Shown here piece after piece: positions 1 through 64,000 of a DNA stretch of 64,000 bases; the first letter of the stretch is position 1, and every line of letters begins with the position of its first letter. The notes beneath the pieces are model-generated. The model made no database searches, was not told the DNA's origin, and worked only from the letters and a program-made list of their open reading frames with translations. Source of the stretch: Isoetes taiwanensis (taxonomy: Eukaryota; Streptophyta; Lycopodiopsida; Isoetales; Isoetaceae); assembly GCA_021234155.1 (NCBI GenBank), contig JAJEKV010000054.1, positions 7,832,655 through 7,896,654 of the forward strand, read 5' to 3'. The translations under genes and the position numbers were made by a program.

Positions 1-52
1 TGGTCCGTCGTATGCATGAATAGTCCCTGCATCAGGGAGGCACAGACTAACA
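1..52 (-). repeat. 3' LTR, 5'-most part only (rest outside the window)
   Basis: These 52 bases match 18666-18717 apart from a few small changes. In element orientation the LTR starts TGTTAGTC at position 52. The remainder of the LTR lies left of the window. Confidence 0.8.
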
Positions 53-65
53 CTCCCCCACCAAA
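53..65 (-). other. Polypurine tract of LTR retrotransposon
   Basis: The plus-strand run CTCCCCCACCAAA directly abuts the LTR. On the minus strand it reads TTTGGTGGGGGAG immediately before TGTTAG. The related LTR at 19703 is followed by almost the same tract (19704-19718), which supports its role as plus-strand primer. Confidence 0.75.
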
Positions 66-1224
66 CGCGACACTCGGGGTGAAGAAAGGAGGAAGTGTCT
101 CTCAGGGGCGGGAAGCCATCGGCCTGAAAGTGATCCTCACGGAGTGAGGACGCACCATTATGGTAAGTGCCAATGAGATCCCCGGGCGTATTTGAAGAGC
201 AGGAGGAGTGTTGAGCCCAAGGGCGTGATCGGCGGCAATGAGAAAATGAGAGCGCACCATGTCTTCAAGGGCGCATGGGCTTCAAGAAGAAACAAACCGG
301 CACTCCATGAGTAGGCGTGTCCGAGACCGAGGGCACCGACGCGGCGCATTCGGATTGCAAGAAAAGATGGGACGCCGCCGATTTAAAGAGCTGACCAGAT
401 GCACTTGAAAGCACCACGAGTAAACCAGCTTGACGGTGGACCGGCGGATCCGGTGAGGTGGCGGCATTCAAGAAGGTGTCAAGACCATGAAGAGCATCGC
501 CAGGCGCGCTGCCAACCACGCCATTGGCAATATAGATCCAATTTGTAGTGTTATCAAGGGTGGCACCATCCTCCCAATTGAGCCCGGCACAAAACGGGGA
601 TCCCAACGGAGATCCGGCCGAGATCTGGAGGAGGAGTCCATCCAAAGATGGCCATCCATGACCTTGGTCCAAAAGGGGAGACGCCAATCGAGGTGAGGAA
701 CCCGGGGCGGAGGGACACCCGGGGAAGCATAGGGAGAGGGACCATGCCCGTGGGCGTGGGCCGAAAGAGCCTGCCCCTGAATTCACCTGACAAGGGCGGA
801 TCAAGAGCTTTGCACCGTGGTCCCAAAACGAAGGTGGAGCCGAGAGTTTACAGGAGGGCTATCCCAACCCGTGGGGACCGCTTGCTATCCGAAGAGCACG
901 CAGCTTGATTGTAACCCGCCAGTCGCGCATATAAACTTGTGCAAAGGGAAGATCCTCGGGATGTCCCGTGATACTTCCTTATCCGTTCGCGGCTTCCGGC
1001 TTGCCGAGAGGGCAAATGATGAGCAAGCTCGGGCATGTACTCTTGATGAAGAGCATGTGTCCGATCATGATCGAACGTATAGGGGTTGTTATCCAAAAGC
1101 AACCATTGAAGTGTGGGATCACCCCGAAAGTTCCTCGATGTGGCCCATCTCGAAATTTGTCCCGTGTATCGGCCGGATAGAAATCATGAAAAATGTACGC
1201 TATTGGTTGAACAACTCAAGGTGA
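66..1224. other. 3' non-coding region of the LTR retrotransposon
   Basis: This stretch lies between the polypurine tract and the accessory ORF. Several short ORFs occur on both strands but none resembles a known protein. I see only retrotransposon 3' untranslated sequence. Confidence 0.5.
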
Positions 1225-2808
1225 TCATATCCCGGATCGTCCACGATGAATGAGATCAAAGACTAAAAGGGCGCAAAATAAACCTTTGTCTTCAACAGAG
1301 AGGTCTGGCCAGATTCGAAGAAAATCTGCAGTGCGCAGGGGAACATCAACGGGACCATCAGCCATATGCCACTTCAGAAGAAAGAGGTGGCGGCGGGCAA
1401 CCACATAATCCAGATAACTGGAAGAAATAGGGAAGTCAACAGGCAGGTTGAGAGCAATGGTAACATAGCCTTCAAGTTTGGTCTGAGCCTCATCAGCAGA
1501 CTGAATAGCTTGCTGTAGCTGTTGTTCGAGGTCACGGATCCGGTTCTCCTTTTCTAACAGAATATGGATCGGGTCACGGACCCGTTTCTGAGAAGTTGTG
1601 ACATGGGAGGAGGATTGCCCAGGAACATTGAGTCGGAGCCGGGCAATCTCAGCGTCATCAAGAACTTTCTGTTTCTGAGCCTCCATAAGCTGATCTTGGA
1701 GAGATGTGAGCTGAGAGGTCTGCGTGGAAAGCTGAGCTGTCAAAGAGGCAAGTTGAGCGTCACGCGCTGTGAGGTCTTGGGCTTGAGTGTTGTAATTCCG
1801 AGAGAGTTCTGTATACAGCGTGTCCAGTTTGGCAATGTCTTTATCCTTGTCAACCAAGAGAGTCTCTCGTGCCTTGACCTGCTCCAATAATTCTTGAATG
1901 GTGGTCTGCAATTGAGCCTGCTGATCAGCAAGCAGATTACTCTGATGTTGGGCAGCCTTGAGATCCTCGCGGGCCTGTAAAAGAGCCTCGTGCTTGTCTT
2001 GAAGCTGGGTCTCCAGAGTATGAACTTGCGTGGTAGCAGCTTGAAGGTCTCGGTGAACCGCGTCGGAGGCCTCCAGGGCCGTTTGAACCCCATTCAGGAG
2101 AGCTTCCTGGGATTCTTGTAACTTGAGAGCAGCAGCTTGAACATCCTGCTGATATTGATACAAAAGCTGGCGATGGTGCTGAGGCGGTGGAGCCGGCTGT
2201 TGCCTTGTTTGTGACGTTTGGGAGACATGGTGAGGACTGGAGTGCTTGGTTTCTGTAGAGGAGGAGGAGACAAAGGACATGCGCAGTCAAGGTTGACATG
2301 ACCGAAGAAGAAGGGCGTGAAGTGCCAACTTGGTGAGTTTGAGGAAGGGACCTACCGAAAGTGGAATCATGAGAATTAGGAGGTGAGGGAGGAAAGTAAT
2401 GACTGAATGATGGCTTGAAGATGGCCACCCACGGAAACTTCGGAGATAGAGGAGGGGCAGCCCTAAGACTGGGCCGACCTCTTGAAGAAGGCGGTAGAAC
2501 AACAATTGGGGCCAATCAATGTGGTGGTTGGAGCGGATAGCAAAGATCACCAAATTATAGAAAGGTTTATTGATATGGGTGTTCTTGATAGAATACCCAA
2601 GGAACTTTTCGCCACGTAAACTTAATAAAAGTTTCATGGGTCTTGGCAATATTTGTCGCGATGTATGTTCGCTGATAAGCGGAGCACCAAACTCAGGTGA
2701 CATCGAGATCCCGTAAGGCAGCCCAAGATAAACAAGGAGTTTGCAAAGGAATATGGAATACCCTCGAAAATCGTGCCGGGTCAAATAAATGGTGGTGCCA
2801 TCGACCAC
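1225..2808 (-). pseudogene. Retrotransposon accessory protein with C-terminal coiled coil, split by one in-frame TGA
   Basis: Two minus-strand ORFs (2808-2287, 173 aa; 2280-1225, 351 aa) lie in the same frame, separated by a single TGA at 2289-2287 and three codons, so they read as one protein of about 528 codons. The first part is hydrophobic and globular-looking, and weakly recalls the plant transposon-associated domains found after integrase in some gypsy elements. The second part starts Ser/Thr/Gln/Pro-rich, then has about 200 residues of Gln/Leu/Ala-rich heptad-like sequence typical of a long coiled coil, then a short folded C-terminus. It is co-oriented with gag-pol and lies 3' of integrase once the LINE is removed. 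The function is unknown. Either the TGA is a mutation or the two halves are made separately from the ATG at 2280. Confidence 0.6.
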
Positions 2809-3540
2809 GCAAGAGTGTATCCATGCGGTCGTTGACGATGTGAGCGAGGAACCGCTTCAATTGGTCCGGATTTGGAGCCTAAAGTTCTATTTGTGAGAAT
2901 TCATAAAGCTCCGGCGCTCACGACTTTTACGATTGGGGCCAACAAGTGCTTCAATGGTGGGCGCCAAGAAGGATAATCGACTCGAAAAAGAGCCGGCTCC
3001 CGGGAGCAAAGAGCTTGAAGTGTAGAAAATTTTGGTGCAGCCATAGCAAAGAGCTTGAAAAAAGAACGGTGATGCAAAAAGCCGAGAGCCGAGAACGAGA
3101 GGACTAAGGCAGAGAGACGAAGGTTCGTGGCGCCAAAAAGGGAGGCGAAGGGCATGATGAGTGCTAAACCGCAACCGCTGATGGTGCCAGTGTCGAGATG
3201 CCAAGGAGGCGATTGAGAGGCAAAAATTTGGCTAAGTCCCCAAAACAAAAAAGGGAGAAACAAGGAACGGTGGAGATGAGACGGAGAGAATGATCTGGAT
3301 GTGACAGTGGCAAAAGGACGCACATTAATGTTTGACGGGCGGAAAAAGAAGGAATGGCATTTAATGCCGGGTAACGCCGGTGGGATATCATTAAAACGAA
3401 GGTGTCGGCGGTACCATGGCTAGATATGCGGCGGGAGAAAAGATTCTTCATTTAGAAACAAATTTTGCATTGCAAACACGCTACGGCGAAGGATTTTCTG
3501 GGTGGCTTCTAAACCGGGGCGCTTCGGCCTAAGGCGCCAT
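2809..3540 (-). other. Retrotransposon region with partial minus-strand reading frames
   Basis: Minus-strand ORFs of 105, 140 and 95 codons overlap here in different frames (3204-2887, 3323-2901, 3451-3164). A Ser/Pro/Leu-rich stretch might be an N-terminal exon of the accessory protein, but no domain is recognisable. The junction with the nested LINE lies somewhere near 3450-3560. I could not identify a perfect target-site duplication with the sequence after the LINE poly(A). Confidence 0.3.
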
Positions 3541-3685
3541 CATGAAATTGTCTCGTGGCGCTCCACCATGCAAAAAATCGGCTCCCCCCCATGAAGAGGA
3601 TGAAATCGCGACCGATCGCCGCTCACGTAGGCTTGGTCGCCCGTAAGGGCAAGCCCAACTCGCCCCCTGATCTTCTCATCTGTTT

Positions 3686-4000
3686 ATGGGTCGACCTCTA
3701 CCCCACCTCAGTAGAAAGCCCAAGCAAGCTCGAGCCTTTGCTATTATCATCCACGGTGATCACTATCTCTGTGGCTGGCTGGAAGGCCCGATTGTAGAAC
3801 TCTGGGAAGCTCTTTTGGAGGAGCAATTTTTTCCAGATCATCTCTTCATTGGTGAAGCAGGTGTCACCCCAGAAAACCCTATTGATCTTGTTGAATGCTG
3901 GCTGGGAGACTACATAGGGGATAGAGAGGCAGCTCCTGTTGGAATTTTCGATGTCTATAGCGAATGGGCCATAGGGAAGATTCGGGTTAAACTATACTAG
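3686..4000 (+). CDS. LINE upstream ORF I, member of a triplicated small protein family
   Basis: This 104-aa ORF starts Arg/Pro/Lys-rich. From about residue 17 it carries a pattern shared with the next two ORFs: a hydrophobic strand, then CGWLEGPxxELW, then a run ending FFP, a middle V-E-x-W segment, and a C-terminus IRVKLY before TAG. I know of no family with this sequence. It is absent from the standard ORF1-ORF2 layout of plant L1 elements. About 300 bp without a convincing ORF follow before ORF II. The start codon is simply the first ATG in frame. Inference: a product of the LINE, possibly RNA- or protein-binding. The alternative is a captured host domain that was triplicated. Confidence 0.55.
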   Translation: MGRPLPHLSRKPKQARAFAIIIHGDHYLCGWLEGPIVELWEALLEEQFFPDHLFIGEAGVTPENPIDLVECWLGDYIGDREAAPVGIFDVYSEWAIGKIRVKLY

Positions 4001-4297
4001 AGGCAGTCTTTGCCTCTTTTCTGCTCAGATTGGCTTAGCTCCAACGAAAGTTGCAATCCATCTTTTACATTATTCCTTGAATCTGGCCTTCGATTCTGGA
4101 ATTTGGTCTTTGGTTTCCACGTGTGGGCCTGTCTCCCTTGCATGCAGTGGCTATTCAGTGGGCTCCTTTTGCCTGCCCTCTTTTCTGGAAGGCGGCTCAT
4201 AATATCATCTATGATTAACATCTTTTTTAGGCTCAGGTCAATACACTCTACTGGTCCAATTTATTGATCCTTTTCAGGTACTGTCCTATGGAGATGA

Positions 4298-4663
4298 GTG
4301 CATCCCTGCTTCAAATTCACAGCCTTTCTTTCAATGGGCTGCCCATTGCCTTCGTCTATAGCCAGTTCTAATTCACAAGCTGCTTCTGGGAAATACTTTG
4401 TGATTGGCATTAGGGAGCAAGAAAGTTTCTGCGGCTGGCTGGAAGGCCCACTCTCTGAGCTATGGATGCTGATGGTAGATGAAAAACTTTTCCCTGCCCT
4501 TTTCTTTACGAAAGCAGCAAGCAGCTCATCCTTTCATCCTGTTGCCACTGTTCTTGAATGGAAAATTGTTTTTCTAGGGGCTGATCAACCCTGCTCCTCA
4601 ACATTTAGGCTGTTCTTCCCAGCTTTGGCTGATCACATCACTCTAGAAGTTTACAGAGCCTAA
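4298..4663 (+). CDS. LINE upstream ORF II, paralogue of ORF I
   Basis: The ORF is 121 aa. After a Ser-rich leader of about 30 residues it has a hydrophobic strand, then FCGWLEGPLSELW, then DEKLFP, then VLEWK, a Phe-rich stretch and a C-terminus ITLEVYRA. The order and spacing match ORF I closely, with near identity in the CGWLEGP..ELW core. It ends 32 bases before the ATG of ORF III, giving a compact polycistronic arrangement. I do not recognise the family. The conserved protein motif between ORFs that are no longer similar as DNA suggests past selection on the protein. Confidence 0.55.
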   Translation: MHPCFKFTAFLSMGCPLPSSIASSNSQAASGKYFVIGIREQESFCGWLEGPLSELWMLMVDEKLFPALFFTKAASSSSFHPVATVLEWKIVFLGADQPCSSTFRLFFPALADHITLEVYRA

Positions 4664-4695
4664 CTGGGTCAGCCCCTCTTAAATGATTTCCCACC

Positions 4696-5127
4696 ATGGA
4701 CTCCCCACCATCTTTTCTTGACTCCCCTCTCCCTCATGTAATCTCAGTCTCTCCCCCCCTTCCCCTCAGCTCGCCACCCTTTTCTCCCAGATCCCCTAGC
4801 CCTCAACCCTCTGATATTTCAACAGCTAGCTCCCCAGCCTCTACTCGTTCTATTTTCAGATCTATTGTTCTAGTGAATCACTCTCATCTTTTCTGGGGAA
4901 TTCTAAACGGCCCTGTGGGAGAACTTTGGGCTACTGTTCTTGATCACGGTGTTCTACATCAGGATCAATTTCGGTGTTTAGGTGGCTTGGTCATTTTGGG
5001 AGACCAATTAGAGGTTCACAGATCAGTCAGGAACCTTATCTTTGGAGATTACCTAGTAGTTCCAAGGCATTCCTTAGTTGTTCAGTGTGATTTCTTTGAC
5101 GCTGAGTTCTTATTGGAGCTTTACTAG
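4696..5127 (+). CDS. LINE upstream ORF III, Pro/Ser-rich leader plus paralogous domain
   Basis: This ORF has 143 aa. The first 50 residues are Pro/Ser-rich and probably disordered. The rest repeats the ORF I/II pattern in diverged form: LFWGILNGPVGELW, a His/Leu segment where the others have FFP, then LIFGDYLVVP, and a C-terminus FLLELY before TAG. The stop codon (5125-5127) is followed directly by the ATG of LINE ORF1 (5128), so ORF1 could be translated by termination-reinitiation. The function is unknown. It is the most diverged of the three copies. Confidence 0.55.
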   Translation: MDSPPSFLDSPLPHVISVSPPLPLSSPPFSPRSPSPQPSDISTASSPASTRSIFRSIVLVNHSHLFWGILNGPVGELWATVLDHGVLHQDQFRCLGGLVILGDQLEVHRSVRNLIFGDYLVVPRHSLVVQCDFFDAEFLLELY

Positions 5128-6570
5128 ATGGAGAAAGCTCATCCAGAAAGGATCCCTATGGAAGGAACTAATGTTAGAACATATGCTCAGGTTTCTGCTC
5201 CAACTATAATGACGACTACTACTGGCAAAGGGAAGATAGTCCCTAGCCCCCAAGGAAAAGTTTCCCTTCATACTGCAGATGTGGCTGATAAAATCCGTTA
5301 TTTCGAGAAATTTGGTTTGATTGGTAAGGTTTGCAGGGGCCACCCAAGCAGGATCGAAATCAAGAAAACTCTGGAAAGAGTTTGCAGGGCTAAAACTGAG
5401 ATTAAAGTCCAAGTTCTTGGGAACACCTACTTCCTCCTAACTGCTGCCACCACGAGAGAGGTTGATGCTCTATTTCGTAAAGGTTTGATCTCTACTCCAA
5501 ATGGGCAAGTGTTCCTGCAAAAATATCGGGCAGAATTCCGAGCTTTTAAGCCCGATGCTCTCTACTACCCAATCTGGATCTCTCTTTCTGATCTGAGTCC
5601 AGAATATTGGAATGAGCAAAGTTTTAAGCTGATTGCCTCTAGGCTGGGAGAGTACGTGTGCATGGACAGTAGGCTTGATGAGGCCCCCAAGATTTGTATT
5701 TCAGTTGATCTTCTTAAGCCTATACCCGAATCTATCCAATTCTCTGGATACTTTGATGAAGACATCAACTTTCAGATTTTAGCAACAGGTTTGCCGATCC
5801 CATGTGCAGTGTGTGGGGTTAGATTGCATGCAGGTGTTAACTGTTCTGTGGACAATCAATGTCCTATCTCTGGATCCCATGTTCCCTTAGAAGGACAAAC
5901 TAATGTTGCAGTCGAGGACGTTGTTGCTATGGTTTTGACAGGCCCAAGATGTACTAGGGAGAAAGGGGAATGTTCCAGGTCTGCCCAAGATGCTACCCCT
6001 GTTGTTCACGATGCTGTTGAACTTCATGGCATGGTTCCTTCTCTCTTCCAGCACGTGGAAAATGCTCTCTCTGCTGGGGCCCCACAGGATATTAATGCTG
6101 GATCCTTTGACCAGTCAAAGATCTTTGAGCAGACAAGGACTCCAAACTTGATCATTGCTAAATCTACTCAATCATCCCCTGCTTTGACTAGTCAAAAAGA
6201 TGACATGGAAAGCTTATCCCCTGCTTTGACTGATCAAAAAGATGACGTGGAAATCTCTCTTGTGACTCATACATGGTTGACCAGTCAATGTGATGATGTG
6301 GCTAATAAGCTGTTTGCAACCAAGTGCACTGACATGAGTAACAGGGCCGATTTGGCTAACCACCTGACTGCAATCAAGAGTGATGCTATGGTGCATAACA
6401 TGGAATCCAATACTGCTGACATGGACAACAAATTGGCTACTCATGTTGATCCAACCCATGGCTCTCTGTCCAATCTCAAGGCTGGCCTGGCTGATAAGAT
6501 GGAGACAGAGGATTGTGCCACTAATGTGAAGAATCCAACCATTGGCAACGCCACACGATGGGGTTACTGA
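5128..6570 (+). CDS. LINE ORF1 protein, DUF4283-like with zinc knuckle
   Basis: The 480-aa protein corresponds to the nucleic-acid-binding ORF1p/gag-like protein of plant L1 elements. Residues about 50-190 resemble DUF4283, with the characteristic IWISLSDLSPEYWNEQS stretch. A zinc knuckle CAVCGVRLHAGVNC (CX2CX4HX4C) follows at about residues 227-240. The C-terminal third is low-complexity, with repeated Q-K-D-D and A-D-x-x-N-K-L units. The start at 5128 immediately follows the stop of ORF III. ORF2 begins about 1.3 kb downstream, an unusually long gap that holds small tandem repeats. The product would package LINE RNA in the cytoplasm or nucleus. The frame is intact. Confidence 0.75.
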   Translation: MEKAHPERIPMEGTNVRTYAQVSAPTIMTTTTGKGKIVPSPQGKVSLHTADVADKIRYFEKFGLIGKVCRGHPSRIEIKKTLERVCRAKTEIKVQVLGNTYFLLTAATTREVDALFRKGLISTPNGQVFLQKYRAEFRAFKPDALYYPIWISLSDLSPEYWNEQSFKLIASRLGEYVCMDSRLDEAPKICISVDLLKPIPESIQFSGYFDEDINFQILATGLPIPCAVCGVRLHAGVNCSVDNQCPISGSHVPLEGQTNVAVEDVVAMVLTGPRCTREKGECSRSAQDATPVVHDAVELHGMVPSLFQHVENALSAGAPQDINAGSFDQSKIFEQTRTPNLIIAKSTQSSPALTSQKDDMESLSPALTDQKDDVEISLVTHTWLTSQCDDVANKLFATKCTDMSNRADLANHLTAIKSDAMVHNMESNTADMDNKLATHVDPTHGSLSNLKAGLADKMETEDCATNVKNPTIGNATRWGY

Positions 6571-6647
6571 CCCTCCAATCATTGTCAATAGTGAAAGTGA
6601 TTTGGCAATAAAACCCCGTGCTACACATCTTTGATTTAGCCCTTGGC

Positions 6648-6800
6648 TCAAAGGATTGTGACAATAACAAGAAGACGACTCTTCCGACCATTGACAATGC
6701 CGCCACCGATGGGTTCACAAAGAAAGGATTGTGACACTAACAAGAAGACGACTCACGACCGACCATTGACAATGCCCCACGATGGGTTCACAGCCCCTCC
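6648..6800 (+). repeat. Two-copy tandem repeat, about 70-75 bp
   Basis: Each unit begins AAGGATTGTGACA, then AACAAGAAGACGACTC, then ACCATTGACAATGC, then GATGGGTTCACA. The two copies differ by a few bases. A partial related copy is seen at the end of ORF1 (CCATTGGCAACGCCACACGA). Confidence 0.65.
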
Positions 6801-7675
6801 AACCATCGTCAATAGTGAAACTCCGGGGACAAGCTTGTAGATGGGGAGGTTGAACAATTGCCAAGGGCAGGCGTGGCTGCCCAAGAATCCTCCCCTTGAA
6901 ATGGATGCATTCACGCCCAAGATACTAACGCTGGAGGAAGAAGAAAGGGAAAAAATAGGTTGAGATGGGGGAAAATCACGGAGAGGAAGGTGTGGTGGAT
7001 CGAATCAAATCCGGTCAGAAGCTTTTGCGGAACCAAAAGTTGGTTACCTTTGATCTCTAATGGAAGGTCCAGCTTCAAGAAGAGGTATCGTCCCAGGACC
7101 TCGCAAACACTGGAGGTTAGTCGGTCATTCTTATTTCTGTTTTGGGTGGGGCAGCAAGTCTTTGTAGACACGGATATGCTAGTGCTTCAATATGGGTAAA
7201 CAAGATCTCATTGTAAGGTTTACCGGATGGATTGGGTTAGCTTCAGGAAAGTTGGTAATGGGAATGAAGGTACAACAGAGTTTTTAAGGCAGGTTTTTTG
7301 GCTTCAGATTGAGCGGTAATGGGAGTCATGATACAGTAGATTTCCTTATGCAGGTTTTATATGTTATGCAAACTAAAGTTTATACAAACTAGGTGGGTAA
7401 TCCCCCCAAGTTTTGATATTTCTATTATCGGATAGCCTACCAACTATCTATATGCGGAATGTATACATTAAATATATCTACTTTTGCCTACATCTTCAAT
7501 GTATTCTTGCATAACACGGCAATGACAAGTCATATTAAAATGATCAATAAGCATGCAAGCAACAAAGATGGGAATCTGTATCAAAGGGTCCATACAAACA
7601 AAGGAATTGTTGAGTCAATTGAAGAGCCAACACTCCAAAAATATGACGGGCCTAGTCTATTACAGTTAAAAAAGA

Positions 7676-7806
7676 AAAACAAATGCCATCCTAAGCCAAA
7701 CACTACGTTGTTTTGGTATGTAAGTCATGGCAGGTACATGGAAAACAAATGCCATCCTAAGCCAAGTACTACCTTGTATTGGTGTATAAGTCATGCAGGT
7801 GCATGG
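7676..7806 (+). repeat. 66-bp tandem duplication
   Basis: AAATGCCATCCTAAGCCAA occurs at 7681 and again at 7747, followed each time by a similar TTGGTRTRTAAGTCATG stretch. The 66-bp period keeps the reading frame. Confidence 0.7.
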
Positions 7807-7868
7807 CAGTTAGGGCAGGTAAAAGTTCTGTCAGATAGGGTATGGTACCTTCAAGTAAACAACCACCA

Positions 7869-10800
7869 ATGAAGGTGATATCATGGAACTTGAGGGGGAT
7901 CAAGGGGACATTAAAACGAGCTAGGGTACTTGCGGCAATAAGGTCAATGGCAGCTGATGTCATTCTTCTCCAGGAACATAGGCTGTCGGATTTTGAAGCT
8001 AGATCTTTGGGAACTTGGGTAGGGGGGCAATATGACTCGTTCACATGCACAGCTCAAGGCACAAAAGGGGGTACTCTCTCTTGTGGAGGGGCCAAAATCT
8101 TTGTACTCAATTCCGGGGCACAAGCGGGAGATGGCGGCGGGTGATTTTGAGACACAGAGTTGTAAGTGGGGTCTTCTCAACATCTACGCTTCTAACAAGC
8201 CTGCAGAAAGGGCCATAATGTGGAAAGAGATTGAGACTTGGATCCTACAGCAACAAGTTGAAAATTGGCTATTGGGGGGAGACCTAAACATGACCGATAT
8301 CTGGGATCAGAAAATCGGACTTCATAGGAACCTGTCAGCTGAAGAGAATGCTTCATGGAACTCCTTACTTGTCAATGTGGGCTTTGCTCTCATTCCACCT
8401 TCTAACACATCCTTCTCTTGGTCCAATAAGCAGAAGGGACATGATCGGGTTTATTGTTTGCTTGACAGATTCTATTTGGCTAACAAGTCAGCTGGCTTCT
8501 TAGACAGATGTTTTGTTGAAGGGGATTTGGCTTTCACCCAGTCTGACCATGTCCCGCAAAAGCTCACCTTCGAGGATGCTCCCACGACTAGGCGGTCTGG
8601 TAATGTCCCCTTCAAATTTAATACCTCTCTAATAGGGAAGTCAGCATTTTGTGATGCATTCCGAGCCTTCTTAGTGTCCCATCCTCAGGAGAATGGGTTG
8701 CCAAGTATGAAAGCATGGATTCAGTTGGTCGGGGGGATTAAGGCTTGGATTAAAAATTGGGGACGAGATAGGGCGCGACAGTTTAAAAGGTCAAAAAATA
8801 CTATATATGACCAACTCAGAATTGCAAAGCAAGAGCTTCTGACAGACCCTTTTAATGTTACCCTTCATTCTTTAGAAGCTGATCTTGAGGGCAGAGCTAA
8901 GGCTATCGAAGAGGAAGAGGCCAGGGGGGCTGCTGTGAGATCCAAAACGAAATGGTATACAGAGGTAGATCATGAGAATTCTAGGCACTTCTTTAGACTT
9001 GCTGGGGCTAGGTTGGCAGAAAACAGTATTACTTCTATCATTGATGATCAACAGAATCGGATTGATTCATATGATGGGATCAGAGCATATGTGAAGGAAA
9101 GTTTTCAACGCATGTTCAAAGAAGACCCCCTTCCCTCCAATTATGACTCTATGCTTCAAAACTGGATGGCAAAAATTCCTTTGGGGGGCAAAATCTCGGA
9201 GAATGACAATAAGTCTTTAATGCGTCATTTGGAGGATGATGAAATCTTCAAAACTCTTTCCTCCCTCGCTTCTGGTAAATCTCCTGGTCCCGATGGTTTT
9301 CCTCCAGAGTTTTTTGTCGAATTTTGGGATCTTCTGGGTCCGGCCTTCCTTCGGGCAATAAGGGGGGCTTGGGAGGCTCGATATCTACACCCAGCTTTGT
9401 CCACAGGTTTTATCTCTCTGGTCCCAAAGGTTGCTAGGCCACAAAAGCTAAATGAATGGAGACCCATAGCGCTGACTAATGTGCTTTATAAGATCATCAT
9501 GAAGATCATTGCCAATCGACTGAAGCCAATTCTCAATAAGGTTATTGGAAGTGAGCAAACGGCTTTCTTACCAGGTAGGCATATTTTGGATAACTTTATC
9601 GCAGCAAGAGAAGGTCTGCATTGGTGTAAACTCTCCAAACAGAAGTGTGTTTTTTTGAAAATGGATTTTCGCAAGGCATATGATACCCTTCGCTGGAGGG
9701 GACTTCAGGATATTATGCTACATATGGGTTTTGATGCTTCCTTTGTTGACATGTCTTTAGGCTTCAACAAACTTGCTTCAGCATCAGTTTTGATTAATGG
9801 GCAACCCTCGGGCCTGTTTGAACTGAGAAAAGGTGTCAGGCAAGGTTGCCCTCTGGCACCCTATCTGTTTTTTATCATAGCAAATTTACTTACTAAGATG
9901 GTCGAATTCAAGATATCTGAGGGCACTCTCACTGGTCTTCAGCTCCCTGACTCCTCGCAAAAGCTTTCAATCATGCAGTATGCAGATGATACGTTCATCT
10001 TCCTTAGATATGATGACTCTAGCTCTGCAGCCTTCCATGAAATTGTAGATGCATTCGGGAAGTTATCAGGGATAGAGCTCAATGCGGCAAAATGTGCAGT
10101 TATTTGGCCCTTCGATGAGGATGTTGATCCGAGGGTAAAAGACTTTGGATTCCGCATTCTTAAAGATGAAGCCACAAAATTGCTTGGTATTCCCTTGGTC
10201 CTTTCTGATAATCTAAAAGGACTCTGGACCCCTATTCTGGACAACCTGAGAACAATCATCAGGAAGTTTATATGGGGGGGAGGAAGGCATAAGGTGGCAT
10301 GGTCGGTACTGTGTATGGATCGAAAGGATGGTGGGATGGGGTGCAAGGACCTGGAAACTCAAGCTCAGGTACTCGCAGGCAAATACGTGTGGAGAGCACT
10401 TCAAGGTATTACCTCCCCTGCTCTGCACTTTGTCAAATATTGGCTTCAACGTTGTTCTTTAAAAGGTAAGCCTTCTTTACCTAGGGAGGAAATGGGTTCC
10501 TTCTTTTATAGTTACAAAATTGCCCAAGGCACATCTCCAATTATGCGGAAGCTGTTAGAGGCTTGGTTAGAAGTTCAAAGTCTTTTTAAGCCAATGGAAG
10601 CTCCCAGGGAGGCTGGAAAACTGAGCATTTTCTGGAACACTCAGATATGGATGAAAAATAACCTCCCTCTTGCTCTTACACACCCCCGCATTTTTCTTAA
10701 ATGGAGGTCAGCAGGAATCACTAGAGTGGCACATCTTTGGGACGGTGTACGGTGGCTCTCCTGGTCTTGCTTTAAAGAAAAGGTTCAAGGTGCAGGGGAG

Positions 10801-11549
10801 GGTGATAGGAAGATCTACCGAGAAATATGTAGTACTTTGGCTAATCTTTTAGGACAGGAAGGCCCAAGTGACAGATGGGCTTGTAAGCAGGAAGAGAAAT
10901 ATGTTGTCAGTACGATCTACCGCCTTCTCTGTGTTGACTCCCCTCTTAAAGCGGCTGACAGGTTGGGAGTTGATACTGTACAGGCAAAACAACTGCTAGC
11001 TAAGTCATGGACTTCACTATGTTCAAGAAGGTTGCAGTTTTTCAGATGGTTAGCTTTACGGGGGAGGATTGAGCACTATGGAGAGACTCTTCTTGAATGG
11101 GATTCTTCCGTGTGACAGATGCCCGCTTGGATGCAATACCTCGAAACCCTCACTCATTTATTCTTTTGCCCCAAGGTCATGATCTTACGGGATTGGGTGT
11201 GTCCGCCATTGGTACCAACGTTCTACAATGGCCGGGAATCATTATGGCTACTTGATGGAGATGTTATCTCCTGCGTCTCGCTTAACATAGGGTTGTGGAC
11301 AATATGGAAGCATAGATGTGGTATTGCTATGGGGGACAACAATTTTCTTTGGACAAGATGAAGAATACTTTTAACATGGAGGTGGCACTCATGGCTCTTG
11401 CCCATCATCGGAAATATGGGCTCAACTATAACAAGGCTCTAGACAGGATTGGTAAAATTCAAGGATTTTATATGTTCTTTAAGTGTCATTGGTTAGTTGA
11501 GGATGATCTGAGTTCGGAAATGCAAAGGTTAGCTTTATTAATCCCATAA
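7869..11549 (+). pseudogene. LINE ORF2: AP-like endonuclease, reverse transcriptase, zf-RVT (frameshifted)
   Basis: This encodes the enzyme for target-primed reverse transcription. The endonuclease starts MKVISWNLRG at 7869 and includes ILLQEHRL; near 8140 the frame shifts to the long ORF that continues to 11115 with WLLGGDLNM. The RT region shows SGKSPGPDGFPPEFF, WRPIALTNVLYKI, KMDFRKAYDTL, GVRQGCPLAPYLF and the catalytic YADD at 9979-9990. After the RT come a thumb/connection region and LQFFRWLALRGR. At about 11113 the frame breaks again, and the zf-RVT finger (RCPLGC...HLFFCP) and the tail NMEVALMALAHH continue in other frames to 11549. The related LINE tail at 30731-31381 is intact over the same part and confirms the frameshifts. 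The second of the RT core aspartates is present, so only the indels look inactivating. Confidence 0.85.
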
Positions 11550-11600
11550 GTGGGATATATGTATAACACTTTATCTATAAATTAATATAAGATATTCATA

Positions 11601-11605
<5 letters not shown>

Positions 11606-11635
<30 letters not shown>
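11606..11635 (+). other. LINE 3' poly(A) tail
   Basis: A run of 30 A residues directly follows the LINE 3' UTR and marks the 3' junction. The next base resumes the gypsy element sequence. Confidence 0.85.
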
Positions 11636-11636
<1 letters not shown>

Positions 11637-12141
11637 ACGTTGGCGATTTTTTTGATTGGTCCACGTCGACAAGGAGTTCCTCGGTTGGCTATATAAGACG
11701 AACCGGGAGTGAAGCGAAGACATCCGATGGCGCTCAGTATGTCTGCTGATGGTTTGCATGATCACTGCACTATGCCTTCAAACTGTTTGGAGTGAATTAC
11801 CTGCAAGATGGATTGTGCGGACCTCTGGCGTTGCCACAACGTGGCTTTGGCGATGGGCCGGGTGGTGTCTTGGGATGGCTGAGCATCCCGATCCGAAGAC
11901 CAACGGGATGGAGGTGATTCTCGCGACCAAGGCTGGGACCGGAGCGAGAATCTGCACCACATCCTGCGTATCACCTCTGCTCCTAACCCGGGAGTAGAGG
12001 GTTTTAAATCTTAGAACTTAGTAGATAGGGCTCTGAGCCCCGTTTTTTGTATATAGGACGATGCCCATAGCGGAAATAGCCGGGCCGCGCCCCACATTTT
12101 GTAAAAAAAATCCACCTATAATATAAATATGCTGCATTTGT
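11636..12141 (-). other. Retrotransposon sequence downstream of integrase
   Basis: This lies between the LINE junction and the stop codon of the gypsy pol gene. Short overlapping ORFs are present with no recognisable product. Confidence 0.4.
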
Positions 12142-13290
12142 TTAGTCACTATCTGTTGTGTTTGTGTCTGGAACAACATCCGTTTGTTGATTTTCACTTG
12201 TTGTGGTATGAAATGTTTTGAGGCAAAAGCCATTAACCAGTGTAGGTAAGGGAGTTCCATCTAACTCAGCCAGCTGGAAAACGCTGGGTTGCACCACTTG
12301 AACAATTTGATAAGGGCCAAGCCATGAAACTTTAGCTTACCCTAAAAATTTTGTACCGAGAATCATAAAGAAGAACCAAATCTCCTTCTTTGAATGTTTT
12401 TGTCTTCAGACGTTTATCATGTAAAGATTTTTGCAACTGTTATCCATGAAGAACACGAATATAAGCATCCCTTCTAAGTTCATCCAACTGTTCCAATTGA
12501 TAAACCCTTTCTTTGAGTCTTTGCAGGTAGTTATGGGCGGTAGCCGGTTGAAAACGAGAGTTGGAAGGATGTATTCAAACGGCATGAGAGCTTCTTGACC
12601 ATAAACCAATTTGAAAGGAGTGTGACCTGTAGCTATTTTGAAACAAGTATTGTAAGCCCAAAGAATAGTAGGAAGCTTGGTTTGCCAGTCAATGCAAGAA
12701 GCGTCACAAATTTTCTTGAGAATTGTGACCAGAGTTTTGTTGGTGCTTTACTTAAAACCATTCCCTTTGAGGATAGTAAGGTGTGCTCTTGTGATGATGT
12801 ATCGGGGAGATAATCCGTCAGCTCCTTGATGGTATGATTGATAAAATAGACACCACGATCACTGACTAGCTCCGTGGGGCAGCCAAATCGCGTGATGATT
12901 TGTTGATAGATGACCTTGGCTGTGCTTGCCGCAGTGTAATCTGGAAGTGCGCAAGCTTCCGCCCATTTGGTAGTGTAGTCAGTGAGAACCAGAATGTAGC
13001 GGGCACGGGTGTGCCGCGCAGGAGGGTCGATGGGTCCCACAAAATCCATCCCCCATTTGCTGAAGGGAAGTGGCATGGCGACCGGCGTCAAGGGAAGAGC
13101 GTCACGGGCCGTGGGCCGTCCCATACGCTGGCAAGCATCACACGTGCGGGCGTGGGCGTGGGCGTCTTTGAAAAGCGTGGGCCAAAAATAACCAGCAAGA
13201 AGGATTTTGCGTGCCGTGATGTCACCATGAAAATGACCACCACCGAGCCCTTCATGGGCTTCGCAGACAATATCTGGACCTCATGAGGGA
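12142..13290 (-). pseudogene. Ty3/gypsy integrase (pol C-terminal part), degenerate
   Basis: On the minus strand the integrase core shows FSKWGMDFVGPID, VLTDYTTKWAEA (first catalytic Asp) and ELVSDRGVYF (second Asp). Frames then shift within about 60 bases, around a remnant of the Thr-Pro-Tyr-His-Pro-Gln motif and STNKTLVTILKKICDAS. At the place of the third catalytic residue, a TAA stop is read at 12750-12748. Downstream the sequence again reads well: WAYNTCFKIATGHTPF, then LVYGQEALMPFEYI. The end is SWLGPYQIVQVVQPSVF and AELDGTPLPTLVNGF, closing at a TAA at 12144-12142. The last parts are typical of gypsy pol C-termini. No chromodomain is visible. The gene is clearly inactivated. Confidence 0.82.
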
Positions 13291-14383
13291 GAACACAGCG
13301 TCGAAGGATGGTATCCTTACCCTTTTTGTAAAGATGGCCTGCAACCATGGTGTAGTCACGGACCTCGCGGAGAAATTGGTGTCTACGGGATTGTCGCTTG
13401 GCTGGAGAGAGCGTGGCGTCCTCTAGTGGAAGAGCGCCTGTGAGGAGATACTGCTGAAAGTCGTGGAACCAATGTGGTGTTGCCGTGACCAGAAAGAGTT
13501 GAGCGCCAGGAAAGGCGTCTGAGACTCCAGTGGAGGGATCATCTGTGTGGATGCGTGAAAGATAATCCGGAACAACATGAGATTTGCCTGCCTTGTGAAC
13601 AATTTCAAAAGGTGCAAATTTTTGCAGAAGGAGGACCCAACGAGCAATGCGGCCCGTGGGCGTGGATTTGTTGATCAAATAAAGAAGTGCTTGGTGGTCA
13701 ACAAAGAATTTGATCTGACTGCCCAAAAGATAGTGACCAAGCGTTGGACCTGAAAAATTAAACCCAAGGCTTCACGCTTACGTGGCGTAGTAGTTGCGCT
13801 CCAGCATTGAGTTTCCGGGCGTATCGGTTTGGTTTGTCGATTAATGCGATCATATTCTTGAGAAAGAACAGCTCAATCGCAAAACGCCGACATCTACATG
13901 GACATGAAAGGGCTTGTCCCATTGAGGAGGAACAAGAACCGGGGCCTGAGTAAGTAAAAGCTTCAACTGTTGGAAAAGCATCCGCCTGGGAATTCCAAGC
14001 CCAGGTGGATTCATCACCCGTGAGTTTATGAATGGGATCTCGCAATGGCCGCAAGTCCGGGAATGAAGGTGGAGTAATAATTGACCTTACCCGGAAAGAG
14101 CGTGTCTCCTTGATATTGGTTGGTGCTTGAGCTTTGAGCACACAAACCGATTTTGGCGAGATCCGGTGATACCGCTTTCGACAACGTGTCCTAACATAAC
14201 ACCTGAAGTGACGCAAAAGGTGCATTTCTCGGGATTGAGACTAATGCCGGACTCATCACATTTCTGAAAGACGAGTTCCAATTTATCCAAATGGTCAGCC
14301 ATGGAACTGTAGGCAGAGAAGTCATCTTGAAAATTTTGCAAGAAGGGATTTTCCTTCATAAAATCATGAAAAACTGAGAGCAT
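13088..14383 (-). pseudogene. Ty3/gypsy RT C-terminal half and RNase H
   Basis: The frame beginning at 14383 carries the RT active-site region as FQDDFSAYS, where FVDDF is usual, followed by the palm segment GISLNPEKCTFCVTSG. The sequence then breaks (about 14225-13730) into other frames that still resemble the RT/RNase H connection, and resumes as RNase H: IKFFVDHQALLYLINK, RIARWVLLLQKF and HVVPDYLSRI. The following KGKDTILRRCVLPHE belongs to the linker before integrase (HHCC region). At least two frameshifts separate the parts. Confidence 0.8.
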
Positions 14384-16592
14384 GATGCGTTGAAACGTTG
14401 ATGGAGAGTTTGATAATCCAAAAGGAACTACCTTGTAGGCAAAAAGTGCCCACCGGTGGTGAAAGTAGTCTTGAGTGGATCAGATTCTTTGATTGAGATT
14501 TGATTGTAGCGGAAAAACCATCCATGAAGGAGTACATCTCATGTCCAAAGAACCTCTTCGAACACAGTGCAGTGAAGGGAAGTGGAAAATGATCACGCTC
14601 CGTGGCCTGATTGAGTTTTCGGTAGTCCACGCAAACGCGGATCTTTCCATTGTGTTTGAGTGCAATGACGATGGGGCTCACCCATTCAGAATGTTTGACC
14701 TCATAGATCAAACCTGCAACAAGGAGTTTGTCAATTTTTGCCTTGACGCGATCTCGGTAATTGGGGTTGAGCCGGTACTGTCGTTGCTATACAGGACGTG
14801 CATCAGATTTGGTAGGAATGGTGAGTTCCCCCAAGGTTTTGTTGATTCCCCGAAGGTCTCTGTAGCTCCAGGCGAAAATGTGTTTGAACTTTTTGAAGAG
14901 CGTGACGGCCCTGTTACGATAGGGTGTCGAAAGATTGGTAGCAATGCGGACAGGCTGATTGTTGCCCACGTCCACAATCTCAACTTCAGGAGTCTGAATA
15001 TGTGGGATAACTTCCGTGTCCTGGACAATATGAGCAGGAGGTTGAAGCATGACAGGATGCGTGGCACTCTGCGTGGTGAAAAAGAGAGGTTGCTGAGTTT
15101 CATCAAGCAGAGGTTGCTTCATGACAGCGTGTACATCTACAGGAGCTGCAGGAGGTGCAGCATTTGAAAAGTGATCAACACGTTGGATGCGATTGCAAGG
15201 AGCCAGGTAAGGGTCAAGCAAGGCAGCCACAGCCTGGTCCTGATCAAGAGTCATTTCTCCCCAAGGATCAGCATACTCGGGGTAGGATGACAGAGGCAGA
15301 CTCGCTGGTGGAGCCTGAACTTGATAGATATTCTGGGCGTCCTCAGAATCAGTGTCTGAGAGAGAGGGTTCAGCATTGTCGACCGAAATGATTTTACCGG
15401 TTTCCAGGTCCATAGTGGCATTGAGGTGACCATCTGTGATGACTAACTGATCCGTGGCCCAGTAATGGATACTCTTGGCCTGGCGGAGAAAAGGTCTGCC
15501 GACCAACATTTCATAATCACCTGGATCTTCTCCAGCCTTCCAAACACCAAATTCCAAGGGGAATCGGAGATCACCAATGTTGATGTGAAGAAGAGGCGTG
15601 ACGCCTTGAGGTCTCGTGATATGGCCATTGGCCAATTTGATGTCATATGGGGCACGATAGAGTTGTGTGATGCCCATTTGTTTGCGGAGTTTATCCGTGA
15701 TGAGATTGACAGCGCTACCTCCGTCAATTTGAACATGATTGACTTGTTGATTGCCCACCGTGGCATGTACCGTGGGTGTAGAGGTAGCAACAGCCCCAAC
15801 CAAAACAGTCGGGAGTGGTAACTGGTCCTTGAGAGCAGGACAGAGTTTCAAAATGGTTGCCAAACTTAAGGGAATTTTGATTTTTGCTAGCTCCTCTTGG
15901 AGTTCCAGAGGCACATGAGAAAAAGGATCTGCTGGATCCACAGGTGCTGGAGTGCGTGGTAATGAAGCAGCAACTTCTTTGAGTAGGTCAACCTCGGCAG
16001 CTATATTTGGATATGTCTGAGAGCGTGGAGGTTGAGACGTGGAAGGTGCTTCTTGTCTTTGTTGAGCTCTAGTGGTGGCATGAACATTGGCCAACGTGCG
16101 GCCTTCAGCAGCTTGCATGAGGTTCAGAATGCTTTGGCGAACTTTAGGCATGACATGCGGCATGAGTTTCTCCAAGTCAGGGGCAAAGTGAACCGTTTTT
16201 TCCTCTTCATGAGGAATGGTGTCGACTGCAAAGGCAGGTTGCGTGCCATTAGGAATAATGGTTAAGGGACGTGACGCCCTGGTCTGGCGTGAAACCAAAC
16301 CAACCCAATTTGACGGCTGGACTGGAGGATTAAGAGCCTGAAAAATTTCTTCCCCGTGGCTTGTTGATCCATCCGAGGTTGATTGGCGGGAGCTGGTTGA
16401 TAGCGTGATTCTTTGGCGCGAGGTGGCTTCCGAAGAACAGGACGCGGGCCTTGTTTGCCGTTGGCAATCCAGAGTTGGTAAGCCGTGAGGCGGACCGATG
16501 TGGTCTGATTGGTGCCAGGAAGCTGCACCTGAACTTGTGGGAGTTGAGGACACGCCGTGGTGGTATGACCCCATTCTTGACAGTGATAACAC
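14364..16592 (-). pseudogene. Ty3/gypsy protease and RT N-terminal half
   Basis: A 601-codon frame (16592-14787) and a second one (14711-14364) are in phase, interrupted by one TAG at 14789-14787, where homologues usually have a Lys before QRQYRLNPNY. The aspartic protease core reads HVQIDGGSAVNLI near 15740-15705 (DGG instead of the common DTGA/DSGS), with MLVGRPFLRQAKS as its second half. Then come the RT start motifs (WVSPIVIALKHNGKIRVCVD, YRKLNQATERD). The segment before the protease is Pro/Gln-rich and includes a conserved-looking stretch LEKLMPHVMPKVRQSIL. Apart from the TAG the long frame is remarkably open, so loss of function may be recent. Confidence 0.82.
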
Positions 16593-18029
16593 TGAGCTTT
16601 AGAAGGATCAAAAGGGGGCGTGTGTTGGGTCCCCGTTGTTGCCCCCCGTGGCTGATAGAGTTGATTGGGTTGCGCTGCGGTGGTGGCTGCCGATATTGCG
16701 ATTGTTCTTTGAGGTGTGGTTTGCACTTGATAAACCGGTTTGTTGCGGAAAGGTGTAGGATGAGTGCGGTGCACTCTTCCGCGGCATGATTGCACATGTT
16801 GCATCTTTTTACAATGAGGCGGGCCATTGGTGGAGTTGCACTCATTCGCCAAGTGGCCTTGATATTTCTGCGCATATGGCACCAGATCCGATCGCTACGC
16901 TGATTGGCGTGTTGAGGTTGGACAGCCAGCACGTGGAACCATGGCGGGAGGAATGAAAGGGAGCTCCCCGAAGAGCCACGCCACGGGAGGAAACATTGAC
17001 CGAAGTGATTGACAAGGTCGATAGCACGCTCCAAAGTCTTGAGCGCGGTATTCGATCATGAGTCGATAGGCTGGAGGAAGTCCTTGGAGAAACCGGACCA
17101 AAATCGGCTCGCGTGTGGGGTACTCCTTGAGTTTGCTTGAGCAAAATGTGAAGACGATCTGCAAAAAATCCCGGCGGACTCGTGGGCTCTTGTTGAAGGT
17201 CATTGAGTTGCTTGAGATGAAGTTGATCATCATCCGTGGTCCCATAGTGAGAAAGAAAAGTAGTTCTCATTTCTGACCAATCTTGTTTCCAGTGGCTTTT
17301 GTTGGACATGAGCCATTGATGAGGGGAGCCACGCAGTGTGGTGGAAAAGATGTGGAATTTCAGTTGAGGTTGCGCATGACCATTCAGGACAGGCAGAGCC
17401 TCAAATTCTTCCATGTGGGCCTGAGCACTTTGGTCTAAGGGTTTGCCTTTCGTGTTGCCAAAGGTGGGATAAGTCAGCTTAAGGGTCTGAAAGGTAGAGG
17501 TGAAAGTGCTTGGCTGGACAGGAACGGTATAGTGGTTATATTGAGGTGGAGTTGGAGGTGGCATGGTGCCTGAAGGACCCTGATGAAGGGGTAACTGAGG
17601 TGGAGGTACTGGAGGTGCCTGATCATTGGTTTTGAGGTCTGTAAGGTTGTAAACAGGAAGAGTGGTGGGAAATGTAGGGAAGGGAAATTCCTGGGGAGGA
17701 GCAAAAGAGACATGTGGATATCCCTGTCCACCCGGAGGAGATGATGGTTGTAAAAGGCAAAGGCGATGGCCGTAAGAATGATGGATGTAGGCATGTTCGG
17801 GGTAAGGAAAGTAAGGTTGAGAAGGTTGAGCCCGATAGGGCTCCCCGATAGTGATGAGGTGACCGAGGTCGTGGAGCAATGTTTGCACGCTTGAGGCTGG
17901 AACCGGGACGACAGACACACGAGGGGTAGGTGGCGCCGACCGAGCCCGAGACCGAATGTGGCCTCCCTCAATGTCATAAGCGATCCATACATGTCGCGAA
18001 CAGCTTCCCGCCGATGATGGCGCTCCCAA
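16262..18029 (-). pseudogene. Ty3/gypsy gag (capsid and zinc knuckle), frameshifted
   Basis: From the ATG at 18029 the first 180 residues are Pro/His-rich, followed by the capsid-like region FQTLKLTYPTFGNTKGKP, LKFHIFSTTLRGSPHQWL and WSEMRTTFLSHYG, typical of a plant gypsy retrotransposon gag. The frame shifts near 17110; LVRFLQGLPPAYRLMIEYRA continues in another frame. A third frame (16882-16262) holds the nucleocapsid with CCHC finger CYHCQEWGHTTTAC and a preceding Cys/His-rich segment. The gene lies just inside the 5' LTR. It encodes the particle protein. Confidence 0.78.
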
Positions 18030-18321
18030 GCGAGCCGCCCGGGAAAGGAGTTCTTTTCATGCGGAAGTTTCTCGCATATGCATGGCGGCGTAAGAAAGAG
18101 AAATCGAATTAGACCCGCAGCTGCGGCGGTGTTTGGGGTCTCGGTTTCTGAACTCCCAAGAAGACACCCTGCATGGAGGACCCGTGGATCTAACAGAGAA
18201 TCCGGGACTATGTCACGCGGGATTTGCAAGAAGAAAAACAAGAAGAAGAAAAACAGAACCAAAGAGAACAATGAGAGGAAAATGACAAGCTTCCTTGATA
18301 TCAATGATAAACATACATGAG

Positions 18322-18337
18322 CTCTCGCAATCGAGAG
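18322..18337 (-). other. Conserved LTR hairpin
   Basis: CTCTCG and CGAGAG are separated by CAAT. The second LTR has the same 6-bp arms (19351-19356, 19362-19367) around a different loop, AAAAT. It lies downstream of the TATA box in element sense, so it would be present in the transcript. Confidence 0.5.
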
Positions 18338-18387
18338 AAAACTGAAGTGAGACAAGACTCAAAACTCATCTCTAAATCATGTGCTAG

Positions 18388-18397
18388 CTCTACTCAT
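18388..18397 (-). promoter_or_regulatory. LTR TATA box
   Basis: On the minus strand the LTR reads TACTATATATATGAG in this place, and the related LTR has an even longer (TA)n run at about 19425-19438. Its position inside the LTR and conservation between two copies fit the Pol II promoter of the retrotransposon. Confidence 0.5.
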
Positions 18398-18717
18398 ATA
18401 TATAGTACAATGGCCTTTGGCCCAATATAGACACTCTGACTGATCTCGGTCTTGACTCGAAGGAGGCCTCGATTTGAGAATGCCGGCGGTGCCTCTTGAA
18501 GTGCCTAGAATCACGACGACGCCGACGGGCGGTGTGAGGCCGTCATTTGTCTGAGCGGTGCCTCTTGTTGACGGACGCAGGCTTTGACTGCGTGGTCTGC
18601 TGCTTGGTCTTCTGCTGAGCCTTTGATGACTGACCCGTGGCTGACTGTGGATCCTTGTTCTTGACCTGGTCCGTCGTATGCATGAATAGTCCTATACCAG
18701 GAGGCACAGGACTAACA

Positions 18718-19189
18718 AAGGAGTCTGTCTTGGGCTCCCGAACTTCCTTGCTGTGCACTTGGTTCTAGCCATATCTTACGGTTAAGAAAATGGATTAGCT
18801 TAAGCTAGAGATCAAGAAAGAGAGGTTTGGGGTGAGTTAGGGAGAGTGGGATCCAAGAATGGTATTTAAAAAGGAAAGATGCTCTTAGGAGTAGGAATAT
18901 TCTCTCACCATTAATAGCCCTATTAATTAGCCCCCTCTTATTAAATATTTGTACTATATATAGTTATCTTTAAAATTCGAATTTCTACTAATGGTGTGGT
19001 GTTAATTATGGATTTGCGCCATTTTTTCACTCGGGTCTCGGATTGGGATGATTCTTCGACCCACTTTAGGTGAAATTTGATGCTCTTGCATAATTTCCAC
19101 TCTAATTTTACTAGAATGTTAATTTGACTCATTCTTTCCCTGCATCTAATAAGTTAGCCTAATGTTTAGGGCCTAGGTTCGGGATCTCC
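18718..19189. other. AT-rich sequence between two LTRs, no gene seen
   Basis: About 470 bases separate the 5' LTR of the first element from the next LTR. I see no ORF or RNA signal of note. Confidence 0.5.
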
Positions 19190-19703
19190 TGTAAGACAGC
19201 CGTCTGTGAGGACCTTTGGATCAAACAGGAGAATCCTGGCTGAGTGTCACGTGGGATTCTGCAAAAGAACTGATGGAAGGAAACAGAAAGGAACAACAAC
19301 AAACAGTGAGAGAAAAGAAGTCTTCCTTGATATCACTGAGTATACATGAGCTCTCGAAAATCGAGAGAAAAACTAGAGACAATGACTAAAACTCATCTAA
19401 AAACCTGAGTTCTATCTCTACTCATATATATATATATAGTACAACGGCCTTGGACCCAAAATAGGTGTTTGGCAGATCTCGCTACCAACTCCTGGATCAA
19501 AGCCTGATTTTCCAGAAATCTGGCAGTGCCTTTTTTATGTGCCTGGAATCACGCTGCAGGGCCGTCATTTATCTGTTCTCTGTCTCTTCTTCGACGTGGT
19601 CTTTGGCGGGGGTCTACTTCCCGATGGTTGACCTGATCCCTTATTCCTGCCCTGATCCGTGGTCTTCATGAATAGTCCTGTACCTGGACGTACAGGACTA
19701 ACA
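19190..19703 (-). repeat. 3' LTR of a second element of the same gypsy family
   Basis: It starts TGTAAGACAG and ends ...CTAACA on the plus strand, so it has TG...CA ends. It aligns along its length with 18155-18717 with many small differences, so it stems from a different insertion. It is followed by the polypurine tract at 19704-19718, which identifies it as a 3' LTR. Only about 60 bases of element interior follow before hAT-like sequence. Confidence 0.75.
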
Positions 19704-21074
19704 CTCTCCCCCACCAAATGGCACTCAGTGGAGAGGAAAGGTGGAACAGATTCAGGAGGCGGGAAATCAGCAACAGAAAAGTCATACAATGTGGAAGAGA
19801 ACCTTCATCTTGTCGCACATCATTCAAATCCAAAACAACATCAGCTACATTAACCTTTCTAGGACATGGCACATACCTTAGTGCATGATCATAGGAAGTG
19901 CCTTGCCCATCTGTAAATGATAAAACTCCACTAGTTGTTGCCTTTAGAAATTTAGACAAGTGTTCGGATTTGTGACCAAAAGGTCTTCCCACATCTAGAT
20001 ATCTTTTATGAAAATTTTCATACAATACCTCCAACTTCATACCAATTTTGGTTACATCCAGTAAGTCCTTTTGAAATTATAAGCTCAACTGGTTAAGCTC
20101 CAATAAGACACCTGCTATGAGATGTATGACAAATTGAACCTAGAAAATACATATAAAGAAAAATTAAAAACAATCCATGAAAGAAATAGACATAAAGAAT
20201 AAAAAAATAATAACCATATCTGGAAGATTGTGACCTCCTCATAAAATTTAGTTTCGTCCAACTTTAACTGATGTAAGATCGCATGCATCAATTCAACTAA
20301 CCGTTCCATTACTTGGCCACGTGAGAGCCATCTCACTCCATGAATTTGTAATACACTCTTACGATCCTCTTCATAGAGGTCAAGAAGAGTATCTAGCTCA
20401 GCATGTCTCTTACTAGACCTCCCCAACCAAGAATAAACCTTGTTGGCAACTTTATCAACAAAAGTGAAGATAGAGGCACCAGATTCAAATGTATCTTTTA
20501 TAGCAAGGGCTTCCTTATGAGCAATGCAATGAACTCCTCTTACATGCGGATTTTTAGATTGAAAGCGTGTAACAACACCAGTTCGGCATCCTGTCATAGA
20601 AGATGCTCCATCCGTAGCAATAGCAATCAAGTTACTTTCATCTAAATCCATATTAGCCATTAAAGCTTATAATGCATGAAAAGAAGCCTCAGCAGTTGCA
20701 TTATCAAGCGGTAAGAGTTGAATAAAAGCACAAGTAGGCTCACCTTTCCCACAATCATTCAAATATTGAATGTAAACAATGAGATGCTTCTTTAAAGTTC
20801 GATCTGTAGACTCATCAATCAAAATTGAAAAAACCTCAGCCCATAAAGTAGTCCTTAAGGCATGCTTTATCGAGACAATGAACTCATGAGCTGCTTTATT
20901 ATTTGTATATGCACCATATTCATCTGTTGCTGGCACATTTGGAGTCTTGACATGCCTTTGATACGTACATAAATCAGAAAACCTCTTCAATGGGAAGTTG
21001 CAAGTGACCATAAAAAGTGCATTCTTCATACAAAGTATAATTCTATCTTGCTCCGCATGAACGGCAGTTTCCAT
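19666..21074 (-). pseudogene. hAT-family transposase remnant (DUF4371-type)
   Basis: Minus-strand reading from 21074 gives MKNALFMVTCNFPLKRFSDL, then WAEVFSILIDESTDRTLKKH (ribonuclease-H-like start, first catalytic Asp region). A single TAA at about 20669-20667 interrupts, then the same frame continues: NLIAIATDGASSMTGCRTGV, VRGVHCIAHKEALAI and VLQIHGVRWLSRGQVMERLV. The DGASSM, H-C-x-AH and RWLS motifs are those of hAT-like DUF4371 proteins. The frame is lost near 20236, probably at an intron donor, and a further ORF (20040 to about 19780) may be a later exon (SEHLSKFLKATTSGV). The N-terminal BED finger and C-terminal dimerisation domain are not seen. It sits directly against the second LTR. 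Confidence 0.75.
19704..19718 (-). other. Polypurine tract of the second gypsy element
   Basis: CTCTCCCCCACCAAA on the plus strand abuts the LTR end. It is nearly identical to the tract at 53-65. Confidence 0.7.
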
Positions 21075-22263
21075 TTGTTTTTTTTTATAACAACATATTC
21101 GACTGTTTTAGGGATATATGGTCTATGTTTCAGGATTGTTATTTTTACAACCATATCAAGTCCCCCTGGAACCCCCTGTTATTTTGCTACATATTCAAAG
21201 TCTAGTCTCCTGGCTCCACAAAAGAGATTACTTCTTAGAGGACTAAGTACAAGTGGAATTTGAAATTTTACATCATGTACAAAGAAAAGCATTGACTATA
21301 CTTTTAAAACATCCCAAAGCATTGAGACAATGGAATTAAAACATGCCAATATAAAAGATAAGATGAATTTTTACGTCCACGGGAACACTCTAAATGTATG
21401 CATTACGATATCCTTCAGAATACGACAACAAAATCAGAGGAAAACAATATGAAAAAAGCGGCCAACTAATTGTGCTCAACATCGATGTGCCTCGTCTCTT
21501 GTTGCCCACACATGGGATTTGGACCAGCAGATAATCTTATTAGTTCTACATCCTTCGAATGATATTGTAATATGGAAGCATTGGCATTCTACTTGAAGGA
21601 ATCCATATACACTCAACATCATTCAATGATGAAATGAACACTACCTCAAACTAGCAAATAGTGTCAATTGGTAGCTTGTTGCACTAAACCAATGAAAGGA
21701 CTTGATAAAGCTAAAGTTGCATCTCATGGCCTCGGCTTGTTACCAGAAGGCTGAGAAAATTCAGAGTGGTGCTTAATAGAGATGAAGCAACAAAGGCTTT
21801 TGGATAATTGTTGTCATAACTGTTCTTAGGGTAGGTAGACTTTTGACAGAGTTACCATCTGGTTGCTTGGTTACGCTTTGCACAAAGGCTGCGGGTGCGA
21901 CCATTTTAACAAAGCACAGGGGTGTGGCCACTTTAACATGATGTATGGAGATAACTACATAATTGTGCCATGCATGCAAGTGCTAAAATTTCAGTGCCCT
22001 CCCAAGCTAGAACCATGTAAAACCTCTCAGGCCGATTGTAGCTAAATAGTTTTAAACAACTACGCCTAGTAAGAGTTGAGGACGAGAAAAGAAAACTAAG
22101 GAGAAAGGTCGATCCTAAAGCTCGTTGGAAGCTGAAAATCCGGCCTCCATGACCCAATGAAACGAGCAAATGATGATCCTCGCCTTTCCGGCAATTAGAT
22201 TCTGTATTCAATCTTCCTGATCAGGTCAGTTCTGTTCTAACCTTTTCTCTAGGTTTTCATTAT
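21075..22263. other. No gene recognised; includes U2 upstream region
   Basis: Short ORFs on both strands have no family resemblance. No repeats or RNA signals stand out until the U2 promoter. Confidence 0.45.
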
Positions 22264-22274
22264 ATCCCACGGTC
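22264..22274 (+). promoter_or_regulatory. Upstream sequence element (USE) of U2 gene
   Basis: ATCCCACGGTC resembles the plant snRNA USE consensus RTCCCACATCG in its first seven bases. It lies 30 bases before the TATA box, the spacing used by Pol II-transcribed plant snRNA genes (Pol III genes have about one helical turn less). Confidence 0.65.
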
Positions 22275-22304
22275 ATTGCTTAGAAGGGAAGATGCTATTT
22301 GTAG

Positions 22305-22311
22305 TATATAA
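22305..22311 (+). promoter_or_regulatory. TATA box of U2 gene
   Basis: TATATAA lies 31 bases upstream of the inferred RNA start, as expected for plant U2. Confidence 0.65.
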
Positions 22312-22335
22312 GGACGAAGGAAACAAAGTAAACTC

Positions 22336-22530
22336 TTTCCTTTCTCGGCCTTTTGGCTAAGATCAAGTGTAGTATCTGTTCTTATCAGTTTAATAGCTGA
22401 TACGGGGTCCATAGGGCCCCAATGCTATTAATCTAATTTGTTGTGGGTTGTGGGCCTGTTGGGCAGCTTGCTGCCAAGGCTCTGTATGTCGCCTCTGCCT
22501 TACACTACTACTGTAGAGACATGGCATAGC
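22336..22530 (+). ncRNA. U2 spliceosomal snRNA
   Basis: The 5' part is almost canonical: CTTTCTCGGCCTTTTGGCTA, then GATCAAGTGTAGTATCTGTT, with the branch-point recognition sequence GTAGTA at 22369-22374. U2 pairs with the intron branch site and with U6 in the spliceosome. Stem IIc arms 22390-22397 and 22424-22431 are perfectly complementary, as are 22404-22410 and 22414-22420 (one G-U). A possible Sm site AATTTGTTG (22435-22443) is less U-rich than usual. Stem III (GGCAGC/GCTGCC) and a stem-IV loop with ACACTACTACTG follow. The 3' end is placed by the terminal stem and is uncertain by about 10 bases. The promoter and 3' box support a functional gene rather than a retro-copy. Confidence 0.9.
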
Positions 22531-22545
22531 CCTAAACCCTTTCCG

Positions 22546-22562
22546 CAAGGAGGGAGTTCTAA
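22546..22562 (+). terminator. Plant snRNA 3'-end box (near match)
   Basis: CA, seven bases, then AGTTCTAA resembles the plant 3' box CA(N)3-10AGTNNAA, with one extra base between AGT and AA. It lies about 15 bases beyond the inferred RNA end. Confidence 0.5.
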
Positions 22563-22564
22563 AT

Positions 22565-25500
22565 AAAGTTTAACTAGGATTTAAACTTTTTTATTTTGCA
22601 GTTAATTTATTGATTTCCATGAGACCAAGAACAGGTTAGCTTTAAGTTTTTGATCCATGTGTGGACCTCATTTGTGTTTTAAGCATTTCCGTGTTTTCAT
22701 GTCTTTTTGTCATTCAACAAAACTATGAGTTTCATGTCTTTTTGTCATTCAACAAAACTATGAGTTTCAGAGGGTAAGTTTGCATTAGACTTCAGTCTCA
22801 ATTCAAGTCATCTCTTTTGTGAGTTTTAGATATCAGGTTATTCATGAAGGAAGCAGTTCACTGTTTAACAATCTAAATCACTTTCCCAAGATGGCATGAG
22901 ATGATTGACACTGCCTTATGGATTTCGCATGATCCTGCACCACCCCTGCCCTTAGATGTCATTCTCCAGCCGTTTCTCTGGTTCCTCCAAGAAAAATGGT
23001 GTTTTCAGTTCCAACTTTGTGGCCATTGCATCCAGATTTCCATGTGGTATTCCATGTACATCCGAGGGACCATTCTATAAAGTCTGTGCATAGGCGCAAT
23101 CAGTCTGCAATACTGATTGTGGTCATGCTTATATTCTCTTAGATACCTGTCAGATTCTAGTTTCCCCTTTGTTGCTACTAAAAAGAGAAACACGAGGTCC
23201 AGTGGCCAGTGGCAATGTAAGAGGGCTGTCTAACTGCAGCATGTAAGTTTTGGTTACTCGCAGGCAATAACTGTTCATTGCACCAAGAGTGTTGGCTTAT
23301 TTGATAGCTGGCAGGACCACCCACTTTGCGGGGCAAGCCTTTCTCACGGACATCAGTATTCTGGTTCCTTTCTAGCCTGAAACAATGAAGGCCAATATTT
23401 TCTTCCTTTAGCATTTCAAGAGGAGCAGTTCTAGGCAGTTGAGATAATAGATCTCAATGGATATAATGTGGAAGTTGCCCGCTGACAGAAACATTTCAAG
23501 GAATTGTAGCAGCATTGTGCACCACGTAGCCTATTCCTGTAGGAACGCCTCTTGATAGAAATATTACAGGGCGCATCTTGAACCATCTCGCTTATTCCAG
23601 TGGAAATGCCTCTAGAAATGTTTCTGTTTTATTCACAAGGTGCACATGAGCAAATTCATGTATATGCTCGTTCTGCTTTGAAAAGGCCAGTGAGAAATAG
23701 ACATAATCATTGCCATACCATGTCAAAGTGCCCTCCAACAGACTGTTTTGTTTGGCAAAGGCATTTCAAGAGTAGCAGTTATAGGCAATTTAGATCATTA
23801 AGTTGAAAATTAAATTGCCAGTCATGGAACAAATGATATGTCATTGTAGATGCTTTTGGTTTCAAATTGAAAGCTTTACTTATGAATGTACTGAGCCAGA
23901 TGTTAGAGATAAATGCATAAAGAACTTGGGTTGCTAATGTAGTTTCAATTGGTGGTGTGCAGAAAAATGTGCATGCAGACCCTTGCTATTGAGACTGCAC
24001 ATAGTGATTCACAGGTTTTGTGTTTTTTTCAAGTCCTAGGAAAATTGTGAGCTTCTTACCTTGGCATATCATTTTAAATATGTGTAGCTCTATCATATAA
24101 GTTCTAGTTGTTTGGGAGAGGTGTGTAGCTCTATCATATAAGTTCTAGTTGTTTGGGAGAGGTTTTACTTTGTAAAACGTGCTTCTGATTGTCTGCTTTC
24201 TACAAGTTGTATGTCTTTCAGGATCTAACTTTATTTTTGCAGTTAATTCATTGCTTTCCATGAGACCACGAACATGTATGGTCTTTGTTTGTGTTTTAAG
24301 CTTTGATGTCTTTTTGTCATTCAGCATTCGACTTCAGTTTCAATTCAAGTCATCTCTTCTTTGAGTTTTAGATATCATCTCTTCTTTGAGTTTTAGACTT
24401 GTAGCAGCATTGTGCACCACCTAGCCTATTCCTGTAGGAACGCCTCTTGATAGAAGTATATTACAAGGCGCATCTTGTTCTGCTTTGGAAAAGGACAATG
24501 AGAAATAGACAATCATTGCCAGCGCCTCGGATAGACTGTTTTGTTTGGCAAAGACATTCCAAGAGTAGCAGTTATAGGCAATTTAGATCATTAAGTTAAA
24601 AATTAAATTGCCAATCATGGAACAAATGATATATCATTGTAGATGCTTTTGGTTTTAAATTGAAAGCTTTACTTATGCATGTACTGAGCCAGATGTTAGA
24701 GATAAATGCATAAAAACTTGGGTTGCTAATGTAGTTTCAATCGGTTGTGCAGAAAAAATATGCATGCAAACCTTTGCTATTGAGAATGCACAATAGTGAT
24801 TCACAGGTTGTGTTTTTTTCAAGTCGTAGGAAAATTGTTAGCCTCTTACCTTGGCATATCATTTTAAATAGGTGTAGCTCTATCATAGAAGTTCTAGTTG
24901 TTTGGGAGAGGGTTACTTTGTAAAACGTGCTTCTGATTGTCTGCTTTCAAGAGGATACAAGTGCTATGTCTTTTGCAGTTAATTCATTACTTTCCATGAG
25001 ACCAAGAACAGGTTAGTTTTCCATGTATGGTCTTCATTTGTGTTTTAAGCTTTTATGTATTTTTGTCATTCAGCATTAGACTTCAGTTTCAATTCAAGTC
25101 ATCTCTTCTTTGAGTTTTAGATATCATCTCTTCTTTGAGTTTTAGAATTGTAGCATCGTTGTGCACCACCTAGCCTATTCCTGGAGGAACGCCTCTTGGT
25201 AGAAGTATATTACAAGGCGCATCTTGAACCATCTCGCTTATTCCAGTGGAAATGCCTCTAGAAATGTTTCTGTTTTATTCACAAGGTGCACATGAGCAAA
25301 TTCATGTATATGCTCGTTCTGCTTTGGAAAAGGCCAGTGAGAAATAGACAATCATTGCCATATCATATCAAAGCGCCTCCGATAGACTGTTTTGTTTGGC
25401 AAAGACATTTCAAGAGTAGCAGTTATGGGCAATTTAGATCATGAAGTTAAAAATTCATTGCTATATCATATCAAAGCGCCTCCGATAGACTGTTTTGTTT

Positions 25501-26990
25501 GGCAAAGACATTTCAAGAGTAGCAGTTATAGGCAATTTAGATCATTTTAAGTTAAAAATTAAATTGCCAATCATGGAACAAATATTGTATCATTGTAGAT
25601 GCTTTTGATTTTAAATTCGGAGCTGTACTTATGCTGTACTGAGCCAGATGTTAGAGATGAATGCATAAAAACTTGGGTTGCTAATGTAGTTTCAATCGGT
25701 TGTGTGCAGAAAAAATATGCATGCAAACCTTTGCTATTGAGAATGGACATAGTGATTAACAGGTTTTGTGTTTTTTTTTTTAGTCCTAGGAAAATTGTGA
25801 GCCTCTTACCTTGGCATATCATTTTAAATATGTGTAGCTCTATCATACAAGTTCTAGTTTGGGAGAGGGTTACTTTGTAAAACGTGCCTCTGATTGTCTG
25901 CTTTCTATAAGTGGTATGTCTTTCAGGATCTAACTTAATTTTTGCAGTTAAGTCATTACTTTCCATGAGACCAAGAACAGGTTAGTTTTCCATGTATGTC
26001 TTCATTTGTGTTTTAAGCTTTGATGTCTTTTTGTCGTTCAGCATTAGTCTTCATTTGTGTTTTAAGCTTTGATGTCTTTTTGTCATTCAGCATTAGACTT
26101 CAGTTTCAATTCAAGTCATCTCTTCTTTGAGTTTTAGATATCATCTCTTCTTTGAGTTTTAGAATTGTAGCAGCATTGTGCACCACCTAGCCTATTCCTG
26201 TAGGAACGTCTCTTGGTAGAAGTATATTACAAGGCGAGTTTCAATTCAAGTCATCTCTTCTTTGAGTTTTAGATATCATCTCTTCTTTGAGTTTTAGAAT
26301 TGTAGCAGCATTGTGCACCACCTAGCCTATTCCTGTAGGAACGTCTCTTGGTAGAAGTATATTACAAGGCGCATTTTGTACCATCTCGCTTATTCCAGTG
26401 AAAATGCCTCTAGAAATGTTTCTGTTTTATTCACAAGGTGCAGAGCAAATTCATGTATATGCTCATTCTGCTTTGGAAAAGGCCAGTGAGATAATAGAGA
26501 TAATCATTGCCATAGCATATCAAAGCGCCTCGGATAGACTGTTTTGTTTGGCAAAGACATTTCAAGAGTAGCAGTTATAGGCAATTTTGATCTTTAAGTT
26601 AAAAATTAAATTGCCAATCATGGAACAAATGATATATATCATTGTAGATGCTTGGGAATCATTGTAAATTGAAAGCTTTACTTATGCATGTACTGAGCCA
26701 AATGTTGATGAATGCATAAAGAACTTGGGTTGCCAATGCAGTTTCAATCAGTGTGGAAAAAATGTGCATGCAAATCTTTGCTATTGAGAATGCACATAGT
26801 GATTCACAGGTTTAGTGTTTTTTCCTAACTCCTAGGAAAATTGTGAGCCTCTTACCTTGGCATATCATTATACATGTGTAGCTCTATCATACAAGTTCTA
26901 GCTGTTTGGGAGAGGGTTACTTTGTAAAACGTGCTTATGATTGTCCTCTTTCAAGAGAATACGAAAGTGGTATGTCTTTCAGGATTTGTA
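22565..26990 (+). repeat. Diverged long tandem repeats in the U2 3' flank
   Basis: A unit of roughly 0.75-1.05 kb recurs in direct orientation. Landmarks: CCATGAGACCA at 22618, 24258, 24994 and 25963; TTTGGCAAAG at 23751, 24544, 25395, 25498 and 26547. Other shared blocks are the CACCTAGCCTATTCCTG segment, GCAAATTCATGTATATGCTC, and CTTACCTTGGCATATCATT. Units carry internal duplications (for example the doubled CATCTCTTCTTTGAG). The first unit starts at the U2 3' end. I see no convincing protein in any unit, and no second U2. Confidence 0.8.
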
Positions 26991-26999
26991 AGCTAGTCC

Positions 27000-28398
27000 C
27001 GTTTGTTGCTATTTTCTAACTTGCCATGGAACTTTAGCATTTGCACTCTTTATTTTGCATGCTAATTATTCTTCCATAATGTACTTGGAGTTGCAAACAT
27101 CATTGTATTTTGGCACATTTATTAAATTGTCATCATCTTTCATTTCTGCCCACTTTTCTTTTACTTTCATCAAATAGTATGCTTTATTGTCTATCTGTTT
27201 ATTTTAATGCATACATTGATCAGCGTTGCGCGAAGGAATCTATACATTAGAATCTATGCGTGATGCAACACTTTAGGGACCAGGGAGGAGGAGGAAAACA
27301 CTAGTTGTTGAAGTGCCAATTAAAGAGAGAATCCGAGGTTGCGATGGGCATAAGCACCTTTAATGTTGAAGATGGGCAGAAGGGCATTAAGGCGCATCCC
27401 CATTAGGCCGAAAACAGCCCCTACCTTTGCCATGTGGCAAATCGAGTTTGCAAAACTATCATTCCCATTATCTTCCTGGCTTTCCATTTTCGGCAATATG
27501 GCAAGGGCAACCTCACTTTTTTTGGAAACTATCCACTACTTCCGGATTGCCCAAGTTAGGCCTTCGTACCTTCTAGCAGAGATCTTGCCGATTGGACCAC
27601 TCCTCTCAGTAACAGAACTTGGCGCTATGGCATTCCTTCGTCATTATTCTTGTGGACACAACCGCAAATGTAGGTTTTCTTGCAGGTTTTCTTGGAGCCA
27701 AAATGAGGGGAGGCGGTAGAAATTTTGGATATGGAGCTGGTCAAATGTCTGGTTTCAGGGCTTTTTCATCCCAGCAAAAACAATTTAAGAATTCAATTGT
27801 GCAGTCTAAAAATAGGTCAACGATTGAGAAAATTAAGGTACACCACTTCACGTTCCCTGTACACTTGATACATCATTGTACTTCAGATGAGATTTTATTT
27901 TCTGTTGTTTACAATATTGTTTTAGGTTGTGATATTGTTTGTTCAAGCATGTCCACAATGTAGTGAGATCTAGAGGTGTAATCATTCTCTTCAATTTGAG
28001 TTGAGACAGAGTAGATAATGGTCAAATGAATAAATAAGTTTATTGACATAAACTACAATAATTCTCTGACTAGTAATCCAGGTTCATCCAAACGTAAAGA
28101 GAACAAACTCTCTTGTTCTGAACATTAAAAAGACCAATTCTTTCCATCGAATACATCAACCATAGAAAGACTAAAATTTGGATGCTAATCTGGAGAGTAA
28201 TTACAATCATTTAAAATGAACCCAAACACCAGAAAGCTTCATAGAAAGCTTCATCAATACTTGATTTCCTTTCAATGCTTCATAAAGAATTTTCAATATT
28301 TCCTCCACCAAATGGGTACTATAACAGAATGATCTCTACTGGTATTAACAGTAAGACAAGCCTTGCTCATGATATTTACAAATTCAATAACAAAATTT
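27000..28398 (+). other. Mostly non-coding; possible exon at about 27690-27837
   Basis: A plus-strand frame reads MRGGGRNFGYGAGQMSGFRA and continues to SKNRSTIEKIK, just before GTACACC, a possible splice donor. Composition (Arg/Gly/Ser, no acids at first) would suit a mitochondrial presequence or RNA-binding tail, but I cannot identify it. The rest shows no gene. Confidence 0.25.
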
Positions 28399-28560
28399 TC
28401 AGAAATGTAAACAATCCATAGCTGGAAATTTAAACATCAATAAGATCATAAAATTTACAATATCTCCAGAATTAAAAATTTGGGATTGCACAATCGCCCA
28501 GAGATAGTCATATAAAACTTCTCGCAATTGATGCCCAGTATTGTGAGGCTCACGTCTAAT

Positions 28561-28702
28561 TGGCTCATCTACATATGGCTCTGCGTGATTAAAGTCATGA
28601 AGGTGTAAGTAGCGATCTCCTCTATCTATCATGGCTCATCTACATATGGCTCTGCGTGATTAAAGTCATGAAGGTGTAAGTAGCGATCTCCTCTATCTAT
28701 CA
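28561..28702 (-). repeat. 71-bp tandem duplication in Harbinger exon
   Basis: TGGCTCATCTACATATGGCT begins at 28561 and again at 28632; the copies are identical over 71 bases. The length is not divisible by three and shifts the frame. Confidence 0.9.
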
Positions 28703-28775
28703 TGATGTTATGTAACAGGCAACAAGCAATAACAGTTCTAGACAGAGCCATCTTGTTGGGCTTGTAAAGCTTCCT

Positions 28776-28865
28776 ATTTAGTAGTAGTTGCCAAGAACGT
28801 TTTAGAAGACCAAATGCACGATTTAGTAGTAGTTGCCAAGAACGTTTTAGAAGACCAAATGCACG
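28776..28865 (-). repeat. 45-bp tandem duplication in Harbinger exon
   Basis: ATTTAGTAGTAGTTGCCAAG begins at 28776 and at 28821. The two 45-base copies are identical, which keeps the reading frame and doubles a 15-residue segment. Confidence 0.9.
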
Positions 28866-29320
28866 TTCCACAGGTATGCGAGAAGATGAGTGCATGTAAT
28901 TGTACCTGTGTGTCCTGGGAGGTAAGTTTGTACCTTGATATGACACAACGAGCATGGCAACAAGGGGTAACCATCATCACCAATGATGAAATCTGGAATG
29001 CTTTGACTGCCTACTAGTATTGAAGGTCCATTCAATCTTTCTTGTCTTCCAACGAGCTGCGCAAAATTTGAAAGCTGGCGTGCATCATTGACACTACCTA
29101 GATATCTTGGAACAACATCCAAGAACTTCGTGCGGCTATCGACTGTGGCTTGTACTAGCATAGAGAAATTATTCTCTCTATCAAATCAATCAACTTCATT
29201 TTGATATTCAGGCAGCTCCATTATGATGTGTGTTGCATCAATGGCTCTATAACAATTTGGCAAGTCATGTATTGCCTGGAATCCACGCTTTACTGCAGCC
29301 ATATCATTGCCACTTGGCCA

Positions 29321-30721
29321 CTATAAAAACCATCATCCAATTAAATTGGGATTATGTCAATTCCAAAATCACGCCAACCTGCAGTTGTTTTCTAGGGGAT
29401 TTTTATTTTTTTTTTATCTTTTTTTTTTTACTTGATAAATCACATAAATATTGCAGTTCCCATGAGTCGTTTTAAATGCGACTTGAAATATGCAAAACAG
29501 AAGGGCAAGTTGTTTAAGTTCATGACATCAAAATCCAAGAACATTGGAACAAAAATAATATGTAATTTGATAACAGATGACCTTATTTTCGGGGCAAGAG
29601 CAACCCCGAAATTATGGATACATGAAACAAATATCATTAAAAACAATCATATTTTCAAATAAAACATTAAGGGATCAATCCATGTTTTTCCATATATTTA
29701 ACAAGGTGTGTTTTTTTTTGGGCAAGAACAACCTTAAAATTATGGATATATCAAACAACTATCAATAAAAACAATGACATTCCAATTAAGGAATCAATCC
29801 ATGTTTTCTTACATAAGAAACAAGATTATCTTCCATGTTAGCTGCCTTGTCTAGTTCTGGATGCGATTCTAACACTCCACAAACTGTCATCCCCCTAGCC
29901 AAATTATTCGCAATAGCTATAAATTGGACTATTAACTCATATGTTGCAAAGTTCATAAGATGATGGATTCTGGGCTTGAGTTTGATGGTAGAAGCACACG
30001 AGGTATTATAAAAAGAGACAAACTTCTTAGCATTAATAACATCATATCTTGTAATGGAAAAGTAAGAAAGATATAAGATGACAAGTATATAACAAGTATG
30101 TCACATTTTTCATGTGGACAAGGAAACTTAATATTATCCAATAGAGAAATGAGATTGATACTAGAGATTCTCCAGCTAACAGCAAGACGAGAGAAAGATG
30201 ACTATATCTCCTAGCCAAGTCCTTTCTAATTATTTTCCAGGCTACTCTTAGAGTTCCCTGCACTTGTGCATTATTTGATTCGATGATTGAGGTGTTGTGG
30301 TTGTTACCCCTGCAAGTTCAAACTCGTCATCACATTCCTCTAATTATAGTTATGGAATAAAACAAATGATGCCAAGCGTGTATTGTAAAGGAAACTTAGT
30401 TATGAAACAAACCAAATCACACCAAGCTTGTATTAGCAAGCATAATATTCTAGAGGAAACCTAATATGGAACAAAACAAATCACGCCTAGCGTGTATTAA
30501 CGAGCACAATAATATTGTAAAGGTGAAGTTGAAGATATACCTTATACATCAACACCATTGTAAGATCCAGGCAAGGAGTTTTAGCACTAGGGAATTGGTT
30601 TTTTATTGCTAAGGTGCTAATATGTGGTCTAGGATCCACTCTGCTATAGACCAATGCACACTTGGCGTGATTTAAGATATCCACTCTTCTGGAAAATCAT
30701 GCTTAGCGTGTCCTAAATTCC
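29321..30721. other. AT-rich region with small tandem repeats and one minus-strand coding-like patch
   Basis: GGCAAGARCAACC...AATTATGGATA recurs at about 29593 and 29720 (about 128 bp apart). Three 60-70-bp units with ACAAATSAYGCCWAGCGTGT are at about 30350-30525. On the minus strand 29955-29790 reads ELIVQFIAIANNLARGMTVC followed by ESHPELDKAANMEDNLVSYV, which looks like real protein but is unidentified; it could be an upstream exon of the Harbinger element. No other gene is seen. Confidence 0.4.
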
Positions 30722-31560
30722 CTCTTATACTTGACTCATAGTTGGCTATATGATGGGCAAAATCAATATAGTGTGAAGAGGATTTATAGGGATTTGTGCC
30801 AAGATACCCCCTTGATAGCTGAGGTAAGGCTTGGGGTTAGTCTGGCAGACACCAAAACCTTACTGTCAAACTCCTGGAAGTCTATCTGTTCTAGGAAGAT
30901 TCAGTTTTTCAGATGGTTAGCTCTTCAAGGTGGATTAAGTACCAAGGAAAGATTGTTTAATAAGGGCATTTCGGTTGACGACAGATGTCCATTGGGCTGT
31001 CAGGTTACTGAATCCGTAGTGCATCTCTTCTTCTGTCCCCGGATTGCTGAATTTTGGCAGTGGGTTTGTCCTATTATTGGTATCATGTTAAGCCAACTGG
31101 TCTGGCCCGATCCGGTTTTCATCACGGATCGCTGCTGTATCGAAGCCTCTCTGGTGAATCTGACACTTTGGGTTATCTGGAAGCATCGTTGTGATGTGGC
31201 CTTAGGTGGTCAAAGGATCTCCATAGAGAAGTTAAAAAACTCTTTCAATATGGAGGTTGCTCTGATGGCTCTATCTCATCATAAGAAGAAAGGCATGAAA
31301 TACAACAAAGGACTTGATAAAGTGGGAACCTTGGTAGGGTTCTATTCATACTTCAGGTGCCATTGGGTTGATAACGAGTAAGTAAGATCTTCTGGTTGTG
31401 AAGCTGGTAGCTTTTACATCCGGAGTTGACAATTGGTGGACCCTGTACTGGAATGGAGCTGGCTCCCTCTATAGTACCCACTTTCTGGCGAAGAAAGAAG
31501 ATTTTCCTTATAGTATCCTTTAGGGGGGAAGACGAGTGGATGCCCTCTCCTGTTCTTGTA
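30722..31560 (+). mobile_element. 5'-truncated LINE tail (zf-RVT region)
   Basis: An open frame (30731-31381, 216 aa) matches the C-terminal end of the LINE at 10870-11520. It includes IQFFRWLALQGGL, the intact finger DRCPLGCQVTESVVHLFFCP, LWVIWKHRCDVALGG and SFNMEVALMALSHHKK. The match begins abruptly at about 30722, as expected for incomplete target-primed reverse transcription. About 170 bases of 3' UTR follow; no clear poly(A) tail remains. It is a different subfamily from the nested LINE. It shows what the frameshifted zf-RVT region of that copy should look like. Confidence 0.8.
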
Positions 31561-32640
31561 CTAGGACTCCCATATTATCTGTATTTCCCTCAATGACAGA
31601 CACTTTTTTTTTTGGTCTTTCATATGACAGAATGTTGATCAATTTGAGCCTTCCAACTGACATACAAAAATGTTGCTTGATAGAAGACCATTTTTGAATT
31701 ATAAACTTAGAACAAAAAGGTTACATAGTAGTAACACTAATATAAACATATAATTAAAAAGTTAAGAGTAGCATCGACAACATAATTCAAGAGTCATCAA
31801 GAGCCATTGATGCTCTTCTACGTTTTTCATTCCAAGCATCAAAGCATGCTTTTCACTCCACGTGTTCAAATGGTTTGCTCCACATGGAAATCATCATAGT
31901 AGCATCCAACATTTCTAGGTTCACGCGGGCCCTCATACCCCTCTTGACGTTATTTTGGAGGGTCTCACAACATGCTGTGCTTCCTGGAATAACCATGCAA
32001 CACTGCCATAGACTCATAAGTGCTAAAAAACTGTTCCGCCAACCAACTATCTGTTGTTCCATCCTCCTCTCTACAAATAGTCCAAGCCACCAACATATTT
32101 TTATTCTTGGCTGCCCTGAAAAGTGTCCCAATAAAGTCTTCTCTCTCACTCAATTTACCTGTTGCTGTAGCAGATGTGGGGCTCTGGTTAATGTCCATTG
32201 GTGAATCTCGATGACAGAGACGATGACGGCCTTTCTTCTTCACAGACTCCATCCACAGAATAGACTCCACAGACGCCGCCGTTTTGTGTAAAAGGGGGGA
32301 AAGAAAGAACCAAGAATAAATAAATAAATAAATAAATAAATTCTGAACATTATACTACCGGCTTACCAAAAAGACCCGTGGCAGCAGGCGGAGCAGAAAT
32401 CATTCGAATTTCCCAAATTGGTGAATTCATTGGGGAAATGGGAGAATAGGACAAATCGGGAATGTAGTAGAAGTTAAAAAAAATAAAATAAAATAAAAAA
32501 TTAATGTTACCTAACCTAATTCATTATTCTATTAGAGGCAGGTAAGGTACATTAACTCGATATGCCTGCTTATGCCTATAAAATAACCCTAGTACTTATA
32601 CAAAAATGAAAGGAAGGAAGGAAGGAAGGAAGGTATTTTT
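31561..32640. other. Unassigned region with a minus-strand coding-like patch and microsatellites
   Basis: On the minus strand, 32200-31860 reads KLSEREDFIGTLFRAAKNKN, then WLAEQFF, and in another frame NLEMLDATMMISMWSKPFEH. The patch looks like decayed protein of a transposon but I cannot assign it. (AAAT)n lies at 32317-32341 and (GAAG)n at 32610-32632. Confidence 0.35.
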
Positions 32641-35600
32641 ATCGTCCACGGAGACCAATCGGTCTATGGGACCCAATACAAAAGCGCAGCAAGCGGATTA
32701 CTACCCGGATAAAAAAACCCTCACCCCGAAGGGTTTTCGAGGGAAAAACCGTGGCAGCAATCAGCCTGCTGATAAACTGTTCCAATATACAAAATGCAAA
32801 AACACACAAATATATACACTCATGCACCGCGACCAGAGTGCTGATCGTGGGCAGCCAAGTGGGGGCAAAGGTGAGCTCGCAGATCCAAGTACTCTGTAGA
32901 TATGCGACCCCGAGCACGCATCTTGCCGGCGTGTTCATCAACAAATGTAGGGGCAAGTCCGGCCGTACTAAGGGAGGCGTGATCGGCCCGGATCCGACCG
33001 GTCTTTGGCAACTCGAAAGTGTGAGACTCATCCTCAATGGCACCCGTTTGACAAAGATCGACAGAGCTGTCCGGCGGGGGCTCCCAATCCACCGCCCGCC
33101 TCGATCGCGAAGATGGTGGGCACCGCGCGAATGGAGACAATGAGTCTGCGCTTTTTCAGGCGGTTGGGAACGCAGGTAGAGCTACGGGCCCCGGCTAGCA
33201 CCAGGGGTTGATGTGCTCCTTGTAATGGGCGCTTTTTGACCTGCTCTAGAGCCGGCCGGGTCCCGAGCTTGCCAAGGAAGCAGCGTCCCGTGTACTCCCG
33301 CGGTCGTCACGATCGGCCTCTCGTGTCCACCCTGCATGCACCTGTGTTCTCGCGACGCTCCATCCGGCGAACCACCGATCTCTCTTACCCCTCCAGCAGC
33401 TCGGGCATCGCTGCGGGCCCATTGCCACGGCGTAGAAGTGTGGGAGCCGAACATCACCCATATTAACCACTTTACGAAAATAGACGATGTGTCTATCAAG
33501 GGCTGCCCACCGGGCGGCAAGAATCCGCTTGTAGCATAATTTGATAGGGGCCCGAAGGTTTCACCCAAGTGCCCGTGCCAAAATGCCTTCGCACTTTTTG
33601 CTCCAAGTCATTCCAGTGTCGCCAAAGAGACGACCGGCCCCAAACCTCACCCCCGGCATTGGAAGGACAAGCTCGAAAGGTGCTTAAACAGATGTGATTG
33701 ATGGCCCCAATCATAGAGCTCTGCGGTGATCGTTGTTCTGCATGGCATAAAGCGCTTTCGGTCTGGCTGTCACCGAAGCGGATGGGCGCCCCAACAGGCG
33801 AGGAGGGGAACTCCCCCCAGGTACTTGTAGGTGGGCGTGACCTCCACAGTGCCGTCCCCGATATGTGAGTGCAGGAGGCGGGGGTGACGTGAAGAAGAGG
33901 ATATGAGAACCACCACGGTCTTGGCGATTCACGCCGCGTAATGCGTAGCCCGAGAATGTCTAGGGCATCCGGATGAGACCGCATAGCTTCGGGGTGTGGG
34001 CGCCAAGGTCAACATCATCCGCATAGATGAGTGGGCGGATGACCTGTTGCAAAAGCCGTATGCCATCCCCCCATGCTCCGCAAGCGGGGCTCTAACCGAT
34101 CAATGTAGAGGCCAAAAAGTGTTGGTGAGAGGGGCAGCCCTGCTTGACCCCGATACTACCGGTGAAGGCTTGGCCTGTCGGTACGCATCCTACCAAAACA
34201 ACTCTCATACAGTTTTGTATGGCATTCGCATGCGCAGCGCAGCCCCAGCTTGATCGCAGCTCTAGCCTATAGCTTTTCCGGAGGGACCAGATCAAAAGCC
34301 TTCGCGCAGCGGCAATACAAGTCCTGCCGATGGTTCCTACCGCCTTCAATCGCCCGCCGCAGCAAAGATATGGTCAATCGCTGAGTGGTGGGGGTCTAAA
34401 GCCCGCTTGTGTGAGGGGCTCGCGACATCTTGCCTCCGCCAGCCGGTCAACCGCTGCCGAGAATGCCGGTAATAGTTTGGCAAACACCGAACCGACCATG
34501 ATCGGCCCCAAATTGGCCGGACAAAGGTGGGTCGCCCGCCTTTGTGAATGGGGACAACCCCGCTTGTGGTCCATTGTCGGGGAAACCTTCCTGCAATGCT
34601 CATGAACAGGGAAGTGAGGGATCGGCACCAGCGCTGCCCCCGCCCATTTGAGTAACTCGCCCCGCATACCATCGAGGTTAGTCAGCCTTCCCATTAGCCA
34701 CCGTTGCGTGCCCTCCACAACATCCTCCTCCTCGCAAGAACCAATGGGGCCATCATCCCGGGGGTATGGGCATATCTCGCCCCGGTGGGTCATAGAGCTG
34801 CTGCAAATCTTGTTCCCACTGCCCTCGGGTGTGTGATGTCCTCTGTGGGTCAATGGCAGCGAAGCACTCTTCTCCAAAAGGTTCGAGGATGAGTGTCGGC
34901 AGATGCCCGAACATCTCCCCCGATGCGGCAAAGGTACCCGCCTTTGTCTCCTTCCGGATAGGCGCCAGATCGGGTGGTGGTGGCCGGCGGGGCACGGATC
35001 CGTGATGTGACGGAGTGGGCGCGTTCTTACACTCGCATCAAACCACCAAGGCCATTGCCGAAATGTTGTTGTCCCTCGAAATGGCGGCGTGGAGGGTCTT
35101 ACAAAAGCACCGTTCCGTACATCCGTAATAGCGAAGTCAACCCATCTATCTGCTGCTCTAGTGTGGGGGGTCCGCAGAATGGCCGCATTGCGTCCATGAA
35201 GCATCTCGGGCGTAGTCCTCCTCTTGCTCATAATCTAGTCGCGCGAGGATGGCGGGGTTGACATAGTGGGGGTTCTCGGGCGGCTTGCCAAACCATGTCC
35301 AAATAAAGTGGGAGGTGATCCGAGTCGACCTCCTCATCCCGGATCGCGTCGGGCCCACCGAAACTCGATGAGATGCATATCTTGCGCGCAGCCTACTGAG
35401 CACATAGTCCACCACACTAGACCCTCCCCCCCATTGTCCCGCCTGCAGTGCACTTGCGAAGCGGGCCACCGCGGGCGTGCCATCATTACAAATTATCAAG
35501 TCAAAAATACCACATAGCAGAGCAACTATCGCCAAAGCGAAAGTGACCGGCCGCATCCGATCCTCGTGGCGCTGGTTAGCGTCTGCCGGACGAAAGCCGC

Positions 35601-35870
35601 AGGACATCGTCGGTGAGGGGTCAAGTCTCATGGGCTGCTCTACTCCTGTCCATGCATTGAAATCCCCAAGAAGGGCGACCCTACCCAACTCGCTTGTCTT
35701 TCAGATGTCATCATATAGATCGACATAAGGGTCCATCCTATCCGCATCGGAGTGGTTGCGATAGAAGGTGCTCTCTGCGTGAGGGAATTAACAGGCGGCC
35801 AGAAAAAGAGGGTTGCCACTGGTATTATGCACACGAACCCAAAGGGAAATTTATATTTGCGATCTTTCAA
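32640..35870 (-). pseudogene. Highly degenerate LINE (endonuclease and RT remnants)
   Basis: On the minus strand 35688-35158 reads RVALLGDFNAWTG, GGGSSVVDYVLSRLRA and a following TSHFIWTWF, an endonuclease of the EEP fold. Further downstream come IHKGGRPTFV and KLLPAFSAAVDRL, which resemble RT motifs, then GVKQGCP at about 34150, after which one missing C shifts the frame (the next frame gives LSPTLFGLYIDR). LIYADDVDL with the catalytic YADD is at 34024-34013. The region is GC-rich, unlike its surroundings, and carries many one-base shifts. This LINE clade differs from the one at 3.5-11.6 kb. The 3' end is not defined. Confidence 0.7.
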
Positions 35871-37208
35871 ATGACATACACTTTTTTTTTTGCCTTTCTA
35901 TATGACAGGTAAATTGATATTTGTGACCCTTCATATGCAGGGCAATTTTTTTTGCTGCCTGTTTTGATGGGCAAAAAAGCCAAAAACAGGCATGAAAGCC
36001 GTCAAACTTGAACCTTGGGCCATAGCTGAGCTTGCCCATAGGTGAGCTTGAATCGTCCAAGCTTGTGCGGGTTGTGGACAGCGGCAGCTGGAAACAAAGA
36101 AAAATCTATCTTGAAACTTTGTGTTCACAAAATATAACCTGAAGAAGAAAGCTTCTGGCTATGGCATCTTCCCAGATTTCAAGTTCTTGTAAACAGAACG
36201 ACCGGATCTACACAGATAGAACTTTCTGGATGCTGCCGACTTGTGCCAAGGGACAGATCTGGATGCCATCCAGGAAGCGGCCTCATTTTCCCCTTTCTGT
36301 AGAATCTTGCAAGGATGATTTTAGGCTTAGCTGCCGGATTGAAGACAGAATTGGCCAATAAAGCATGCCAGAGGAAAATCGGCCAGCAATAGTCCAGAAA
36401 TTGCCAGATTAGAAGGATTCGGGAAGGAAATCTTGATTGTGGGAAGATTTTGGCGTGGGCATGCAGAAGATTCTTTGTTGTAAGGTCGGATTCCTCTGTT
36501 TGTGGCTGGATTCCTCTGAAGATTCCTCTCAGAGAGCCCTTGTTTGTTTGCTTCCGGATACTGGGCACCGGGGATGAGCCAAATCCTCTACTGTTCGACC
36601 CATTGAGGGGGATCGTTTTGTAAAGCGTGGCAGACAGATCAAAACGCCATAGCCATAGCTGTTTCTCTTAATCTGCTCTTAGCTCGTCATTGCTTCATCT
36701 CTACATTCTACTCCATCATTTTGAGGCTTACGTACTGAGCATCCTGAGCTTACATACAAAAGCTTACATACAAAAGTATCCTGAGCCTACATTCTGCCCG
36801 AAGATTTCAAGCAGATGATGCAAGATTTCAAGAAGAAGAAAAGAGGCGACCAACCTCCTTAGCCGCCAAAACTACCTGGGTTTCTTTTGTAAGTCCTTTT
36901 TTGTGGGCTTGCTGCTTTTGTTCTCGCCAGACGAGTCGAGAAATAAAGAATAGGGAAATGTTTCTAGTTAATTGTAAACTGATATTTTGATTAATTATAT
37001 TAATTATTAAATGTAAGTGCTAATTAATTATACCGATTAATTACTCTTATGATTGATTATCGTTTTTAGGAGGTTGCCATCCCCCTTGCCGTGCCCCCTC
37101 CCCACCTGCCCCTGCTTGCCCCCTTTCTTTGCCTCTCTTCCTCTTTCTTTGCCCTTTTAATCCGTTGGCCCTCCCCCTTTCTTTGCCCCTTTAATCCCAT
37201 AGCCCTTC
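35871..37208. other. No gene recognised
   Basis: A 70-bp stretch at 35868-35940 resembles 31588-31660 in direct orientation. A 129-codon minus ORF (36568-36179) has no recognisable domain. A C/T-rich tract (37080-37200) precedes the CACTA terminus. Confidence 0.4.
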
Positions 37209-37239
37209 CACTACAAAACCAAAGCCCCGTTATTTGGCG

Positions 37240-37740
37240 TCTATTACGACGCCCGGCGTCGCCGCTTGCGTCGATGATCGACGCCGAAACGCCGATAAAC
37301 GACGCCTATTTTCGGCGTCGGAGCGTCGATATACGACGCTTATGCGTCGCTATATCCAGCCGCAATCTGCGCGCGTCTTTAGTTTAATTTACATGACGCC
37401 GTTCAACGTCGTTAAGACATTAACGTGCGGATCATTAATGCTGCGACTGCTTTACCGGAGTGACCGCGCCACCGGGCCATTTGGCAGATGACTGCAACGC
37501 CGTTCAACGACGAAAAGTACACGCCATCATGTCCCTCCAGCGTGGCGTTGCCAAAATAAGCGCCGACGCGGGTCGCCGCGTGTGAAACGCCGCTCAACGA
37601 CGGCGTCGGGCGTGGTTACACCACCTCGCCGCGTGGGTACGTCGTTTCTGGCGGCCCGGCGCCATTTATTTATCGCCGTTCAACAACGCCTGGCGGCGTG
37701 GCGACCGCGGATAACGCCGTTCAACGATCGATAAAGAATT
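37240..37740. repeat. Subterminal repeats of the CACTA element (left)
   Basis: Multiple copies of GCCGTTCAACGACG and variants occur in a GC-rich stretch rich in CG dinucleotides. The core GTTCAAC/GTTNAAC is near palindromic. Such arrays bind the TNPA-type protein in En/Spm elements. Confidence 0.65.
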
Positions 37741-38869
37741 TTGATAAAAAAAATATTTATTTAATATTATTCAATATGATTTAACGGACGCTTAATATTC
37801 ATATGCAAAATTAACAAATATTTAATATAAATAAATATTTAGTAATATTTATTAATATTAATATTATCAATAATATTAATAGTATTAATAAATATTAAAT
37901 ATGAACAAAATAAATCGAGAATAAATATTTAAAAATTTAAAAATTCGAAAAATAGAAACAAATATTGATTAAATTATATTAATGGTAGATAAGCATTATT
38001 GTTTAATATGTAATTAAATGTTTAATAAATCTAAGAATAAAAAAAATAGAATCGAAAGTATAAAATTAACATAACAAAAAATCACAAATAATAAGAACAA
38101 AGCATAAAAAATTTAAATTGAATTCAATTAATATATTTCACAATGTAATTTGCACATTACAAAATATATTAAGTCTTTAGTTGTTGCTCTCTTCTTCTTC
38201 TTCTTCATTGGCTTCGTCTTCATTTACCCTCGCATTATATTGTATCGCAACAATTAGTTCATTGTAGTCACAAATAATTATCTAATGAATGATACACACT
38301 TCATCCCCCTTTCACGCCATAGGGCGACGCTGATGGTCGCGATGATCGCCTTTGTTTGAAGGCCCTTTCGCTTCATCTTTAGCGGTAGGGCTGACCAAAG
38401 AAATGACGCCTAGTGAGAATGAGCACCAAAACTAATGTTAGTGTTCAACTCGAGAACCTACATTATAAACCAAATTTATACTTACAAATAGCTTATCCGT
38501 AAAGCCATAACCGCCGCACCAGTCTTATTGGCACTATGGTCGCCACTTGCTTCGTCGTACCTCACGCCCAAATACGCTTTGTTCTAGCTTCCCCTTTCTT
38601 TGATAATATGTTGGCCTTCAAACACTACAATGCAATACAAGGACTTAGTCCACATGGCATCATCTAATTATACGACTCATGGGAGAGATGATGTACTTGA
38701 AATGCCTCATTAGTCAACCGATAGGTCAGGCCACTTCCTCTATCTGGACTCCCTGTAGCTTTGGCAAGATCTTTCACCGCTTTTCTTACGATTACCTCCG
38801 CAAAATATAAATAAAATATGAGTACAATGAGGTTATAATGAAGAACGAAAGAGCCTAATACACCGTGGA

Positions 38870-39370
38870 TTTAACATGTTTACCCCGCTTTGAACAAAGC
38901 TCCCTCCATGAGATCTCTCCGACTTGAGCTCTCTGGATATTCCCCTTCTAAAATCTCCTTGATCCTCTCTTTTTCCTCATCATAGGCTCCCGAAGTTCCA
39001 TTCACCCTTGTGGACGTTATGGCAAACGCTATTTGTGACATTATTAGCCATCTTCCAAAAATTGTCGCCATCCGCAAAGGTCTTTGGGCGCGCAACTTCT
39101 TGCTACTACACTCAACATACGACTAACATATGAATATGTGTTAGTGAACAAAAAAAGGGCATAATTCAAGATGAACTCACTCATATTGAAAGAGATGCCT
39201 TCGTGGAGGTGGTGCGGTGGTGCACGATCTTTAACAGAGCTTGAAGAGGAATTGCGGCCCACTCCGACGGGGATCTACGGCGGCCGGCGCTCGCCTTCGG
39301 GGGGTTCATTCTCCTCGTGCTCGGGAACGGCCCCAAGATTGAATTCTCAAGGAGTGTATGAGCTATGACG
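38870..39370 (-). pseudogene. CACTA TNP1-like / Transposase_24-type protein fragment
   Basis: One minus frame at about 39080-38980 reads TFADGDNFWKMANNVTNS, then NVHKGEWNFGSL. It hits TGATGA, and a shifted frame continues as DEEKERIKEILEGEYPESSS and RRDLMEGALFKAG, then again shifted GKHVKSTV. An upstream patch (39368-39190) reads SEWAAIPLQALLKIVHHRTT. This style matches the plant Ptta/En/Spm (TNP1-type) proteins. Introns are likely between the patches. Frameshifts suggest an inactive copy. Confidence 0.55.
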
Positions 39371-40034
39371 TGGAGGGTCATGGGGCCGACCTCCGCCTAC
39401 TTTGTTCAACAGCCCCCGCGCAATCTCCATTTCGCGGGCGACATCCCGAATTGCAAGGCATTCCACCTATCTTCGTGGTTATCGCCTCGTTGATATCTCG
39501 GAAGTTCCCTGCTCGCCGCCTTCCCGGGCGGATGCGAGGTCCTTTTTCCCGTCTCTTCTGGCGGTGGTGATGAGAAGAAGATCCGCCCATAACCACGACG
39601 ACGAACATTATGCATAGGAAAAAGAAGGACGCTAAACCGCATTTACACGCTACATTTAAAAACATTAGAACGTTAAAAATAAATGGTTAACTTACATTTT
39701 ATCCTAGAAAAAATCCATACCAAATCCACAAATGGTGGAGGTGGCGGTGGTGGCGAAGCTAAACCCGAATCGACCAACTTCGCCTCTTAAAGGCCTTTGC
39801 AGTTTAGGGTCACAATAAGGCTACCAAGCCACGCGAGAAGTAAAGTTGTGAACAATAGATATGCCATCGCGTCGCATCCCATGGTTCTTTTTACATGTGC
39901 AAAAAACTTGCAAGTTATTTATATGGAGTGCGATGAATAACATAGTAGGAAAGCAACAAATGTTAGCAACATGGGAAGTTCATTACAAAACATTGGGATT
40001 TGAATAATTAAAAGTGTCTTTATATATTTGGTTA

Positions 40035-41476
40035 TTAGACAATTAAAAAATTTAATACTCTTAAACATGGCAAGATATACAATATTGTATTCATTATTTG
40101 AGTTGTGACAACAACAATTTTGACATCTCCAAGGCATCCATGCACTTCATGTGTCGCCTTTTGTCTCACAACCATGGTAGAAGATATTCCAACACTTTGT
40201 AAGGCTTCAACAACTTCGTAAGCTTTGGGTCGTGATGAGAATACGCCTTCACGTAGGCACATCATTCTTGTTTTTGCTCCTCCAACTTGTCAAGACGCCG
40301 TTGGTACATATGGGTTGGATTAATCCATTGGGCATTGTTGTTATTATTAAACCACTCCATTCGTCGCATAGCTTGCACGAAAATCCGGAAGCATCTCATA
40401 AATATATCCCAATGCATAGACATCATGAATTTCGTGTCCCCATACACGATCATCATCCTTTGATTTCTCAAACACAGTTTCCTCTAACCATGGATATTTT
40501 GCTTGTCCATCCGAAAGTAAGTACCGACACTTCAACAAGGGACGACGCTCTTTGGCGTAAAAATGAATTGCATTGTCCCAATCACCAATGGCCACCCACA
40601 CATTTTGGTACTCATCATCAAAATGTAATTTGACTCTCTTGCAATTAAGCTTTGTGTGAGTGAAGTGGCCTTTGTGGATCTCAACGACACCTTCTCTTAG
40701 GGCAAGAGCTATCTCCTCGAACATACCGATATACAACTCGTGATTTTGCTCCTAAGTTCAGCGCCTATGTGTTTGTCAGTTCTTCTTGGCGCTCTAGCAA
40801 TTGCATTTGACCATCTTCTAAAACGTGACAAGTTATTAGGTAAATAGTCAAACAAGTGTGCAAGTGTCTCTCCATTCATGAAAGGTAGAATCACCATTGG
40901 CCCTATGGTATCCCCACTAGAGCTAGCAACTTCATATGCAAGTCCAATGGATGTAGCCAAAGCAGGATGCGGGCTCTTGAAGCGTATGTATCTTTGAGCC
41001 ATCTCATACGTCTCGGCCCTATCTTTGCCCTTGAAAACCCATCCAATCGTATAGCTCATCATCTTGGAAGTGTTGTGTTCCGCTGATTTTGATTTGATAC
41101 GCGCGATGTGTTGGTTTCTCCTCAATAAGGTGTATCACATCCACGGCCTCTACAGCATGGGATCAACAAAGATTGATGTGTTCATGTGATTCTCCAAAGA
41201 AAAGTGGGGCTTGCTAGGCCCTGCTCCACTAGAGCTTCCCCCCTGATGCAAAGCATTTTTAATTACCTCCAACTGACGTGCATTGAGATCCGCAATGATG
41301 TTCTTGTGATCCAAACGTCGCTTCTTTGAGGAATTCCATGAAGCTACCCATTCCTTGACACGAGCCTCGGCATTGGGACTTTTAAGCTGCACTGAATGCT
41401 TCAAACATGTCTTCAGTTCATCCATGGGGTTTCCAATCATTGGCTTTACATGTGTGTCAAGGAGAGAAGTCAACAT
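40035..41476 (-). CDS. Unrecognised protein-coding region inside the CACTA element, broken into frames
   Basis: Four minus-strand frames read like consecutive pieces of protein. The first is 41476-41150 (NPMDELKTCLKHSVQLKSP, DHKNIIADLNARQLEVIKNA). The second is 41125-40709, in phase with the first but after two stops (YTIGWVFKGKDRAETYEMAQ, MNGETLAHLFDYLPNNLSR). The third is 40736-40347, shifted (ALREGVVEIHKGHFTHTKLN, VKLHFDDEYQNVWVAIGDWD, KCRYLLSDGQAKYPWLEETV). The fourth is 40471-40262 (RRMEWFNNNNNAQWINPT). The composition is balanced and hydrophilic, as in a real gene. I know of no matching family. Exons joined across short introns, or frameshifts, would both explain the layout. It could be a second CACTA-encoded protein or captured host sequence. 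Confidence 0.45.
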
Positions 41477-41970
41477 TTCTTCTTGACCGCCATTTTTGTG
41501 CTAACTCAAATTGGCACTTCCTTTTCACATGTCCGACAAAATGGTCGACACGCTGACCGGGCTTTGCATCTCCCTATCGGACTTTCGTTAGCACATATCT
41601 CATTTATGACCATGCGCCTAATCTCACTAATCATTAGTGTCTTCACAAATCGGGCCATACCTACAAAAACCAATTTAGATTCATTAATCTTGCTTTGTGA
41701 CTTTTTTTTTCAACCTTCATTATGAATCTTTACCTACTTTCTTAAGAGTTAGTTTCCCTTTTAATTTTTTTTTTTAAAACCAACTATTTAAATTTTTTCT
41801 TGCTCTTAACCACTCCACATCAGTGTTTCTTTGACATCCCTAACATCTTTAAAAAACAACATTCTTAACTAGAAACCCGAAAATCAATAATGCAATTTTT
41901 TTTCAAAAACCCTGCCCTTGTCCAATCCCGTAAAGATTTCTATTTATTGATATATTAATAAAAAAATAAA

Positions 41971-42330
41971 CAAGAGTAGGGTGAGCTTGGACCCGAACAC
42001 CTAGTCTTCTCCACTCAAGGCGGAGCCGACCATGCCCTTGTCCAAGTCTCCCAAATTTTTCTAAACTAAATACATTAATCAATAAAATTTCAAGAGTAAC
42101 GGTGAGCTTGGACCCGAACACCTAGTCTTCTCCACTCAAGGGAGTGAGGAGCCGACCATGCCCTTGTCCAAGTCTCCCCAATTTTTCTAAACTAAATACA
42201 TTAATCAATAAAATTACAAGAGTAACGGTGAGCTTGGACCCTAACACCTAGTCTTCTCCACTCAAGGCGGAGCCGACCATGCCCTTGTCCAAGTCTCCCC
42301 AAGTTTTTTTAACCTAAATAAAACATTAAA
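41971..42330. repeat. Three-copy tandem repeat, about 122 bp
   Basis: Copies start CAAGAGTA at 41971, 42091 and 42217. Each contains GTGAGCTTGGACC, CACCTAGTCTTCTCCACTCA, GGAGCCGACCATGCCCTTGT and then an AT-rich half with ACATTAATCAATAAAA. A partial fourth copy precedes (41910-41960). Confidence 0.85.
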
Positions 42331-42713
42331 ATTTTATTCTCCTACTCAAACTCAAATTCTTACCTAGAATGTCTCGAAATGCAAAAATCGATTTCCAAGA
42401 GCTTAATGATTTTGTTATTAGTGTACATGCAAAAAATAAAGGCATTCAATAATTAGAAAACTTACATAAATAAAGAAATAAAAAAAAAAAAAACAAAAGA
42501 CGATTCACATTGAAAAGATCATTGACATTAAAACTATTTACATTGTTAATTAAAAAGAACTATATATTGACATGTAAAAAATGAAAAAAAAAAAAAAAGA
42601 AAGAACATAAAAGAAGGGGCCTCGGGTTTTCAACGACGCCCCCTTCTTGTAATAAAAATAGAGGAAGAATGGGCCTCGCCTTTTCAACGACGCCCTTCTT
42701 CCATGGAAAAAAA

Positions 42714-42965
42714 AGAAGAGGAGGAAGAAGAAGAAGAAGAAGAAGAAGAAGAAGAAGAAGAAGAAGAAGAAGAAGAAGAAGAAGAAGAAGAAGAAGAAGA
42801 AGAAGAAGAAGAAGAAGAAGAAGAAGAAGAAGAAGAAGAAGAAGAAGAAGAAGAAGAAGAAGAAGAAGAAGAAGAAGAAGAAGAAGAAGAAGAAGAAGAA
42901 GAAGAAGAAGAAGAAGAAGAAGAAGAAGAAGAAGAAGAAGAAGAAGAAGAAGAAGAAGAAGAAGA
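42714..42965. repeat. (GAA)n microsatellite, about 250 bp
   Basis: Almost perfect GAA/AAG repeats. The long poly-Glu, poly-Arg and poly-Leu frames here are artefacts of the repeat. Confidence 0.95.
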
Positions 42966-43387
42966 ATTGAATAGAATGAGAAAGAGAAAGAAGAAGAAGA
43001 AGAAGAAAATGAATAGAAGATTGGAAGAACTAAGATTAGAAGGAAGAAACCAATGATTGGAAGATCATTGGAAGAAGAAGGAGGAGGATTCATTCATACT
43101 AATAAGAGGCTAAAATGGATTGAAGAAAAACAAGGATGGAAAGAAGAGGAGGATAGAAATGGGATGGATTGAAAACAAATAAGAAAAAAAAACAAGAAGC
43201 CCTAAATCTATCAAACAACAAGCCTAATTCAAAAATAGAGTTGATTGATCCATTGAAATACCTTTGGATGCTTGCTTGAAGCTTGAAAGGACCGCGAAGG
43301 ATGATCCGCGCCAAAAATCGCCACTTAAAAAACGCCCCTCCACCGCTTAGAACCAAAAAACTAGGGCGCGTAAAAGCCGCTCGCTTC

Positions 43388-43495
43388 GATAAAAGTTACA
43401 GACGCCGTTGAACGACGTCGCGAGGTCGCTTAACGACGTCCCGCAATAGTCGTTAAACGACGTCTATAACGACGCCTTTGTGTTAAACGACGCGT
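43388..43495. repeat. Subterminal repeats of the CACTA element (right)
   Basis: Contains GACGCCGTTGAACGACGTC, CGCTTAACGACGTCC and GTCGTTAAACGACGTC, the last close to a perfect palindrome. Related to 37240-37740. Confidence 0.6.
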
Positions 43496-44650
43496 GCCCT
43501 TTTTTATTAAGTTATAATTATAAGTTATTATTATAATTATAATAATAACAGCTTAAGTCAAGTGCACACACCGCTTCAATCCTTACAATTGCAATTGATG
43601 GTGAATTTGACGAAATGGGGCTCCATGTGACACATCCATTCCAAAGATTATAGTTGGCTCCCGAGACCTTTGGAAGACCACGACGAAATTCCATCGATAA
43701 CATCAGATATATCCTCCACACTACGGTTTCGAAAGTAAGTCTTCGCTCAATGAACAGGGGAGCCATTATGGGGTACCAAGTGAGTTACCTTGGCATTAAT
43801 TTTCAAAGCCACATTCGCCAAGTAATCGATCATTTATATTACGGGAGGAACTATACACCGATTAACAACTCCAACGCCCGCCCAAAAAACAGCTTTGTTA
43901 AACGGCCCCGCAAAACATCTCTGCATAAGTATGCATTGCATCTTCCTTCAGAAACTACATATAAAAGGAATCAAACCATTACACAAAGATAGAGATCAGC
44001 CTTTTCCGAGGTAGAATGCATAGAATAAACTCGTGGCTCTTTTTAGCCGAGATTTTAAAGCATTGAACATCATTGAAACTCGCGGAATATCGATGGGGAG
44101 GAAATCAACATGATGCTATTGGTAACAATGATACGTATAACAAGGAATCAGGTGAGAATGATAGTTGGGGAATTGCATCAAATGGAAATGACAGATGGGG
44201 AGGAGGCAACCTCGGATGCCAATGATTCTTGGGGTATTGCTTCCAATGAAACTCACACATCCGAGCGTATAATAATGGAGCACTAGTTGGCAATGATTAC
44301 TTATGTATTTTATCTATCCTTCTTTATCTATCCACTTAGATTTCTCTCCATCCTTGTTTATCTATCCACTTTAATAAACCGTAATTTGTGCACCATTGAG
44401 CTTCACTTGCATACTTTCATACTAAATCAAGCTTGCCAATCACTTCACCATGATCAGAAAAAGGTAAACATATGGCTCACCAGTTGCTCTTCTCAAGATA
44501 CAATCTACACAAGGCATGCCCAGCCTACCCATGCAAAGCCGCAAGAAGAGCTTTGATTTGCCATATTCTCTCGCATGATCACATACAACTTCATATATGG
44601 TTGCAGCCTTTCATAGATTACGCTAAGGGTTTTGGACACAGCCTTCGGTT
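43496..44650 (+). pseudogene. Unassigned region with WG-repeat coding remnant (44087-44270)
   Basis: On the plus strand 44087-44219 reads AEYRWGGNQHDAIGNNDT, then ESGENDSWGIASNGNDRWGG. After a one-base shift the sequence continues DANDSWGIASNETHTSE. Four Trp-Gly motifs in acidic, Asn/Ser-rich sequence within about 180 bases resemble the Argonaute-binding WG/GW platforms of plant RNA-directed DNA methylation proteins (NRPE1 and SPT5L C-terminal regions). I cannot say which gene it came from. The flanks 43500-44080 and 44290-44650 show no other recognisable protein. Confidence 0.4.
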
Positions 44651-44689
44651 CAACGACGCCTCACCTTGAATTTCGAAGCCCCCTGGCCT

Positions 44690-45720
44690 TGGGAGAGGGA
44701 AATTTGGGGCAAGCAGCCTCCTGAGGGATTTTTAGGGTCCAAGGCCAAGGCCAACACCCCAACCCACTTCAAGACACGGCGCAAGGGTCCCGGCCGACCT
44801 GGACAAGGAGAGGGTTCCTCAAACGAAAACCCCGTGGGTTGCCGCTCTAGAAAGGGTTTACGCTTTGGGGGCCGAAGTCCCGGTCTGTTGCACTTGGGAC
44901 CCGGCCGCCGAAGCGCGAGAAACAGAATACGGAGCAAGGGGAACTGACGGAGCAGAGTTTGGGCCTTCCTCCTCCCGATGTGGCAAGTAGAAGTCGGGGG
45001 CTTTTTGCAGCTGGCAAGACATTCAGAATTCGGCAATTAATGCATTGCACCCAAAATAAATTCGCTTTTTGCCAGCGATCCCTAATTCATCTCCAGCACA
45101 CGCCCAATTTTCGAATTTTCGGAGAAGGTCTAGGTCAAAGGGTTAGCATTAGGAACGGTCGGGGCAGCCTGCAAGGGGGCAACCGAGCTGGCACCCTTCC
45201 CCAAAGTCAAACGAGGCCAGGACCTTGCAGGGATCCTCACAAGAGGGGGAGAGTCCTGACCCCGTGAGGCGGATCCAAAAGTTCCCCGCAGGCAGCCTCT
45301 TTCCCCGCAACCGGCCCCCGGGCGGCACGCCACGACCACCCTCCCTGCCCCCTGTTCCCTATCCCACCGCTGATCCTCCGCTCGTGGGCCCCTCTTCGAA
45401 GGTCCAAAGATTCCAGATCGGCCCGGGAGAACTTGTCAAACCGCTGGGCGCCCCGATGTCGGCCTTGTAGAAACCGCACTGTTTTGTCGTTCGGCACCGG
45501 GATGCCCGAATGGCAAATAGACCCCGCCAAATCGTCCTAATGGCGAAATTACCCTAGGGAGCAAGTTACACGGGGTTTTGGCGAAAAGAAGGAAACACTT
45601 CACGCCTCCACGACAAGATCCCGCATGCACATCCTAGGCCAATTGACTACGAAAGTGTGATGGAAGTGAGCTACTTTATGCTTTGAGTTCGGTGGTCTTC
45701 TCGCCACGGAACTTGGTCCC
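44690..45720 (+). repeat. Diverged copy of the 785-bp repeat family
   Basis: In direct orientation it shares with 51277-52400 the blocks AACCCCGTGGGTTGC...GGGTTTACGCT (hairpin, about 44813-44872), TGTTTTGTCG, GAGCTACTTT and the end GGAACTTGGTCCCC. It is more GC-rich and more diverged than the copies in the main array. Confidence 0.6.
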
Positions 45721-46700
45721 CGATAATGAATTTGTGGAATCTAGTGAATACGGAAGCCACTCGCATCTTTGGCGATATCGCGGCATGAGCACCAGTACAC
45801 ACAAGATCAAACCATTCTAAGATCAAACAACATTGTTTTGAATGCACTACCGACATCAACCTCCATGATAGTCTTTATAGTACCAATCCATTCCAACATT
45901 GCCTCGATTGGGTTTGGGTCTCCAGACTACCAAATCCCAAGAACCGCATTAAACTTTGCTGATATACCACAATCATAAGTGGCTTAAGCCATGATCCACA
46001 CTTTGTCGCCGAAAAGTGAGCACCAAGACCATATTGATGCATATGAATTATACTACAAAGTAAAGGAACAAATGTTCAAAATAACGAACTAAACTCGCGG
46101 AATTATATGCTATTAAGTTGCACTTACAAATAGTGACACACTTTTTAGCATATGCAAATTTTTCGCTAGAAACATGTTCGCCACGCTGCCTTGCCATCTC
46201 TAGTTGTTCGAAAGCACCATTTATTGTTTATCTCACTTGGCAGGACCCCTAGATGATCCGAAGTGGTTGTTTGCGATTCTTTTGTCGATAGCGTCTTCTC
46301 CCTCATCTCTTTATTTTTCTTTTCCTCGTATTTTTTATCCATTTCCCATGGGAGTGGAGTTGTAGATGAGAAACTTATTGACTTTGGCCTCGCTCTTCTA
46401 GTGTGAACAATTTCTTCTCGGTGGGTCTTCCTTTCGAACTTCTCCAACTATAGTTGGAGTGTCTTCATCGGTCCATAATCGTGAGCATTGGGGTGTAGAT
46501 CGCCAAGAACTCCTGACATAGAATAATGACTCGCGGCTAACCAACCCCTCGCCATGCAACCCTCCTCGCCTTGCCTTTCGACGCATTTAAGTCCTTGAGG
46601 ACCTTCGTAAAGCCGCCTATAAAAACATCCATCTAGGATTTGTTGTGCCTCAAGCTCTACTGGCCCACTACACACTCACCCCTCATTTTTGGTCCATCGC
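45721..46700 (-). other. Unassigned region with minus-strand coding-like patches
   Basis: On the minus strand 45990-45835 reads AKFNAVLGIW, a TAG, then SGDPNPIEAMLEWIGTIKTI and EVDVGSAFKTMLFDLRMV. Two ORFs at 46447-46166 (Lys/Glu/Arg-rich) and 46675-46448 follow upstream. The first patch looks like genuine protein but I do not recognise it. Confidence 0.35.
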
Positions 46701-47400
46701 TGAAAAACATCAGTTTTGGTAGGTCTACATGTCCTGCTTTCAAAGAATCCTACATGTGGATTTGTGGAGGTATGGTTTTGTTCGATAATGGTGTTCTTTT
46801 TTCAAAGACTAAAACATCCATTCAATTGTTTTGTAGTTTCTTCTATTGTGACATGTCATTTTATAATACAATCCACCTCGAGGAAAGAATACTTGAATTT
46901 CTACATGTCTAATAATTCTATTGTCACATGTCTTTATAGATGTAGGAAAGAATATTTGATTCTCTACATGTCCTATACTTCCATTCACATGTCTTTATAG
47001 TAGTAGGACAGAACTTTATTTTTGCTAAGGCATTGTAGGAAAGAATACATGAATTACTTGACATGTGTAATACTTCTATTGTCACACGTCTTTTATAGAA
47101 GTAGGAAAGAATACTTGATTCTCCTTACATGTCATATGCTTCCATGTCATATGTCTTTATAGTAGTAGGACAGTAGTAATTTTATTTTGCTAAGGCATTG
47201 TAGGAAAGAATACATGAATTACTTACATGTGTAATACTTCTATTGTCACATGTCTTTATAGAAGTAGGAAAGAATACTTGATTCCCTACATGTCCTATCC
47301 TTCCATATCACGGGCCCTTATAGTGGTAGGACAGAGTACTTGATTTGTTACATGTGATGCACGGTACCCATCACATGTCCTTATACTAGTATTCCATGTA
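46700..47400. repeat. Tandem repeat with 165-bp period and shorter inner units
   Basis: GCTAAGGCATTGTAGGAAAG occurs at 47024 and 47189. Inner motifs (AGGAAAGAATACTTGATTC, ACATGTCCTA, CACATGTCTTTATAG, TAGTAGGACAG) recur at about 75-90-base spacing throughout, so the 165-bp unit is itself a diverged dimer. Confidence 0.75.
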
Positions 47401-47840
<440 letters not shown>

Positions 47841-47981
47841 ATTATGTTCATGGGAGGCCTCAAAGGCCTATTAGACAAAACCACTTAAACATCTTCATAA
47901 AATAATAGATGATTTTCCAAATCCTCATCTAGCTCATCACCTCACCAAACTATCCCGAATTATCAACATTAACAAAGAAGA

Positions 47982-48123
<142 letters not shown>

Positions 48124-48184
48124 CTTTTTATGCCTCAAATCCATTTTTGAGCATATGCACATGATCTCAGTCCCAATCAGCTCA

Positions 48185-51100
48185 AACATGCCAAGGTGGT
48201 TTCAAACATGCCACCAAGGTGGCTCAAACATACACAAGGTGGTTCAAACATGCCACAAAGGTGGCTCCAACATGCCAAGGTGGCTCCAACATGCCACGCT
48301 GGCTCTAACATGCCATGCATGTCTAATATGCCAACGCAGTGCAAACATGCCACGTGGGCCCACCATGCCACCTAGGCTCCAACATGCCAAGGTGGCTCAC
48401 AACATGTCACCTAGGCTTAAATATGCCAAGTTGGCTCAAACATGCCACCTAGGTTCCAAAGATGCCACCGTGAGCTCTAACATGCCACCTAGGCTCAAAC
48501 ATGCCAAAGTGGCTCAAACATGCCACATGGGTTTCCAACATGCCACCTAGGGCTCCAATATGCCAAGGTGGCTCAAACATGCCACCCAGGCTCCAACACC
48601 TACAAGGTGGCTCAAACATGCCACATGGGCTTCAACATGCCACCTAGGCTCCAACATGCCAAGGTGGCTCAAACATGCCACGTGGCTCCAAACATGCCAA
48701 GGTGGCTCTAACATGCCACCTAGGCTCAAACATGCCAAGGTGGCTCCAACATGCCACTTAGGGCTCCAACATGCAAAATGGCTCAAACATGCCACCTAGG
48801 CTCCAACGTGCTCAAACATGCCACGCAGCTCCAAAGATGCCACCTATGTCTAACTTGCCAAGGTGGCTCAAATATGCCACGGGGCTCCAACATGCCACCT
48901 AGATCTCCAACATTCCTAGGTGGCTCAAACATGCCACATAGGCTCAAACATGCCATGCCATGCCAGTGCTCACTTAGGCTCCAACATGCCAAGGTGGCTC
49001 CAACATGCCACCTAGGCTCAAACGCGCCAAGGTGGCTCAAACATGCCACCTAGGCTCCAACATGCCATCTAGGCTCAAACATGCTAGGTGGCTCAAACAT
49101 GCCAAGGTGGGCTCAAACATGCCACCTAGGCTCCAACATGCCAAGGTGGCTCAAACATGCCACGCAGGCTCCACCATGCCACCTAGGGCTCCAACATGCC
49201 AAGGTGGCTCACAACATGCCACCTAGGCTTAAATATGCCAAGTTGGCTCAAACATGCCACCTAGGCTCAAACATGCCACCCCAGGCTCAAACATGGGGCT
49301 CCAACATGCCAAGGTGGCTCAAACATGCCACCCAGGGTCCAACATGACAAGGTGGCTCAAACATGCCACATGGGCTTCAACATGCCACCTAGGCTCCAAA
49401 GATGCCAAGGTGGCTCAAACATGCCACGGGGTCCAATGCCAAGGTGGCTCTAACATGCCACCTAGGCTCAAACATGCCAAGGTGGCTCCAACATGCCACC
49501 TAGGCTCCAACATGACAAAATGGCTCAAACATGCCACCTAGGCTCCAACGTGCTCAAACATGCCACGCAGGCTCCAACATGCCACCTATGCTCCAACATG
49601 CCAAGGTGGCTCAAACATGCCACGTGGGCTCCAACATGCCACCTAGGCTCCAACATTCCTAGGTGGCTCAAACATGCCACATAGGCTCAAACATGCCATG
49701 CAGCTCACTTAGGTCTCCAACATGCCAAGGTGGCTCCAACATGCCACCTAGGCTCGAACATGCCAAGGTGGCTCAAACATGCAGGCTCCAACATGCCACC
49801 TAGGCTCAAACATGCCAAGGTGGGCTCAAACATGCCACCTAGGCTCCAAGATGCCACCTAGGCTCCAACATGCCAAGGTGGCTCAAACATGCCACGTGGG
49901 CTCCACCATGCCACCTAGGCTCCAACATGCCAAGGTGGCTCACAGCATGCCACCTAGGCTTAAATATGCCAAGTTGGCTCAAACATGCCACCTAGGCTAC
50001 AACATGTCACCATGGCTCTAACATGCCAACTAGGCTCAAACATGCCAAGGTGGCTCAAACACGCCACGGGTTTCCCAACATGCCACCTTGGCTCAAACAT
50101 GCCAAGGTGGCTCAAACATGCCACCTAGGCTCCAACATGCCAAGGTGGCTCAAACATGCCACATGGGTTTCAACATGCCACCTAGGCTCCAACATGCCAA
50201 GATGGCTCAAACATGCCACGGGGCCCAACATGCCACGGGGCTCCAAATATGCCACGGGCTCCAACATGCCACGTGGGCTCCAACATGCCAAGGTGGCTCA
50301 AACATGCCACCTAGGCTCCAACATGACAAGGTGGCTCAAACATGCCACATGGGTTTCAACATGCCACCTAGGCTCCAACATGCCAAGATGGCTCAAACAT
50401 GCCACGGGCTCCAACATGCCACGGGCTCCACCTAGGCTCCAACATGACAAAATGGCTCAAACATGCCACCTAGGGCTCCAACGTGCTCAAACATGCCACG
50501 CTGGCTCCAACATGCCACCTATGCTCCAACATGCCAAGGTGGCTCAAGCATGCCACGCAGCCCAACATGCCACCTAGGCTCTAACATGCCAAGGTGGCTC
50601 AAACATGCCACGCGGGTTCCAACATGCCACCTAGGCTCCAACATGCCAAGGTGGCTCAAACATGCCACCCAGGCTCCAACGTGCTCAAACATGCCAAGGT
50701 GGCTCAAACATGCCACGTGGGCTCCAACATGCCACATAGGCTCCAACATGCCATGTGGGCTCCAACATGCCAAGGTGGCTCAAACATGCCACCTAGGCTC
50801 AAACATGCCAAGGTGGCTCCCACATGCCACCTAGGCTCCAACATTCCTAGGTGGCTCAAACATGCCACCTAGGCTCCAACATTCCTAGGTGGCTCAAACA
50901 TGCCACCTAGGCTCAAACATGCCAAGGTGGCTCCAACATGCCACCTAGGCTCCAACATGCCACCTAGGCTCAAACATGCCAAGGTGGGCGCAAACATGCC
51001 ACGTGGTCTCCAACATGCCACCTAGGCTCCAACATGCCAAGGTGGCTCCAACATGCCAAGGTGGCTCAAACATGCCACCTAGGCCAACGTGCTCAAACAT

Positions 51101-51275
51101 GCCGAGGTGGCTCAAACATGCCACGTGGGCTCCAACATGCCAAGGTGGCTCACAACATGCCACCTAGGCTTAAATTTGTCAAGTTGGCTCAAACATGCCA
51201 CCTAGGCTACAACATGTCACCGTGGCTCTAACATGCCACCTAGGCTCAAACATGCCAAGGTGGCTCAAACATGCC
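48185..51275 (+). repeat. 19-bp satellite array (two alternating monomer types)
   Basis: The array is built from ATGCCAAGGTGGCTCAAAC and ATGCCACCTAGGCTCCAAC, both 19 bp, often alternating as 38-bp dimers with many variants (for example ATGCCACGTGGGCTCC). Because 19 is not a multiple of three, all frames open into proteins with a 19-residue period. These open frames are a by-product, not genes. The cores CCAAGGTGG and CCACCTAGG are complementary except for one base, so neighbouring monomers can fold back. Confidence 0.95.
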
Positions 51276-51495
51276 CACGAAACTTGGTCTCCAGGGTAAT
51301 GTCGATGTTTCAGTCCGGCTAAGGCGTGAGTCGATCACAGCCTCCTGGTGGGAGAGTTACCCGTCTGCGGGCCGTGGACCCTCCAGAGGACCCTTGGCCC
51401 AACTTCTTCGAAGGTTTTAGGGCTCTTCCGGGGCCAACGCCTCCCACTACCTCATGACATTGTGCAAGATCCCCGGTCCAATCCGACTGTGGTAT

Positions 51496-51557
51496 GACCT
51501 CCAAAACGTAAACCCCGTGGGTTGCTAGGTTATTGTAGGGTTTACGCTATGGAGGTC
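51496..51557. other. 62-bp hairpin in repeat copy 1
   Basis: Arms GACCTCCAAAACGTAAACCC and GGGTTTACGCTATGGAGGTC are complementary at 18 of 20 positions, around a 22-base loop containing TTGCTAGGTTATTG. Confidence 0.85.
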
Positions 51558-52286
51558 GAAGTTTTATTCAGCTGCACTTGAGACATGGTCGAGAAGCCGC
51601 AGCTTGAAAAACCGTGGGCAATAGAAACCCATCAAATGGGGTTTGGATTTCATCGAGGCGTTTTCCACTAGTGCTCCTCCCTGAGGGCAAATGCCAATGC
51701 CTCCCTTCCCTAACCCTGGCTTCCTATCCGACCATTGAATTCTCCATTCAAGTAACTTGCTTCAGCAGGCTCAAAAATTCAAGATCCGCTCCGAGAACAT
51801 ATAAAACCAAAAGTGTCCCCGCAGCCGACCGTAGAAACCCAAGTGTTTTGTCGCTCGGGCAAAGCATACAAAGGCCCCTAATGGAGATTTGACTCTCGCC
51901 ATGTCGTCCTAAAACCACGAATTACCCTACCCACCAAGTTACACGGCCATTTTTTTAAATAAAGAAACACGAACCTCTACATGGCAAGATTCTCGCGACC
52001 CCTCCGCTAAGGCCAATTCACTAATTAACGTTGGACATGAGCTACTTTGGCGCCCCGAGCAGGGTGGTCTGCCCACCAAACTTGGTCTCCAAGGTAATGT
52101 CGAGCTTTCGAGTCCGCTGGGCGAGTCGATCACAGCCCGGTGGGGAGAGTTGCCGTCCGGCCCGGGCGGACCCTCCGTAGAGGATCTTTGGGTCGAACTT
52201 TTCCGAAGGTTTTAGGCTCCCTTTCAAGGCCAACGCCTCCCACTACCTCATGACATTGTGCAAGATCCCGTCCACCGGTTAGGTAT

Positions 52287-52349
52287 GGCCTCCAAACGCA
52301 AACCCCTGTGCCTTGCCAAAAGTTATTGTAGGTTTACGCTATGGAGGCC
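52287..52349. other. 63-bp hairpin in repeat copy 2
   Basis: Arms begin GGCCTCCAAACGCAAACC and end GGTTTACGCTATGGAGGCC, same orientation as the first. Confidence 0.8.
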
Positions 52350-52606
52350 AAAACGCGGGTCAGGCTTGCACTTGGGACCCGTGTACCTTTTTCAACATGC
52401 ATGCGAGCCATGGCAACTAAATAATGTGACTTTGATCTATTGGCTTTATCCCAATCATTCCAAAAAATTTGCTACTACAAAATGTGTTCTTGACTTCTAA
52501 TTGTGACACCGAGGAGGATAAATCCAAACCCCTTTTCGCCGGGCTTATTGCTTCGATTTTCAACTCGCAGCTTCGACCATGTCTCAAGCGCAATCGGTTA
52601 AAACTC

Positions 52607-52669
52607 GACCTCCATAACGTAAACCCTACAATAACCTAGCAACGCATTGTGGTTTATGTTTTGGAGGCC
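52607..52669. other. 63-bp hairpin in repeat copy 3 (inverted)
   Basis: Arms begin GACCTCCATAACGTAAACCC and end GGTTTATGTTTTGGAGGCC; the loop is the complement of copies 1 and 2 (CAATAACCTAGCAA). Confidence 0.8.
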
Positions 52670-53395
52670 ATACCCTAGTCGATTGGACCAGGATCTTGCA
52701 CAATGTCATGAGGTAGTGGGAGGGCGCTGACGCCTTAAGAGGGAGCCCTAAACCTTCCGTAAGAAGTTCGACCCAAAGGTCCTCTCCGAGGGTCCCCGGC
52801 CATGGATGGGCAACCTCCCACCCCAAACTGTGATCCGGACTCGCCAACCGGACTCAAACATCGACATTACCCTAGAGACCAAGTTTCGTGGGTAGAAGAC
52901 CACCCCGCCCCTAAGCGCCAAAGTAGCTCATGTCCAACACGCTCAGAGTGATTTGGCCTTAGCGAGGGTGCGTATCACCGCCATGTATGAGGGTTCGTGT
53001 TTTTTTTGCAAAAAATGACCGTAACTTGGTCCCTGTGGTAATTTCACCCGCTTTGACGACATGGCTAAGTCAAATCTCCATTCCGGCCTTTGTACCGCCC
53101 AACGACAAAACACTTGGTTTTCTACACCGCCGATCGCAGGACACTTTTTGGTTTGATATGTTCTCCCGCATGCATCTTGAATTTTTTTTGAGCCTGCCAA
53201 GCAAGTTACTTGAATGGAGAATTGAACGGCCGGATAGGGAAACCGTGTTCGGGAAGGGAGGCATTGGCATTTGCCTCCCAGAGGAGCACTAGTAGGAAAG
53301 CCCCGGGTAAATCCAAACCCCATTTCGCCGGGCTTATTGCTTCGGTTTTCAACTCCAGCTTCGACCATGTCTCAAGCGCAATCGAATAAAACCCC

Positions 53396-53460
53396 GACCT
53401 CCATAACGTGAAACCCTAATAACCTAGCAACCCACCATGTGGTTTACGCTTTTTGAGGTC
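53396..53460. other. 65-bp hairpin in repeat copy 4 (inverted)
   Basis: Arms begin GACCTCCATAACGTGAAACC and end GGTTTACGCTTTTTGAGGTC, with the loop in the same orientation as copy 3. Confidence 0.8.
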
Positions 53461-54123
53461 ATACCCGGTCGACAACCAGATCTTGCACAATGTCATGAGG
53501 TAGTGGAGGGCGCTGACGCCGTAAGAGGGAGCCCTAAAACCTTCCGTAAGAAGTTCGACCCAAAGGTCCTCTCGGAGGGTCCCCGCCACGGACGGCAACT
53601 CTCCCACCCCGAATCGGATCTGACCGCCAACGGACTCAAACATCGACATTACCCTCGAGACCAAGTTTCGTGGGCAGAAGACCACCGCCCCGGACGCCTA
53701 AAGTAGCTCATGTCCAACACGCTCAGAGTGAATTGGCCTTAGCGGAGGGTGAATACCGCCATGTAGAGGGTTCTGGTTTCTTTGCTGCAAAAAAAATGAC
53801 CGTAACTTGGTCTCTAGGGTAATTTCGGTGTTTCGATGACATGGCGAAGTCAAATCTCCATTCCGGAGCCTTTGTACCGCCCGAACGACAAAACACTTGG
53901 GTTTCTACACTACCGATCGGGCAGGACACTTTTATGTTTGATATGTTCTCCTGACAGATCCCGAATTTTTTTGAGCCTGCCAAGCAAGTTACTTGAATGG
54001 AGAATTCAACGGTTGGATAGGGAAACCGGGTTTCAAGAAGGGAGGCATTGGCATTTGCCCTCCCGGAGGAGCACTGGTAGGAAAGCCTCGCCTGGTAACC
54101 TTTGTGATGTCCGCCTCCTGGGT

Positions 54124-54570
54124 CTCGCCACCTAGGCTCCAACGCGCACCTAGGGCTCCAACATGCCACGGCTCCAACATGCCACGAGGCTCCAACATGC
54201 CACCCACGCCCAACATGCCACATGGGCTCCAACATGCCACCCAGCATGCCACCCAGGCTCCAACATGCCACCGGGCTCAAGCGCACTAATGGAGCTCCAA
54301 CATGCCAAGTTGGCTCCAACGCGCCACCTAGGCTCAAGCATGCCAAGGTGGCTCAAATATGCCACCTAGGCTCCAACATGTCACCCGGGCTTCAACATGC
54401 CATGTAGGCTCCAACATGCCAACTAGGCTCCAACATGCCTCGTGAGCTCTAGCATGCCACCTAGGCTCCAACGCGCCACCTAGGGCTCCAACATGCCATG
54501 GTGGCTCCAACATGCCACCTAGGTTTCAGCGTGCCAAGGTGGCTCAAACATGCCACCTAGGCTCCTTAAG
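54124..54570 (+). repeat. 19-bp satellite, second block
   Basis: The same monomers as at 48185-51275 resume here, more diverged (many ATGCCACGGGCTCC-like variants). It ends in the 2.785-kb duplication. Confidence 0.9.
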
Positions 54571-57322
54571 ATTAGTTGAAAATATTGGAATGACTACCTT
54601 GTATTCATAGGTTCATTTGATCTTAGTATATAGTTGGATAAGGTTCACTTATCTCCTTAGTATTAGCTCGATATATCTTGCTATGGTGGTGGTGGTAATG
54701 GTTTGATGTTCTAGGTTGAATTGTCATAATTAGGTGGAGGTGAATTGTTGGTGTATGCTAAGATTGAATTGCATAATTAGGTGGAGGTGAATTGTTGGGT
54801 ATCCGAGATTTGAATTTTCATACTTAGGTGGAGCTAGAGTGTTTGGCCTAGGGAGGAATAATGGGATTGGGTGGGCAAGGGTGGCATGACTAGGGGTGTG
54901 GCTGGAAGTGGAGGTGGTGGATATGTTGGAGGAGGTGATGAATATGTTGGAGGTGGACGTGGTGCATATGTTGGAGGAGGAGGTGTTGGATACGTTGGAC
55001 TGCATATAAAATGGAATCAAATTAGTGAAGTTCAAACTTTCAAAGAGGAGATATAAAAGAAGAAGGGTTGATACCATTATGCCACCACTAATGTTCTACC
55101 GAGAACTCGTTATTTTTATGCTTTTGCCCCCGGTATTTTTAGTACGAAATCCATTGTCTCTAATGGAACATCCATTCAGAGCAATGGATAAGATTATGAC
55201 AAGAAGTCTGAATAATCATATCCATTGAATTGATGGTTGTATGGTAACGCCCGAGGCAAAGGGTGTGCATGCAAATGCTTCCAAGCCATTTTGGCCATGG
55301 CCATGTGGCTTCAATATAGCAAGACCCATAAGGAACCATACCCCCGAAAATAATGGAACATGTGATCACATGTTGAAAATTAAAGTTAAAAATCAATATA
55401 CATAGTGACGAGATGGATGGCCTAGATTTTGGCCAAGATGGACTACCGAGATTGTGATCCGCTGTAGTGTAATCTTATTGGTTGCGTGAATGGGATGGAT
55501 GGCACGATTTTGGCCGAGATGGACTACCGGGATTGCAATCCTAGTATTATTGTGCTATTGGCTGAATTAATTGCCGCCTCCCACCTTTGGCTAGTTTCCC
55601 CATTCGACAGCTTCCCCATTCGACAGCTTCAAATTATGGCGGCGGGTTTTGCTTGGCTATGGCGCCTCCACAAAGATCGCCTTTGCCGACCAGCGACAAT
55701 AGCCATCGCCACCACCGCCACTACGAAGATGCATGTCTGATTCTTCCTCATTAGATCGGGCGATGGGTTTTGCACAAATGGCTTGACACCCAAAGGGTTT
55801 TTGCACACCACGGACCAAGCTTGGCTATGGCTATGGTTGAGCGTGCCAGCTTTTCCTACCTTGGGCGAATCGATGTTACCTAGGCCACAAAGATCTGAAA
55901 AAAAAAAAAAGCAGATCAGTGAGCCATGGCCCGGCGGATCTGAAGCCACAGATTTGAAGCCACGACATCCGAAGGTTGATGTGACTCCATAATGTCCTTG
56001 CGCCACCTTCAAAAATCCAAAATTACAAGCCCGGTCTAACCTGTTGCCGATTCAATAGCCCATCAGTAAAATCGAAATGGAAGCCCAAGCTTCCAAGTTG
56101 TTTCAACCCTTTTCTCGGTATTTCTATCTTTGATGTTTGATTTAACCTTAATTCCTAACTCTTTTTGCTTCCTTTTTTAGCATGCAAAGGAACCAAAAGT
56201 CGTTCTTGAGTTTTGGAAGGGATTTCCACCGCTATTGGAGTCAAGTTTGATCTTTTTCACTTTCTCGATATCGTACAAAGAGCTGGCTATAGCAAAATAT
56301 TTCGCATACGAATGATCCAAAGGTCCACCTTTTCTTATTCAATGTAGCATTTGCTTTCAAAGCATGCATAATATATTTTGTAACAAATTATTTTTAACCC
56401 GTGTATAACTGAATGGGCAAGAAACTAAAAAATGATTCTCCTAAATCCCGTGAGTTGAAGCGGCCCGAGAAAAGATCGAGGTTTGTGTCATTTGTTTTTA
56501 TTGAATTTGAGATTTAATCTTATTCTCACCGCATTTTCTTTACTTTCTTTGACAGAGAATACGAGAGGAAAATGAAGAAAATGTTGCAAAGAGAGAAAAA
56601 TGTTGCAGCAAAGATTATTGCATGGTAAAATCAAACGCTTTTGTATCAATCGCATGATATTTTTTAATAATAGGCAAACCATTTTTGTCAAGATTTTAAA
56701 ACTTAAGTAGTAAGGCAATCGCAATAAAAAAGTCTTTTGTATAATTTTAGTGTTTCACGTATCCATTGCCAAGAAGCATACTTATGTTCGATTTTTCTCC
56801 TTGCAAAACCAATAATTCACTTAATAATACAACAAAATGTTTTACCTCTCCTGTATTACTCATAATTAGGGAATTTTAGAATTCCAATTACAATCGAATA
56901 ATATTATGCTTTATGGGTTTGTTTGGGTTCGATTCCCAAAAGCTTTATATTTTAAAATAAACAAAATCAATAAATGTAATCTATGATATATTAACTTTAA
57001 ATTATGGTATGTATCTAATTCTTGTGAATTGTGTGCCACGTGTTGATATTTTATTATTTAAAATCGCGGTTTACCTAGTATGCCACGCGGTTAAAATTTT
57101 ATCGTCAAAAGACATTATCAGGGAAATAACACTTTCCTCTTTTCTACGTAATATAATAATGTTTCTTCTACATGTCCTTATTTTATAAAAGGTGTCAATA
57201 GCATTAAAAACAATAGCACCCTTTAAAACCATATATATGGAGGAAAAAATATCAACACATAGAAAGATGGCAACATTTGAAAACAACAACTATTTTAAAA
57301 ACAATAAGTACATGTAACTGAA
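54541..57322 (+). repeat. 2.785-kb tandem duplication, copy 1
   Basis: AAGGTGGCTCAAACATGCCA begins the unit, followed by CTTAAGATTAGTTGAAAATA at 54567. The same order recurs 2785 bases later. Inside are a Gly-rich GGAGGTGG... patch (54890-55000), a short internal repeat of GATGGATGGC...ATTTTGGCC units (55410-55540), and long AT-rich parts. No known protein is recognisable. Confidence 0.85.
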
Positions 57323-60105
57323 GGTGGCTCAAACATGCCACCTAGGCTCCTTAAGATTAGTTGAAAATATTGGAATGACTACCTTGTATTCATAGGTTCA
57401 TTTGATCTTAGTATATAGTTGGATAAGGTTCACTTATCTCCCTTAGTATTAGCTCTGATATATCTTGCTATGGTGGTGGTGGTAATGGTTTTGATGTTCT
57501 AGGGTTGAATTGTCATAATTAGGTGGAGGTGAATTGTTGGTGTATGCTAAGATTGAATTGCATAATTAGGTGGAGGTGAATTATTTGGGTATCCGAGATT
57601 TGAATTTTCATACTTAGGTGGAGCTAGAGTGTTTGGCCTAGGAGGAATAATGGGATTGGGTGGCAAGGGTGGCATGACTAGGGGTGTGGCTGGAAGTGGG
57701 TGGTGGATATGTTGGAGGAGGTGATGAATATGTTGGAGGTGGACGTGGTGCATATGTTGGAGGAGGAGGTGTTGGATACGTTGGACTGCATATAAAATGG
57801 AATCAAATTAGTGAAGTTCAAACTTTCAAAGAGGAGATATAAAAAGAAGAAGGGTTGATACCATTATGCCACCACTAATGTTCTACCGAGAACTCGTTAT
57901 TTTTTATGCTTTTGCCCCCGGTATTTTTAGTACGAAAAACCATTGTCTCTAATGGAACATCCATCTAGAGCAATGGATAAGATTATGACAAGAAGCTGAA
58001 TAATCATATCCATTGGAATTGATGGTTGTATGGTAACGCTCCGAGGCAAAGGGTGTGCATGCAGCGCTTCCAAGCCATTTTGGCCATGGCCATGTGGCTT
58101 CAATATAGCAAGACCCATAAGGAACCATACCCCGCAAAAAATAATGGAACATGTGATCACATGTTGAAAATTAAAGTTAAAAATCAATATACATAGTGAC
58201 GAGATGGATGGCCTAGATTTTGGCCAAGATGGACGGCCGAGATTGTGATCCGCGTAGTGTAATCTTATTGGTTGCGAATGGGATGGATGGCATGATTTTG
58301 GCCGAGATGGACGGCTGGGATTGCAATCCTAGTATTATTGTGCTATTGGCTGAATTAATTGCCAGTCTCCCACCTTTGGCTAGTTTCCCCCCATTCGACA
58401 GTTTCCCCCCATTCGACAGCTTCAGCTATGGCGATGGGTTTTTGCTTGGCTATGGCGCCCTCCACAGCATCGTCTTTGCCGGACCGCGACAATAGCCATC
58501 GCCACCACCGCCACTACGAAGATGCATGTCGGCATTCTTCCTCATTAGATCGGCGATGGGTTTTTGCACAGCTCTGTCGGACACCCAAAGGGTTTTTGCA
58601 CAGCTCTGTCGGACCTGAAGCTTGGCTATGGCTATGGTCGAGCGTACGCTTTTCCTACCTTGCAGAATCGGATGTTACCTAGGCCCAAAGATCTCGCGCA
58701 GATTCAGAAGCCATGGCCTCGGGCGGATCCGGCCACACAGATTTGAAGCCACGACATCGGGCGGATGTGACTCCATAATGTCCCCGCGCCACACCTTCAA
58801 AAATCCAAAATTACAAGTCCGGCTCCAACCTTGCTGCCGACCACAACAGCCCATCGCAGAATCGAAATGGAAGCCCAAGCTTCCAAGTTGTTTCAACCCT
58901 TTTCTGGTATTTCTATCTTTGATGTAAGCTGATTTAACCTTAATTCTAACTCTTTTGCTTCCTTTTTTTTTAGCATGCAAAGGAACCAAAAAGCTGTTCT
59001 TGGAGTTTTGGAAGGGATTTCCGCTGCTATTGGAGCTGAAGTTTGATCTTTTTTCACTTTTCTCGATATCGTGACAAAGAGCCGGGCTATAGCAGCTATT
59101 TCGCATCTTAATGATCCAAAGGTCCACCTTTTCTTATTCAATGTAGCATTTGCTTTCAAAGCATGCATAATATATTTTGTAATGCTTATTTTTAACCTGT
59201 ATAACTGAATGGGCAAGAAACTAAAAAATGATTCTCCTAAATCCCAGGAGTTGAAGCGGCCTGAGAAAAGATCAGAGGTTTGTGTCATTTGTTTTTTATT
59301 GGAATTTGAGATTTAATCTTATTCTCACCAGACTTTCTTTACTTTCTTTGACAGAGAATACGTAGAGGAAAATGAAGAAAATGTTGCAGCAGTAGAAAAT
59401 GTTGCAGCAGTACTATTGCATGGTAAAATCAAACAGTTTTGTATCACTGGCATGATATTTCTTTAATAATAGGCAAACCATTTTTGTCAAGATTTTAAAA
59501 CTTAAGTAGTAAGGCACTGCAATAAAAAGTCTTTTTGTATAATTTTAGTGTTTCAATGCATCCATTGCCAAGGTTATGACTTATGTTCTGGATTTTTCTC
59601 TCAAACCAATAATTCACTTAACAATACAACAAAAAATAAGCCGCATCTTCTCCATTACCTTGTCAATTAGAATCTTAGAATTCCAATTACAATCGAACAA
59701 TATTATGCTTTATGGGTTTGTTTGGGTTCGATTCCCAAAAGCTTTGTTATTTTAAAATAAACAAAATCAATAAACAATTCATGATATATTAACTTTTAAA
59801 TTATGGTATAGACTAATTTTTTTAATTGTGTGCCACGTGTTGATATTTTATTATTTAAAATCGTGCTTTTTCATTTTAAAAGTATGCCACGTGTTAAAAT
59901 TTTATTGGTCAAAAGACACATTAGAAACAACACCTCTCTTTTTCTATGTGTCATAATAATGTTTTTCTACATGTCCTTATTTTAGGAAAACAATAGTTAA
60001 TAGCATTAAAAACAATAGCACCCTTTAAAACTACATATGGAGGAAAAAATATCAACACATAGAAAGATGGAAAATATTTGAAAACAACAACTATTTTAAA
60101 ACAAT
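57323..60105 (+). repeat. 2.785-kb tandem duplication, copy 2
   Basis: It aligns with copy 1 along its whole length with many small indels and substitutions, and starts with a single satellite unit (57321-57350). Divergence from copy 1 begins at about 60105, after CTATTTTAAAACAATACATG. As in copy 1, I see no supported gene. Confidence 0.85.
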
Positions 60106-60660
60106 ACATGTGGGTTTCTTGAATATTATATATCCTTTTTTGGGAAAACAATATCAACTTAAAGAACTACAAGTAGAGAAAAAAACAACACACACATTGA
60201 AAAGGAAAAAAAAACCGTTTTTAGGTTTTCCATGTGTACTAATATTGAAATTAATATTGTACTACTGTTGTAATTTAGCTTTTCACGTGTGGTAATATCG
60301 AGACCTACGCATGGAATTTCGAAGATAAAAAACGCATAGTTACATTAAAAAACAACAGCGAAGGAAAAAAAATACACGTTGACAAAAAATCACAAAAACT
60401 ATGTCAATTTTTTCTACGCGTGGATTTTTCTGCCAAAAGACCACCGTGGAAAATTTTTGCCAAAAAACCACTGTCTCTTTGTGCAAATCCGGATAAACGG
60501 GCCACGTGGACTTTTGGGGCCATTTTGGTGTTGTTTTTGGCATAAAACAACACTTCCGTACAACTTAAAAACAACTGTGGACCAAAAATCGGGGTCAGTG
60601 TGCTAAATGCACTAGTAAGTGAGTTTGTATGTCCAGAAAACTTGTTGGGAATTCTTTCTC
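60106..60660. other. AT-rich, no gene seen
   Basis: This links the duplication to the TNP2 remnant. A-rich and T-rich runs only. Confidence 0.4.
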
Positions 60661-62600
60661 TAGCATACAACATGCCTCAACGACCTTTAGTTCGCATGTC
60701 CTTAATTTCATTTGTTCGGTATCTCCTTCCTTGTAATCCATCTAAATATGATTTAAGAAAGAAAAAGTTAAGTGAGAGTTCAAAGATCAAAGTGTTTTCT
60801 AAATCCTGCATTAACCCGGAAAACTCGATAGGAGACATATTGCATGTAGTGGACCGTTTACCAGGGCGACCCTCGTAACAATAGGCATAACAAACCGCAA
60901 CATCTTTATGCCAATCATGAGATTTCAACCCGCTTAACTCCCCTTCGTTAGAGAAACAATTACGAACTAATGCATATATCCCGGCTTCTGGAAGTCTTTA
61001 TTGCCTTGATCGCCGGCGGGTTTCATACATTTTCTAGCACGATCCAATCCACTTGTGGCCTTATTCCTTCTTCGACATTTAACCATGCTTTAGATTTTGA
61101 TCCAGCTTCTTGTAGATCTTCTCGCGGTCTTTGCATCTGTGGTCCTTACGTCCCGGTGACATGCTTCCAAATAGGCGTCTAAACGTTTTTAAAGATGTGC
61201 ATGGGATCAAGAAGATGATGGATCTTCAATTCTCGCCCAATAGGGTAGAAGGAAGAAGGATGCTTTCCACTTCATTCCTTAACCTTATTTCCTTCAGCCG
61301 CATCCCACATGTTACCCCAATCTCTCATTGTCAACCTTTTGGGAGGCTCTTCAAAGGCAATGTTTTTCTCTTGGACCCACGTGATCGAAGTCCATTTTCC
61401 ATTGGCGATATCTCTTGAAGTTTGCATAGACATTTTTGTGCAATGCCGCTGACCGGCGAGAGTTCAACTGTTCAAACCCACACAAGTGACATGCCGATAT
61501 CCGGAACTTGGAGTCCGAGAGAGTTCATACAAACCAGGCCAATCGCCGTTGTCCACATTAAGATTGCTCTCAAGGTAAATCTTCGCTCAAAGACGAAAGT
61601 TCTCTTGAGACATCGTAAACTTCAATACCTTCACTCCACAATGTCAAAAGCTCATCAATAACTATTTTCAGATATGGATCTAGACTTTCCGGCTTCTTCG
61701 GTCCCCGAACTAATAGTACTACCATTAAATGGCCAGTCTTCATGAGTAACCACGGTGGTAAATTATAGTTGATCAACACTACCGCCAAGTTGACCACGCC
61801 GGGCCGATTGACGCCCATAAGGATTAACACCATCCGTTGCCAACCCTAATCCGAGATTTCGTGGCTCTCTTCCAAATTCCGCCATGTTTCATCAATATGC
61901 TTCCATTGCTTGCAAATCACTAACCACGCCGGAGTACATTGTCACCGACGACATTAGCTGCACACCAACCCATGAGCGAAGCTAGAGATTCACATCAAAA
62001 CAATAGCCTTATCGCGAGGGATCAATGGAAAGTAGCGAACCACCTTCATCGGACGGTCTTTCCCTTGGCATCCGTGATTGTACCTAGAGGCACCACATTT
62101 AGGCATGTTTTCTGTGTTCTTGTAGATGTCATCCGGATAATATACCATGCAATCATTTGGACAAGCGTGAATCTTATGGTAGCCTAAACCAAGAGTCGCC
62201 AATATATTTTTATTTCAAAAGTCGCGACTTTTGGGCATAGTGTTTCCCTTGTGGGAGTATTTTCTCTTGCAATAACCTGTATAAAACAGACCTTTACATT
62301 ATACATTCAACTACAAATTCAATAAGTCAAGTGATTGCAATTGTACTTACTCTAACAAAGCCGTAAAATCGCATTGCTCCATTTGAATTTGGCTTGAAGG
62401 TTTAATATCAATAAAGATGTCGTCAATCTAGATATGCTTGCACCTGGATATAATGCTTTATGCGCCTCCTCCAATAAAACGTGATCTTCATGACCATCGT
62501 TAGGAGTATTTATATCGTCATCTAGGTCGTTGTCGAAGATTGGGCCAAATGCATCTAACATGCTTGGGCTATGGGTTCTTCAACTTCCATGAAGTGATCC
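60660..62600 (-). pseudogene. CACTA (En/Spm) TNP2 transposase remnant
   Basis: Read from 62561 on the minus strand: EEAHKALYPGASISRLTTSL, LNLQAKFKWSNA, then (62202-61990) LGLGYHKIHACPNDCMVYY, MPKCGASRYNHG and VVRYFPLIPR. Then come WKHIDETW, (61770-61600) VVLINYNLPPWLLMKTGHLM, DPYLKIVIDELLTLWSEGIE, and (60928-60840) KSHDWH followed one base out of frame by FVMPIVTRVALVNGPLHAIC. The order and motifs are those of TNP2 transposases, which cut CACTA element ends. Frameshifts and stops separate the parts. Sequence between about 61570 and 60930 is recognisable only in pieces. No terminal CACTA was found nearby. Confidence 0.8.
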
Positions 62601-62944
62601 ATATAGGGGCATTGTCATCATCTTCATCATCGTATTCCTGTTCATCTTCATCATTGTACTCTTCATTATGCGTTGTGCCCATGTTTGTACCATACTGCTC
62701 AATGTATTCTAATTCTGCTATCCGCAATGACTTTTGATGTCGCCAATTCAGTACGCTTGGATGTGGTCTTATATCCACTTGCCTACCCTGCACGTCAGAT
62801 TAAACGAAATATATGCGTGATTGATACATACATTGAGAGCCCGTGTTTGTTAAATTTTAAGCATTTAATAACGAACGAAATATAAAATTTTATGTCATAA
62901 TCAAAGCATATATTGAAGATATAATACACATTTATCTTCAATAT

Positions 62945-63000
62945 GTGCAATCTCATTCCAAGAGAAGAAGAAGAAGAATTCGAAGAAGAAGAAGAAGAAA
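62945..63000. repeat. (GAA)n-rich short tract
   Basis: Imperfect GAAGAA repeats of about 45 bases between TNP2 and the SET gene. Confidence 0.85.
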
Positions 63001-63046
63001 AATGGTGCATTCCGACAAAAATTATATGAGTAATTTGAGTACATCA

Positions 63047-64000
63047 TCAAAGGACCTCCGGTATTGGTCTACCATATTTATATTCAATGAACAATTCATC
63101 ACCAATACACAAAGTTTTTATAGCATAAACCATGATATATCTCCCGTCAATTTTACGGCTAAAAAAATCTTCTTGGTCTTTGTTTGCCTCGACAAATTCA
63201 CAATTGGTAGCTTCAGGATTCTCGATAGAGCTATTAATAAAAGCAGCAAGGTTTCCATGCAACCTGGAGGGGCGACCATCAATATATGTGAAGCTTGCGT
63301 AGTCACTGGGCTTGGATATTGTTCGTGCATTTGAATTTAGGCCATAGATGAGCATGCGCCACTGATGCTTACTCAATTTATGCCAAGTGTCTGAGTTATA
63401 TTCAGGACCTACATATGGCATTAAAGGAACAGTCGTACCATCTTTGACTTTCACACTAGTCATAATATATAATCCCAGGCCAGCACCGGGGACCCGACTA
63501 TTTTTAATCATGTACTGCCTACCCCAATATGTAAATTGCTCCCCATAAATAATTGGCTTGCCTCTAGGCCATGCATTGAATTTCTTACGATCTTTATCTG
63601 TAAAGGGCTGGACCAAATGGACTAGTGAAGGTGGAAGATTATTTTTCTTCGACATGATCTAGTACATTCCAATTTTGATGAACATTGTCATTCCCTCCAA
63701 TCTTGGCAACGGCCATTGCACTACACGAAGTTCTATCCGTAATGGGATACTCTTTTGAGGAAGTTGATGGCTTTCTTTTTGTAGGGTTTTCTATGAACGC
63801 ATTCATAGTATCAACATCATCTACTTCCAATGACAACATAACCCCAAAATCTATATACTGCTTCGAGCTCACTTCATTCTCAATTTCTTCCTAACAAAAT
63901 ACAAGCAAACTAAGTTAAGACATCGATTCAAGTACATGAGAGTAGTTGATTATCGTTCATAAGATTCGTGTATTATACCTCGTTGGAATACCCCACATGT
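63047..64000 (-). CDS. SET-domain protein, partial at right edge, one-base frame break
   Basis: Exon boundaries are visible: an exon ends at 63980 (before GTATAATA), and an intron of 87 bases closes with TTTGTTAG at 63893. The next exon reads EEIENEVSSKQYIDFGVM, in phase. Near 63650 the frame steps by one base in GAAGAAAAATAAT, and the 202-codon ORF to 63047 holds the SET domain: SRVPGAGLGLYIMTS, then MPYVGPEYNSDTWHKL, then LHGNLAAFINSSIENPEATN (the NHS/C position reads FINSS), and KTLCIGDELFIEYKYG with the catalytic-type Tyr. SET proteins methylate protein lysines using S-adenosylmethionine. The post-SET Cys cluster is absent. It is co-oriented with TNP2, so it may be transposon cargo or a host gene. 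The 5' end lies outside the window. Confidence 0.7.

Follow-up and report, generated by a model that had tools for sequence, protein, structure and literature searches.

RESULTS

An L1-type LINE with three additional ORFs upstream of ORF1

The window, by which we mean the whole 64,000-nucleotide stretch of Isoetes taiwanensis DNA analyzed here, contains a copy of an L1-type LINE (Table 1). The 5' end of this copy is approximate, as it is based on the match to a related copy, L009 (L numbers denote other elements in the genome), which starts near window position 3518. A poly(A) tract at 11606-11635 was read from the sequence, and a 9-nt repeat with 1 mismatch is a weak candidate for the target-site duplication. 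The element is no longer intact: a frameshift interrupts ORF2, and the 480-aa ORF1 falls short of that in several relatives, where it spans 563 to 790 aa from stop to stop (L010, L013-L016, and L021). The zinc knuckle residues of ORF1 (C226, C229, H234, and C239) are invariant in all eight aligned ORF1 proteins.

The endonuclease (EN) and reverse transcriptase (RT) predicted in ORF2, together with the predicted DUF4283/CCHC ORF1, identify the window element as an L1-clade LINE. An L1-clade LINE would be expected to have two ORFs only, and here three further conserved ORFs lie in series. Because the RT, EN, and ORF1 features are all present, we treat the element as a variant of the L1-type LINE.

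The original prediction placed three small ORFs upstream of ORF1, and their positions were confirmed (3686-4000, 104 aa; 4298-4663, 121 aa; and 4696-5127, 143 aa; referred to below as ORFs a, b, and c). The start assigned to ORF b at 4298 is a GTG codon; the conserved start is the ATG at 4334, which gives a product of 109 aa.

Table 1. Features of the LINE copy in the window and the evidence for each
Feature	Position	Strand	Evidence
L1-type LINE copy	3500..11635 (5' end approximate)	+	DUF4283, Exo_endo_phos, and RVT_1 Pfam matches in order
5'-leader hairpin region	3630..3655	+	30 nt 5' of ORF a start; divergent version of stem kept in related copies
Small ORF a, 104 aa	3686..4000	+	Median dN/dS 0.093; AlphaFold pLDDT 87.3, pTM 0.75
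Small ORF b, 109 aa from conserved ATG	4334..4663	+	Median dN/dS 0.199
Small ORF c, 143 aa	4696..5127	+	Median dN/dS 0.217; AlphaFold pLDDT ~95 (residues 51-143), pTM 0.61
TAGATG, ORF c stop abutting ORF1 start	5125..5130	+	Abutting or 1-nt overlap in 13 of 23 junctions read
ORF1, 480 aa, DUF4283 and CX2CX4HX4C zinc knuckle	5128..6570	+	Pfam PF14111, E 5.5e-14
ORF2 start, endonuclease N-terminal piece cut by frameshift	7842..8144	+	Exo_endo_phos PF03372, E 3.3e-6
ORF2 remainder with reverse transcriptase	8032..11115	+	RVT_1 PF00078, E 1.6e-32

Elsewhere in the window, a related LINE fragment at 30734-30952 encodes the C-terminal part of an RT (51% amino-acid identity over 66 residues). On the minus strand, ORF translations at 12633-13726 resemble, by reading alone, a Ty3/gypsy LTR retrotransposon in its integrase and RNase H part, and a 351-aa ORF at 1225-2280, just upstream of the LINE, is rich in coiled-coil-like Gln/Leu stretches.

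The predicted products of ORFs a, b, and c are paralogues

The motif that had been proposed as common to the three ORFs is present exactly (CGWLEGPIVELW, CGWLEGPLSELW, and WGILNGPVGELW), and the C termini are KLY, EVYRA, and ELY, as claimed. The family signature resembles (C/W)GWLxGxxxxLW. The accompanying claim that the DNA of the ORFs is no longer obviously similar is accurate except for a 22-nt block around GWLEGP, which is 95% identical between a and b, so that the similarity is not wholly unrecognizable at this level.

The protein pattern common to a, b, and c exceeds chance both in Smith-Waterman shuffles and in profile-profile comparison. Smith-Waterman z values were 20.3 (a-b), 7.1 (a-c), and 11.2 (b-c), with the observed score reached by 0 of 1000 shuffles in each case. 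When separate alignments of the three were compared with hhalign, the probabilities were 99.6% (a-b, E = 5e-25), 94.4% (a-c, E = 9e-8), and 90.8% (b-c, E = 1e-6), and unfiltered blastp within a six-protein set gave E values of ~1e-12 (a-b), 1e-6 (b-c), and 3e-4 (a-c). From these scores, we conclude that ORFs a, b, and c are, at the level of sequence comparison, true paralogues. None of the three matched an entry in Pfam, NCBIfam, or PHROGs above the curated cut-off or with a credible E-value, a PDB profile search with them returned nothing above chance level, and profile comparison of the small ORFs with ORF1 found no homology.

AlphaFold predicted one compact beta-beta-alpha-beta-alpha-beta-beta domain shared by a and c, in runs that have many alignment rows in common and are not fully independent. 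In the predicted structure of the ORF a protein, a short basic/Pro tail accompanies an acidic domain; that of ORF c begins with a Pro/Ser-rich tail of ~50 aa, which was predicted with low confidence and is probably disordered, followed by the same domain as in a. Each family protein consists of a variable tail plus a predicted domain of ~85-95 residues. The tails of a are mildly basic and those of b and c are Pro/Ser-rich, and pI values for most b and c sequences cover nearly the whole protein because the tail was left attached. A structural search with the predicted a/c domain yielded no convincing match. The C-terminal (H1) domains of KCTD1, KCTD8, and KCTD12 were considered as kin; Z scores this low are common by chance, a PDB sequence search gave no match, and these comparisons offer no basis for kinship with the KCTD H1 domains.

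Other copies in the genome carry the small ORFs in the same order

The host genome (1.66 Gb) contains the plant-type telomere repeat, with 207 forward and 195 reverse exact matches to (TTTAGGG)4 and 0 in a control. When this genome was searched with the DNA of positions 3686-5127, at least 70 matching pieces were obtained and grouped into at least 39 places including the window (40 of 69 candidates scored). Among the matches listed, the a-b spacer was covered in the five closest copies only, and the other matches were to ORF a or to the b-c block. Protein searches were analyzed at the best 150 places per protein (of 2249, 1164, and 316 first-look candidates for a, b, and c, respectively), and all counts of a, b, c, and ORF1 neighbors are therefore lower bounds.

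The prediction that other genomic copies would carry these ORFs was borne out, and the order is the same. ORF b was found within 3 kb of c at at least 114 of the 150 c places, on the same strand and upstream in all 114, with a distance between starts of 267-745 nt in 113 of these 114 listed pairs. At at least 36 of the 150 b places, ORF a lay within 3 kb, in every case on the strand of b and upstream of it. Downstream of at least 37 of the 150 ORF a places, a b or c was among the matches listed; many of the other ORF a places may represent a one-ORF family or have b and c beyond those matches.

The presence of the family in all 28 loci that we compared is circular, because it was a match to a, b, or c that led to their selection. 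A count led by ORF1 is free of this circularity. Among the 150 ORF1 places nearest to that of the window, at least 122 have a listed a, b, or c upstream on the same strand (at least 96 with c, 96 with b, 41 with a, 79 with b and c, and 25 with all three). The remaining 28 had no small ORF among the matches listed, and a family ORF on the wrong side or strand of ORF1 within 3 kb was found at 0 of the 150 places among these matches.

The copies are not riddled with stops. An internal stop was absent from 119 of the best 150 b places, 112 of the best 150 c places, and 56 of the first 68 of the best 150 a places (a hand count of those 68 rows), and present at 31 of the 150 b and 38 of the 150 c places. 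Open frames persist down to ~40% identity, and some element copies have broken small ORFs. When L010 and L011 were compared, 96-100% identical blocks alternated with 78-94% blocks holding many small gaps (element positions ~2050-2600 and 3000-3400). Gene conversion, or long-read sequence left unpolished, would look like this, and a frameshift in a copy is therefore not necessarily genuine decay.

The number of family ORFs was determined with an HMM seeded with a, b, and c, which was run on 29 elements (the window copy and the 28 loci chosen as family hits). Three family ORFs or their remains were found in 18 of the 29, including L032 and L036, in which the three are packed within ~1.1 kb. L012, L018, and L022 contain two family ORFs and a third that is decayed or cut short, L016 and L026 contain two, L033-L035 contain two (b and c), and L029-L031 contain one. 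The family is wider than the original prediction held, as LINE families of the same genome carry one, two, or three of these ORFs. In the sequences compared, the order a-b-c is kept where all are present in window-type elements. These searches show that the plant L1-type LINEs of this genome include a radiation that encodes one to three tandem small-protein paralogues upstream of ORF1.

A LINE family with a single small ORF looks abundant (G000:C968:1263081, with many similar places, and L029-L031). This single ORF is ~92 aa long and ~40-49% identical to ORF a, and it has no tail in L029 and L031.

The small ORFs evolve as protein-coding genes

A dN/dS test had been suggested for the three ORFs, and the ratios of all three are well below 1. 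Pairwise NG86 values, obtained from copies chosen for open frames, had medians of 0.093 for a (16 sequences; 78 of 120 pairs usable), 0.199 for b (15 sequences; 80 of 105 pairs), 0.217 for c (14 sequences; 70 of 91 pairs), and 0.147 for the N-terminal part of ORF1 (13 sequences; 52 of 78 pairs), the c value being raised because 3 of the 14 c sequences (L014, L023, and L025) lack a normal N terminus. The pairs that were dropped (42 of 120 for a, 25 of 105 for b, 21 of 91 for c, and 26 of 78 for ORF1) were saturated or had a dS of 0.02 or less. In addition, pN was smaller than pS in 120 of 120 a, 104 of 105 b, 91 of 91 c, and 78 of 78 ORF1 pairs, and changes are most frequent at third codon positions.

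The median DNA identity in 28 pairs of eight elements was 67% for a, 65% for b, 74% for c, and 75% for ORF1. For the same pairs, it was 51% in the a-b spacer; the 60 nt preceding ORF a had 58%, and the sequence beyond them 47%. Shuffles gave 42-45%. Substitution patterns of this kind show purifying selection on the small ORFs, at a strength about that on ORF1. ORFs a, b, and c behave as protein-coding genes of the element.

The paralogues are old, and the 5' module probably has a separate history in some elements

Expansion by duplication, a further part of the original prediction, is upheld by a tree of 43 family domains, which shows old paralogues. The b clade has a support of 95 and the c clade 100. 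The a clade (100) also includes the only small ORF of L029, that of L031, and the first of the three in L036, and the last ORFs of L016, L026, and L036 join c (95). The middle ORF of L036 falls beside the a clade (96) and outside the b clade, which indicates that a-b-c is not a universal set. The ORF1 proteins of L016, L036, L035, and L029 are 23-37% identical to that of the window, and the separate b and c clades indicate that the duplications predate the split of elements whose ORF1 proteins are this far diverged.

In the ORF1 tree, L016 and L026 group with L036, L029, and L030 (89), outside the window-type clade (99). The EN tree agrees with this placement of L016 and L026 (99), and the RT tree does not settle where they belong. 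ORF a of these two elements lies inside the window-type a clade (99). Over 279-401 nt, their leader and ORF a are 73-81% identical to window-type copies, with little other DNA match to those copies besides short EN/RT stretches. The pattern is best read as a putative exchange of a 5' module between LINE lineages. L021 and L028 are also placed differently by ORF1 than by EN/RT.

A hairpin motif often precedes ORF a

An 8-bp stem with a GTAG/GTAA-type loop is located ~20-30 nt before the ORF a start in 17 of the 25 leaders scanned; it is absent from L029, L031, and L032. In an alignment of the 17 leaders, which were picked for showing the motif, 91.1% of the cells pair, compared with 16-56% with the partner shifted along the sequence, and the covariation score of 0.207 was reached by 0 of 500 shuffles. 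Two-sided changes occur at one stem pair only (AU 8, UA 6, and UG 2), which every shuffle also reaches. Further pair types were reached by 384 of 500 shuffles, sliding the partner by -1 gave three pairs with two-sided changes, and another stem pair is broken in 8 of the 17 leaders. Single hairpins were not unusually strong in six leaders compared with 300 simple shuffles each: the number of shuffles attaining the best hairpin score was 9 (L020), 14 (L016), 49 (L025), 82 (L026), 108 (L036), and 144 (window), the scanner having chosen another hairpin in L026 and L036. The window's own leader has a different fold at minimum energy. On these results, the case for the hairpin is carried by conservation and position more than by covariation.

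A sister form of the motif, GCAGGCCCYTGTAGAGGGCYTGC, had 19 genome matches with at most 1 mismatch and 0 in a reversed control. In 15 of the 19, a listed ORF a place starts ~20-27 nt downstream; the sixteenth is L024, in which ORF a is frameshifted, and for the remaining three, the matches listed downstream are confined to b or c. The hairpin motif is apparently a dedicated 5' element of these LINEs.

Stop and start codons of adjacent ORFs lie close together

Among the three-ORF copies read, the majority have an ORF c stop that abuts or overlaps the ORF1 start. Of 23 junctions read, 9 have the stop codon of the last small ORF abutting the ORF1 start as TAGATG or TAAATG (window, L012, L015, L020, L021, L023, L024, L025, and L028), and 4 have a 1-nt overlap (L013, L014, L016, and L027). 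In L010, ACG replaces the ATG of ORF1. Gaps between the last small ORF and ORF1 of 1 nt (L032), 2 nt (L033), 11 nt (L035), and 13 nt (L026) were also found, as were overlaps of 8 nt (L034) and 14 nt (L036). The one-ORF elements L029-L031 are without a tight junction, so any coupling is not universal. The gap between b and c, which ranges from 3 to 43 nt where both ends are readable, is 32 nt in the window, 28-43 nt in L010, L012, L015, L020, L021, L024, and L032, 12 nt in L033-L035, and 3 nt in L036. The a-b spacer is ~300 nt long and contains AUGs in the window copy. Each ORF starts at a Met codon of its own and stops immediately past the conserved C terminus in most of the copies that were read.

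By analogy, this stop-start geometry is that of coupled termination-reinitiation, as in SART1 of the silkworm. Such coupling at a stop-start overlap in SART1, and its requirement for RNA structure downstream of the junction, are described in PMC5972666. We propose that the RNA of the window-type element would be translated as an operon-like polycistronic message. Ribosomes would start at ORF a right after the leader, and those terminating at the end of ORF c would reinitiate on ORF1 where TAG and ATG abut. The b-c gaps would also fit reinitiation; passage from a to b would require another step, as plain reinitiation would hardly cross the spacer.

DISCUSSION

According to the original prediction, the products of ORFs a, b, and c are accessory proteins of a LINE lineage and form a family that grew by duplication. 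Its tested parts hold, namely copies with the same order, dN/dS values well below 1, and old paralogues. Since the small proteins have been kept through long evolution, they probably help the element copy itself. The best explanation overall, to which we give an even chance of being correct, combines a polycistronic RNA, reinitiation, and small proteins that would be accessory subunits of the LINE ribonucleoprotein (RNP). Most likely, these proteins would act there with ORF1p, reinitiation would set the proportions of the subunits, and duplication would then have yielded specialized paralogues. A role in the RNP is favored because the last paralogue abuts ORF1, because purifying selection is about as strong as on ORF1, and because paralogues in a fixed order fit a hetero-oligomer. 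A more specific version covering the entire LINE radiation, with a five-cistron operon-like RNA, a reinitiation chain, a new-fold paralogue trio as obligate specialized RNP subunits, and a 5' module (leader, hairpin, and ORF a) exchanged between lineages, is possible but doubtful as a whole.

The main rival explanation is that the proteins are directed at the host, countering plant RNA silencing or another defense and diverging by an arms race. Such a role would suit paralogues that multiplied while their tails diverged, the location of small accessory ORFs 5' of replication genes, and a median dN/dS for b and c about twice that for a. We regard it as unlikely, because all three ORFs are under purifying selection, as their pN and pS counts indicate, unlike the fast change of an arms race, and because no credible match was found in Pfam, PHROGs, or NCBIfam. 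Alternatively, the ORFs could be uORF-like cistrons that meter ORF1 output, with or without a protein acting in trans. The stop-start abutment or overlap at ORF1, the conserved hairpin shortly before ORF a, and the SART1 precedent (PMC5972666) all point in this direction, but a pure uORF needs no amino-acid conservation, and median dN/dS values of 0.09-0.22 together with a predicted folded domain make translation control a distinctly improbable account of the ORFs.

It is very improbable that splicing joins the ORFs, as exons, into a single longer protein with ORF1 at its end. They lie close together on the same strand with short b-c-ORF1 gaps, as exons might, but each has its own Met start and stop in most copies read, and the TAG/ATG abutment would lack an explanation. 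Moreover, a LINE needs an unspliced full-length RNA as its template. The chance that the ORFs are fortuitous, or neutral remnants of an ancient insertion into a single ancestral LINE, is negligible: broken ORFs in some copies and the internal stops at a minority of the best b and c places (31 and 38 of 150) would be in keeping with it, but the dN/dS values well below 1, the third-position excess, the islands of conservation, and frames that stay open to ~40% identity argue against it.

Several consequences follow if this is a conserved and duplicated third protein family. Part of the plant L1 machinery would have been missed, perhaps (and this is a guess) because repeat annotation filters out small 5' ORFs. 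Elements with one, two, or three copies form a natural set for testing protein function, the junctions probably provide an example, from a plant, of coupled reinitiation in an element of cellular origin, and L016 and L026 offer candidate evidence of 5' module exchange between LINE lineages. Within the open-licence literature searched, we found no description of such small ORFs in plant LINEs. The element appears to be an L1-type LINE variant with a protein family absent from Pfam, NCBIfam, and PHROGs.

Plant L1-clade LINEs include Celine of poplar and the lineages Karma, Cin4, BNR, and LINE-CS, and our comparison with this group was made through Celine and a review description. Celine is reported to end in poly(A) and to have two ORFs, of which ORF1 contains DUF4283 and ORF2 encodes an endonuclease and a reverse transcriptase (PMC11288735), and the review of plant transposable elements likewise describes L1 LINEs as having two ORFs (PMC9033089). 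The window element has the same DUF4283 ORF1, EN and RT ORF2, and poly(A) end, and the LINEs described here differ in adding one to three conserved ORFs 5' of ORF1; the stretch before ORF1 is ~1.6 kb in the window element. Human L1 ORF0, located in the 5' UTR, is one antisense ORF specific to primates, whereas ORFs a, b, and c run in the sense direction, are paralogues of one another, and are conserved between elements that diverged deeply. ORF0 has been described as a further small ORF besides ORF1 and ORF2 (PMC4924340). The likeness to SART1 of the silkworm is that a stop codon overlaps or abuts the next start (UAAUG in SART1). The coupling in SART1 joins ORF1 and ORF2, whereas in window-type LINEs, judged from sequence alone, it would join an accessory ORF to ORF1.
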